Assembly (NCBI GenBank): GCA_029641185.1
Contig: JAPWGK010000005.1
Coordinates: 496,001-560,000, forward strand
Direction of reading: 5' to 3'
From: Pseudofabraea citricarpa
Lineage: Eukaryota; Ascomycota; Leotiomycetes; Helotiales; Dermateaceae
Length of the DNA: 64,000 nt
Shown here: piece by piece, positions 1 to 64,000 of the stretch
Layout of the letters: each line of letters begins with the position of its first letter
Numbering within the stretch: the stretch's first letter is position 1
The notes under the pieces: model-generated
Database searches by the model: none
Told to the model about the DNA's origin: nothing
The model's input: only the letters and a program-made list of their open reading frames with translations
Made by a program: the position numbers and the translations under genes

Positions 1-1717
1 AAACAGGGTATCTTTGATATTCTGTTGTGCTTGTGTTGTCAGCTATCGTCCTGTTATCAAGCAAATCCATATACCAGCATACATTAGAATATCCGCAAGA
101 AGGAGAAGGAGAAGAGGAACGTTACCGCTATCGGTCCACATGAGCACTGTTTGAACCAATGTCGAACAAATACATGGAGGATGAACGTTGAATTACGTAT
201 CTTCTTGTCATCGTAGTTATTCAAGCGAATAGATATCTTTCGTTCAATATTGAAATATGTTTGGTTTAGACATGCAAATGTCTCACTATTGAATTGGATA
301 GGGCGACATTCCTCGAGCTACATATATCATTTGAGTAAGCTAGCATGCTAGCCTGGCTCCCTGAAGGTACTGAATCAACTGAATCTCCCTAATGTAAAGC
401 ATCCCAGCAACCCAAACTTATAATACGGAGTTGGATCAAATTTGCAGAGGAAGCCTGTGGAGAAAATCCATTGTATTGTGGCATGCCGGGCGAAGAGAAA
501 TTGATGTGTCAAAAGAAGAATTCGGGATTAACATCATACTTCGCACCTATACTACACAACCATTTTGGAGGCGGGTAGCCTTTTAGGTAAAAATTCTGTG
601 GAGCCTCTTGATTATTTGTGTAGTTTTCGAATTTTTCGATAGACCCAAACCTCATCACTTTGTTCCCGTCTCTTTCTTCTACATTGTGTACAGTCGAGAA
701 ATCTGTAGTATTTTCCGTTGTAGGTATAATCAAACTGAGGCCCGGGTATAATAGATTCAAATGAGAAATTTTGCTAGGCAGTCACACTGCTCTCCAGGGC
801 AGAACGAGTCTCTTATATATCTGGCTGGCATGTGTTTTAGGGGTTCCTATCCTGGAGGCTGAGGCTATCCACTATATTATACTAGGTCCAAAGTTAAGAT
901 AACACGAAAGACTTTTACAGTCACTTTTCTCTTTCCCTTTCTCTTTCTTGTTCCCTTTTACCTCATTAGTTGTAGAAGAGCTCGGTTCCACAACTGAGAA
1001 TTGAAATCTTGGTGTATGTCAAGGGCCATCTTGTGCCTTTGATTTATGAGCTTCACAATCACTGTATGGAATAGATTCTAATTCAATGGACACCTCGGCG
1101 TTTATTAGGGTGGCTGATAAATCTTAGGGACGGATTATTATAAACGTCGCTGTGACCTTGTACCAGATCTAACAACTCAACTTAGATTCCTTCCATACAC
1201 ATACGAACTTATCTGAGCCTTTTGCATGATCTGAGTTAGATTGATTCGTCGTCTTATACTAGAATAGAATAGAGACTTGTCTGCATATAAGTGGTCCAGC
1301 TTAATACTAAAAATTAAATGATAAGGGTAACAACCTAGCGGAGGCAGTAACGTGACACACAATGCTTCTAATAGGTAACACCACACTTATTTGATCTTTA
1401 GCCCATCTATATAAAGATTAGACAAGGCTTTCTATAAGGCGGATCTTTAGGTCGCAGGCTGGCGACTATAACACCGGCCCTAAGGGATAGCACTAGGGGT
1501 AACATAAATCAGGTGCCTGTAATAGATAGGAGATAATACCTATTGGGCGGATAGCCTCCAATTCTAGCCTAGCTATATTATAAGATGATATCGAAGAGAA
1601 GTGGTAGCAGGAACAGTTTTTACAAATTGCGTAGGTTAAGTGAAGATTCATATTAGCCTAGGCCGGACATTTAAAAGCTAATAGTAAATATCATTTGTAT
1701 TGTCTTATTTATATGCC
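1..1717. other. No recognisable gene
   Basis: I see only short open frames without family resemblance. The part from about 1380 to 1720 is AT-rich and lies just past the decayed end of the NLR-like gene. It may be eroded repeat or untranslated sequence. Confidence 0.5.
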
Positions 1718-4700
1718 TTATCGCGAATAAAACCATACCAGTTTGTCCTAGTCCTTATCGACTAGGTCTTCTTCCTTCCTTTTGTCTTTAGGATTAATCT
1801 GCCGACGAAGTTTTATTACTCTAGCGAGTTGCGCTTTCCCCTTAATCTTATTCCCTAAGTCTAACAACAGCTTTCCCTTTTTCTAAGATGCTCGTGCTGC
1901 TTGGGGCTTGAACTATAGGATGTCGCTATATATTTTGATATATTGATTAAGAAGAATTCTGCGTATTGGATGTTACTATCTTGGATCGGTAAATGATAAA
2001 GGATGGGTAACTTACCTTCCCTTATCGTATCGACTAACACGTAACAGTTGAACTGCCAGTGAGTAGCAATTGTCGGCAGTCTGCTAATGATTATCACCTA
2101 GAGTGATCTTTAAGCTTTCGAGGGCCTCTAGGAAGAACTCGAGACCTTTATCGAGTTTCCCTTGTGAAGTTAGAATATGTCCTATAACATAGAGAATCCG
2201 TCCGGTCCTATTCACGAATTAGTTCAACTCGCCTGAAGATGTGCCTTGGTATCACAAGAGTGACAATGCTTACTCAAACGCTGACTTGTCCGCCCGTCCA
2301 AAGGCCTCATCCCGAGCTGCAAGGACGGGAGAAACAATCTCATAGCCTTCGTCCGCTCGTCCCATAACAGCATAGAGCAGACCCAGATTAATGGTTGGCC
2401 ATGTTGCGATAAGTGGGTCATCGGGAGCGTTGCTTGTGAGACCTTCAATTGCGAGCTTCCATGAACCAATAGCTTCTTTCTCCAAAGGCACTCTCATATA
2501 CGACATTCCAAGCTCATTATACACCATCGGCAACATTAGTGCATCTTCTGGGTCGTCATATTTCTGCACCCTATCAACCATTATAGCCAGCCACTTCTTC
2601 CCGTGCTCTAGAGCGCCCTGGCCATTTGTATCTATGCCAGCGATAGCTTGGTATTGATGACTGTCTGCTAGTAATTTCGTGAATTTGTTTTCATCGTATC
2701 CGGTATCCATATGATCCAAAATAGCTTGGGAAAGGATTGCGAACTTGTCGCACTCAACAGGGATTCCTCTTTCTGCAGTGAACCTAGAAGTAGAATGAAT
2801 AAGTATGCGAAATTTGGAACGAGGCTGGGGAACTTGTTCGTAGGAGTATGAACATACCATGCTGCTTCGTTAAACAGTGCCGCACTCTGCATGCTCGGTT
2901 TCATCTCACCAGATAACAATTGCTTCTCGAAGAGTGACTTGATTCGTGCAATGTGCGGAAAATACTTTTCGCAGATTTTCCGACGAGTGACCAGATTACG
3001 ATTGTCTAGCTGAACAAAAGGCCACACAGCAGATAATAGAACCACGGTGGCGTTGAACACTGCGATGAGTTCTGCCGGAGTCATCTTCTGTCGGACGACA
3101 TCTTGAACAAGTCGATGGATGCGGATCTCTTCCGAGTCGATATTTCTGGTGATTAGAGAGGACTTGATGAGCTCGCCCCTTGCATCAAAATACTCGCTCT
3201 TTTTCTTAGGATAATCATTTAATTCGACATTTTGGGCGCCCTCGAATAGGATTGCTTCAGGAATGCCATCGGGATCGAGGACAGAGAGCACCCTCAACAG
3301 TGCAACTGCTGGAGCAGGCAGCTCCTCTATTGCCCAGACCGAAGAAACCCTTTGGCTGTAGGTCAAACCGGGAATGACTGTTTCCTGTAATCGTTTCGCG
3401 TCTACCTCGTAGTATTCCAGGAAGTCTTTGAGAGAGAGATGACGACGGCGAATGATTGCTCCCATCTGGACTATTGCAAACGGAAGGCCACCTAAAGTCT
3501 GCACTATCTGCTCGCAAAGAGCGAGGCTGTTCGATTCTTTCTCCCTACCCGACAATTTCAGTAAAAGCTTGCTTGCCTCATCCTTCTCTAGTGGAGGAAG
3601 ATCGACTCCAATAGGTGCATAGACACCATCCTTGGCAATTGGATTTCGACTTGTTGTCAATACTGCTCCGATACCTGTCACAGGCCAATAATCATCTAGA
3701 ATTTCTGGATCGTCCGCATTATCGAAAACTAGCAGCTAGGATACTTCCTTCGCTGGTGACATGAATTCATCTGTCGTTTGAACAAGAGGGTTCGCCATCC
3801 ACCCCTTGACTATTTCTCGAGTTGCGACAGGATCATTGTTACTGTCTGAATCCTCTAGCCCAAGTTCTCGCGCAATTTCAGAAAATCCAGCCGCAATTTT
3901 CTGTGTCGTATCAGCGTTCAGCCAGAAAATTGCGTCAAAATTGGGTTTCCGAGAGAATGTGTACTCAATCGCAATCTCGGTCTTGCCAATGCCTCCTAAA
4001 CCACAGAGGACAAAACTATGCAATGTTTTATGCGCAGTTTCATCAACTCTAGGTAATAAAACATCGTCAATTTGATTCAAAACTTCTTTCTGTCCAAAGA
4101 ACCCTATGTTCCGCTGGTGTGTGAGCATGTATACAGGCAGGTTTGTAGCTGTGCGCCGGGTGTTAAACTCAGATATTGTGCTGCAGCTTCGATCGGAAAG
4201 CGTTCGAATCGTTCCATCATTTGTATTCATGTACGTGTTCTGTAAAGAGGAAGAGGGCGTGAGAATCACTACACGGTCACATCAGTTATTAGCATGGGGA
4301 AATTCAGTCCAATAAGAGAAGGCATATCGGGCATAAAGAATAAAAAATACCTGGCTTTTTGGCATCCTCAATAGACCCAAAACTACTCTTTGTCCTCAAT
4401 GTAGACACATCGCCGACTTGCATATTCGCAAAAATTGCTGCTACTGCTGGAACCGCATCTTCTACAGCGGTTCTAAAGAACTTGACAACACGATGATAGA
4501 GAGCACTTTCAGACACCACGGAGCAGAGATCATGATGAGCAGATTCGGCCTGGAAAAGCTCCTCATTGTTTGCTCTTGTAGTGGCGTGCGATATATCAAC
4601 CAACTATTAGATAAGATTAATATATTTTGCTCGACGTGTAAAGAATGAGACCCAATGACTAACAAGTTTGTGGTTGCTTCCACTCTTGAATGTTTTCAGC

Positions 4701-5290
4701 AAGGTGTCCCGAAGTTTCGTGTCCTTTCCCTCGTAGACAGACAATATTGGGATCTGGGAATTTAACAGCGTGAAAGATCGACAAGTCTCAGCAAGGTTAA
4801 CGATGTCACTTCTACTCAAGCATTCCTTGGGCAAATCTTTCCGGTTGGTCTTGAGTATCCATTTCCAGTTGTCCCAACGTATATCATCCACTGACTGTAA
4901 ATGGGGAGTCCCAAGAAAGATAATCCCCGCTGTCACCTCTTAGACCACATGCCTCAACTGGTTTGCGGCCCAGAGTGCCTACTTAAAGTCAGCTAATTTT
5001 TCAATTTCTAGACAGACAGGTAGTGAGAATATCTCACCCTTTTGAGCATGATACCGCCTAAGCTGTGGCAAATGAAGAGAATCGGGCGTTGCTGCATCTG
5101 CATTTTTTTTTATCAGCAACAGCTGCCAAGAACGAATCAAGGACTTCTCCCTGTACCTCATTGCTGCCTCTGTTTTGAGAGAGTACGTCCAGGAGAATTA
5201 GGGCATAGCTCAACAACTGACTCCAGACTAACACCTTACTCAATTCAAGTATATAGCTGAAGTAATACACTCTCGTGTCGCGCGCCGTAG
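1718..5290 (-). pseudogene. Decayed NLR-like gene: alpha/beta hydrolase + NB-ARC + TPR
   Basis: This is a remnant of a fungal NOD-like receptor, a class of intracellular sensors often tied to heterokaryon incompatibility or immunity. In minus-strand order it shows a lipase-like N-terminal domain with the nucleophile motif CHSLGG (about 5060-5080) followed by GIIFLGTPH. Next comes a linker (4304-4603), then NB-ARC with the P-loop GLGGIGKTEIA and kinase-2 motif LLVFDNADD (about 3700). TPR repeats follow to a family-like C terminus ending LVWFYSR (stop 1718-1720). Introns inferred from reading frame are 4979-5037, 2784-2857 and 2208-2273. In-frame stops interrupt the chain: TAA 4940-4942, TAG 3736-3738 just before kinase-2, TAG 2084-2086 and TAG 1748-1750. 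At 3736 the family usually has Trp, so TGG became TAG. The first exon is not resolved, so the 5' limit is approximate. Confidence 0.85.
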
Positions 5291-5651
5291 CTGCAACAAG
5301 CGGTTGGAGCCATGAACAAGTTTGTTTCCGCTGCTCGGGTATATATTAGGTCCAAACTCCTGGGATCACGACAATACTACCTACCAGTCAGCCTGCATCT
5401 CTCGACTACTCTTCTGTTAACGTACTCTATGCCTCCTCCGGTAGTACTTGCCTCCGAAAGCTAGTAAATCAGTTTGAGCTTTGCAGCACTGAGGCTCGGA
5501 ACCAACATGTTGCTGGGTAGTAAGGGAAGTATAGCTGCAATAGCTTGAAGTTCTGTGCACAAGTTCTGGCGCTATGGACGAGGGCAGCGAAGAGGTAAAG
5601 TAGTGAGGGGCAAGGACTGATCGATTGTGCAACGCGCTATACGTCGGTATC

Positions 5652-5705
<54 letters not shown>

Positions 5706-6167
5706 GGCTCTAAAGCTGTCAAGCCAGCCCACTCGAATCCCCGTACTGCAATTGGCCCTCGATTCCTGCGCTCACCTCACTACGGTATGCTATGCTTACC
5801 TATACCTACGCCCGATTACTTTGCTACGTGCGGGGTTAGGCGCCTTTCAAGCCGAGCCTTGTAGAAATATTTGAGATTATCGGGCGATTCCGTTTGGATG
5901 GTGTCCGGTGAAAGCAGCATCGGTATGCAGGCATTGGGACTTTGAGATTAATGTAGTATTTCAGCCCGGGACCCAAGCCCGACAAGCAAGCCAACCAAAT
6001 AATCCAAGCGACGAGCCCAACTTCCCCAACTCGAGCCTCAGTATGAGTCACTGCCGCACAATTTTGATTTACATCGATATTCTACAGTTTGAAAAGCACA
6101 TGATTGCTTGCTACCTTTGGATACAGAAAGAAACGAGACAAAAACACAATGCCGTCGTCTCTTAGCA
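5291..6167. other. Intergenic stretch with a tetranucleotide repeat
   Basis: Apart from the (ATTG)n tract I see no gene here. It separates the NLR remnant, on the minus strand, from the CmcJ-like gene, on the plus strand. Confidence 0.5.
5657..5704. repeat. (ATTG)12 microsatellite
   Basis: Twelve uninterrupted copies of the tetranucleotide ATTG are visible. The tract is a likely length-polymorphic locus. No gene overlaps it. Confidence 0.95.
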
Positions 6168-7112
6168 ATGACAACGCCGGTGCATGCAGCCGTCCCAAGA
6201 GCTGCAAAGCCTCTCTCTGGTTTCTCGATGAAGTCGAGCAGTAAGATTACGGCTGAAGAATGCGAGGTTCCAGAAAAACTCCAAAAGCTTCTTTATGACG
6301 GACTGACAAAATCCCTGAAGAGTTACTTTGGTACTCCTCATATTTTTATATTAAGCCATACAGTAAGTACTTGAGCCCTCCTTGGAGATCTTGAGGATAG
6401 GTAATAATGGTCCTACTTAGGTCCGGATGCGCCCTCAGACATTTCCCATATCAACCGGAGAGGCATACAGCAGGTCTCAGCCGGTTCTTATGGCACATGT
6501 TGGTCAGTGAGCCTGTGTTACTACCGTCATCAAACTCCAGAGGCCCTTAATCTCTAACATTGTACTCCTACTGCGTTTGAGACCGAGATCAGGTCTAGAT
6601 GGGGCCAAGAAGCTTTGCCAATGAAAGGGAAACGGGTGGTAGTATTACAGTGAGTGCACCCAGTGAACTCATCGTCACAAGTTCTTATATGTATCATTAT
6701 GCTAACGCGTGGAATCCGCCAGTGCATGGAAGCCACTTATCGGACCTGTTAAGGACTGGCCTTTGAGTCTGTGTGATGCCTTGACGGTTGATCCGGTGAA
6801 AGATCTGGAGGCAGCAGACTTGGTCTACGAAGACCGCGTAGACAAGAATTTTCAGGTATACTATAGAGATTATCAAAGGTGGTTCTATCTTAGCAACCAG
6901 ACTACCTCCGAAGTTCTCCTCTTTCGGCAGTATGACACAAGAATGGGATTAGGCTCTGGTATGTGCCTTCTATAGTTCTACTGTCTCGATGCCCTTGCTG
7001 ATCAAAGGAAGGAATACCCCACGCCGCAATACCAGATCCGTTCCCATCCGGAGACACGTTGCCAAGGGAGAGCATCGAAATTCCGATTCTCGTCTATTGG
7101 GACGAGGAATGA
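6168..7112 (+). pseudogene. CmcJ/NvfI-like oxidoreductase, probably broken
   Basis: The family comprises fungal and bacterial oxidoreductases (CmcJ, NvfI, AsaB-like), often in secondary-metabolite clusters. Reading with introns gives exon 6168-6362, intron 6363-6420, exon 6421-6502 (RMRPQTFP...HV), then exon ~6559-6649, intron 6650-6722, exon 6723-6958 (WKPLIGPVKDWPLSLCD and RWFYL, both family hallmarks), intron 6959-7011 and exon 7012-7112 (GIPHAAIPDP, LPRESIEIPILVYWDEE, stop). Phases agree except at the second intron. Homology places its 3' end at 6558, where the sequence reads AAC instead of AG. The only upstream AG (6540) would give a 38-nt intron and an in-frame TAA. I therefore favour a splice-site pseudogene, although every other exon looks well preserved. 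Confidence 0.7.
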
Positions 7113-7493
7113 AAGGTTTCTTTGTCATTGAAGATGATTCCAAACCTGCATGTTTATACTACTATGTCTACTTTCCTTCGCCGAAGCATATATATTTGAG
7201 GGAGCACACGGGTATTTTTACAAAGTTTCGATTTATTTTTCGCCGGAACATTTCACGTTTGTTAGCGATACAAGCGCTCTACAGTCAAATCGGTACAATT
7301 TCGCAGATGCAAAATAGCAGTATTTCAAACTTCGCGTGGACATAAGCACTACCAACGATACAAACATGAATTGCCTTGACGATCCGCCTCCAGCTGATTT
7401 AATACGATACAAGGCAATACGAAGGCTGCACTGCCTCTTTCGCCAATCAAAAGCCCAAACCACAAAGTCCGGAATTTGGAAGAGTAGTGAGCA

Positions 7494-7715
7494 CTACAAA
7501 TGTCTGCAGCCTCTGAATGCCGACAAGACCATCACTCCAAAGTTGAATTCGTGGGGAGGGACATCCATCTTCTTATTGACGGCGAAGTCCATTGGTTTGA
7601 CAGTTTTCCAAGGCTGAACCTTCTTAGATGCGAATGGAGATGAGTGTATAAATAGAGGAGTGCTGTCTTTGGAAGGCGAGCCGACCGAGAAATCAAAGTT
7701 CTGTTGAGATGGCAT
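7494..7715 (-). CDS. Small hypothetical protein, 73 aa
   Basis: A complete single-exon frame starts MPSQQNFDFSVGSP and ends FRGCRHL. It is rich in Ser, Pro and Lys and has no signal peptide or membrane segment. I do not recognise the family. The composition looks like coding sequence, but length alone does not prove it. Confidence 0.4.
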   Translation of the reverse strand: MPSQQNFDFSVGSPSKDSTPLFIHSSPFASKKVQPWKTVKPMDFAVNKKMDVPPHEFNFGVMVLSAFRGCRHL

Positions 7716-8056
7716 GATGATTTCGTGAGAAGTTGAGAAGACTAGGGATGTGTGATGATATGCACTTTCTAGGCACATAGAACTTAGGGCATATAACAGA
7801 TAGATGCACAGAAGAACATCGGATTTGAAGTGTGATGAGTCGGTAGACCAAGACTTCGAAGTGCTGAGATACTGGGGGTGTGTAGAGAGGTGGTGTGCAT
7901 TGTACTGGTTTTATAGCCTTCAGGGCGGCTCTGCAGTCGGGCATCTCCCCACCTTAAAGATAAGACGATGAGGCTCTTGACTAATCTCCGTTTAGACTGA
8001 ATGCCGAATATAAAATCGCCAGCCACTCCTCTCAGAACAACGATCTGGCGGAAGAA

Positions 8057-10480
8057 TTATTGTGTTCCCGGTTTTTGGCAAATACAAAAGATCTTCAGAT
8101 AAGCAATGTAGTCCCCCGTCCTACTCGGTGACCTATTTAACTCGAGGTGTGGTACACCTAGATTGTACATGACCATCGTGAGGATGCTGAACACCCCTTC
8201 TCCCAAAATCAGGCCACTAGCAACGGAAATAATTGAACATGCTTCTGCTTCTAAGCGTGTGCACGCGTAGTACTTCAGAGCTCTACCAGTCGCTTGAGCA
8301 AGTATTATGGATGGAAGAAGGTATATGCCTGAAAAGTTAGCTGAATATCCTGCAGCTATTGAGCTCGGAAAAATACTAATAGCCATCGCAACTTCACCCG
8401 GAATACAGTTCCGCCACCATTTATCCGCTGTAGAGAGCCGCACCACAGCAAAGGTGCCCGAGATGACAGCAGCAGTCCTTTGCCATAGGTGAGCCTCGCA
8501 GTGACAGTCCACAAATGTGCTAATGGTGCCTGGAGTTCCCCATCCCGAACACTATAGATTGAAGTAAAGCCTTTATAGGCCGTGCCGCTCGCAAACACGC
8601 CAATAATAGATCCCATGATTTGACAAGAGTCTAGAGAACTGAGCATGGGGCGATACTTCAACTAACTTACCAGTCTCGAAATCAGGCATAAGGTTTGCTG
8701 ATTGACAGATGCCTCCTTCAAACACGCCAGTGATAGCCATATTGGCGAGCATAGCGCTAGGATTGGAGCGTGGAATAATCCAGACAAACAAGAACTGACA
8801 GAGTTTACCTACGTATTTTAAGGATTAGCATCATAACTACAAACATTAGAGGAAAGGAAAGAAAAGGCTGATAAAAGAACACGTACCGATACTTTCAAGC
8901 GGGGCAACATCTGTTTCTCCAAGGGCACGCAGGGATACGATACTTAATGGGAAAACAAACAGAATTGCTAAAAGCACGGCGTAAGTTGGAATCATGCTTC
9001 TATACACGAGCCAGCTGGAAATCACGGAAAGGCAACAGCACCAAAGAGCCAACAAAGGATAGCCGGCGTTGAAATGAGCTGTTTTGAGGGCCTGCTTGTG
9101 TCCTCTAGCAGTAAGCGGTGTTCGGGTTCTTTGCTCACTGCTTTTTCGTCATCAGACTCTTGAAAATCGGTTCGAGGATGATCAGACGCCGTCATGAGGG
9201 GCTCGGTCTAGGAGAAAACGGCAGAGTAGTTGGAGGTGTAGGAAGGATTGACAAATTTGAAGCCTTTCAATCGCAAGTACCGCTTGACTGCCACCAGGAG
9301 CGGCTGAACGATGAGCTAACAGATCCTCACAACCGAATCTTCAAGTATGAGGCCTAAGCTAACCCATATCGTCCAACTTCGACTACTTGATTCCCAATCA
9401 CCAACATCGCCTGGTGCCCAGCCTTGATTCTTCGCGATTGGAGACAACACACCCCAGTCTAAGATGGGTCCAACAATAATGCGACATACAATAGCTGTGT
9501 CCATAATCATGCCATAGCTGATGAACGAAGGTGAGAGGCTGAGGGCCCATAGCGACTTCCGGGCTGCTGTCAAGCCGAAGATTGGAAGATTTTCTAGCAT
9601 GGGAATAAAATATGCTACAAAAGTCTAATTGATTAGCTACTTCAGATGAGATTGTACAAAGGACACAAGACCTACAAAAAGACTGGAAAGTGAGAAAGAG
9701 GCTATCAAGCGTTTCATATTCTGTTTCCATTGCAAACAGCTCAGTGCCGCACTTTCCTCGTTATTGCCATTTCCAGAGACTTGAGCGAGGCTGATTTCTA
9801 CCCCAAACAATCTGATGACTGTTGCATTCAAGGAAGATGGCGCCTTGCCATCTCTGATGTTCCTGGAAATTGTTTTGTCGTCGTGCAATAACCCAATGAG
9901 AGCTATGGTACCTATGCAGTCGGAAAACGCAATTTATCACGGAGTATGAAATGGTTCTTCAGAAGCAAGGCAACGATGAGTTCTGCCAAACAAATTCCCA
10001 GAGCCCAAATGTACAATTTTCTTATGGAGAAAACGAACGGCCCATGTTCACTCGGCACTGTCAAGTACTCTAGAGCGGGAATCAGCCCAGTAAAGCCAGC
10101 AGTCATTGGCATCCCGGCATGTGCACCGGCCAGCGTCTGAACAAGAGTATTCTCCTGAGGAGTAAATGGAACGTCCAGCTGATTTCCGAATCCCTTGAAG
10201 ACTGCGAAACTCATCAAAACTGCTGGCATCGTCATCGTGTTAACCAGGCCACCGCGTAAACCGAAGTAAACCTTTGTAAAGCATACGATCGAGCCAACTA
10301 GTGCTCCGAAAACGACGGCCCGAAGGGAGAAATGCTGCCAAGTGAATTTCGTAAACCCTTGCGACCATTTTGTTCGATCTGGCTGGAAACCACTCCTGGA
10401 TCTAAGATGTTGCCCGGCATTAGGTCCAGAAACACGTATATGCAGCGGAGAGAAGATTGGAAATGCCTGCGGGCTGAGCT
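8057..10480 (-). pseudogene. OPT-family oligopeptide transporter, frameshifted
   Basis: The OPT family imports oligopeptides or metal chelates across the plasma or vacuolar membrane. Fragments occur in family order: the GLRGG...NTMTMP and GFGNQLDVPFTPQENTLVQ region (10300-10150), KLRFPTA (about 9912), NLPIFGLTAA with WGVLSP and GWAPG (9600-9330), VSLRALGETD (about 8930), IIPRSNPSAMLANM (about 8770), MGSIIGVFASG (about 8610) and ASGLILGEGV (about 8200). A clean intron is 8809-8886. The chain is broken by a frameshift near 9912, an in-frame TAG at 9316-9318 where the family has Trp, and frameshifts near 9030, 8640 and 8480. The N-terminal exon upstream of about 10480 is not resolved. Confidence 0.85.
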
Positions 10481-11089
10481 ATAGATAGGTCGAAAATTTT
10501 TAGATCGTAATTTTACCGACGTGGCTGACAGGAAATTCAGGACACAAGTGTAGATGTGTACGATCGCGATTGAAAAGTTGATTGCATGGAGTGAGAGAGA
10601 GCAGACAAAGAGTTGTGGCCACCGACCTTTAGTGAAAGTAAATCAAGACTAAGTAGGCAACGAAAATAGCGCTAGAACGCGACAGAAGGCGTGTTACGGA
10701 TAATCCCCCTTATTAAAAGAAAAGAACAAATATATTAAAGGTCTAGTCTTAGCCCGGATTATTAATTATATATAAAGATTATAAATTATCTTAATATAAG
10801 TAATTATTTAATTAATCTAACTTAGTTTATAAAACTAGATAAAGTTATATTATTTAGTATTATATATTAAGTTATAAATATTTAAATAATATAAAATCTT
10901 TATAATATTAAAAATTATTTACTTAGTAACTCGATTTAAGGGAGGCTTTATAAGTTTTATAAGCTAGGATTCTTAAATTAAAGCTTTTTATAAGGATTTA
11001 GTATATTTTTATTTCTTATAAGAAAATATAATAATTCTTATTATTTTATTTAATAAAAAAAGAATTAATAAAAGCTTTTTTTTACTAGT

Positions 11090-11094
11090 ATATT
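11090..11094. repeat. Target-site duplication, left copy
   Basis: The 5 bases ATATT directly precede the left LTR and match the 5 bases after the right LTR (18252-18256). Confidence 0.7.
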
Positions 11095-11276
11095 TATAAG
11101 GGTAGTTATAAGTAGAATATTATAATATTATGATATAATTTATCTCTAAGGAAAAAAGAGGAATTTACCCTTAAAATATATATATAAGCCGGACGCGGCC
11201 CGATTATCAGGTAATATTATAGTGATAACACGTACGCTAGCTAACTAATTAGTTAGGTACTAGAACCGTTATTATA
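11095..11276 (-). repeat. Left LTR (3' LTR of the element)
   Basis: This 182-bp terminal repeat matches 18070-18251 with scattered differences. It shares blocks such as TATATAAGCCGGACGCGGCC and GCTAGCTAACTAATTAG. Both ends read TA...TA, as expected if original TG...CA termini were RIP-mutated. Confidence 0.9.
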
Positions 11277-14200
11277 ATTACCTCTTCTCTTATAGTCGAG
11301 TTCTTACGACTTTATTTGATAAGCTTATTCTCGGGTAATACGCAGGAAATACACGAGTTTAACACGATATCTTTTATTAGAAATTCGATAATTTATAATT
11401 CCTTCGTTCGGTTATTTTCTACGAGTTCTTTTATACGAATCCGTTAAATTATCCTAGTAAGATATTTATTCTAATATTATAATTTATATATCTTTAACCT
11501 TACGTTATAAAAACGCGCTAATAAAAGATTTCTTCCTATAAATATAAATATCTTTTACTTTTCTTATCCTCTTCTTTTTTCCTTTATAAATATTCGTGAT
11601 AACTTCCCTTAATAGTAAAATCGAATTCTTATTCCTTATATTTTTTTCTTATTATATTTATAATATTTCTAATATTAATTATTACCTTTAGCGATATAAA
11701 TATATAATAAGAAGCTCTCGTCTTACTAGCTATTACGTTTTCGTAACGATTCTCGCACGATATTCCTTCGGACCTTATACGTACGATTTATATATATTAC
11801 GTAATTCGCCTTTCGAAGTTTATTAACCTTATAAAATACGTTTAGTTTAACCCTAAGTCTAGTTCTTACGATTATTATTATTATATTAATAAATAAAAGT
11901 ATACCCTAGTAAATAATCGCTTTTAATTTATTTCTAATTTACCCTAGATTCGCTATTAACTTCTATAAGTTCCCCTTAGAATAATTAGTTTAATTCGCGT
12001 TATCCTAAGCCTTATTATTAAATACGAGAAAAATCCGACTTTTATCCTCTATAAAACCGTATAAAATATTACTATTAATCTTATTAGCTAAAAGAAATCC
12101 GTAGAAAAAATTACTCCTAAGATTAAATTAAAAATAACTTATATAATTCTCCTTAAAACGCAGGAAATAAATCGCCTTTTACGTCTTTTTATTATAAGTT
12201 CTTACCTTGTCCCTAGTAAAGTTATAGCTAATTCGTATCGAGACTAATACGAATCCGGACCTAGCTACTAAAACAAAGGGTTTTTCTATTATTTTCGAGC
12301 GCGAACTTTTAGAAAAGCCCGAGTTTATTATTACCTCTTATAAGAGATATAAGCTTACGAAGTTACTAATAATAAAAAAGCGTTTTAAGTTTAAGATAAA
12401 CTAAGATCCCTAAGATAAAATTAAGTAAGAAATCGCTAAGAAACTTAGTATAAAAATAAATTAGAATATATTAGAATAACTTATAACTAAAAATATAAAG
12501 GTTACTAATATTATAGAGGAAACTTAAACTTAAGAAACCTTAAGTTAAAAGAATATATTATATTTCCGTGTATTTTTCGTAGCGTTTTTAGGATAAGATA
12601 CCTAGGAGTTTAAGTTTTTTAGCTTTAAGTTTCTCTAATAAAATAAAACTTTTCTTTATTTTATATATTATTATTTACTAAAATTAATCTAATATTATAA
12701 CTCGTACTCGTATTAAGTTTCTTATTATAATTATACCTTAAGTTTATTATTTTATTAGTATAAGTTTTAAGATTTTATATATTTTATAAAACTTTATTAG
12801 GAGTTTATTACGAATACGACACAGATTTATTACGGCTTCCTGTTAGATAAGGTTTTTATATTAAAGTTTATTTCCTTTAATAATAATACTTATATCTTAT
12901 ATTTCCTTTTTAATCTAATTATAATTAGCTCTTATATTATACTAAGGTATTTAGTTATTAATTTATTAGCGTTTATTATATTCTCCGCGGGTTCCTAGGT
13001 ATTATCTACTACGAAATAACCCTTTTACTAGACTAGGTATTCTTACTTTTTCTTTATTTCTTAGTAAGTAAGTATTAATTTAATTTCTTATTCCTTATAG
13101 TTATTAATATTATAAGGTTCCGGGTTTATAATAATATTATTTCGATTATTATATAATTCTAATAACAAAATATAAAATATATTATATATTCGTAGTCTTT
13201 TTAGGAGTTTTAACTAATAAGCTTATATATATATATTAATTATTTCTAGGATTTTAAACGATCCCTAGTACTTATTAGTAAATTTCTTATTAAATCTTAG
13301 TTACCGGATATTTTTTATTAATAATATTACTTATTACCTAATAATAAATTTTATAGGTTTATACCTTTAATTATAATATTTCTTTTATCTTAATATTATA
13401 ACTTCGAGTCGGGTTTTAAGTTTATTTCGTTCGGTCTCGATTTCTTTAATTCTTTTTTTTATAATATATATTATCTTCTTATTTATAATAGCGTCCCTAA
13501 TATTTATTCCTAATATTAGTTCGAATCCGTATAAGGCCCGAAAAAGGAATAATCTTATACTCTCGTATTTTATATTATTATAAGTATATTTAGCGAGAGT
13601 AAGTTTTAAAGCCTAGTTAATTTATCTAAAGTTATAATAAATATATAAGTATTATTTTAGCGTTTAATTTTATCTTTTTATTTAACTGTTAGTTTATAAG
13701 TAAAAAGCGATATTAAGCTAGCGTTAGACCCGTAGATAAAATATAATAGCGCCCTAGAACTCGCTAATAAATTATAAGTTATAATCGGAGGTTATATTTT
13801 TAAGAGTCCTAAAATCTTTTTAGATTCGAGAAATAAAAATCTCTATTAGTTCTAATACGTTAATTTTCTTCGTAATAAGAATATACTAGGTTATTTTCGA
13901 GAATCTATTAATAACTACTAGTACTAAGTTATATATATATCCTTTTTATTTATTAGGGGATAACCTAATAATAAAGTTTATTATAATCTCTTATTATAAT
14001 TTAGTCGAGACTAGGAGCGATATAAGCTTATTATATAAGTGATATTACCTCGATTTTATTTATTAATATATCTTATAAGTTTATATATAGTTTTTTATAT
14101 TACGTTATAAGCTTTACTAGAAATATAACTTACGTATTAGCTTTAATATTCTTTTAAACCTAAAATACCTAGCGTATAAGTTATTATAATATATTATAAG

Positions 14201-15511
14201 GATTTCGGCCTAGATAATAGCTTTTACTAGTATATAAATATATCGGTTACGATAAAGTAACTCCTTAAGGTTTATCTTTTATTTAGTTTTCTTTACCCTA
14301 ATATTAGCTCCCTTAAGTAATAATTTAAAACGTCTCTTAGTAATAAAAGAGTTAGCCTTTTATAACTAAAAAAGAATATCTTATATCGTTTCTATTAATA
14401 AGCCGTATATTATTTTAGAATAAAATATCTTATTAGTAACCGCTTATAATACGTATTATTTATAACTAGTAATATTAGTAGTAGACTTAAGACGCTTTAT
14501 AATAACGTTTTTATTATAATTCCGTATTAGCTCTTTTATTAGGGAATTAAGATTATCTTTTAGCCTTAATATCTTATTAGTTTCGGGTTACCTAAGCCCT
14601 AAGTTTTCTTATTAGCGCTAGAGGTTTCTTATAATTACTCCGATAATATCTTAGGTTATATATTATAATTTTATATATAAAGATAATAATATCTTTACTT
14701 TTTATTTTATCTTCTCGATTATTAACTTATAATTAAGCCTTCGTAATAAATTATCTACTAGGTTAGTTTTACCCGGCTTATATTCTAGTACGAAATTATA
14801 TTAGGCTAACTTTTCGGCTTAGTAACTTTAACGCTCGTTTAATATTCTTTTAGTTATAAAATATTTAAGGTTATTATAATCGGTTCGTATTATTATCGCT
14901 TTAGGAGTATCGCGAAGATAATAACTTTATTACTTAAAACCTAAAACTATTACTAGTAACTTAGTATTATAAGTTTTATAGTTAAATTCGGCTAAGGAGA
15001 ACTTATAAGAATAAAAAGTAATTAGATATTATTTTCTATTATAAAATAATTATATTAATATATTAGTAATAATTATTCCTAATATATCGGTTTTTATTTT
15101 AATTAATAAAATAAGATTAAAATACCTTAGTATTAAGGCTACTAGGAATTTAGCCTTAAGAGTTTTAAAAGCCTAGTATACTCGAATTATTATTTTAAAA
15201 GGTTTTATTAACTTTTTTAGGAGGTTAAATAACTCCCGGGTTATCCTTAAATACGCTATAATAAAACGCTAGTAGAAATTAATAAACCCTAAAAATACTT
15301 ATATATCCTTAATATTATAAGAGGTAAGTTATTCTTTAATTACCCTAATACGCTTTAGATTTATAGCGATTTTACGAGTATTTATAATATAACCTAGGAA
15401 TTTTATATTATTAATATTAAATTTATATTTTTTAAGGTTAATATAAAGTTAATAAGTTCGTAGGCGATCTAAGACCTCTTTTATTATAAATTCGTACTAA
15501 TTTAGGTCTTC

Positions 15512-15538
15512 CGAAAATATTAGGATATTATTAAAATA
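15512..15538 (-). other. Reverse-transcriptase active-site remnant
   Basis: The minus strand reads YFNNILIFS, which corresponds to the YxDD box of retroelement reverse transcriptase with both Asp codons changed to Asn (GAC/GAT to AAT). The catalytic residues are therefore lost. Confidence 0.75.
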
Positions 15539-18069
15539 AATTATATATATTATATTAATTAGCCCTAAGAAAGCCTAGTTAATATATACCTAGAACGTAA
15601 CAGGTATATTTAATAATCTAAACGATATAATCGTATATTCGAAATACTTATATTAGGTTCGAAAAGTCGTTTTTTATTTATCTCTAGATTATATCCGAAT
15701 CTAATAATATATATCTTTTAGATCGAGTTTTATAAATAACTTCGTACGATATAACTTATTAAGGGTTTCCCTAATTAATAATAAGAGAGTACGATTTTTA
15801 ATAGTTACCTGATTTAGCTTTTTATAATTTATATAAAGTCGAAGTTTTTTATTCTTTTTAGGGATAAATATAATCGGGGCTTTTACTAGGCTAATCGAGC
15901 GCTAAATTCGGCCTTAGATTATAATAGTATTAAGATATTCTTATAATACCTTAAGTTCTAGTTCTAAAAGTATATAAATAAGCTTTTATAATAATTTCTT
16001 ACCTTTTATTAGGTTAATCTTATACTTTATAAGATAATATTATAAGAGTATAAAGGTAATCGTATTATTAAAAATATTATTATATTTATTATAAGCCGGG
16101 AATATTATAGGTAGTTACGCTTACGTAAGCGCCCTGATCTTCTTATAATAAAGCGCTAGTATTATTATAAGATAACTTATAAGTACTTCTTATCGTAAGA
16201 ACTTAGTAAATTTTAAGGTAATAATAATCTAAATAATACCTAGCTTCTAGTATAACTAAGTTTCCTTAGCTTAGTTAATTCGTAGGTTTATTATAATTAA
16301 CTATAAATATCCTAGAATAATATTAACTTTAAGAAGATTAAAGTCGTAGGCTACGAAATATTACTAGTATATAATTATATCGTCTTTATTATTAGTAATC
16401 TTAATATTAATCTCGTAATTATTATAAGTCTAAATTTCCTAATTATTAATAGTAGCTAGCTTCTTATTTTTATCGTTCGTTAATATTTATTTATACTTAG
16501 TAATAAGATTTTATCGTATATAATTCGCCTCGGCCTTATTATTAATAAGAGCTCGTTTTATCCTTAGGTTTCTATTAGTATTAGTAATCTAGATAAAAAT
16601 AATTAGTTTTTAGTATATTAGATATTATATTAAGCTTATACGAAGTAATATTATATCGCCTCTAGGGCTTAATCTTTTCCTTAGCTTAATCGTTTTAGGT
16701 AATTAAGTCGGGTATAATCTTCTTAATTATACTTATAATATCTTATTATTAAGTTTCTTTTTAGCTTTATATAAGCTTAAGCTAAATATTCGATCTTATT
16801 ATAATTCTAGTAAATTCTTAAGTCGGTATTAATAATAAACGTATTATTTATTCTACGAGTAAGCGTTACCCTCTTATTATTATTATTATATTAGTTATTT
16901 CGTCTAATATAATTTTAGTTAAGCCGATTCTTATATAAGTTCTTACTAAAGTAATTATAACTAAGTAGTTTATTATTAAATCGCCCTAAAGAAAGTTTTT
17001 AGGTATTTTTAATCCGGGTTATTAATTATATAAGTCTAATATAAGTTTAAGGTATTTTATTATATATAATTATACTTGTTTTAAGTTTTAGCGTTAACTT
17101 ATTATAAAATATATCCTTCTTATTACGATTATTAATAATAGCTAATTTTAATTCTAAACTATTAAGATAACTAGCGAATTCGTTAATAGATTACCCGGAT
17201 CTCTACTAAGCTCGCTTATATTTATTAGTAGTATCGAAAGTACGGTTACTTTTATCTTATATAAAGTTAAATATTTATTCCTTAAAGCTTTTTTAATCGA
17301 GTATTTCGATACTTACGTATTAATTAAGTTATTCTTATTTTACTACTAGGGCTTTTATAAATATTATTATATAATAACTAATTCGTGTTATATTATTAAT
17401 AAATTAGTTATTATTATCGATTCTAAATCGAAGTTTTATAGCGCTTATAAAAGATTATATTTCCTAGAAGCTCTTATTTTTATAAGTAAAAAGATCCTAA
17501 AGCTTAATTAATAATCTCTTATTACGCTTTCGTAGGCGTTTCTTTTTTTCCTTCTTATTATTTACCTTATTAAGTATTCTTCTACGAGCGTTATTACCCT
17601 AAGACTAAATAAATACCGGTATTTCTCTTACTAGGAGACTCTTTCCTTTATTTATATTACTAAGTAGTCTCCTAAGTTCGATATCTAAGTATTATTATTT
17701 CTCTTTTAAACGTTATAATTCTTTTATCCTCTTTTTTATAGCTTCTTTTTTCGCTTTAATCGTAGCGAGAGTCTTACGCTTTTATTTTATATTCGCCTTA
17801 GTAGCGTCGATTTATTATATTAATTCCGTAGTCTTTTTATCTTTATTATCGCTAGTAAATAAGACTAAGGTAAAGTCGCTATTACTTTAGTTTCGTTTTC
17901 TTTCTTTTTTATTACCCGGGTTAATTAATTAAAAGCAAGTAATAACTCGAGATTAGATAACTAAGCTATTAACTTTACTTTATAATATTATTTCGATTTC
18001 GAATTAATTTCGTGTTAAGTCCGTATAACTATAATAAGTTATTCTCCTAAGGGATAAAAAGATAAAAAA

Positions 18070-18251
18070 TATAAGGGTAATTATAAGTAGAATATTATAA
18101 TATCGTAATATAATTTATCTCTAAGAAAAAAAAAGGAATTTACCCTTAAAATATATATATAAGCCGGACGCGGCCCGATTACCGGGCGGCGTTATAATAA
18201 TAATACGTACGCTAGCTAACTAATTAGTCAGGTACTAGAACCGCTATTATA
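18070..18251 (-). repeat. Right LTR (5' LTR of the element)
   Basis: This is the 182-bp partner of 11095-11276. The two copies differ at a modest number of positions, partly through RIP after insertion. It retains more CpG than the left copy. Confidence 0.9.
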
Positions 18252-18256
18252 ATATT
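18252..18256. repeat. Target-site duplication, right copy
   Basis: The 5 bases ATATT directly follow the right LTR and match 11090-11094. Confidence 0.7.
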
Positions 18257-18480
18257 AATTTCTATAAGATATAATTTTTATTATAATATAAAGGATTTAG
18301 AATTATTATTATTTAATTATATAAGAGTATAAAAAGAAGTTATTCTAGGTATAAAAAGAGAGTATTTTAATATACGGATAAATTTTAATATACTAAGTTT
18401 TATATTTATAATAAGAGTAGGTTTATAAATTAACTCTAATTAACAAAGGCTAGGAAGGCTGTTTTTAGACGCCGCAAATG

Positions 18481-19342
18481 TTTTTAGACCTAGTAAATAG
18501 GTGGTATAAGGTTATTATTAATAAGAACGTCTTTGTACGTCTTTAAATTTGATGAATTATAAGGTCGTGGCGAGGATGTAACACGGCACCGCAAAGGGCA
18601 TTTATCGCATTTCAATTGTAAAGCGATTCCCACCTTCGCTATCCCCGATAGCGTGTTATTCGTATCGTTTCTGAACACTACGTGTCAGCCATCGGTTGAA
18701 CTTGATGATTTATTGTATATTTCGCAGTGTATGAGTAAGTCTGGACATCGTCGCGTGTTAGCTTGTACAGGTTGAATCTACACGCAAGTATTTGAGAAAA
18801 AGGTACCTTTCTTGTTGGTAACTATTGTGTCCATATCACGCAGGTTACATGAAATGGGCTTCCACGAACAACTTCTAACTTCAAGTACGCTTTGTTGACA
18901 TATCACAAAGAAAAACCGATTTCAATAAATGACGAGTCGTCGAAAAAGTACCGTAGTACACCCAAAATATTGGTGGAAAATGCGCATCGAAGCAAGCTGT
19001 CTTTCAAACCACTGTACGTCTCCTTCAGCTCCACCATCTACAAGATCAATAGGTGCCAAAGATATAGCATGGTTATCTTTGATCTCCGTATCTTTGTCAC
19101 AATGAATGTCAGGTATGGGTGTAAGCAGCGCAGCCGCCTTCTGTTATCGAGATCTTTGTTATTCCTTGCATAAACTACATGAGTGTGCACCAAAAGCAGC
19201 TTTACAAACTCGACTAGTAACAGTCATCCCCGTACGACAACCATCTCTTCAGTCATTGTATAGAGGTGCAGATTTGATCAGCGCTTAGGAAATTCGAAGA
19301 TGGGTTGATTTTGATCATCCATAACTTAGAACACGCCTGAAT
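18481..19342. other. No recognisable gene
   Basis: Base composition returns to normal at about 18480. Only short frames without resemblance to known families are present. Confidence 0.5.
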
Positions 19343-19726
19343 CTAATCCGTCAAGTTTCTGGACATTTGCGCCTCAAAATCCAGCATCGCCTGCTCCTCT
19401 TCTTCCTCGGTCCTGTTCGCTTTAACCTCTACATCTGCCGTCGAATAAACCTTGTGGGAGTCTTGAGCAGCTTTTTTCTTGAGGGTAGAATCTTCTGCGT
19501 TCAGATTGAGCTGGAATTTGTACCGTCGAAACTCCTTGCCGTCTTTCGTGACGATTTCTCCAACATCGATGCGGCTACCAATCTTCGCATCATGATTTGC
19601 CCCACGCGCAGGGGCGGCTCGGTGACCGGGCTCGCCTCGGGCCTGCAAAATCGTGGTGCGGCGACTTTTCGACTGCTTGATGTATGCCATAAGGGCTTCG
19701 AGCGACTTTTGGGTCTTGGAAGGCAT
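19343..19726 (-). CDS. Hypothetical charged protein, 127 aa
   Basis: The single frame starts MPSKTQKSLEALMAYIKQ and ends AQMSRNLTD. It is Lys/Arg/Glu rich with an acidic TEEEEEQAMLDFEAQM segment near the C terminus, and it has no signal peptide or membrane helix. The frame stays open upstream through a Thr/Pro/Ser/Arg-rich stretch to about 19784, so the true start could be further upstream (an ATG lies at about 19872, separated by a possible but very short intron). I do not recognise the family. Codon texture looks like a real gene. Confidence 0.55.
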   Translation of the reverse strand: MPSKTQKSLEALMAYIKQSKSRRTTILQARGEPGHRAAPARGANHDAKIGSRIDVGEIVTKDGKEFRRYKFQLNLNAEDSTLKKKAAQDSHKVYSTADVEVKANRTEEEEEQAMLDFEAQMSRNLTD

Positions 19727-19784
19727 AATAGCACGATGAGAACCTTTGCTAGGTGTTCGGGGTGTAGATGCTACTCGGGTAAGC

Positions 19785-20549
19785 TCACATCAGGAGCCTG
19801 GGAATGGGAGTCTCACTTGAAGTTGAGGGATTGTTTTGGACGAAGTCTTCCTGCCATTTCTTGGGATGTCCATTGACGTCTTTATAGAATTGGTCAAAGA
19901 GACGTTAAAACGAGTAGGCAGCAAAGGATTGGGCTCATCCTGCGGACAACTCGTCACCCGCAGCCAAAGTTCCCAATTAATCTAACAACAAACTGGTGAA
20001 GACTGCCTCGTGCTTGAGGCAGCATTGCGGCGAAGCAAGTAGGCGTATCGCTTGCTGTCGTTTTCGAAGTCTTTTGCAGGTAACAGCGGCTGCATTGATG
20101 CCTGGTTGGATATTGACTTGTTTACAAATGATTTGAGGTCAAAAGGGTGGTTGATTCAGGGCTGCAAGCCTGCAACTGAGCCTCTTGTATGGACAGCTAA
20201 AGCATCGACCAAGTCGGGTCTAATTGAAGGTTGCCAGAGCCGCGCGCCTGCACGCCTGTGCCCCTGAATTGTGATGCGGGTGGTGTTACATCAATAGAAT
20301 CGGGTGGCTTATTTCCATGAAAAGTGTGATGCATAATAAACTAAGTAGCTACTCTCCACTCCCATATAAATCATAGATTAGCTAGCGAGTGGGTCCGGAA
20401 TAACTTTCTACCGGTTACAGTGGGGACTGGGGAGCCTGGGTAGTGAGGCACTAAAGCTGCTGACTCAGAAATGCCCCAGCCAATCTTTAGCCACCTTCCT
20501 TCCCACTTTCATCTCCAACTGCCGCGTCGAATTGTCTGTTTCTTGAGAT
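19785..20549. other. Intergenic stretch
   Basis: This lies between the divergently oriented hypothetical gene and the AIM9-like gene. It presumably contains both promoters. I see no distinctive site. Confidence 0.4.
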
Positions 20550-22436
20550 ATGTGCCGACCCCTATCCGTGCGATTGCGCCGCTACATTCATAGTGTAGAA
20601 CCAAGGCTGAAGAAGCAATACTGCCGTTCATTCTCGAAAGTTCGCACGTTATTATACGATCACTGTCACGTCGACATGGGCTCTCGCCAGATAGGTAGAT
20701 TAGCATACCCGTCTGAGCGCGATTTAATATATCACTTACCCCTATCAGATTGGAATTCTAAAGACGAATTCTTCAAATTCACGCGTGGCCGTTTTATTGT
20801 GGATGAGACAGAGAATTTTCGACAGCGAGAGGTCAGATTCGACTTGAACAGGCTTGCGAGTGTCGCAGCAGAGTCGGTCGGTGCCACTCAATGCGTTTCT
20901 ATCGAGAAGTATCCCGATGGCATGTTCAACAAAGCATACCTCATGACCATGGATAATGGTCGTGAAGTGGTAGCCAAGGTGCCTAACCCGAACGCCGGTA
21001 TTCCGCACTTTACTACGGCCAGTGAAGTTGCCACGATGAACTTTGTACGTTTAGTCTAAACTTCTGAACGTAGAGTCTCGCTAATGCAGTAATTTACAAG
21101 GCCAGAGAAGTCCTTGGTACGCCGGCCCCTCGTGTCTACTCATGGAACTCAAAGGCGAAATCACACCCTGTAGGTGCTGAGTTTATCATCATGGAGAAGA
21201 TCAGCGGTGTTCCGTTGTCTCAAGTATGGGACACGATGAAGCTCACCCAGAAGCTCCAGTTGCTTGTTGACTTGACAAGTCTCCAGAAGCAATGGCTGAG
21301 CGTTTCATTCTCTCATTATGGCAGTTTGTACTACACGGGAGACGTGCAGCCTCCGGTAAGCAACCATTACGTCAAGGATGGCAAGGTCGTCAAAGACTTG
21401 AAGTTTAGTATGGGCCCGGCTACAGGCCGGGATTGGATTGATGCAGGACGGTCAACCTTGGACACCGAGAGGGGGCCATGTACGTTGGATTTGATACCAT
21501 TTTTGTGAAGCCGCTGACAAGTTCGTAGGGGCTTCTCTAACACAATATCTGCAAGCAGTCGGGACGCGAGAAACCAATGCAATCCATTCCTTGAAATTCC
21601 CAAAACAGATTGCCCTATTCTGTGGCCCAAAACTTTACCAACCTAACACGGAAAAGAAGCTCACTGCTTTGGCATGGTACCAGCAGATCATCGACGCACT
21701 TATCCTAAAGAACACCAAGATAAACAACCCTTATCTTTGGCATAATGATTTGCATCATGATAACATCTTCGTAAACCCAGATATACCTGAGAAGATCACG
21801 GGTATTATTGACTGGCAGTCTTGCCACATTTCGCCGCTCTTTAATCACAATCCCGATCCAGCCTTCCTCGACTGGGATGGACTTGAACCTGAGACGCTCG
21901 ATCTGGCACCAATACCGAAGCTTTCTGGGCTTTCTCCAGAAGAAAGGTCCGCTGCCGTACGCGAGTATACAGTCCAAAATGTGTTTATCGGGTGGCGTAA
22001 ACTCATGCATGCCAAAAATCCCGACTTGTATCAAGTGGTGGAATTCCGAAAGTCGGCAGCATACGGCCTAATATTTCTTGCCCACCGTATGTTCGAATAC
22101 GGCGAGGCGCACTTCCAATCGCTTCTAGTAGATCTAAAGGATACGTGGGCAGACCTACCTGCCGTCACCAGCCATACTCCATTCCCCTTCAGCTTTTCGG
22201 ATGCAGATATTGAGCGTATCAAATTGGATAGCGATGGTGCAGTAGCAGGAACCGAGCTTGTTGCGGCGGTGAAGGATAGAATAGGTGATTTGTGGCCGGA
22301 TAAAGGCTTTATTGAGCACGAGCGATACATTGATTGTAAAGCTGCCCTCCAGGAAGTCAGAGATCAGATATTAGAGCAACTGGCCGAGAGTGACGAGGAA
22401 AAAGAAGAGTACAAGCGGTATTGGCCGTTTGAATGA
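20550..22436 (+). CDS. AIM9-like mitochondrial APH-fold kinase
   Basis: The product belongs to the aminoglycoside-phosphotransferase fold and most resembles Altered Inheritance of Mitochondria protein 9. Exons are 20550-21044, 21101-21479 and 21529-22436 (introns 56 and 49 nt, phases consistent), giving 593 aa. The N terminus MCRPLSVRLRRYIHS is basic and Arg/Ser-rich, as in a mitochondrial presequence. The nucleotide-binding Lys lies in EVVAKVPNP. The catalytic loop is LWHNDLHHDNIFV (Asp and Asn present) and the metal-binding Asp is in GIIDWQS. The length suits the family. The substrate is unknown. The intron between MNF and AREVLG ends in AAG. The gene looks intact, unlike its neighbours on either side. 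Confidence 0.88.
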
Positions 22437-23251
22437 TCTTTACGATAGAACCATCTTTCCTAAGAATAGTTACACTCAGTGCGACCATTTTGGCCGATAT
22501 GACCATAGTATAAGCCGGTAACTCAACCAGAAGTACCCGTCTCCCGCTGTTGTGTGAATTGATTGGAAAAGTGATGGTAGACACATTTGCCCAAGCGAAA
22601 GTAGCTGGCTGGGGCTTCACCATTATCAGAATGCGCCTCCTACATGCGATAAATGGCAATATATATGTCTTGCCGTAGGACTCTAACCACTTCTCCCGAA
22701 TCGTCGTCTAGATCAACGAACTTCAAATTTGGCTTATAACGGTGCGAAATGACGAGGCCCAAAGTCGATTTGTGCACGCATCAGCAAGCTGGAATGTATA
22801 ATTATTGGCCAGTCCGCTGTTTTACTCTAGAACCAGGCCACTCCACCGATTCACTCACGGCAGACCAGATGCACTCAAACGGCTCGAAGAGGAAATCGAT
22901 AAGCTTAACAGGTGCCTCCAAGAGTCAGTGATCCCCGCGATGACAAGAGACGTATTAAGGAGGGCTCATATCACTGGGTCTTAGAGAGCTCCGAATTTCA
23001 ATAGTAGTGTAGAGAAATCAATCTCAAAAGGCAGGCAGACTTACCGTCCTATTTCTTTTTCCAGGCTAAGGACTCGCACACCAACGCCACAGCTGCTGTA
23101 CTTAATAGCTATCACTCATCTTGCATATTTAAATAATATTTAGATTTAATATTCAACTTTAAACTTTGTATAAAATGACTTTTAAATTCTATGAAGTGTT
23201 TATCTTTCTAACATACCCCTGTTAGAAATATCGCCATTTTGTATATGATAA
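22437..23251. other. No recognisable gene
   Basis: The 3' flanks of two convergent genes meet here. Only short frames without family resemblance are present. Confidence 0.45.
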
Positions 23252-24395
23252 TTAGGGACGCACGAGAACGTCAAGATTCCAAATATCAGCACTATATGTC
23301 CACCCCGTGCCGAGAACAACCTCTGGAGCACGATGGTGATCCGGCTGAATAGGGTGTAGATGTGGTTTTGAATTATCTGCTTGCTGTGCCAGGCCAAAGT
23401 CAGCTATTTTCGGCAGGATATATAGTGAGCGTAGTGGTCCAAAATCATTGTGTGATAGATAGATTGATCGACCGTTCATGGTTTTTTGAGCCATAGGATT
23501 CTGGGCTTGTCCTTGTACAAAATCCTCAATCACAGACGGGTCCTCGAATCCCACCAAAATATTATCGAGTTTAAGGTCTTGAAAAGTCAAGTAAGCCTTG
23601 TATTCTTTAGCATTCAGAATAGATTCAAACTCGCCTATGTGAATGATTTGGCATTCCGAATGGAGGTAATCGAGCCCTATCAATAGCATCTGCAAGTAGC
23701 CTTTAAGAAGGGGCAGTGGAAGTCTCCTATCGGTGAAATGTCGTCGAAATAGTCGGAGTGATTCTCGCATTGGCTCATAGACCAAACACATGTGTCTCCC
23801 ACCTGGTCCTGTGACTTCGAAGCTGTCAATAGCAGTTCTTACGAGTGGGAAGCCGTTATGCGAAGGATTCGCCGCTGCCAGGTGCTGAGAGATTTTCAAT
23901 TCATGCTCCGCCGACTGCACATCGGAAAAGTCGCAGTTGTTGACTTTTAGAACGACATACTGGCCTGGCAGCGGCTCTCTGTTGTTGTGTTAAAAGAGTA
24001 ATGAATCTAAGGGAGCTTGACGCGTACAGGTTAAGATCCCGAGCCAACCATACAGTTGAAGAAGCCCCCTATCCAACCTTTGCCACAGTCTTATATCTGT
24101 CGTGAAAAACGTCCCCTGGATTCACGGGATAGAAGTCCCCATGGCTGTAATCAGGGAGTATTTCTTCCTCAATTGGCACGTTAGGATCGAGGATTAAAGT
24201 GGAAAAGGCACGCTTTGCCCTTTTGGAGCTTGTTGCAGTCGCAGACGGATATCGCAGATAATTCAATCCACGAGATACCCATGGTCTGCATGCGGGCATT
24301 ATCGTATTCCTGTCGGATGTCGTGCGATGTTTCCGAGTGACAATGGATTGTGATAAAAGCAAGACATGTACTGACGGAGTAAGCGCGTGCTTCAA
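23252..24395 (-). pseudogene. SRPK-like Ser/Thr protein kinase, broken and truncated
   Basis: The N-terminal sequence DFYPVNPGDVFHDRYKTVAKVG matches the SRPK-type lead into the glycine loop. The loop itself is hit by an in-frame TAG at 24069-24071, where the family has Trp (VGWGxxSTVWLARD). Downstream come VVLKVNN (ATP Lys), the catalytic segment read as HIDLKLDNIL across intron 23578-23634, ADFGLAQ, and RAPEVVLG. The chain stops at 23252 right after SADIWNL, so the rest of the C lobe is missing. The catalytic-loop intron has a GC donor (GCGAGT) with an AAG acceptor. SR-protein kinases normally phosphorylate splicing factors, but this copy is very probably inactive. A start at 24299 is an alternative to 24395. 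Confidence 0.82.
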
Positions 24396-25235
24396 GCGGA
24401 GCTAAGTAACACCGAACCAGCCAAGCCCAGTAATAGCAGATGTTGCAGATCTTACCTTAGGGCACCATTTAGTATGTATGTTGACAACTGAGAAACGAGG
24501 CGCAGGCAATTGCATAGACGGGACGAAGCATTGCCTTCACTTGATATTATTAAGGTTGCTTGTGCTTTGCTAGAAATGGTCCGAGGAAACTGCACGATGG
24601 ATTAATACTAGGGTAAATGCGAAACAGCCTATTTTACAATACACCAATTATTGTTGATAGAGGCTGTTGAACCTTACATCGGCCTCCACTGTCTTCTCCA
24701 TTTCTTTTTGTCGTATTTCGCCTATGCGTTTAATCGCTTGCTCTGCTCGCTTTGTGACAAAGCCCTCTTGGAACGCTCGACTCAACAGATTCCAAGGAGA
24801 ACTCAGTACACATTGCTTAAGCTGCTGCCTACTCACCTTCTAGCAGAAGCTTAGTCACCTGGGTCGCCTCGGGGTCAAATTATGTTCCAGCGTGTGCGTA
24901 CTGGGGGTCAAGTCTGCTCCCTAGACTTGCTTCGTTGAATGCTGATAAGCGATGCTCATTCAGGTCAGATCATCGGCTCTGCTTGCTCGTCCTCGAATGG
25001 TCGCCATGGATACGGTCTGTTTTATTGAGCAGTCCCCATGGCTACTAGTACTGTTACTTTCACCTGGACATAATTTATACACTATGATTTGTCTAATAAA
25101 GTACAAAAAGGAAGTCAAAGGATGATTGTGATGTCAGTTAGATCGCAATTAACTTTCAGTAAAGTTCTTCAAGATCTTGGGAATTTATTCTTGTTTATCG
25201 AGTGGATCTCGTGGTCGTACTAGCTAATAAATACA
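24396..25235. other. No recognisable gene
   Basis: This stretch between the two kinase loci has only short frames, including an acidic/basic 62-residue frame at 24648-24836 without support. Confidence 0.45.
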
Positions 25236-26402
25236 TCAGTGTAATCTTATTTCATCGAACCATCTGTCCTTTAGAAGTGTCTCTGCAGTAGGTCGTTCAG
25301 CTGCGTCGATCTTCAAAATGCGCTCGACAAAGGCTCCATCTTCTTCTGGGATTTCAAGTCCTTCCATAATCCACCTCCAAGTCATACGATCCCCTCGCGC
25401 TCTCTCTTCGCCAGCAAAGAAATGAAAAAGAGCGGGCCAATCTCCACCAGCGCGCTCCAGTAGGCCAGGAGGATATGGGCCAGTTAGAGAGTTTTGTTTT
25501 TGTAGTATCTCAATTTCAGCATCTTCTTCATCCTCAGCTGAAGATGAGAAGAGCTCTTTATAAGGGCCCATCATTAATGAGCCAATCTGCCCGAAGTTAA
25601 CTCTAGACGAGGTATTGACAATATAGAAAGATCGTAGGGTCTTACAATTGCGCCAAACGACCAGATATCAGCAGCTGGCCCCCAAGGCAACCCAAGCCAA
25701 GATTCAGGACTTCGAAAGGACTTTGGTGAGATTTTGTGGTTCGATGGATGCGAGGCTGTTAAATGTGTCAGTTCAAGATGATTGAACTAATACCTGCAAC
25801 TAAGGCTAGATATACCACTTGCCCAATCAGCTAGTTTGACTGATGCTTTAGAAAACTCAAAGTTTTCTGTAAATCCAGATACGAGAATATTTTGTGGCTT
25901 TATGTCTAACGGTAAAATAGTTACTTTGAAGGTACTTTAGAGTTGATATACATCTGTACCTGTATGGACAATGCTTTTGGAATGTGCAAAAGCCAATGCC
26001 TCCAGAAGCTGTAGAGCTATAGCCTTTATTTCGGCTCCACGCAGCTTTCTCCGAATTGATAAACTTCGCAGATCATCTTCTGCGTACTCCAGAACGATTG
26101 AAGTGGGAACTTCGATGCTATCTATCATATGTCGAACGCGAGGGTGACCGCGTAGCATATTGGCATAGTGTGTTTCATTCTGTATAAGCTTTTGACTAGC
26201 GGTCTTGACTACGACTTTGTCAAGATGGCTATCGATGGTTAATTCTAATACAAAAGCGCAAGTTGGTTAACACTCACATAGCAGAATGCGCGTTCTCTGG
26301 GCTGGCAATCCAAACCTTGCTTGTCCTTCGATGTGCGGGTTCGATTAGGCGGTAAGAACGCTGGAGCCCAACCAAGACTTGCCCCTTACGAAAAGCAGTC
26401 AT
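25236..26402 (-). CDS. Atypical protein kinase, 314 aa
   Basis: Five exons join in phase: 26402-26278, 26228-25960, 25905-25816, 25755-25646 and 25586-25236 (introns 49-60 nt). I start at MTAFRKGQVL (26402), as usual for this fungal kinase group, rather than at the in-frame ATG 120 nt upstream. The ATP Lys is in KVVVKTAS, the catalytic loop reads IVHTDIKPQNILV, and the C-lobe markers SPESWLG and AADIWSFGA are present. The DFG motif is replaced by DWA (KLADWASG) and the glycine-rich loop lacks its glycines. Catalysis may be weak or absent, although such variants are common in expanded fungal kinase groups. The substrate is unknown. Confidence 0.85.
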
Positions 26403-26860
26403 AGTAAAGGCTAGGGGATTGAGAAGTTGACTTAGTGAAATGTCATGGAAAATAGGGGGACAACGAAGCTCAAGAATTGACCAGGTTGCAGAAGTCTTAG
26501 CGTAAAAGGTTCTTATCGCCACGCTACCGCACGGCGCTTAATTACGGTCTTGCACAACGGATACAGCCGCAAAAAATGGCCGCAGCTTGTTTTGCTGCCG
26601 CGTCCATATGCAGCGCATATCTCACAGTAAGCTTACGCAACTTTCCTCGATATACCTACCTTGCTCCAAGAGTGCCGGGGCGCAGAAGCCTGCTAGCCGC
26701 TACATAATTTGACCGAAAAGACTATCTTGCATATTGCAATATAATTTCCTATAGGCTGATCTGCTGAGAGATATAGTTGCCTACACGCCTGCCTAGAGCA
26801 GGATTGAGATAAATCTAAAGTCAGTCCTGCCAAATCTCCTTTCATTCAGCGCAGACTGTT
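26403..26860. other. Divergent promoter region
   Basis: The kinase on the minus strand and the small protein on the plus strand diverge from here. No specific element is recognisable. Confidence 0.4.
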
Positions 26861-27360
26861 ATGGCTTCTCAACTTTTGAAGAGATGCATGAACCGCAGAA
26901 CACGAGGATTTGTTGACATCTACATAGTCACACAAACCGAAGCGTATAGAAGATCCTTACAGCCAGGATGGGAAACCGTTAAAGAAGAGCACATCAGGAG
27001 GATCGAGGATGAAGTGGAAAAGCTACCAGCTGACGCGAAACAAGTTATGATAAGGTATCTACACAACTGATATGCAAAGTCTTTACTAACAGCCTTGATA
27101 GAGACGTTTTTCACAAGAGTGTTGAAGATCCACGTGAACATATTACGCTCGATGTCAAAGATGAAAATGGAAACCATATAGTCACCAAACATGTTACCAG
27201 AGACCCGGCTCAACAAGAGACATCTTGGTCTTCAGCATCGACGACTGCTGAGCAACATCCTGTGCAACAGCAGCAAACTGAATCTACAACACAATGGGTG
27301 TGGGACGAAGGGTACAAAAGATACAGGTACTGGGATGGTGCACAATGGGTCTGGCAATAA
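26861..27360 (+). CDS. Small protein with Trp-rich C-terminal motif, 150 aa
   Basis: Exons 26861-27054 and 27102-27360 join in phase across a 47-nt GT-AG intron. The N-terminal half is charged and helical (EEHIRRIEDEVEKLPADAK). The middle is Gln/Ser/Thr rich (PVQQQQTESTT). The C terminus carries two matching aromatic units, TTQWVWDEG and GAQWVWQ, around YKRYRYWD. There is no signal peptide or transmembrane segment. I have no functional assignment. Similar WxW tails occur in uncharacterised fungal proteins and suggest a small binding module, but this is inference. Confidence 0.7.
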
Positions 27361-28791
27361 TTCTAGTTTGGGGAAGGACTTCTTCATGCCAGCAGATTAT
27401 CTGTAGCTATTGTCGGTGGGAATCTTCACTCTTTTAATTGATGAGGGGCGAACAAGTCGTAGAAGTAGTCGGAGCTCGTACATCATGGGGCTTGTGGATA
27501 GCAGAGAACGGTACAAGTCAAAACCAGATATAAAAATTTCATGACTCTTTATTTACAGACCACAAATAGTGTAACTCGAAGAAGCTTCGTTTACATGTAT
27601 CGTCTAGAAATTGTCAAGTTTTAGCGACCAGGCTAGAAAGTCTCGCCATCTAAAATTCCCCAAAGATAATGGAGGAAAGGCTAAGTCAGTTGTCCTATCT
27701 TACTGTTCTCTATGCGGGGACCAAACCATTATAGAATATCGACTTGTTAGCGTGAGGCTATGTTGTAAGTTTAGTACTGGAAGTGAAAGCACAGTGAGAG
27801 CATAATCGTTCGCCGTGGAACCATTGCTGATATGTGCTTGTTGTGATTCAATTACTAATTTTAGAAAAGACTGCAGCGACAGTGTGTGAGTCAGAAGCAG
27901 TCTTATATACCTTCCCCTCTTTGGTTTTGCCTTCGCATCACATGGCGGCTAATTGGTAAAATCAATAAGGCTGCCTGGGCACATGTCAAACGTTGCTTTA
28001 TGGTGACCATTTACGACCAGGCCTGCTTCAATACCTCATTTGATTGATTAATTGCGAGATGGATGGCTAAACTGCCAAACGAAGTTGCTTTGCTGGAGTC
28101 GTTTTGCTTCGGGCATGGCGATCTCCGGCCGCCGAACCTACTTCTCAACCCCGACGACCACTTGAAGCTCGGTGATTCTTATAATACGGCGAGGACTGGC
28201 GAGGAAAGGCGAGGATGTGGATGTTGATACTAAGGATTGTTGAAGATTTGGCTTCCTCGTGGCTCGTACCGAGCGCTTATCTCTCGTAAATGTTACAACT
28301 ATCTCTTGCGAGGAAATGGGTACGCATTCCAGTATATATTCTAAGAGTTCTTCTATACAGAACTTATTTTCTCGATGTATGACTGCAAACTCTCGCTACT
28401 GCAGTGCCCGTGAGCAATTTTTTCATTTGATCGTTCATTGTAGAATATTAAAGAGTAGACACTAGCATAACTGAATATATATAGCATATTTGATTGTTTC
28501 TACCAAAGGCATCGCCATTCATGTCTAATTTAGACTTGAACCAACAATAGAATGTAACCCAAGATTTAAACGTTATTTCGATTTATACTGAGTGAAAAAA
28601 AATTCCGAAAAGCAAGGCGTTAACACAAATCGACGAAGAGTGATAATTGATGCTAGATGAAACCCGTTCGAGTCGGATAGTACGAGTGCCAGGTATACGA
28701 CTGAAAACAGCATCCCGCGCCTGGACTCGCCGACTAAGACAATATTGAACGATCCAGTCCATTTTGATGACAAGTCTCCCATCATCTCCAT
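27361..28791. other. No recognisable gene
   Basis: This 1.4-kb stretch lies between convergent genes. It has short frames only and no family resemblance. Confidence 0.45.
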
Positions 28792-30027
28792 TCAATAAAC
28801 CCACCTTACATAAGGTTGCCACCAAGCTTTTCTATCCGCTAGTTTCTCCTTCTTTCCTTTCACATTCTGCAAGTTGCTGTTCTTGTCTAGACCGTGGCTT
28901 GCTAGTCCTTGGTAATGGATATCTTCTAGCTCCCAAGGGATGATCTCCGTGAGTTCTGAGCAATTCCTAGCAGCTGCTAACCATATCACGAAAACTTGCT
29001 TCGCCAAAATTACCAATCTTCTGATCCTTTCAACTTCTTCAGCAGAACCGTTCCTGAATGGCACTTCAAGAAATGTAATAAATTTTCCCGGCCGACTCAA
29101 TTGAAGCTTTTTGACCTCAGGTTTCGGTGGATGGCTATGTAACTGAGGCGACGACGATAGCAGGGCTTTCTTTCTACTCTCTAAGCCAGCACCATACTTG
29201 CTGGCAGCGCCAACCCAGAGATAGCAATCATCGTCAAAGGAGTTAGGCAGCCCCTTCGGTTTCAAGACCCATCCATAGACTCCAGCATCCGTGGTGTTGG
29301 ACCATCTGATTGACTCGAGCTGAGCAATATCTGGCGGCTGGTGGGACGCCAGGATTGATTTGACGTGCTTTGGAGTATGTTCCTCGATCATGGAAAGCCA
29401 CGATTCTGGTTGTGGCTTTGAAAGCACCTCACTCCATTCTTCGCTCATTCGAAGCGTCATCAATCCTTCCCATACTGTCTCCAACCTGGAACGGAAGATA
29501 ACACTTTCAAGTTCTGGTGACAGAGCTTGTGGGCCTTCATACGATGGTGCTTTGTTGCATTCTTGGAGGTACTCCGAAAGATTCTTGATTTTGGCTATCA
29601 CCGATTCTTCATTTCGACCTAGGCGACGAGCAATAACTCGGGGGGGCTTGCGATCTTTGCGCATCTTCTTCAGAATCACCTTTTCCTCTTTTGACCAGGG
29701 CCTTTCCCAATAATGCGATTTGCCAATCGGTCTCAATGCATAAGTATACTGTCCAGTCTGTTTCAAAGTCTCTAGCTCTTTCGTAGCATTTCCTCGCTTG
29801 GTAAGCATCTCATAAATTCTGGAGTAGAGGTTATCCTTTTCCTTATGGTACTTTTTTATCTTGACTGCATTCTTGCCAAAACCAGGCTCGCACTCCTGAA
29901 GGCTTGCTAAGGAGGTTTGACTGTCACGTGATACATTGACGTCAGGGTGGTGTTGGGGAGCTGAGGGTATAAGTGATACATCTCCATCAGGAGAGATATC
30001 TTGAGAATGGCGCTGTTCCTTGGTCAT
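28792..30027 (-). CDS. Myb/SANT-like plus GIY-YIG-like protein, 411 aa
   Basis: The single frame has a disordered N terminus. A Myb/SANT-like three-helix segment follows at about residues 107-150 (RPWSKEEKVILKKM then VIARRLGRNEESVIAKI), the kind of fold that binds DNA. At about 247-290 comes a segment with GVYGWVL, then YLWVGAASKYGAGLESR, which matches the GIY...YIG...R pattern of GIY-YIG nucleases. A possible acidic partner lies in FITFLEVPF (about 330). Together they suggest a DNA-binding, possibly DNA-cutting protein. The nuclease assignment is an inference from motif spacing and needs a profile search. Its ATG overlaps the stop of the upstream 95-codon frame as ATGA. Confidence 0.75.
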   Translation of the reverse strand: MTKEQRHSQDISPDGDVSLIPSAPQHHPDVNVSRDSQTSLASLQECEPGFGKNAVKIKKYHKEKDNLYSRIYEMLTKRGNATKELETLKQTGQYTYALRPIGKSHYWERPWSKEEKVILKKMRKDRKPPRVIARRLGRNEESVIAKIKNLSEYLQECNKAPSYEGPQALSPELESVIFRSRLETVWEGLMTLRMSEEWSEVLSKPQPESWLSMIEEHTPKHVKSILASHQPPDIAQLESIRWSNTTDAGVYGWVLKPKGLPNSFDDDCYLWVGAASKYGAGLESRKKALLSSSPQLHSHPPKPEVKKLQLSRPGKFITFLEVPFRNGSAEEVERIRRLVILAKQVFVIWLAAARNCSELTEIIPWELEDIHYQGLASHGLDKNSNLQNVKGKKEKLADRKAWWQPYVRWVY

Positions 30028-30311
30028 TGTGTCAGCATCTCCTGGACTCTTTCATTAATCCATGGGCGCTTGTGACACACCTCTTGCTTGTCGTCTTCAC
30101 GACTGGTGAGAGTCCGGGAAAAACCTCGGTGTTTGAGCATATATGGTGTCACTGCCACAAAAGGCCGGCGGCTCCTTGATGCATTACTACTGACATGCTT
30201 GATGGGGCGCTGAAGGGCTCTCATAGCTAGCCTCGTTGTGTTCAAAATCGTCGGTGGGTGAAAGCCGACCAAGGGATAAAGATTACTGGTACGCGAGAGA
30301 AAGGAACGCAC
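30024..30311 (-). CDS. Upstream 95-aa frame, possible leader or uORF
   Basis: The frame begins MRSFLSRTSNLYPLV and is rich in Arg, Ser and Thr with few acids until its end, resembling a mitochondrial presequence. It stops at 30024-30026, overlapping the next gene's ATG by the sequence ATGA. It could be a translated upstream frame, the true N terminus separated by an undetected frameshift, or chance. I found no good intron joining the two. Confidence 0.35.
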   Translation of the reverse strand: MRSFLSRTSNLYPLVGFHPPTILNTTRLAMRALQRPIKHVSSNASRSRRPFVAVTPYMLKHRGFSRTLTSREDDKQEVCHKRPWINERVQEMLTQ

Positions 30312-31161
30312 AAAGACTCTTCTCCTGGTGGCTCTGTATTGAACAGCCTATATCGTCGAATTTCTCTGTTTGAGAATGCTTCTCAAATTCAGAAGATTAT
30401 GATCGAATGTGGTCTTTTCCTGGTGGGAAGCTAAACGTCTTCGGGGAAGTTATGTAAGTTGTGTAACGATGGTGGAGGGGTCGTACTTGGCAAATTCTAA
30501 AGGGCGATTTGATTCAAGTTCCTTCACGGAGACTTTCACACATGATTTGATGACAACTTAGCACACTTAGGACTCCTTTTATCTATTCATACATAACTGG
30601 AACTTGTAGCGACCATGAGGGCTTGAAGCCCCGCCAAACGTAAGACAGTAGAGGCATCTTGCTATCTTGTGTAGTTCTTGTCCATTTTAAATGGATAAGA
30701 CGGATCAAACAACCACCTAGATTAGGCATACTACTATATTAAATATATATATATGTGCATATATATTATACTCGGAGCTTGATTTTATCTTTAATTTCAC
30801 ATATTGTCTACCCTTATTCTCTTTATGTTTCTCATTTACTTGTTAGACTAAAATTATAGGTTTGTCACACAGCTGATATGGTTTTTATTTCATCCACGTA
30901 GAATCGATCCGGTTGACATTATCTTTCTTGGTCGAAGGCCTGGCGCGAAAGATAACATACGAAATATCAAGAGCTTCTGCGGTTTCCACGTGGACAACAG
31001 GGGTGATTCTGGGCGGAAAATAATACGAGAGGACAGAGATATCACGGAGAAGACTGAAGCACAAAGGGCTGCAAGTTGCTTAAGTCGAGAATTAATCATA
31101 AAATAGAATTATCGTCATCCCTTTCGTGTCTATGTATACCACTTAACAAGTCGAAACCTTT
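30312..31161. other. No recognisable gene
   Basis: AT-rich intergenic sequence with alternating TA around 30740-30770. No gene is recognised. Confidence 0.45.
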
Positions 31162-31806
31162 TTATGTTTTCAGATCCGCTGTCTGCATGCTACCTCTGCC
31201 TATGCGCTGTAACCAAATCTCCAGGTCAAACTCTCCATCGTCCAGATCTAACTTCGGACCAGTATATCTAAACGTTTGTCCAAAAGCCCGGGATGGCTCT
31301 CCGCCATCTGTTAACCTAATCTCACAGGCAACAGTACTATAAGCCTTCGTTTCGTACTCGGCCAATCTGGCAGCATGCTCCTCGCTCTGAACATCAAACA
31401 TCGCACCTAGCACGATACCTTCCTGTGGCCCATTAATCAATGCCGGATACTGACCCCACATCTTGCAAGAATATCCAACAATCTTGGCTGGTCGTAGCGT
31501 TGGTTTTTCCTTCAGCCTAAGAACCTCCATAAGTATGCTCGGATCCATGAGACTGCCATAAAAGAAATACGGTCCCGTTCGTGGCGCAAGGGTATCGATT
31601 GGTGGTCCTGAATCACTGACTTCGTAGAATGCCCCTCGAGCATATTGGAACTTTTGCCAAAACCCAGATTCTTTCTCTGCAACTTTGTATTGGAGTTGCG
31701 GAAGATGGCCTCGATGCTCAGGAGAAGTTGGCAATGGAGGCGGGGTAGGGGGGCTATTGCTCTCATTTGAAGTTGAATGCGCAGCCATGATAGAGTCGAG
31801 GAACAA
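31162..31806 (-). CDS. Gamma-glutamylcyclotransferase-like (AIG2/GGCT fold) protein, 214 aa
   Basis: The fold-defining motif YFFYGSLMDPSIL (about residues 79-91) is followed by the strand pair typical of the family and by an acidic residue in LAEYETKAY (about 149), where the catalytic Glu is expected. A Pro-rich N-terminal extension (SPPTPPPLPTSP) precedes the domain. The family releases 5-oxoproline from gamma-glutamyl peptides, but AIG2-like fungal members are mostly untested. An alternative start is Met7 at 31788. The gene looks intact and single-exon. Confidence 0.85.
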   Translation of the reverse strand: MFLDSIMAAHSTSNESNSPPTPPPLPTSPEHRGHLPQLQYKVAEKESGFWQKFQYARGAFYEVSDSGPPIDTLAPRTGPYFFYGSLMDPSILMEVLRLKEKPTLRPAKIVGYSCKMWGQYPALINGPQEGIVLGAMFDVQSEEHAARLAEYETKAYSTVACEIRLTDGGEPSRAFGQTFRYTGPKLDLDDGEFDLEIWLQRIGRGSMQTADLKT

Positions 31807-32909
31807 GAGAAACCAGTGAACTGGTGGCGCATATGATACTCGTCATTTAACAAAATAAGCAATTTGCTTCACGAGAGTAGTAGTATCAGTATCGTGCGAA
31901 ATTGTGGTTGTGGTCCTCGGCGCGGGCGCTAGTGAAAACAGAAATATGCATCGTTCTGCACATTTCGAGCAATTTTTCACTGCCTCATCGAACGTCAACT
32001 CCGGCCATTTAAATATCGAAATCTTATCTTGGCAAACATAATTGGCCCTTACTTGATACGGCAGGTCTTCACATATGATCCTGTTCAGTCATCTGTGTTG
32101 AATCTGCAGGTTTGTCCGTTGAGTATTCACCTTCAGCCTGCGTTCGAAGCAGTGACTGGGAAGTGAACATGCAAGGAGTAATTGGTTTGTTGTCGTTGCA
32201 ACGTTCTTGGGTGGCTCCCCGCGATATCATACTGTGTCTAACTGTATATCCCCAGGATGACAGGTTATTATTTGCTCCGCACTCATAGCTCCGTTTGTAC
32301 TCGTACTGAAACCAAACGAATGAGCGTTTGTTTCGAAGGTATACATATGACTGTGATTACTCGGCAGATGTTGGATTACCTGTGTCTAATCGAAATATGC
32401 ATGTCACTCCTATACTTTGTTACTCAAACAAAATACGTACAATTTTTTTCTTTTAGGGCCTGTAGTATACCACGCTTATAGTGTACAAAGTCGAAACGTC
32501 ACAAACAATTGACTATTTTATCATTTATACCTGAACTTCAACCGATACAAGCTGCCATCACAGCTTCGCAGAACTGTTCTCGCAACGGGAGAAACAGAGA
32601 GTGATGGCTAAGCGAACCAAACAGGACCCCTTTAGTAAGACACATATGTAACCTGTATTCATTACTGCGCATGCCTCAAGTCAAGATCTGAGACAATCTT
32701 CTTCTAAAAGGTCAACAACGGGAGCTAAAATGGCCAGTAACGGCCGCATCCACCAACGATACAAGAGACCAACTACCCAGGTATGTAGAGCGAAGTGGCC
32801 TATTGCCTTTTTGAAGTATCGCTATGATATACGCCTGACGCGCTAAAGTTCGTAAGTTCGCAGTTAGTTTGAAGTGAGCTGAGAAGATCTCGCACTTGCG
32901 CCATTAAAG
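31807..32909. other. No recognisable gene
   Basis: No supported gene. A short frame from about 32730 ending in a GTATGT-like donor is seen but cannot be linked to anything. Confidence 0.4.
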
Positions 32910-34056
32910 ATGGACTCTATAAACAATAAAGACGAGCAGGTGACGAAGTTTATAAATGAAACTTCAAAAGTTAGTGGAAATTTTGCTATTGACCAGAACA
33001 TTATATCAGGTATCTATATTTCTTGATTAACTAATGGCTAATTTATCACTAATACTGATGGTATGTTAAAGCTCTCCGTGTGCTAGGAACCAGGATTGAA
33101 TCCGCTAACATCTACGGCGACTCGGTATGGGGCCGCACTGCTAAGATTGCCTGCCGCACTCCAGACAACAATATTGTCATTTACTTCCACAAGGCAAAAT
33201 AAACCTGTGCATAGCTCCTGTTATTCTTATCATAGGATAGCTTCTAATTCCTACTTTCCAGGCTATAAAGCAAAGGATGAGTACGCAAATGATTCAGTCA
33301 GACTTCGAATCCCTCAAGGCTCTCCACGAAGTATCGCCAGCTCTAGCTCCTCGTCCATATCATTGGGGATCATACAACAGCGATCCAAGCTGCTATTTCA
33401 TGCTAGCCGAATACCGCGAAGTAGGCCAACAGCCTCCAGAACCAATTCTGTTCACAAGACGCATTGCCGAACTGCACAAAAACTCGGTTTCCCCTACCGG
33501 CAAATTTGGTTTCCACATGAAAATAATGACCGGGCCAATTCAGCAAAACAGTGCTAGGTGAAGTGATTCGTGGGAAGACGTATTCAGTAATTTGTTTGGC
33601 CATCTCTTAGATCTTGATGGCGAAAAGAACGAACCATGGCCAGAATTTGAGCATATCAAATACCTCACTAAATCCCGAGTTATCCCACAGAGCAATGGTA
33701 GAAACATCAAACCATTTCTGGTGTACGGTGACCTCTGGGATGGCAATACGGCAACCAGTTTAGAGACCGGAGAGCCATCATATTCGACCCGGTCTCGCTT
33801 TACGCACATAACGAATATGAGACAGGGAACTGGAGAACACCACGAAATTGCTTGAGGAGTAAGATATATGTGCAGCAATATCAACGAAATTTTCCAGTCT
33901 CTGAGCCAGGTAGGCATAAAAGCTCACAACCAAAAGCTTTCAGTCTTCATTAACACAATAATAGCCGAAGAATGAGACGCTAGAAATCTTCTATACTCAT
34001 TAACTTATAATACAAATGCAGCGATCCTATTTCCAGCTATGAAACAGCGTGATGTG
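32910..34056 (+). pseudogene. Fructosamine-3-kinase-like gene, decayed
   Basis: The family phosphorylates ketosamines to reverse protein glycation. Exon 32910-33009 starts MDSINNKDEQ, followed by intron 33010-33071, exon 33072-33193 (YGDSVWGRTAKIA), a GC-AG intron 33194-33261, then ALHEVSPAL, YFMLAEYREVG, SVSPTGKFGFH, EPWPEFE and the catalytic VYGDLWDGNTAT. In-frame TGA at 33559-33561 interrupts it. A 1-nt loss near 33775 shifts the frame of the following IIFDP and LYAHNEYETGNWRTPR segment. After a further intron, TGA at 33973-33975 replaces the family Trp before DARNLLYSL. A related C-terminal stretch may run to about 34300. The three lesions make function very unlikely. Confidence 0.87.
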
Positions 34057-34991
34057 TGAGTTAATATGTTCTCGGCCCCATTATAAGCGCAGTGGAAAGT
34101 CCCTCGATGCTTTTAGCATATTACTGAAAAGAATTACCAATATTTAGAATTCATGAGGGCATGAAAGAACTTTGCATAAAGTTCTGCCACAAAGAACTCA
34201 AGGCACAACTTCAAGGAGAAACAATTCCCCAGCAAATCCAAACTTTCGGCATAAAAAATGGAGATGAATTCTATGATCAAGAACAAATAGAGAAAGAGGA
34301 ATAATTGCTGTATAGTAATAGCAGAAGGAATAGATATAGTCAGGGAATATTACTAATAGACTTGCTATGCTGTCGAATATCTACTAAATGAGATTTAATG
34401 TACTTTTGCTATGACCTTATATACATATTGACGAACTACGCTATATACACCACAAGCTCTGCTAGCCACTGTTATGAAGATAAAGATAAGAATGAATAGG
34501 CTTGATTTTCTACAAACTATTGGTTTGCATATGATCACGTTACCGGCTACAGTAAGAATAGAACAAATCATCTAAAGTTTCTTACATCACATCGATAATG
34601 AAACACTCGTTAACACAGGGGCTTGCAACGATATTATGACATTTAAAGCCTATCTAGGTGGCATTAAATTTCATAAACAAATAGTTCTAAAATGCCTCAT
34701 AAAAGATTTTTCAAAAAGATAAAGCGATTGGCTACAGATGCGATGGAAATAAGTTCCTTCTCTTTTACGAAAGGCCAGAAATGATCATACTTAGAAAGAT
34801 CTTGGATACTTTGTCAAAAGGTTGCTACGAGAAGCTCGACGTCTGCTGCAACGGGCCATCGCCCAAATGGTAAACCCATGATTCTAATACTAATTCTCGA
34901 ATGAAATAAAAGCTATACACAACTTGCAGAAATTTCACCTTGGTAATCCTTACTGACCTGTCCCTCGATGTAAGTTGCGACAATGTCTAGA

Positions 34992-35290
34992 TTAGATTCG
35001 TTGCCCTGCAAAGTTCCTTGCAGCTATAGCCATAGACAGCGAGTTTGAGAATTTAAAGGCTGTCGCAGAAATCATTGCCCCTACCGATCCAAACAGAAGA
35101 ACCGGCTTCCTGCCGATTGAGTCACTGAAACGTACCCACTGGGGTGCCATGATGAATTCTGCAAAGGTTAATACTGAGACCATGGTTGCGGCAAAGGCAG
35201 AAGAGTAATTGCCATTCCTCTTTCCTGCCAGCTCGTAATCAGATGGCGAGAAACTTGAGAAAGGTTCAGAAATTGACGTAAACGTAGGGA
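34992..35290 (-). pseudogene. MFS transporter fragment
   Basis: About 65 clear residues match the second and third helices of a major facilitator with the loop motif RFSDSIGRKPVLLFGS (motif A), then ISATAFKFSNS and ARNFAGQ. The frame starts without a proper N terminus and stops at 34992, and no further MFS helices are recognisable on either side. It is a relic of a drug/zinc-type MFS gene. Confidence 0.65.
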
Positions 35291-36483
35291 AAAATGCTTG
35301 TTCACGCTATTCTTTCACTAAGAGAAAGAAGTCCCATATGAATTGGTTGGAACATCTGGATTTAAATGCAAACACTTTGATCTAGTACCTAACACTATTA
35401 GTTGACTGCGTTTCTGAATCTAATCGAGGTTTTACTGCCAATGCCTTTTAAGTCGTGGTTGTATAACATCTGGGGGTTTTTTTCTCTCCACAACTGTTCA
35501 TGTCCCTGAACATTTATGTGGCATTAGACTACCTGGAACAACTTTGGAATCTTGTGGCTGAATGTCATAGATATTTGGCAAATTATCTCACTCGCGACTT
35601 TTTCTTCTTTTATTTTCTCGTATTTTATTTTCTCCTCTATAGGAGTACATCGCCATTGCTTTCTCAGCGGAGTCATAAGGCCGAATATTTGATATGTAGA
35701 TTCAATCAAATAATAAAACTATAAAGAGCGATATCGATCTTTTATGTTGAATGCCGTACATAACATTAGCTATTTTGTGCACGTCACCCTTTAAGCGAGC
35801 AAAGGGAGGAAACTGGGAGTCTGGTTTTGAAAAATGGAGATATACCAGGGCCCGTAGAAAAATTCACAGGATCGTATGTCCTAGACTTTTCGGCAACGCG
35901 AGTGCCTTTTGATTCTCCGGCTCGGAAGCAGGGGTATGGATAACTTCATGTTTCATGTAATCCTCTCTGTACTCCAGGAATTATTGAGAGTAATCGTCGC
36001 TAAACTCGCCATGGGGACGTTTAGGAGCCATCCTCTGCTTTCATGCAAGAAAGATCTGCGAGATGAAAATCGAGACACCAAGGCCTTACTCCAGGAAGCA
36101 TGAATATTTAAGAAGGCAGGATTTGGTGCTCAAACGTGGTGTCTTGTCCCAATCAGAATAAGCTTTTCCCGAAAAACTCTATCTATCACTGCCGAGCACG
36201 TTAAGCGGCAAATCACTTCTCTTATCCCAGCAACCCGACAAATAAACTCTGCTTGACTTCAAAAGCCGTTAGGCCGCCCTTCCGCCAGGCGGGAAACGAA
36301 ATGAGAGCTGCGCAAAAAGGATGAATCCTTACGAGTCGAAGTCCGAAACCCGGCAGGGCCGAACAAAGGAGAGAAGATCGAGGATAAATACCTAGCAATA
36401 GAACTTAGGGTAACATCACCACCGCAAAGGCAACCACTTTCTTTAACATCCTACTTTCTTTGAAAAGGTTCACTCTCTTTAAA
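35291..36483. other. Intergenic and promoter of the secreted hydrolase
   Basis: No gene is seen. The stretch contains several T-rich tracts and, close to the hydrolase start, a pyrimidine-rich leader. Confidence 0.4.
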
Positions 36484-38184
36484 ATGCCTTCTGTTCGTAA
36501 CATCCTCGTGGCCGCAGTCAATTTCTCGGTTCTTGTCAACGGCTTGACATGGACATCATGTGGCACGGGTGTAGAGTGCGCAACGCTCGAAGTTGCTCTC
36601 GAGTATGGCGACACCACATCAACAGAAAAGGCGAGCATCGCACTCGCTCGGTATAATGCTACTGTGGCAGCAAGCGAGCGACTTGGATCTCTCTTGATCA
36701 ATCCTGGTGGACCTGGTGCTTCTGGTGTTGGATTTGTGACTGCTGGTGCCGGAGCTGCTGTCTCTACATTAACTGGTGGCCTTTATGATGTTATTGGATG
36801 GGATCCACGTGGAACGGGAGCTTCGAGCCCTGTGCTACAATGCTTCCCAAATGCTAGTGCCGAGTACGACTTCAACAACGCCTTTCCATCGGCTCCAAAT
36901 CTCTGGCTTGGACAGTTCTCAAATGCTAGTGCCGATGCTGCTGTCAGCTCTGCTATTGGCACCTTCGACACTTCTGTTGCTGCTCTCGCCGATGCTTGTG
37001 TCGCCCAAAAGTCTTCTGCTCTTTTCACCTCAACCGCTGCATATGTTGTACGAGATATGGCAGCAATTGTGGATGAGTTGGATGGAACCTCCGCCAAGCT
37101 CAATTACTGGGGTTTTTCGTATGGAACCATCTTTCTTGCCGAGTTCATTCAGACATTCCCTGCTCGTGTAGGAAGAGTTATGGCCGACGGTGTTTTTGAC
37201 GCCAAGGCAAATGCCGAGACATATGTTACCCAACTTCCAAACGATCAGGTCAGCGTTCGCGCTTCACTCAATGACTTCGCCGCCTTCTGTACTACTGCTG
37301 GAAGCGAGGGATGCTCTTTTGCCGCCGCTCCTACTGGAGTCACAGATTCAGTGGCTACTAGACTTGACAACATAATGGAAGATCTATTCAACAACCCGAT
37401 CGTCGCTTCTGGTCTCACTATTAGCTTGGACATTCTCAGCCCAACACTTGCTTCTCTTCTTAGAGTCCCAACCACCTGGAAGTCGCTTGCGTCAGTTCTG
37501 TCTGGTCTCGAGACCCGTGATGCCACTGCTTTAATCTCGCTACTTGGATCATTAGCAGCTGCTGAGCCTACTGATGGCTCAGCACCAGGTGTTGGCACGC
37601 TCGCTGTTTACCCTCTAGGATGTGTTGATAATGCTGCATCCGATAAAATTACTCTGGATGAGGTTGTCACTCTCACAAAGGAGATCTCGATCGCCGAGGA
37701 CACTCCATTACTCAGTGCTGGGCTGATCCCAATCACATTCTGCCGCAACTTCCCTGCCACTCGTCCTCTCGTCCCCAATGTGGGTGCCAGTTTGATGGCA
37801 GAGACAGACACCTTACTTGCAGCCGCAAAGACACCAATATTAATTGTTCAACCCGAGAATGATCCTACCACACCTCTCAAGTCTGCACAAGCACTCCGAG
37901 ACCTGCTTCCAAATTCATCGACGCTTGCAATCCGTGGAGGAAGTGGACATACCACTATCTCACACGCATCGCTTGGGATGGCCAAGGTTATCTCGGAATT
38001 TTTCATCAGCGGGACAATGCCAACCGATGGAGCTCGTTTCGCGGTGGATCAAAATCTTTTCCCTACAGCTGCGGCGAGTGGTTTAGTCACACCCGCAGCC
38101 TTCAATGGAACTTACTCTACAGAAGAGCAAAGTTTCTTGACAGCAACATATAACATTGGAATTGCCTTCTTGTCAATTGGATAA
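36484..38184 (+). CDS. Secreted alpha/beta hydrolase, TAP-like (S33) peptidase, 566 aa
   Basis: I start at MPSVRNILVAAVNFS because this gives a typical signal peptide. An in-frame ATG lies 24 nt upstream (36460). The oxyanion region reads LLINPGGPGASG, the second core motif GWDPRGTG, and the nucleophile elbow WGFSYGT (Ser about residue 212). The acid lies in QPENDPTTP and the His in GGSGHTT. The order matches tripeptidyl-aminopeptidase-like hydrolases, which release short peptides from protein N termini. Several N-x-S/T sites fit a secreted glycoprotein. It is a single uninterrupted frame with clean codon use and looks functional. Confidence 0.9.
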   Translation: MPSVRNILVAAVNFSVLVNGLTWTSCGTGVECATLEVALEYGDTTSTEKASIALARYNATVAASERLGSLLINPGGPGASGVGFVTAGAGAAVSTLTGGLYDVIGWDPRGTGASSPVLQCFPNASAEYDFNNAFPSAPNLWLGQFSNASADAAVSSAIGTFDTSVAALADACVAQKSSALFTSTAAYVVRDMAAIVDELDGTSAKLNYWGFSYGTIFLAEFIQTFPARVGRVMADGVFDAKANAETYVTQLPNDQVSVRASLNDFAAFCTTAGSEGCSFAAAPTGVTDSVATRLDNIMEDLFNNPIVASGLTISLDILSPTLASLLRVPTTWKSLASVLSGLETRDATALISLLGSLAAAEPTDGSAPGVGTLAVYPLGCVDNAASDKITLDEVVTLTKEISIAEDTPLLSAGLIPITFCRNFPATRPLVPNVGASLMAETDTLLAAAKTPILIVQPENDPTTPLKSAQALRDLLPNSSTLAIRGGSGHTTISHASLGMAKVISEFFISGTMPTDGARFAVDQNLFPTAAASGLVTPAAFNGTYSTEEQSFLTATYNIGIAFLSIG

Positions 38185-38502
38185 ATAGTTGTAGTTCCAT
38201 AGACAGAAAATGTTAATTATTAGCGATCAAACAGATCTATAGCATAAATCTTTGTGAAATGATGAATAGCAAAATAGACAACATTAAGAATACCAAGTGG
38301 TCAATCAAATTCTGATCAGTCAAGCGACAAGCTAAGATTCGAAAGAGGAAAAAAGTCATCTCAACATCTTAATTATCCATGTAACAAGCTATCTGGGTAG
38401 AGGCATAGCAGCTATATAATCAACAATGACATGCCAGGTTTGTTAATCCTCAACTGCGTTGACCATTTGCAGTATGTTGTACTTGAATTGCTAGAGGTTG
38501 TG

Positions 38503-39294
38503 TTATGTGTCCAAAACACCAACTGGGTTGTTTCTACAAAATGGTCTTCCAGATCTTGCGGATGACTGCGTTGTCTCTATAAACCCAGGTTCCATGTATT
38601 GGAGAATCATGCGAGTGCAGTGTAGTGTGTGACCATAGGATAATATATCCTCATCGACAGGTTTGTTTTTGAGAACAGCGTGATGCAGTCGAAGCCAAAG
38701 ATACAGGCAGTGCTTCAAATGATAGTTATTGTCGGGATATATCTTGTCAAACTCTCCTTGTATGGATTTGTCGGGCGAGAAGGTCTGAGTGTGTTTGATA
38801 TCGGCGTACCAAGTGAAATTAACCTGAGGTTCAGTCATCATGCCCTCGAGAACTTCCTGATCAAAATACTCCGGTGAATACCAGCGGGATGCCATGACAT
38901 CAAATTTGCAACCCATTGCCTTAGCCTCCTTCCAGTTATTCCCACATTGCGTACCTTCCGTATCAATTCCTTCAATTTTACCCAAAGCCTCTGCTGTATG
39001 AGTCACAAGAGCACCATCGGGAGTTTCAACTGGGCCAGAGTGAGAATGCATGTTGTTGATTCGTGTTTTCTGGATGCGTTCAGAGATAACACCTAGGAAA
39101 ACGCCAGAAGAGAATATGGCAATGACGAGGACTACAGTTATGAGGAGCCTTTTAATGGATAACGACTCCTTCCAAGCCAGCCATGTAGGATTACTATGCT
39201 GATCTAGCAAAGCAACTTCAGGGTCCTCTACAGTAGGAACATTCTCGAACAGTTCGTCTTTGGGTGAAGGCAAGTACCCATACTGATAGCCCAT
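38503..39294 (-). CDS. Single-pass membrane protein with HxxHC-type motifs, 263 aa
   Basis: A cytosolic-type N terminus (to about 47) leads into one transmembrane helix (about 50-70, LLITVVLVIAIFSSGVFLG). A conserved block begins CGNNWKEAKAMGCKFDVMAS. Downstream come WYADIKHTQTFS, HLKHCLYLWLRLHHA and YGHTLHC. The spaced His and Cys pairs recall the HxxHC pattern of UstYa-type oxidases (DUF3328), but the CG...GC block marks a distinct fungal family of unknown function. Its paralogue lies 863 nt away, transcribed divergently. C-terminal Cys and Asn positions are unremarkable. Confidence 0.75.
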   Translation of the reverse strand: MGYQYGYLPSPKDELFENVPTVEDPEVALLDQHSNPTWLAWKESLSIKRLLITVVLVIAIFSSGVFLGVISERIQKTRINNMHSHSGPVETPDGALVTHTAEALGKIEGIDTEGTQCGNNWKEAKAMGCKFDVMASRWYSPEYFDQEVLEGMMTEPQVNFTWYADIKHTQTFSPDKSIQGEFDKIYPDNNYHLKHCLYLWLRLHHAVLKNKPVDEDILSYGHTLHCTRMILQYMEPGFIETTQSSARSGRPFCRNNPVGVLDT

Positions 39295-40156
39295 AGTGAC
39301 TCGCTAAGGAAAATTCCTTTGAACACTCAGTTAGAGATTCACTCACTGCCGCTATTTTGGGGTTACTGTAAGTTGAAAAGAGGCTGACTTACAAGCAAAA
39401 GTGATGTCTTCGTCAACATTCAAATCAGAAAAATGCAGTCGTTCAATAATCCAAGATTGAAGGTTTACTGGACATAGAACACAAGAGCCCTAAATTTGGA
39501 ACCGATATTTAGTCAGTGGGTGGGACGGTGCAAAGGCAGACACATCTATCTCCAAGCAAGAATGTTGGCGTTTTCTACACTAGCTTTTCCCAAAGCCTCA
39601 TGGCTTGCATATCCCTTCAGTTTGCACCCCGGTTAAACAGATAAGGAGCTTTTCAAACCCGGTGCGATGCATATTGAGTGAATGTGACTTGACAGGCTTC
39701 TTGGCCTGCCCGTGGCCCCTGTCAACCCAAATGTTGGATTCTACCTCGGACTATCCACACCCGAGCTGAATAGACGGCACTAGATATGCGGATTCATGTT
39801 GGATGTGACTACGATTTGATTGCCTCTTTAAGGTTTGCATGATTTACTTGAATTTGCTATTAATTATTGAGAAATCCTGGAATCTGTCGTCAAACTGACA
39901 TCCTCCAAAATCCATCCAACTTTGTCCACGTTTGAGTTTTCCATTGTGATTTTAGATCATTCTCCAATTTTTCTGCTCAAATATTTTGTGTGCTTCTCAG
40001 ATCGCACACAGACAGTGTTTGGTTCAGTGATAACCTGGCTGCTAGTCACTATGTTCTTTGGTACCAAGTCGCAATACGGGTGAGACTGTTTTCATTGGAA
40101 AGATCCTGGATTTTTATTGCTAACGCCTTAAAAAAAATAACGATGGAAAAGGTCTG
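39295..40156. other. Divergent promoter between two paralogues
   Basis: This 862-nt region separates two head-to-head members of the same family and could drive both. No specific binding site is recognised. Confidence 0.45.
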
Positions 40157-40831
40157 ATGAGGGCCGACGAGGAAGGGAAGTCGCTGGTTGAGTCAAGTGG
40201 GTTGAAAGACTCGGTCTCTCCACTATTTCTCAGGCGACAGAGTTCAAAACACTGGCGATGCTCCGGAATACTTCTCCTCGTTAAGGACTTGCTTTTACTT
40301 TGCCTAGCAATTCCAACAGCAATTAGTCTACTACTTCAAAATGGTATTCGTTCCCAGCTCGGCGTACAACAAAACGGATACAATCTCGAACTGCCCAAGT
40401 CCTGCGACTGTGGTAACTCGACCGCAGAAGCCCGCACCCTGGGATGCAAATACGACTCTCTTGCCTCTGCATGGTTACCAGAACATTGTCGTGATGATGA
40501 GCTCACGGCTGAATTTGAGCAATCTGGCGATGGGCCCAACGGGACTTGGTTATACTGGGCCGACACCAAGCATACTCAAACTCTTTCTCTCGACGAGATC
40601 GCAGCCATGGCAGACAATCTAGGCATGCGCTTCCATATGAGCAACCATTGGCATGTCATACACTGCATTTTTTATTGGAGGAAGGAGCACCGCTTTAGGT
40701 TCAACAATAAAATGGTTGAGCCGCGTTCTGATAATGAAAGGCACATTAAACATTGCGGTGATGTTTTTCTGTATGGTGCCTATGGAACGATTTCTGGGGT
40801 CTCTCTTAACACGGATCAGCATACAGGCTAA
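40157..40831 (+). CDS. Paralogous single-pass membrane protein, 224 aa
   Basis: It shares the order of the gene at 38503: a hydrophobic segment (about 38-62, GILLLVKDLLLLCLAIPTAI), then CDCGNSTAEARTLGCKYDSLASAW, written here as family block CG...GC...W, then YWADTKHTQTLS, HWHVIHCIFYW and HIKHC. The N terminus is shorter and the C-terminal half has diverged. The pair probably arose by inverted duplication. Function is unknown. An oxidase-like role is conceivable from the His/Cys motifs but is only inference. Confidence 0.7.
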   Translation: MRADEEGKSLVESSGLKDSVSPLFLRRQSSKHWRCSGILLLVKDLLLLCLAIPTAISLLLQNGIRSQLGVQQNGYNLELPKSCDCGNSTAEARTLGCKYDSLASAWLPEHCRDDELTAEFEQSGDGPNGTWLYWADTKHTQTLSLDEIAAMADNLGMRFHMSNHWHVIHCIFYWRKEHRFRFNNKMVEPRSDNERHIKHCGDVFLYGAYGTISGVSLNTDQHTG

Positions 40832-41472
40832 GTCTGTCGATCACAATAATTTAGTTGCTTTGTCGTTAGAAGCCCCGTATTTGGCTGCATACCTCTAAAT
40901 ATTGCTAGCCATGCACAAGCAGGTAGTAAAAGTCTAATACAAATGCTGTGCGACCAGAATTTGAAGTTCAACATATGTGAAATCGATAAACCAGGCAATT
41001 CAGGACCGCCAAGTCCCTTGTTAATGCTGGATAGGCGAAGAAGGAAATAATGGGTAAGTTGGCACTAATAGGCTAATGATTGCAAGAAGCGGCGAGTGGT
41101 GGAGGTCTTATCTGATAAAAGGCACAGCGAATAAGCGACGAGGAGCGGTTCCCAGCCGGAATTTTACGATGGTTGTTCCCCGCTGAAGCTTGTCTCTACT
41201 TGGAAGGTTCTTGGGATGCTTAACTTGTGGTGTGGTCGTTCATTGGGTGTACCGAAAGATCCGAATCTTCTAAAAATATAAAAGGTCAAATGATCTTATA
41301 CAAGCACTACACTTCACTCTTCAACTCTCTCTTGTAAATAAATTCATACTTCTTCCAATATATACGGAGTTTCTATCGAACTACAGCACAATTGTACCAG
41401 CCAATATTTCTGCCTTGTTCGTATCTTTCTTAGTTCAACTGCGGGGATGCGGCAGAACATTAATAGAGGTAC
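40832..41472. other. Promoter region of the ankyrin gene
   Basis: No gene is seen. A TATA-like AATATAAAAGG lies at about 41275, followed by a pyrimidine-rich stretch with CTCTTCAACTCTCTCTTG, a common layout upstream of fungal genes. Confidence 0.45.
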
Positions 41473-42558
41473 ATGTTCCACGCAATCTATCAGCTGAGCG
41501 GTAACATAACTTGTCCAGAAAATTCAGCACAATACCAAGTAAAGCATCCAAGTGCAGATGCTACCTGGGACCCATCCATGCAACCCGACGAGGCAGACGA
41601 GGAGCCTGGCTACACCGAGCTACAGCTGGCATCTCGATCAGGAGACTTGCAGCGTGTGATTACTATCTTGTCCGAGCATCAAAGTAAGGAAGAAAAGGCA
41701 ACTGTCGTCAACACACCACCTGTGGGGTTTCATGGTCGGACAGCGCTGCAGGCCGCCTGCAAAGGTGGGCACGAAGACGTCGTCAAGGTTCTGTTGGCTG
41801 CTGGAGCTGATATCCACGCAGCTGGAGGCAACAACACTTACAAAAACGCATTTGAAGAAGCCTGCAGCGCTGGCAATATAAACGCCTTTCATATGCTCCT
41901 TGATGCGGGTGCCATCGTCAACCCTATCAGTGTGACCAGATATGGAGGGCGGACGCCGGTGCAGGCTGCTGCTGAAGGCGGGCACCAATACATTGTGAAT
42001 CGTCTACTGGACAATGGAGCCAACATTAATGCACCCGCTTCGATAAGTTCTGGTGTGACGGCTTTGCAAGGTGCAGCTATGGGCCAGCACTTGAAAATGG
42101 TTGAACTACTGCTTGCTAAAGGCGCTGACATCAATGCCCCAGCAGGGAAATACAAGGGTTACACAGCACTACAAGGGGCGTGCCTCGGCGGCAATATGGA
42201 AATTGTGCATCTACTAATCCAGAACGCCGCTGATATCAATGCGCCCGGAAATATTCTCAACGGGGGCACTGCATTGCATGCCGCCGCTGCGGGTGGTCAC
42301 ATTGACGTTGTACAGAAATTGTTGGATGCTGGTGCTAATCCTAACAGTATGGCCGGGCGTTCAGGACAGACTCCATTGCAAAGTGCATCTCTAATCGGGC
42401 GAAAAGATATCGTGGAATTACTCAGAAAAGCTGGCGCCACTGGGCCAACAACCGGTGGCAAGATTTTGTTTCACGACTCCTATAGAGTCAAGATTGATCA
42501 ATTCAAGACTACAGTAGGCAGACTTGGATGGAATTCCAATCCAACTAAGGAAGTATAG
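41473..42558 (+). CDS. Ankyrin-repeat protein, 361 aa
   Basis: About seven ankyrin units are visible, with repeats of the form GxTALQxAxxGGHxxVVxxLLxxGADINAP (for example GRTALQAACKGGHEDVVKVL and GVTALQGAAMGQHLKMVELL). They run from about residue 50 to 325. There is no other domain, membrane helix or signal peptide. Met36 (MQPDEADEE) is an alternative start at 41578. Ankyrin arrays bind partner proteins, and no partner can be inferred. The consensus is well kept, so the gene appears functional. Confidence 0.88.
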   Translation: MFHAIYQLSGNITCPENSAQYQVKHPSADATWDPSMQPDEADEEPGYTELQLASRSGDLQRVITILSEHQSKEEKATVVNTPPVGFHGRTALQAACKGGHEDVVKVLLAAGADIHAAGGNNTYKNAFEEACSAGNINAFHMLLDAGAIVNPISVTRYGGRTPVQAAAEGGHQYIVNRLLDNGANINAPASISSGVTALQGAAMGQHLKMVELLLAKGADINAPAGKYKGYTALQGACLGGNMEIVHLLIQNAADINAPGNILNGGTALHAAAAGGHIDVVQKLLDAGANPNSMAGRSGQTPLQSASLIGRKDIVELLRKAGATGPTTGGKILFHDSYRVKIDQFKTTVGRLGWNSNPTKEV

Positions 42559-44850
42559 TCCTATCTAAGAACTCCTAAATGTATGAGAAGGCCTAGTTTC
42601 TCTTCCTTCGGTTGTGTGAAAGCTAATGAACCATAGCGAGTTGAATTGTAGATATACACACCTTGATTTGACATAGCTTACCTTTGAAAATACTTGATTC
42701 TATGACACAATTTGTGGAATCTGAATCTGTCCTTAGCCATCGATAGAAGGAATAGCCTCTTTTTGCACAGGCTTGATTACACCAAGAGAACAAAACAACT
42801 ATGCCGGTCGATGGAAGTATGTCCTCTTCTACAGGCTGGGTGGCTCCGAGAGAAAGGGATATCCCCGTTATATATCAGGGGTGTTTGAGAAGAAATGTGA
42901 TGGTATTCAAAATCCCAGCATGACTCGCAGGGCACTGTTTCTCGGTATCCACCTCGTTCGTTGGCCGGGGGTTTACTTTCATGTGAGCAATTGTGTACCC
43001 AAGTCCCTTCATTCCCCCTACCCACACACTCCCCCCTCCCATTCCCCATCCTCATAACCTCCCGTGCGTTGCCAGTTAGCTAGCTAGCTACCTGAGATTT
43101 AAAGCAGCCTATGTCATAAAGCCAGTAGAGCAATTCTAATATCCAATATTGTGATCTGACAGGCAGTGACAGCTGAGAAGTAGTCAGTGCAGTATACATA
43201 ATCTCGGGAATGACCAAAAAGCCAGCATAACAAGAGACTGACAGCTTTCTTGTTACCTATCAGTATTATATTTCAGGTTAAGTAGAGCTTTAACCGGTAA
43301 CATCAAGCACGCTCTATACCTGATCGCGCTCTCTCGCCGCAGTCCCTAGTGCTAAGGGTCGACTACATTCGCTGGCGCCTTTAGTGCTATAAACAAGAGA
43401 TACAGAGACTCTACCAAACTACAGTAGCTCAGCCAGATCATACAGTAACTTCTCATTGATGCTGACAGAGCTTGTGTTCTATCCATACTTCCTTTACAGC
43501 AGTACCTCGGGAGGGCTGTAATAAGCGAGGACTCACTGAGCCAGTCTCTTTCAGTCTGGTGCCCAAGTTATCGAGAGTATTGGCCATCTTAGGAAGATTT
43601 ACAAGTTCAAAACCAAGACGTTACATCAACCTTTATTCCTATTGGCTGGCTTTAGCCGGCATGGCTTGTCTTCATCATCGTCCAGCGGAGGGACTATGTC
43701 GATTTGAGAGGTAGGCTATATCCATATGTCAAAGCTTTTATATAAGAAGTAAACGTCAAGCACCGAAGATAATGGTAAATTAAATTACAGCGATCCTGAT
43801 TCCAATAGCGAAGATGATGAGTAGGGTCGTTTAAGCACGACCAAGCATAGCCGAAAGGACATCATATCTTTGTAGACGAGCAACACTTCCCGGCATACGA
43901 GAAAGAAGTACAGTCGAGGGGTTATTATACTATACACAATAAATCTGAGCCTCGGCATATCCATGGGGAATGCACAAAATATGGCGCCCGGCCCTGCTGT
44001 GTATATTGACTCTCTCCCTCCATTTTCACCTCGAACACGTCATCACGCCCGACTTATAAGGTAATGTGACGCCTGTTCGAGTTGCAGCAGTACAACGACC
44101 GGCTGGACCCTTCTATTGTCTGAAAACCCCCATGAACTGTGAATGGCCGGAGATACGGGAGACCTTCAATTATGGGTCGTTGGCAGCACGTCGTTGGTGG
44201 CACGTGTATGGCGTGATTCATGTAGCGCATCAAGAACAACAATGTTGGAATTGAAAGCAGCCTTGCTTACCTTCCCTCCTTTTACTAATTGGTGGAATTG
44301 ATAAGGCTTTCTAGGCAGATGCAATTCGTTGGTCCATGGTGACCGTTTGTAACCAGACCTGCATTGCTGCTTTTCCCACACATATTCCCACACCTTATCG
44401 CTTGCTGTCTGTGGCTTTCTGCTTGTGACGCATATTGGCTTTCTCCATTACTTAAACATTTTCGATGGCAACCAGAGTCCAGTGCTTTTTTCTCTCCACC
44501 CTTGGTTGCCATGTGACCGTTTGCTGTGACGCAATTCGACCTCCCATACCCTGCTCGGCCCCGATTCGTATGAGCGTGCATAACCGTATTCTCAGCCTGT
44601 TGATCTAATGCAAAGATAACAAGTACAGCCCTGAAGCGGAATAATAAGTCACGCCTCACTGACTGACCTTTAAAGGCTTTGGTTTCCCACATCCAACCGA
44701 ATCTTTCCGCAGTTTTCGAAAATCCACCGAGGCAAGTCACAGATTTTCACAGCCTTTACCAAAGCCCTTGATAAAATCTCCAAGTATGTCTGACAGTATG
44801 TATCGATTGCTTCAGGAACTCAATACTCACAACATATATTCAGACCTCAA
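42559..44850. other. No recognisable gene
   Basis: This 2.3-kb stretch holds short frames only and a (GCTA)n-like tract at about 43077-43091. I see no transposon ends. Confidence 0.45.
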
Positions 44851-45033
44851 ATGCCCAACGAGCATGACCAAGAAAGCTTGGCAAAGGAGCAAGCCGATGC
44901 TGCTAAGAAGGCCGAAGCTGAAAGACAGCGACGAGAGGACGCCGCGGCAGTCACGAAAGGGCTGAGCGATGAGACGACCATAAGACAGTTATCGTCGACT
45001 GGAGACGCCGCGAAGAAGAAAAGGGGAAAGTGA
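44851..45033 (+). CDS. Small charged helical protein, 60 aa or longer
   Basis: The frame MPNEHDQESLAKEQADAAKK continues with Lys/Glu/Ala-rich helix-forming sequence and ends AAKKKRGK. An upstream ATG (44786) followed by a GTATGT donor and an ATTCAG acceptor would make a first exon MSD, but the join falls in another frame. The start is therefore uncertain. Function is unknown. Confidence 0.35.
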   Translation: MPNEHDQESLAKEQADAAKKAEAERQRREDAAAVTKGLSDETTIRQLSSTGDAAKKKRGK

Positions 45034-45512
45034 TGTGGATGTTGATGCTCATCACAAATTCACAATGAGTTCCTGAGGCGGAGAAACTTCCTCTCTGTAT
45101 GTGGTCTGGTTAGCCTTACTAGCTTGAAGATTTTGGGAGATTTAAACATCGAGTAAGGCTTTGGCTACAAATGATATGTATTGCAGGTGATAGTATCGCA
45201 GTCTCAGGTTCTTGCCTCCCGGGTGGGTTCTCGTGAGTATCGTGATGTCGTTTTCGGTACTTGCTTGGTGGAGGGACAGGTGTCTGTTTGAGAAACTTAC
45301 AATGCGCTTTGAGATATACTTTCCAAAATTTGATTCATTCTTTTGGTGATGTTTTGATACTACATGTCCGAAGGTCACGTGTGACACCGATCATGCCTGC
45401 TTTTGTCATTGGTCCGATCCTCCTTAGCGCCTAGCGGCGGGTACGTTCCCTGGTTCCGTACGCTATCGGCAACTGGAAATAGCTTCTAACCTCACATCAA
45501 TCATCAGACTAG

Positions 45513-47288
45513 TTGATCCCTCGCAAATTCTTCCTTTCAACGTCTTCGAGATTAAACATGAATGGCACTACTTCAAAAACTGTACCAGTACCATCTGACC
45601 TCAAAGATCCAGCGAACGCGCCAGCGGACGTCTCAGCAGAAAAAGGGTCGGCATCAAAAGCACTCACCCTTCCACTTCTCCATGGCAGAACGACATTAGC
45701 TGAGGCTCTTGAAGAGGAGGAGAATATGCTCCTCCGCTTAGCATATCCTAGCCAACGCTTTGAATTCTTTCTTTGGGTCTTACAACACCGCAAAGATTTT
45801 GAAGATATCGTATCGTACCATCTATCCTTAGCCGCCAACGAGATTTGTCGATTTGGGGAAGTCGGAGAGTGGAAACACGGCAGTTTCAATGTTTGCATAC
45901 CGATATATATTGATAATTGGCGCAAGCCGTCACGAAGAAGAGTTCTGCTAAGGGTGCCTCTACCCTATAAAGTAGGAGAATCGACATATCCTGGTAACGC
46001 GAACGAGAAACTACGCACCGAAGCTGCCACCTTTGTCTGGATTGAGGATAATTGCCCCGATATCCCAATACCCTACTTATGGGGGTTTGGATTTCCAGGT
46101 GGCCAGAGTGTATAAATCCTCTTTCTAATGTTTCAATGTGACTGTGAAAACATATGCTAATCTAGTCAGTTTATAAGACCTGAAAACGCACCTTTCAGCA
46201 CGAGAATTATCTGGCATCTTCGACGTGCCATATCGTCCTTCTTAGGATCTCCCCTTCCTTGTCGATATATAAGCTACCGCCGTCCAAACATTTTGGGGCA
46301 TGGATATTTGATTATGGACTATATCGAGACATCAGATGCAGAGATGCTCTCTGAGACTTGGACTAGCCTTTGTCAAAGTCAAGACCTGCGGGTTAATCTC
46401 TTCCGGGATCTGTCTCGCATTATCCTTTCCTTGAGTCAGTTGCCTCTGCCACGTATTGGATCCTGGACTATAGATGAACGAGGTGTCTTAAGGCTAGCGA
46501 ATCGTCCATTGATTCACCAATTTCAATCCCTGGAAAATGAAGGCATTCCGACCAATATAGCGAGAAGTCTTACTTATACAACTGCAGACACATACTATAC
46601 TGATCTCCTAGCGTGTCATGATAATCGCATACGAAACCAACCAAACTCTATATTCGACGAACAAGACGGTCTCGCACAGATGGCGAATCTGTTCACGATG
46701 CGAGGACTTCTTCCCCACTTTACAAGCCGCGACCTTCGGCATGGACCATTTGTGTTTAATCTTACTGACCTGCATGGAAGCAATATTTTTGTCGACCGCG
46801 ATTGGCACATCAAATATATCATCGATCTTGAGTGGGCATGCTCGCTCCCTATAGAGATGCTGAATCTTCCGTATTGGATCACTAGTCGCGCGGTGGATGA
46901 GCTTGAAGGGGACGAGCATCAAAAATTCGAGAAAGCATACCAAGATTTCGCGGATATATTCGAGGAAGAGGAGGAAAAGTTCTCTCCCCCTTATGGCAGT
47001 GCTACATACCGCACAGATATCATAAGGAGAGGATGGAAGATTGGAAACTTCTGGTACTTCCATGCACTAAAAAGTCCAAAGGGGTTGTTCAACCTTTTCC
47101 GACATCACGTGCAGCCAATATTTGATTCGCGATCCGATACTTCCACGCCACATGACGACTTTACACGGATTGCATCACCTTATTGGGCTTCTGATACCCA
47201 AGAGACTATCGTCACAAAACTTGCGGACAAAATGAAGTATGAGCAAAAGTTGCGAGAATTGTTTGAGATGGGTGAGCCAGTCCAATAA
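45513..47288 (+). CDS. APH-fold phosphotransferase-like protein, 571 aa
   Basis: Exons 45513-46109 and 46170-47288 join in phase across a 60-nt intron. The second in-frame ATG at 45558 is an alternative start. The catalytic loop reads FNLTDLHGSNIFVD (Asp and Asn in place) and the metal-binding segment YIIDLEWACSLP, as in the large fungal group of aminoglycoside-phosphotransferase-fold proteins. An acidic patch (FEEEEEKF) lies near 470. The substrate is unknown and antibiotic resistance should not be assumed. No lesions are visible. Confidence 0.85.
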
Positions 47289-50200
47289 CAAACCCTCCAC
47301 CCAAGTACGTGATCGGAATATCAAAATGACCTCGATAGAGTGACTGTCAACCACCCTTGTCCTAATTAGGACCCTATAAACTTGTAGTATCATAATTTGG
47401 TAGACAGGATCCTTTTAGGTGCCATTTAACTTGTGCGGAAACGTTTCGATGAACCATTCTATGGCCGGTTGGAGATCTATATAGTATGTGCAAATATCTA
47501 ACAAGGCGGCAGGGATGGGTCATCACGCCCCTCTTCAATGAGCAACAAACCTCTTTACTACTCTTGGCCTGGGTTATATCTACGTCTATGTAAAAATCTC
47601 GTATCAAGAAGTGCCTTTGTTATGCCTTTTTCTTTTCTGGCTCATTGTCAACGCTACCGCTATCCGTCTCCCCCTGATACCGCCCTTCCTCCTTCAACTT
47701 TCTGCCACCCGTGAAATTTTTTAACTTTTGAATCCGTCCCAAGCGCCATTGTGATATCGTGGAGTGAAATTGTGTACATGAACCAAAGTTGTCAGGGCAT
47801 CCCCAGGCCATACCTCAACTTTTTCTCTGTGTGATAACGCCACTTCGATTTTTGGAGCTATTGCTTTTCCCTACTGGGGCAAGTGTGTCTACTACGGGTT
47901 CTGTGGATCGCTGGTGCTGTTTTATTGAGTTTGAAGAATTAATCAGATCGAACTACAAGTGCAGAAGGCAGCGATGCTTCGCGGCTGTGTTGTGGTAAGG
48001 AGGAATTGCTGCCGGCTTGCAAGAATGCTTCACTATAACTACCTTCATCCTTATGCGAGCCACTGCCCGTTGCCGATCTCAGCACAATCCCTTCTGCCAC
48101 TATCTGAGAATTATAACTCGGGTCTCATTACAGAGAAAAGTTCTCGGCGGTAGAACACAAGAAGATTACAACCACCAAGCGTCAAAGTGATATTCGAGAT
48201 TGGTCTTGTGGTTATCGTTATCATTCTGTCTTTAGTGATAGCAACGGACAATGTTAAACACTTCTCGCAGCAGAAGAGATTTATATCAACTTGTAAGCAA
48301 CAAATTGTATTCTGATTGCATTCATACCTCGACACACAAACCTTTGAATCTCTGTAGTGCTTGAAAAAGTGGTCATATTCGGGAACAAGGTAGGACTTGG
48401 TTTTGAGCTTGTCTATGCTGCTGACGATAAAATGTGTAAGAATGCTACAACACTAAGAGAAATTCACGAAAACTAGCAAGCGTTCTATCCAAGTACCTAT
48501 CTATTCTGTCGGCTCTGGGATATAAAGCATGTATCTGGGAAATGCCGTTTTAACTGACGCGATTCTAGAGGGACGTGGATACGTGTTGGTTGACTAGGGG
48601 ATGGAGAGTTAATTGTTAATAATTTGCTATTGAACGTCAATAATAGCTATGGCGGCACCACAAATAGCCAACTTAAAGGCTGAATCCGGACAGTCTTTTC
48701 AACTTCAGTGTTTGGTAAGTTCCTGTTTAATTTCATTTTACTATGTTTGACTTTGGAATAGTAGGGAGGCTAATTTACATAACTCCAAAACGTCTATAAT
48801 TATAACTCGTGTGGGAATTACATTTGAAGAATTCGCCACATGGAGCCAAGCTAGTTTGAAGCATGTCTCGCATTATGTCGAGTACTTGAGATAGAGTATT
48901 CTTTGTAGCGCTTATATCTCGCTTGAGGGAGAGACAGCCGCGACTTCAGCTTCAATTGGATGGAGACAGAGACATGTTTACAAAGACTTTGAAGCCCTTA
49001 TACTGTACGGTAGTGACCATATTACATGGGACCTCAGCAACGCAAGCGTAGCAAACCTTAGTGTATATCATGGACACTAGAAGACTGATTCAACATATCA
49101 CAGTAATAGATACCAACCAACTGTAGAGCTTTAGAATTTACTCGACTCGTCGTACAATTAACTCTTGTGTCGTTTGAATGTTTGTGAGAGAAGCTTATAT
49201 GATATAGATAGATCAAAGATGTGAGAACCTTTAAAATGTGGGAATATTATAATACTACTAGATTCTGGACTTGTGCCTGGAAGTATTAATAGCAGGGCTT
49301 CCCTTAGGAATTCGAAAATCTAGCAGGCATATTACTTTTCTTTCAAACTAGAACAGAAATCCAGATAATAACATGAATACGACTAGTAACAGCATCAAAA
49401 GCTTCTACTATAAACCTCGTCTGTGCTAGAAGTCTAGCATTATAAATATAGGATAGCAAGAACATTACTAATACAAGTATGGTTCAATATCATATCCGTG
49501 ATAGTCCTGAGTTTGAGATTTTCTGCAAAGATTGGAGCTATATCAATATGCTAAAGAACTTAACTTTTTTTCTTGTGAGCCTGAAATAGTCCTCTGGCTT
49601 ATTCAGAACCTCTCACGGAAGCAAATTGACGGCACCATTCCACCATCTTACACATATTATAAACGCATGAGATGATCAGCTAGATGATCAGCTAGATAAC
49701 CAGAGAGGAGAGGCCATACCAACTCAGCCATCTCTACTACCAGAAACATAATTCGTTCCAAAACCTTAACAATAGGGATAGTTGACAAAACAATCTTCAA
49801 AGTTTAGATCAGAGGCATTTCATTCTGAAGTATAAGAACAAGTAACCGCCAGATATTCGGCAGAGTATTATAGATCAAATAAACACCTTTGAAGACAGAC
49901 GTATATTCAAATATGACCCAAGTCAAATTTGTTCGTTGTTAGGCTAATCGAAAAGATTTACTGGAATCATTGATTGGATTGGCCTCCAAACCAATGAGAG
50001 ATAACTGTAACCTTGTTTTAAATCTACTATGCAATCCTCCCCCCTTCTTCTTCTTAAATTTTATTATTCAATTGAAGTAGCAGTTGTGGATAGAATGCTT
50101 CTTTATGTTGGCAACAACAATGGTAATAACAAGAATAGCGGTTATACCTTCTAATGACCAGCTACAATTAAAGAACCTGTGCCTGATCAAAGTCCAAAGT

Positions 50201-51844
50201 ACCCAGATAGGTTGCTCTGGGCGAATTGAGGTATCCTAATTGTTTGGTCTGCCCCTGGTCAAAATCCCAAAGCACCTAGATCGGCTTCTCTGAGTTGATC
50301 AATGGGTTCCAACTACTTTCAAGAATGGCGATGAATCATTGATCTACCCACTGTGCTGTTAACAATTCAACTAGAAGATGGTATTCGAAAAAAAGGTTTC
50401 ATAAATCCTAAAGACAATGGTTTATCACTTTGGCCAAGTCCAGTTCTTAAAAAAGCGATCTAAACGCTGTTTTCTTAATTAGCATCTCAAGAACCATATT
50501 AGCAGCACGATTTATACGGGCGATTAGTAGAAGCTGGACTAGAACTATATTCCAGCTCTTCTATTTAATCTCAAATTACACATATTGTTCTTCTACTCCT
50601 AAAACATGGATCTGAATAATCTAATTAATCGTTGCGTACTCAGATGATGAATGAAGCCGTTTTTGATATATTAGCTCACATTAGCTCAAGCAAGGCAGAT
50701 GCAGAAATTGCAGCATCCATTATTTCTTCATCTACCAACTCAACAAGTCGGTCAATACAAACCTACGTTTCGTCCATCTCACGAGGGACTACATACTTGA
50801 AGCAGATTCTATACAGATAAAAAAGCATCGTGAAACGGAAAATTAAGCGCCAAGAAGTAACAGCTAAGGGAATTTTAACTCGCTGGTCCAAGATCTAAGG
50901 CAGGAGAATATGACCAAATATTTGAGGACTTGATCAGATTGAGCTTGTACATTATTATAGTATCACGATTGTCACTCGTAAAGGTAGTGGCGGCCAGATC
51001 AATAAAGATTGTTGAGTTTTGCACAATAAAATGAAGGAGAAGATGAAACTGAAGGCCAAAGCATATACGCTCAAGGTCTGTATCCAAGTGATATCGGCTG
51101 CAACCTAGGAGATTCTATGAAGTTATTAATAATAGAACTGAAGTTGATGCTAATTTTTTGTACTTTACCTTTCTTTCCTCGCGCGCATCTTAAATCTCTT
51201 ATCGTTTTGTTCCTCATTTCAAAAGGCATAATAATTGTGACCCACGTGAAGAAATAAGTTCAAATTAATTAATCAAGATAGAGAATAAATTGCAAATATC
51301 ATTCGTATAGCGAATAACACTAAACTTTGGTTTATTCTGTGAATATCTTTACTGAAAACTCCTACGCGGCTGATATGTTTTTTTTAAGACAATTTAAGCG
51401 CTCCTTAACCTAATCGGGATTTCCTCTCACTACCATAGAGCATGTTAAACTACTACACAATACGTGTGTCACCCACGGGCGTTACTATAATATGGGGTGT
51501 CTTTAATGATTGTGATATATCTCAACTGCGCATTTTGTGATTGAACATTACAGTGTTTGGCGATCGATTCACACAACTGAAAATAAGTTAAGCGAGCTAG
51601 AACATGCCTGACTTTTCGTAACGTCTAGCTCGCGGTATGTTATATTCTGCAAGAAAATCATACAGTGTTAGTTTTCAGCCCTTTAGATATATGATTAACA
51701 AGAAACCCATCGCATTTCTGTGACCAATTTCGATTATATAATGAAATTAAAAAAGTGGATCTCAGGGTACAGACCCTACCTATGTGGGCCGCCCCGACTG
51801 TCCATATTTATGTATCAAATTAAGCTGATGCAGCTCAACAATCA
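47289..51844. other. Gene-free 4.5-kb stretch
   Basis: No frame shows family resemblance and stops are frequent in all frames. The part from about 49200 to 50600 is moderately AT-rich with a short duplicated phrase (ATGATCAGCTAG at about 49671-49698). It may be an old degraded element, but no terminal repeats or catalytic motifs could be recognised. Confidence 0.45.
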
Positions 51845-51880
51845 GCGTTTGTGGTTTAGTGGTAAAATCCATCGTTGCCA

Positions 51881-51907
51881 GTATTCCTTCATTTAGGATG
51901 CACAGTG
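51881..51907 (+). other. Canonical 37/38 tRNA intron, copy 1
   Basis: This 27-nt insertion follows the base 3' of the anticodon, where tRNA-splicing endonuclease normally cuts. It differs in length and sequence from the 19-nt intron of copy 2. Confidence 0.85.
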
Positions 51908-51922
51908 TCGATGGGCCCCGGG

Positions 51923-51975
51923 GTATGTTCACTTCCCTTATCGTTGCAAGTACACACAATACTAATTTATCAAAG
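51923..51975 (+). other. Spliceosomal-type intron in the T arm, copy 1
   Basis: The 53-nt insertion starts GTATGT, carries the branch-like heptamer TACTAAT at 51960-51966 and ends CAAAG. Its removal exactly restores the T stem and TTCGATT loop. GT...AG boundaries and a branch heptamer 9 nt from the end are spliceosomal marks. Several mRNA introns inferred in this window also end in AAG. Confidence 0.8.
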
Positions 51976-52049
51976 TTCGATTCCCGGCGAACGCAGTTCA
52001 ACCCTACTAGTTAGCGTTTGTGGTTTAGTGGTAAAATCCATCGTTGCCA

Positions 52050-52068
52050 ATATTATTATATTTCAACA
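52050..52068 (+). other. Canonical 37/38 tRNA intron, copy 2
   Basis: A 19-nt AT-rich insertion at the standard tRNA intron position. Confidence 0.85.
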
Positions 52069-52083
52069 TCGATGGGCCCCGGG

Positions 52084-52136
52084 GTATGTCAAGTCTCCAC
52101 ATTACTAAAGTCGCCTAAATACTAACTCAACCAAAG
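52084..52136 (+). other. Spliceosomal-type intron in the T arm, copy 2
   Basis: This insertion is again 53 nt, from GTATGT to CAAAG, with a perfect TACTAAC branch heptamer at 52120-52126. Its interior differs from that of copy 1, while the 5' end, branch region and 3' end are kept. Confidence 0.82.
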
Positions 52137-52178
52137 TTCGATTCCCGGCGAACGCAAACACTCAAGAGTGAGAACTTC

Positions 52179-52185
52179 TTTTTTT
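52179..52185 (+). terminator. RNA polymerase III terminator
   Basis: A run of seven T residues lies 23 nt after the second tRNA. No comparable run lies between the two tRNA copies. Confidence 0.75.
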
Positions 52186-52883
52186 CCATTTTATTTGAAT
52201 GCCCTCGAAATTCCTCGTGCACTGAAAATCAGGTTAAACCTTTTGTGGGCATAATCTTAATTAATTTCAAAGCCACTTTGCAGAAATACATCTAACTGTT
52301 ATTACGTACCTATCTTCTAGACCGCGATTATCCTCTCTATACTTCGTCTCCTTTTTATGTCCAGATAGCCACGTAATTTTCCTCTACAAAATCTATCATA
52401 TTTACACGCAACATCTCATTTTCGTCAATTTCCCCCTAGGATAATTTCCAAGGGCTACATCTTTCTCTTCATTAGATACAACTTACCAATTCCAAACACA
52501 ATCCATCCCGCGTCTTGTGCAGCACTATCACTATCGCAAGCAGTCGCAAGTATCAGGAAAGATACCTGGGATTACACAGGCACGAAGCAGCAAGCTTCTC
52601 ACATGAATATTTTCACGTGCGAAACCAATAATGTGGCAAATGCTTCAGATAAGCTGCGAGAAGTGCAAGGAAAGCTTACCTTATGGCAGACAAGGATAGA
52701 TTGAACAATTTCAACTCTCCAGATTGCTAATTCAAAATTAAGAAATGTCTTGGATAACATATTGAACAATCGCCATCCATATGCGGCAGTCGCAGAGGTG
52801 TGGACCAGGACACTGGTTTTGATTCTGAAGGAGACTGAGTGATAGTTTACAGCTTTGTGACAGTAATAGAACCATCCGTCATG
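52186..52883. other. No recognisable gene
   Basis: Short intergenic stretch between the tRNA pair and the minisatellite. Nothing is recognised. Confidence 0.4.
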
Positions 52884-53148
52884 AAAGAAAGTGAATGACA
52901 ACCGCATATCTATTAACAACAAGTATTTGTAGGTTAAGAGAGTGAATGATAACCGAATGTCTATCAATAACTATAGGTTAAGAGAGTGAATGACAACCGA
53001 ATATCTCTCAACAACTATAGGTTAAGAAAGTAAGTGACAACCGTGTATATATTAACAACAAGTATTTATAGGTTAAGAAAGTGAATGACAACCGTAAATC
53101 CATCAACAACAAGTATTTGCAGGTTAAGAAAGTGAATGACAACCGTAT
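52884..53148. repeat. Minisatellite, about six copies of a 44-51-nt unit
   Basis: The core AAGTGAATGACAACCG recurs about every 44 or 51 nt, joined to AGGTTAAGA and a CAACAAC(AAGTATTT) segment. Copies differ by point changes and by presence of the AAGTATTT insert. It lies about 420 nt upstream of the helical-repeat gene, so it could affect its promoter. Confidence 0.9.
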
Positions 53149-53569
53149 CCAGAAAGAGATTCAAAACTATTACAACCAACATGATTAATCATCTTCAACA
53201 CAGAAAACAAACAACTTCCTAATCTACAATTAGCGGAACATTAGTTACACAATCCAAACAACATCACACCACAGATCCTTTCTAACCAACGCGTACAACC
53301 TATCTAAGTCTTCAACAACGCGTCCTCTTTCCCAACCTTTCTCTCGACTGCAAACAGCCATTCACCCAGACAGACAAGGAAAAGAGCTACTTCTTCGCGG
53401 TGAATGATCCACCGCAGTCTCTAGTTCCATATCGATCAAACGGAAAATAATCCCTAAGGATCATAAACCGCAATCCCCTTTACAACATCCAGCAGCGCGG
53501 TCGATAGCAGGTACTTCTCCATATTCCTCGTACATTGTGTTATCCGCGCTGATATTTTCAGTGACCGCA
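53149..53569. other. Promoter/5' leader of the helical-repeat gene
   Basis: CA- and CT-rich sequence without a gene. It is typical of a fungal promoter and 5' leader. Confidence 0.45.
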
Positions 53570-55633
53570 ATGGACCGACAACTATCCGACTTAGACGGGA
53601 CCATGTTGGATGATCTTCTTAACGGTCACATTCCTGTTTCGTCTCAAGACGCACAAGTGGATATGGGCCAATCCGATGCATCAGCTTACCTCTTTGGCGA
53701 TCTCTCTGGTATTGAAGGCTTCACGAGCGTTGGCGTCGGTGGAGATGGCTCTTCAGCAGAGAACTCGGCCCAGCTGTCCATTTCTGAAGACTGTGAAGCC
53801 CCTTTCTCCACCAATGACTTCACTATCAACAAAGACCTCAACATCATGAATGATAACACCGCCATTTCTGTCAAGGAAGAAGCCTCGGTGCAAGATTCCA
53901 AGCAACCTTCTAGTGTGAAAGCACTAGAAGTTCATCTCCCTGGCAAGAACCTCATTGACGACATCTCCAAGTTACTCGAAGAGAGATTCGGCCACAGCAG
54001 AAACAATAATGAGAACTTGGCAGCTGAATTGGCAACGACAAAAGAGCAATTATACGACGCTGAAACCAAGATCCGTTATCTGAACACCCAACTCGAGGAG
54101 AAAGAGGTCGAGCTTGTCAAGGTCACTGCCGAGAAGGACTTTATACATAAATCTCGAGTTAAGGACAACGAGGAGCTTCGGCAGTTGATGATGCGCATCG
54201 ATGAGCATTGCAGAAAGAGTAGTAACGAGAAGAGTCGAAAGGCGAATGAGTTTAATGACATTGCCGCAAGCATTCGTGCCACACTCGACGGCATCAACAC
54301 CACGGCTAATCAATTGGCAGCGGAGCAGTTCAAACTTCAAACTCAGCTAAATGGCATGACTGGAAGATCTGAGGTTGAAGGTGGAAGTCTGGCTGCTCGC
54401 AAAGAAGACATGGCAGATATCCTCACAACTGAGAAATTCGTGGAACTGTCTGAGGGCTTGTTGACCGAAGCAGCTTTCACCAACGCCTTCAAAAACCTTG
54501 TCACCACACAAGAGTTCGCTACATTCAGGGATGATGCTCTGACGAGTGAATATCTCAGTGAGGCTCTTGATGCCATGCTCACCACAGAGTATTTCAAAGA
54601 GTGTATGAAGGACGTCGCAACCACCAAAGACTTGGAAAAGCTCAACGAGAATGCCCTGAACTCTACGCCTTCGGACGACACCTCAAGTGGTCTAACAGCC
54701 ATATCCGATTTCAATGAAAGAATCGAACATCCCCATGTCCCACATGATCCTGAAGGCTTTCAAGAGACAACTCAAAGCATTGCCAGTCTCAACGACACCC
54801 TCCAACAATTGCTCGCTAAAGATCTCGTTACCACTGAAGCGCTGAATGATGCTTTGAAGGACTTCCTCACCACATCCGAGTTTACCGAAAGCATCAAGCA
54901 CCTGGTAACAATAAACGACTTTGCAAAATTCACTGAGAGCATTCCCAGTACGACATACCTCAACACGATCCTGAGCACGCTCCTCAGCATCGATGATTTC
55001 AACGATGGCATGGACAACATCGGCAACGCAATCCAAGCCCTCCTGAAAGAATCCACCTTCAACGACGTACACAGCAAACTCCTCAAATCCGATTCCTTCC
55101 ACAAAAAAGTCAACGCAGCTCTCAAGACTTTCAATGAAGTCTCCAAGACATTCTTAACCTCGGAAACCTTCGCGGAGATAGCAGAGAACCTTCTTACCAA
55201 TGAGGCTTTTGAAGAGGGATTGAAGAATGGAGTTGCCCCTCTACTCACCACAGAAGTATTCGTCGACATCGCAAAGAACTTCCTCACCAAAGACGCGTTC
55301 CTTGCATTCATGGGTGGTGTCTACAAACTCAAGAAGCACTCTCCTGCAGAACAGCCAAAACCCGAGAATACGACACCTAGATATGAAGTTCCTCCTCAAT
55401 ACAATGCTACTTCCGCGGACACACGCAATTTTGTAACCCCACCATCGAGAATGAACTCTCCTGCACCACCTGCACCAGGTTCTTCTGGAACTTCGATCGC
55501 GGATTCCGCCTCACCTCATCGACCAAGCATCTTCTCAGGCATTTTCAAGGCTCGTCAGAAACGTGCCGCTGAAGCGGAGGATAACGAGGGAATGATGGGC
55601 AAGCGCAGAAGATTACAAAGTGAACCCCGCTAA
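53570..55633 (+). CDS. Helical-repeat, probably nuclear protein, 687 aa
   Basis: I start at MDRQLSDLDGTMLDDLL. An upstream in-frame ATG at 53537 would add 11 residues. An acidic N terminus leads to a coiled-coil region (about 145-255). Then comes a long array of related helices of the type LTTEAFxxALKxFLTT, recurring about every 18-22 residues from about 285 to 590, with hydrophobic F and L at fixed spacing. The C terminus is Pro/Ser rich and ends with a basic cluster GKRRRLQS, a likely nuclear localisation signal, near ARQKRAAE. I do not recognise the family. The array is probably an elongated scaffold. It is a single exon with strong coding bias. Confidence 0.85.
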   Translation: MDRQLSDLDGTMLDDLLNGHIPVSSQDAQVDMGQSDASAYLFGDLSGIEGFTSVGVGGDGSSAENSAQLSISEDCEAPFSTNDFTINKDLNIMNDNTAISVKEEASVQDSKQPSSVKALEVHLPGKNLIDDISKLLEERFGHSRNNNENLAAELATTKEQLYDAETKIRYLNTQLEEKEVELVKVTAEKDFIHKSRVKDNEELRQLMMRIDEHCRKSSNEKSRKANEFNDIAASIRATLDGINTTANQLAAEQFKLQTQLNGMTGRSEVEGGSLAARKEDMADILTTEKFVELSEGLLTEAAFTNAFKNLVTTQEFATFRDDALTSEYLSEALDAMLTTEYFKECMKDVATTKDLEKLNENALNSTPSDDTSSGLTAISDFNERIEHPHVPHDPEGFQETTQSIASLNDTLQQLLAKDLVTTEALNDALKDFLTTSEFTESIKHLVTINDFAKFTESIPSTTYLNTILSTLLSIDDFNDGMDNIGNAIQALLKESTFNDVHSKLLKSDSFHKKVNAALKTFNEVSKTFLTSETFAEIAENLLTNEAFEEGLKNGVAPLLTTEVFVDIAKNFLTKDAFLAFMGGVYKLKKHSPAEQPKPENTTPRYEVPPQYNATSADTRNFVTPPSRMNSPAPPAPGSSGTSIADSASPHRPSIFSGIFKARQKRAAEAEDNEGMMGKRRRLQSEPR

Positions 55634-56075
55634 TACAAAGACATACATTCCAGCCTTGACGCCTTCCATGGGAGGAATTAACAATTAGAGGTTTATATGA
55701 AGATTTGTTGATTACGGGACTTGGATTGCATCATCATTATTTAGCTAAGTTGCGACTGAGGATCATCTTTATCGTAAAGCTGATTAGCCTGCATAATTCG
55801 CTGATTTAAACAATACCAAAACCTTTTTTGTATGTACGTTCAGATTAGCAAGAGACAATTCAATTATTCGCAACAAAGAGCGTATTGAATTTGAATACTA
55901 CCGTTTGAACATAGTACCCGTAGTAATATCCTGAGTAAAGTGTAAAGTTATCTGCTCTTGCGGCCGTTCTAGAGACCAATCGCGAACATAAGTATAATGA
56001 CATATTGAGTCACCTCTTGGTCAACGCGGATCCCGTAAAAGTGAAGAAGATATATATATTCGTCAATTGTAAAGT
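55634..56075. other. Convergent intergenic stretch
   Basis: 3' regions of two convergent genes. Nothing else is seen. Confidence 0.4.
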
Positions 56076-57512
56076 CTATGCGAAAGCAGCCTCAGCAGCA
56101 GTATCCTTGTCCTCAATCCAACCTAAAGCCATCTTTAAGCTATGGTCGCGACAAAACCTTTTCAATTTATTATCTCCAAAGTACACCATTTTTTGCACCA
56201 CACCACTTCGCTGCCTCTCTCGAGCACGACGCTTGACGTTATCTGTTGCATATTTGAGGAGTTCATATCGACGAACGGCTGGGGATTGTATATGTGGGAG
56301 CTGAAGCACATCTGAGAGACTGACCGCATCAAGAATTGCACAATTGGCACCCTTCCCAAGCATTGTTGACATGCTTTCACAATTAGGACGCGTAGAAACA
56401 AGAAAGGTTAATGACTTACTTGAAAACAGAATCTCCGATCAATGTCACAGAATCAGAATCCCACGGCGTGATGGTCTGGCAATCCTTGACAACATGTAGC
56501 CAAGCCGAATTGACCACACACTGGTCAATCAGATTGACGAAATTCGGATGAATATTGCGGTCTGTCTTCGCTCTTGCGACACATTCTGCCTTGAGCTCCT
56601 CTGAAGTCATCTCTTCTGGGGGTTTCTTGTTTATAAATTCGGTGAGAGGACTGCCATATCCAAACATTATAAAGGAATCCTCAGGTGCGATATCTGTCTG
56701 AGAGAAGTTCTCCGACCAGGGTTGAGCGGGATTCATCCAGGAATGTATAATGATATTCTGATTTCGAGGACAAAATGCCTAGATCTAGTCAGATCGTGCA
56801 AATAACACCCTGGGAGCATATATCCTACCATGGTTCCACTCCCCGTCTGTGCAGGTAAAAGGTCTTTCGTATGAGCTGTCAAAGGTATCTTGAAATAAAT
56901 AACAGCTACCTCTGACTTTGTGATTCTCGCACTTGGTAGGAGTTGCTTCCGCACTTTCGAACCAATGCCATCAGCACCAACTAAAAGGTCACACTCTGCC
57001 GTGGCTCCATCTTCAAAATATATCTTAACTGCTCCACTGCGTAGCTTCTCGTACCGTTGGAAGGACTTGCCAAATTCGACGAACTCGTCGCTGCCCTGCA
57101 AGAGTCCTTCTCGCAACTTCCAACGAGAGACGGAGAACTGACCACGAACTTCATCAGGATACCAAGTGAACATCTTTTGCCCACTTGCCTTGATAAATGT
57201 CAACTCTTGTCCACCCTCGGGCTGTACGCCAACGCTGAAAGCAACCTTGCGCCACACCTTCGGTGGCAACATAGCTTTGAGGTTGGCTAGAACAAACTCC
57301 GATAGCATAACCCGGTATCCGGTAAGGCGATCAACTGAAGCATTACTGCGTTCGTAGACTGCAACGTCGATGTTGGGGACAGCGTGGAGTAGCTGGCCAA
57401 GAGTAAGACCACCAACACCTGCTCCAATCACGGCGACCCTGAGCTTCGGTTTCCCAAGCTGAGATACAGATGACCAGGATGAGCTTGTTGACGGGGGCGA
57501 GGCAAAGGACAT
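56076..57512 (-). CDS. FAD-dependent monooxygenase, 446 aa
   Basis: Exons 57512-56829, 56778-56420 and 56373-56076 join in phase (introns 50 and 46 nt). The dinucleotide-binding motif [17 protein letters not shown] lies near residue 26, the second FAD motif [18 protein letters not shown] near 177-194, and a third FAD contact [19 protein letters not shown] near 345. The order is that of class A flavin monooxygenases that hydroxylate aromatic or polyketide substrates with NAD(P)H and oxygen. An upstream frame to 57611 would add a hydrophobic N terminus, but MSFASPPST is the usual kind of start. The substrate is unknown. No biosynthetic backbone gene lies nearby. Confidence 0.9.
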
Positions 57513-60500
57513 GATGTGCACGGTGGTGCGAATATGGAGCTGAATATGGATCTTTGCAAGAACGGAGAAAAGCAGAAATAGAAGAAGCGCCGTACTTAAC
57601 TTGTCTAGCACGTAGATGGGACCACATGCCCTTTAGATTTAGACTTTTCAAACCTCAGAACGTGTTCAGAACGTAGATCGGTACCACAAGAGCGCAACAA
57701 CAGGGGTGCCAGACAGAATTTTCAACATGGCATGTTGAGATGATACGAGAGGGAATTCGACAAGGTGTGTCGTCGACCATCTCCGCCAAACAAGGAACTC
57801 TGTCATTTTCCATTGTAGCCAAATAATATAACAACTCCGAGCCGCATTCTGTGCCGTTTTCGAAACGCAATGATGACTCGGCTCGAAATCTGCATAGCCG
57901 GACGTGTTTCCTGAAACTTAAGTCCCAGGTGACGGGTGACAGAGGAGCAATCCACATGTAGCATGCTATCATCGTATGATGATTTGGTGGTGGTAGAGTC
58001 GAAATGGTCCGATATCCAAGACGGAAGGCCGGGTGAGATGCAGAAGGAGAAAAAGCATGTCGTCGTGAGCATCAGACAAGGTCAAGCGAGGTTGGCGCTT
58101 TCCCTCTCCCGGAAACTCATGACCCAAGGCAAAGAGGCAAAGCCCAACGGCAGACCTACTTCATCTTGCCTACCGCCACATAAATCCACAATAATCCCCA
58201 CGAGCCAGTCCTTTGCAGCTGCATGACTGCATCGATCACGATCCAATCCGCCGAGATGATGCTGGCCTACACCGCCGTCCTGGCTTGCCGCGGCACACAG
58301 CGGAGTCTGTCTCCGCAACACAGCCATCTCGAGGCACGATGACTTCTCGAACAAACAACACAGCTGCTCTGCAGCAAGAACCCTCCCAGGTCACTGATGC
58401 CTCATCTTCTGCCGCTTTCAATCAATCGCTCCATGTTCGGTCGGGTCGTATGGTGGACACACATTTCATTATGAGGAGCGAACGCACTCTCGAATACGGC
58501 CATATTGGTATTCACGCTGAGATGTCTTGGGTGCGCAAATGGTGCCAGAGATACTAGGGAGGAGGAAGGGGATTCAGAGGATTGTCAAGGTCATGAACAC
58601 TCCAACGAAGGATTCTATCTCCCAGAGGTGCGGGCACGTTAGGATGTTTGAAACAACGACGAGTCTGGAGGGCGAGTTCGCAACAGGTGCCACGGATCGG
58701 GTCTCTTGCTTGCTCCCCGGGAGATTTGCGAACTCTTCGACCTGTCTGTTCATGCAACCTGGTCAGGTTCCTGCGGTGCGATGCGAGAATCGCAATGCGG
58801 ATGTCGATATTGGTGGATGGGCTGTCATGGATGATTCCTAACATCCACGAGTCTGCCTTCCAGTATCCAGGTATTAAGTGCTATGAGCAGTTGAACTTGG
58901 TCCCGGCATCTTATGACCCGTTACCTGCAATTATATTGGGGTTTGTTTTGGAGCTGTCAGGGCGAACTGTTTGCAGGTAGTGGAAGGATCATGAAGATGT
59001 TCAACTTCCATGACTGGCTATCATCGCTGGTGTACATTGACAAATTGACTGGCACCTGTGGGCCCTTCGTGTTGTCAATCAGCTGCCCTCTCGAGGAGGA
59101 AGTGTGCTACACTACGAAATGACTACTGGCTTGCCCTAAAGGTGGAAAATGCAATTGTGGAAAACCCTCAAACTGAATTCTGTACCGACTTTTCCCTCCC
59201 ACAAAGCACAGTATCTAGGCAACCGAGTACTCGGCCGCTTCTCAACATATCTGTGACCGCTATCGTAGATGGCAGGAATCTTCAAGAGTGCCAATCTTGA
59301 AAGGGCCCAATATCGAAGCTCTAGACTTGAAAGAGTCGCTTCTTCTGCTCCTGGTTCCTGCATCCCTACTCCAATCATAGCTTTCCAAGACACCTAGAAC
59401 CGACCGGACTCTTGGAATGGAGTGAGACATTTCTTGGGGTCTTATCCCCAGAACCTGTTGCCCAAGCTTTCGGCCCATCTTTTGCTTCAAATTTTGTTTC
59501 GGGACAACACATTACTGCGTTCTCGGTAGGTTTACCAAGAGATCTCTCGGCCAAACTCACTTACTACTGGCGTTACTGAAGAGATACAACTCAACATTGG
59601 CAAGTGCCCAGGACAAAGTATCCTCATAATTCAATCATGTCGATGCATAGTGTGTGATCACAATAGCTTCTATGCTCTCATGTTATCTGGAAGAGCCTGG
59701 ATCCCTTCTATATCTATTTTGATGATTCGATGAGTGAGTAGGGCCCTTCACGATGTGAACGCGCCAATACTGTCATATTCATGGCAGCAACCGCTTAAGT
59801 GGAGACCTCAAGACATTGCCAATATGGGGAAAGACGCATCAGATGAGGCCAAGTGGTACCAGGAATATAGAATTGTGGACACCAGAACCAAGTCTGGGGT
59901 ACATCACATCTGCATGGGGAAGAAAGAAGCAGAGGTACGGTATAGAATCTTGCTCCATTCATCCAATATGGAGAAATCTCTATAAAATCCTTACACTGTA
60001 CGGTGTCTTATTGGTGTGGCGAGGTAGACTTCCTGAAAAGAGAGTCATTTGCTAGAACTTCAAACTACCGCATAATTTCCACTTGTGGAGTTCGACTTGA
60101 CTTTTCCTACTGAACCAAAGTTGCATGCTCTACCCAGTAGGGTATACAGTGTGATACGGCTGCTAGTATTCATCTTCCGCCCTCCTTAATCATGTAAAAA
60201 AGGTAAAGTTATTTCGAGTCGCTCACATTCATGTATCGCATTGGGTCCAGACGCAGGAGGTAATATGCCGTTAGTGCGGCTTCTACATAGCTCACTTGTG
60301 GAAATTAACCTTCACCAATACCTTTCTTTGCTGAGGATACTCTGTTCCATGTCGACGAACTCTACCACGACCTCACGGCCCAGGTCCGGCTCAGGCAGGA
60401 CCTAGATGGCCCCCCCAAACACTGGGGAAGTTCCCAAGATAGAAGATTGATCAAAAATAAAGCCATGCTCAGACCGGCATCCAGTGCTTGTCTGTAAATG

Positions 60501-60981
60501 CACGGTCGCCAAGCCACGCTTCCAGATCAAGTCAGTCTCAAGATAAGGTTGAAGTCACATGATCTCCCAAGCCGGGACACAGATTTGGTTTCAAAATCCC
60601 TGAGCTCGTCTGACTTGGCACTTGGCCGTCTTAGGCCTTGCTGAGGAAATCATGGAGTCGACGGCGAGCAGTTCTGGAAACGAATCAGGCGGGGCTCTCT
60701 GGGCCGCTCCACGGAAAGGTTGGCCTTGGCACTTGTCTGACCTGGACACTCTGGAGTATGACTTGGCTATACTTGGCATGAGATTGGGGCGAGGGGGCTC
60801 TTTTCCCTGGAGATACATAAGCATTGGCATCTCTCCCCCTCATCTTGGTTCTCCAGCTGCGCTCAATACAATCAATCACCCGACCTTACAACAATCCACT
60901 TTCATCTCTTCTTCCTTTCTCCAGAGCTAGCCTCCGCATACCAAGTCAATCCGACCCACTCAACACATACCAACCGCCAAG
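57513..60981. other. Gene-poor 3.5-kb stretch
   Basis: Several medium frames exist on both strands but overlap one another and show no family resemblance. A frame from 58338 (MTSRTNNTAALQQEPSQ) has acceptable composition but no support. The part just before 60982 contains the promoter of the secreted repeat protein. Confidence 0.45.
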
Positions 60982-61357
60982 ATGAAGTTCTCAGCCACTC
61001 TTGCTTTCACCATCCTCTCATTCTCTTTTGCCGCTGCTTTACCACTTAACATCAACTTGGGCGCATACTCACCAGCGTAAGCAACATTCATGTCACTTTT
61101 TTTCTAACAATCAATACTAAGACTTCAATAGCATCGTAGTCGGTGATGGTGCTCTCTCATTCGGAGGAGGAGAAGCAGAAGCCGCACCAGCACCAGGAGC
61201 CGGAGCAGGTGCCGGAGAAGGAGCCGGGGCCGGGGCTGGTGCCGGAGAGGGAGCTGGAGCTGGAGCTGGAGAGGGAGGAGCAGCAGGCGGCGAAGGAGGA
61301 GCGGCTGGTGGTGAAGGAGGAGCAGCAGCTGGTGGTGAGGGAGCAGCAGCTGCTTAA
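60982..61357 (+). CDS. Small secreted Gly/Ala/Glu-repeat protein, 106 aa
   Basis: Exons 60982-61076 and 61132-61357 join in phase across a 55-nt GT-AG intron. A strong signal peptide (MKFSATLAFTILSFSFAAA, cleavage near 19) is followed by a short lead (LPLNINLGAYSPAIVVGDG). The mature tail is built from GAGAGEGA-type units, then GGEGGAA units, ending in AAAA. There are no Cys residues. It probably sits in the cell wall or outside the cell. Whether it is structural or host-directed cannot be told. Other frames through the repeat stay open because of its codon pattern, which could mislead gene callers. Confidence 0.8.
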
Positions 61358-62264
61358 AGTATGGTATGTTTCTACCTACTGACTTGTAGGATATGAAGAC
61401 TAACATTGTGGCAGCAGATGGGAAAAGCTAGAATCGCTTAGCTATTTAGAATCAGGGCAGTATTAATAGCTGGCGCTTGTATGAGTTCTATACAGTGCAG
61501 CTCCGCCTTGAAGAGGTCTGAAGTAAGCGCGAACTGTCTGCCATGCTAGGCGAGGATCGATACCATTTTACTGGGGGAGGCGTTGGTTAATCATGCGGTT
61601 TGGTTGGTTGGTTGCATTTTTGGAATTTTGGAAAGGCAGGCTGGCAGGCCCGGGAAAAAGAAATGGGTGGTGGATATTGGTAGACGCCGTGGGGATAATC
61701 TTTCAAGCTCTTGACCGCCATACGCGTGCGCAAGACTCCCCGGCTGCTCGTATAGATCATTACATAGGCCTCCGTTTATGAATGGATAATCATGGGTCTT
61801 AGATGTCTTTTTAGATTTTGATAATTTGGTTGTGAACTGTACAGGTGAGAGACAAGGGGAATTTGTCAAGCATATCATGCATATATCCAGCAAAATGGCT
61901 ACGTTCCAGTCCATGATAGCAACTTGACTTTTGGCGAGCAACCTAGTCACCTGCCTCGGAAGACTTTCTTTCATTTTGTTTTTTTTTTGTTTTTTGTGAT
62001 TGCCACTGTGTCCAGGTCTGCTGCCAACTATAGCAGGCCAGCTACTACACCCAGACGAAATACCACGCGCGATTATCAATAAGTACCGTACATAGCATAC
62101 CGTACAGTAGTAAGCAGGCACGACACAAAAGCACGGACGAAACACGACGGCCAAGCAAAAGATCCGAAACGACGCCTCCTTCGTGGCGAGCAGCAGGAGA
62201 GCTCGAGAAAAATACGCCGAAGTGACATGTTCCAGAAAGGAGAAGAAAGGGGGAGAGTTCGGAT

Positions 62265-62290
62265 GAGTCGAGTCGAGTCGAGTCGAGTCG
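62265..62290. repeat. (GAGTC)5 tract
   Basis: Five tandem GAGTC units are visible, followed at about 62299-62320 by a GTGTG-type tract. Confidence 0.9.
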
Positions 62291-62577
62291 GACTTCTGGG
62301 GGTGTGGTGTGGTGTGGTGTCAAAGTCAGCAAAACGAAAATACCACCCATTGGCAGCCGTCGCTTCTTCTTTTTTTTTTTTTCCCCTCTGTACTTTTGGC
62401 TTTGGCCCTTTTCCACTGTTCAAGCCTTTCCCCTCCCCTCGGCATCGAGATTCCTGCACGGCATGGAATGGTATGCAGCGATCGCTTGAATCCTCTTGGG
62501 AAAATGTCGTGGCGTTCTTTACAGTACGTATCCCGGTGGGAGATCGGGCTGCACGTTTCAGCATGGGGAAACCTTAT

Positions 62578-62597
62578 GTGCGTGCGTGCGTGCGTGC
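62578..62597. repeat. (GTGC)n tract
   Basis: Short tandem tetranucleotide of the form GTGCGTGCGTGC. Confidence 0.85.
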
Positions 62598-63307
62598 TTG
62601 ACTTGATGTGATGTGGATGGGTGGGGATGGCAACGCAAAAAAGGCTTGAGTCCTGAGTCCTGCCTGTCTGTGGCTTGATTTCATTAGGCTTGACGCTTGA
62701 GGCTTGAGGCTTGAGAGGAACCTCCTCGGTACAATGCTGCTGTATGATCGACGCGTCTGCCGGCCGGCATCTCGGCTTTCCCTTTTTCATTCTTTCTGCT
62801 CCAGCTTCTTGCGGTACAGCATCGGATATTTTTATTCTTGGTTCTGTGAGGGGGTTTGGAGTTTGGATGGGATGAGATGGTATGAGATGACACTTTCTTT
62901 CGGATTCGCAAGACCCTTTACCTATTCTTTCTTTTTTGGGCTTGGTTTTGGTTTGCGTTTTCTTTGCACCTCGCTAGCTAACGGTCTGAGTGAGACTCAG
63001 CTACCGGTAAGCCAACGGTAACGAACTGTAACGGATGATGTGAATGTCACTTGAAAAAGGCAATCTGGAGAGGCCACTACTGTACGTCTCATCATACAGG
63101 ACTGTAGAATCCGGATGACCTCCTCCCTAGATGCGAAGATGTAACACGTTGCATTACCGAGAGCGAGCGAACAAGACGAACAAGACGAGCAGCTCATCTC
63201 CAAACAAGCGAAGAGGTAAAGTTCCAAGCCAAAGTTAATACAGACGACTCAGGCTCCAGCTCCAGCTCGAGATCGAGCCAACCCATCCATCAATTTCAAT
63301 CCTTCTT

Positions 63308-64000
63308 CTACGCCGGTCCGCCGATGGTCAACTCTCCCGTCCAGTCCTCAGGCTCCTGGTCATACAGGTCCCAGAATCTAGCCGCGATGGCTCGCGGGTT
63401 CAGGACGGCGTCCTCCTCGCTCACGACCCCACCTACGTACAGCATGGCGATGTGGATCTGCGGGTATGTCTTCTGCAGGCTCTGGACGAGATTGCGCTGC
63501 GAGGCCTTGACCATGGACAGGGAGAAGAGCTGCGGGATGGGCTCGGCCCAGAGGAGGCTGCTCGTCACGAAGAGCGAAGGTTTCTCTTGCTTCTCTTATG
63601 TGAGCAGGAGCGGAAGAGCCCACGCTGCTGTGGTGTAGAGGGCGATGTTGGTCGTCTGTTCTTTTGCTTAGTATAAATATAGTAGGAAGAAGTTATATAG
63701 AGGAGTAAAAAGAAGCGAAGAGCAAAAGGAAAGAAAATAAAAAATGAAAAGAAACCCCCCCCCGGAGAAAAGCAAGAAGGAAAGAAGGAAAGAAGGGAAA
63801 GAAAGACTCACCATAAAATCATGCACCACCTCCTCCTCCCCATAAACAAACAGCTCACTCAGAGCCACCTTGGCGGCATTGAACAAGACACACGATACGC
63901 GACTCTTCTCCGCAATGCTCGCGAGCACCTTCTTGAACTCGCTCGTCTGCGTCACGTCGACGCTCCAGATGGATACGTCCACGTCTGCTCGACCAGCCGC
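63308..64000 (-). pseudogene. SDR-family gene, partial, with an in-frame stop
   Basis: This is the C-terminal part of a short-chain dehydrogenase. The gene continues past the window end. Visible are SIWSVDVTQ, VLFNAAKV (the NAA/NAG-type strand), then intron 63656-63811 (GTGAGT to ACAG), TTNIALYTTAAWALPLLL, SLFVTSSLLW, LFSLSMVKASQRNLVQSL and the tail DWTGELTIGGPA. The catalytic Tyr of YxxxK is Leu here (LSMVK), as in some fungal SDR-like groups. An in-frame TAA at 63596-63598 separates ALPLLLT from EKQEKPSL. CAA-to-TAA would explain it. Unless a second intron or sequencing error removes the stop, this copy is broken. Confidence 0.65.

Follow-up and report, generated by a model that had tools for sequence, protein, structure and literature searches.

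Candidate spliceosomal introns at position 53/54 of nuclear tRNA-Gly(GCC) genes in Pseudofabraea citricarpa

Seven tRNA-Gly(GCC) genes were found in the genome of P. citricarpa, and four of them carry, in addition to an intron at 37/38, an insert of 50–53 nt at position 53/54. Judged from their sequence anatomy, it is very probable (roughly 85%) that these inserts are U2-type spliceosomal introns residing in living tRNA genes transcribed by RNA polymerase III (Pol III), and maturation of the tRNA from these four genes probably requires two distinct splicing systems. The usual site of eukaryotic nuclear tRNA introns is 37/38, where they are cut by the tRNA-splicing endonuclease.

Architecture of the tRNA-Gly(GCC) genes

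Two of the insert-bearing genes follow each other head to tail within the window, i.e., the whole 64-kb stretch of DNA that was analysed; their features are compiled in Table 1, together with the introns of the U6 gene of the same genome. If both the 37/38 intron and the insert are taken out, the two genes give one identical 71-nt tRNA-Gly(GCC), with the acceptor stem GCGTTTG/CGAACGC, the T stem CCGGG/CCCGG, the T loop TTCGATT, and A as the discriminator base. The earlier note on this DNA had placed a 53-nt insertion exactly at 53/54 in both genes, and this assignment is correct to the base, the insertion lying between G53 and T54; the GTATGT start, the TACTAAT or TACTAAC element, and the AAAG end which it had read in the two inserts were all confirmed at their positions.

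Table 1. Coordinates of the two tRNA-Gly(GCC) genes of the window and of the U6 introns on contig C2
Feature	Position	Strand	Remarks
tRNA-Gly(GCC) gene 1, two introns	51845..51995	+	exons same as in all seven genes found; Rfam tRNA model 25.7 bits, gathering score 29
Gene 1, 37/38 intron, 27 nt	51881..51907	+	tRNA-endonuclease type, by position
Gene 1, 53/54 intron, 53 nt, putatively spliceosomal type	51923..51975	+	5' splice site GTATGT 51923-51928; branch site TACTAAT 51960-51966; 3' splice site AAG 51973-51975
Gene 1, B box AGTTCGATTCC	51974..51984	+	read from the sequence; consensus presumed
Spacer between the two genes, 18 nt, without TTTT	51996..52013	+	sequence
tRNA-Gly(GCC) gene 2, two introns	52014..52156	+	Rfam tRNA model 26.5 bits
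Gene 2, 37/38 intron, 19 nt	52050..52068	+	by position
Gene 2, 53/54 intron, 53 nt	52084..52136	+	5' splice site GTATGT 52084-52089; branch site TACTAAC 52120-52126; 3' splice site AAG 52134-52136
Gene 2, B box AGTTCGATTCC	52135..52145	+	read from the sequence; consensus presumed
T7 run, first possible Pol III terminator 3' of both genes	52179..52185	+	sequence
U6 intron 1, 55 nt	C2:955502-955556		GTAAGT, TACTAAC, TAG
U6 intron 2, 50 nt	C2:955583-955632		GTAAGC, TACTAAT, CAG
U6 intron 3, 52 nt	C2:955658-955709		GTAAGT, TACTAAT, CAG

The two-intron build would give a reason why such genes escape tRNA finders: neither ARAGORN in one setting nor Rfam at the gathering score found any tRNA gene in the 64-kb window. 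With the Rfam threshold lifted, both genes appeared with scores below the cut-off (Table 1) and with all stems aligned around the inserts. When anticodon-loop introns were allowed, ARAGORN called Gly(gcc) for the three insert-free genes of the genome (introns of 24, 25, and 24 nt), called gene 1 with a wrong intron of 60 nt, and missed gene 2 as well as the two insert-bearing genes outside the window (L002 and L003). Along these lines, the Rfam tRNA census of the genome yielded at least 63 matches, mitochondrial ones included, and none of the seven tRNA-Gly(GCC) genes was among the matches listed; the whole-genome searches covered 44 Mb in 43 contigs, and their counts are to be taken as lower bounds. 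Another tRNA arrangement of this genome is an inverted duplicate near a contig end, with three tRNA-Arg(TCG) genes and one tRNA-Arg(ACG) gene, the two copies of which stand about 110 kb apart (C12:2624-3940 and C12:113956-115272). The window, C39:496001-560000, also holds genes for an ankyrin-repeat protein (41473-42558) and a DUF7779 protein (2668-3681), and a fragment of an APH-type phosphotransferase gene (21591-22436). The protein encoded at 36460-38184 shows 88% identity to a Phlyctema vagabunda protein, with Botrytis, Sclerotinia, and Monilinia next in line, which points to a Leotiomycete host, probably from the order Helotiales.

A genome search with the 36-nt 5' exon, in which up to three mismatches were allowed, returned seven matches, all of them perfect, and over the 71 nt of the three exons all seven tRNA-Gly(GCC) genes have the same sequence, an identity to which concerted evolution may have contributed in part. 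The 37/38 intron, of 19–27 nt, is likewise present in each of the seven, inserted one base 3' of the anticodon, and its removal together with that of the insert leaves a cloverleaf with a GCC anticodon and intact exons, as is characteristic of a functional nuclear tRNA-Gly(GCC) gene. The 53/54 insert occurs in the two window genes (53 nt each) and in one gene each on contigs C23 (51 nt) and C15 (50 nt), that is, at three separate places of the genome; it is absent from the genes on C43, C1, and C7. As the insert-free genes have the same exons, they show in DNA the very product that is expected from removal of the insert.

The three insert-free genes have 3' flanks in common, with local alignment scores of 49, 65, and 68 as compared to 11.5–13.5 for the best of 100 shuffles. 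No pair of flanks of the four insert-bearing genes stood clearly above the shuffles, the highest excess being 13.0 versus 12.5 for the 3' flanks of L002 and L003. The 37/38 introns of L002, which has the insert, and of L006, which is free of it, are 85% alike. The simplest reading of these sequences would be that the insert was lost once, in an ancestor of the three insert-free genes, with retention of the 37/38 intron; possibly, it was instead gained in another line, with exchange at a later time. If the loss passed through RNA, the template would have been a precursor that had been relieved of its spliceosomal intron and still contained the 37/38 intron. With regard to an origin from a mobile element (introner), the whole two-gene stretch, when compared with the genome, matched tRNA-Gly(GCC) genes alone among the seven matches listed. 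The same insert gave zero matches in viral contigs and zero in prokaryote contigs, as expected for a fungal gene.

Splice signals of the inserts and splicing components of the host

The four inserts start with GTANGT (GTATGT, GTATGT, GTACGT, and GTAAGT) and contain the element YACTAAY, the branch A of which is located 38–42 nt from the start and 10–11 nt from the end; in each case the terminal AG is the first AG past the branch site. Mononucleotide shuffling of the individual inserts produced a looser set of these signals in 0, 0, 1, and 0 of 300,000 sequences, and the strict pattern GTANGT-N25-40-YACTAAY-N6-12-AG occurs twice on both strands of the 64 kb, exactly at the two window inserts. 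Taken as a whole, the inserts are 60–66% alike, and in five of the six pairs this exceeds the highest value among 200 shuffles. From the 5' splice site to the branch site, the intervening sequence is at shuffle level in all six pairs, the observed identity being reached by a fraction of 0.05–0.28 of 500 shuffles. With the signals alike and the stretch between them at shuffle level, it follows that the signals were kept while the rest drifted; the inserts look old, with nothing but their splice signals visibly held and the exons around them invariant. Introns of host mRNA genes were considered as a yardstick; the open-frame heuristic applied to the window returned nine clusters of doubtful quality and was dropped.

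Two patterns were used to look for the same intron elsewhere in the genome. The pattern GTANGT-N-CTAAY-N-AGTTCRA had 37 matches, compared to 34 for the reversed control, and four of the 37 are tRNA genes, all of them tRNA-Gly(GCC). Pairing of the T stem was assessed for 33 of the 37, the other four being the window's own two inserts and two overlapping matches on C41; all five pairs can form in two tRNA-Gly genes only, followed by three matches with four of five pairs, the surroundings of which are not tRNA-like by eye. The pattern GGTRNGT-N-YTRAY-N-AGTTCRANNC had 20 matches versus 7 in the control, and again four are tRNA-Gly(GCC). Eight of its other 16 matches are already part of the first set (one to four of five pairs), and the remaining eight, viewed on their 5' side only, are not tRNA-like by eye. 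Within these scans, which covered canonical signals at 53/54 in this genome, the insert was not found in other tRNA families.

Components of both splicing pathways can be traced in the genome. Five U1-like matches have scores of 45.6–52 bits, below the cut-off of 69.5, in a search in which 3 of 14 prokaryote controls also matched at the same lax E-value, none of them above the cut-off; five U2 matches lie above their cut-off, and so do two matches to tRNA_int_endo (PF01974). With U1-like, U2, and tRNA endonuclease matches present, both splicing systems are represented in the host. Of the U1-like and the U2 loci, one each was read: the former (L106) shows ATACTTACCT close to the 5' end, and the latter (L107) shows GTGTAGTATC. 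The element ACTTACCT of host U1 can pair, over positions -2 to +6, with 7, 7, 7, and 8 of the 8 bases of the four tRNA 5' splice sites, and with 8, 6, and 7 of the 8 bases of the three U6 5' splice sites.

The U6 gene is of particular relevance in this context. A search of the genome with the U6 RNA family gave one match, which extends over 152 bases and scores 33.2 bits where the cut-off is 44, and the only U6 gene found (L103-L105, C2:955300-955860) consists of four exons and three introns. A TATA-like element precedes the gene and a T7 run follows it, no intron contains TTTT, and the branch A is situated 11–12 nt from the end and 38–43 nt from the start of the introns, which the 53/54 introns of the tRNA genes resemble in both length and geometry. 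No intron-free copy of U6 was found in the genome, where a 20-nt stretch of the second exon has one exact copy. A U6-core-like stretch at C2:96193-96212 has two mismatches, one of them in the ACAGAGA box, and is perhaps a U6 pseudogene or a chance occurrence. U6 is transcribed by Pol III (PMC10484740); as a Pol III product with three introns, it leads one to expect that the host splices at least one Pol III transcript by means of the spliceosome. The match to SRP RNA comprises 268 bases on a model of 293 positions and hence gives no sign of an intron.

Proposed transcription and maturation, and alternative explanations

TTTT is absent from the interior of all seven tRNA-Gly(GCC) genes, and a run of four or more T begins at most 39 nt 3' of six of them; for gene 1 there is none until the T7 run behind gene 2. 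A terminator after the gene and none within is what is expected for transcription by Pol III. Because no T4 intervenes between gene 1 and the T7 past gene 2, the pair in the window probably forms one dicistronic Pol III transcript that ends at this T7. The insert splits the B box of the internal promoter between its two leading G and TTCGA. Owing to the terminal AG of the insert, the DNA sequence continues to read AGTTCGATTCC (AG-TTCGATTCC), such that this AG stands in for G52-G53 and the B box remains near the consensus, which we take to be GGTTCGANNCC; the promoter would appear to tolerate the split. In minimum free energy folds, read by eye, the T stem-loop was seen in all four precursors from which the 53/54 insert had been taken out and in none of the four with the insert; the full cloverleaf is absent from such folds even for the mature tRNA.

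The following course of events is proposed. Pol III would transcribe the gene, the window pair probably as the dicistronic transcript just described; U1 would pair with GUANGU and U2 with YACUAAY, and the insert would be excised in lariat form by the spliceosome in the nucleus, whereby the 7-nt T loop would be restored. End processing by RNase P and RNase Z and transport by the export factor depend on a T arm that is already folded; hence the T-loop intron would be removed first, the T arm would fold, and these enzymes and the export factor would then act. Excision of the 37/38 intron would be a separate step that involves the tRNA splicing endonuclease and a ligase, and the product would presumably be used in translation. 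The earlier note had suggested that a Pol III transcript may need the spliceosome as well as the endonuclease, a suggestion which draws support from the diverged inserts with kept signals, the insert-free paralogues, the absence of T4, the near-consensus B box, and the U6 introns.

Several points may be held against this reading. Three of the four inserts end in AAG and one in CAG (AAG, AAG, CAG, AAG), as compared to TAG, CAG, and CAG in the three host U6 introns, and AAG is a minority 3' splice site in fungi; the insert was found in one tRNA family only, within the scans for canonical 53/54 signals; and, with regard to the need for the insert-bearing genes, all tRNA-Gly(GCC) could come from the three insert-free genes. 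An alternative view is that the four genes are dead copies whose T arm and B box were broken by the insert, the tRNA being made by the three insert-free genes only. The existence of these three genes agrees with it, as does a 2014 review according to which a eukaryotic tRNA gene with a short insertion in its D or T arm is supposedly a pseudogene (PMC4090602). In a dead gene, however, exon bases would be expected to decay along with the splice signals, whereas the exons of four genes at three places are identical to the insert-free copies in 71 of 71 positions, and the inserts are at shuffle level except for their splice signals; furthermore, the insert has retained a near-consensus B box at its 3' end, and T4 runs have not appeared. 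On balance, death of the four genes is considered unlikely.

It is more doubtful still that splicing of the insert is confined to Pol II read-through transcripts, or is a rare event, with degradation of the Pol III transcript and a neutral arrangement as a whole. Splicing of a Pol III transcript is to be expected anyway in this host, since its U6 is made by Pol III, contains three introns, and was found in no intron-free copy, and the retention of signals in the face of saturated divergence argues for their use. Removal by the endonuclease, with spliceosome-like letters having arisen by chance, would have a precedent in the bulge-helix-bulge introns known at 53/54 in archaea (PMC4090602), and the host has the two tRNA_int_endo matches; the strict form of this motif (3-nt bulge, 4-bp helix, 3-nt bulge) does not occur, though, as at most two of the four central pairs can form per insert in either of two registers. 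This test is a weak one, since the 37/38 introns also score 0–2 of 4, and it speaks against the strict archaeal form only. The stronger point is that the signal set turned up in at most one of 300,000 shuffles per insert and that the signals are the conserved part of the inserts, so that chance resemblance combined with endonuclease cutting is hardly credible.

Relation to known introns and significance

Introns of U6 across fungi were reportedly treated by Canzler in 2016. In fission yeast, U6 is a Pol III transcript with a short GT-AG intron that is removed by the spliceosome, and as U6 is itself a part of the spliceosome, the idea of reverse splicing has been put forward for its introns (PMC10484740). 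The tRNA-Gly inserts are comparable to fungal U6 introns, of which there are three in this genome, in that both are short GT-AG introns in a Pol III transcript. In contrast to U6, the host RNA is here a tRNA which already has an endonuclease-type intron, and the insert is situated inside the internal Pol III promoter (B box). Fungal U3 snoRNA, although not a tRNA, is a further small structured RNA with normal spliceosomal introns, and paralogues with and without introns coexist in one genome, including in Leotiomycetes; frequent interruption by an intron is described as known for no small structured RNA other than U3 and U6 (PMC5832005).

Archaeal tRNA introns share with the inserts the insertion point 53/54 and the occurrence of several introns per tRNA gene; they are, however, of the bulge-helix-bulge type and cut by the endonuclease (PMC4090602), whereas the inserts have full spliceosomal signals and no strict motif of this kind. 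Among eukaryotes, Cyanidioschyzon merolae and nucleomorphs have tRNA introns outside 37/38, some of them in the T arm; unlike the inserts described here, those of the Guillardia nucleomorph measure 3–24 nt, and in C. merolae a bulge-helix-bulge is thought to guide cutting (PMC4090602, PMC3978253). In the available text of both papers, no spliceosomal signals are reported for these introns. Eukaryotic tRNA genes have been described as limited to one intron (PMC8450103), and a nuclear tRNA with a spliceosomal intron is not described in the accessible portions of PMC5832005, PMC8450103, PMC6461891, PMC3978253, PMC4090602, or PMC10484740. The earlier note was not aware of a description of such a case, which agrees with the parts of the open-licence literature consulted.

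Considered together, the observations make it likely that the maturation of a nuclear tRNA from its single Pol III transcript obligatorily requires both the tRNA splicing endonuclease and the spliceosome, with a spliceosomal intron which lies in the internal promoter and rebuilds the B box by its final AG. Part of the tRNA-Gly(GCC) supply would then be tied to the capacity of the spliceosome, and the three insert-free copies, with their common 3' flank and retained 37/38 intron, would derive from a precursor that had lost the spliceosomal intron only. A tRNA gene with both kinds of intron would show that the action of the spliceosome extends beyond U6 to another Pol III transcript, one that is short and highly structured, and would allow the order of the two splicing pathways to be followed in a natural reporter.
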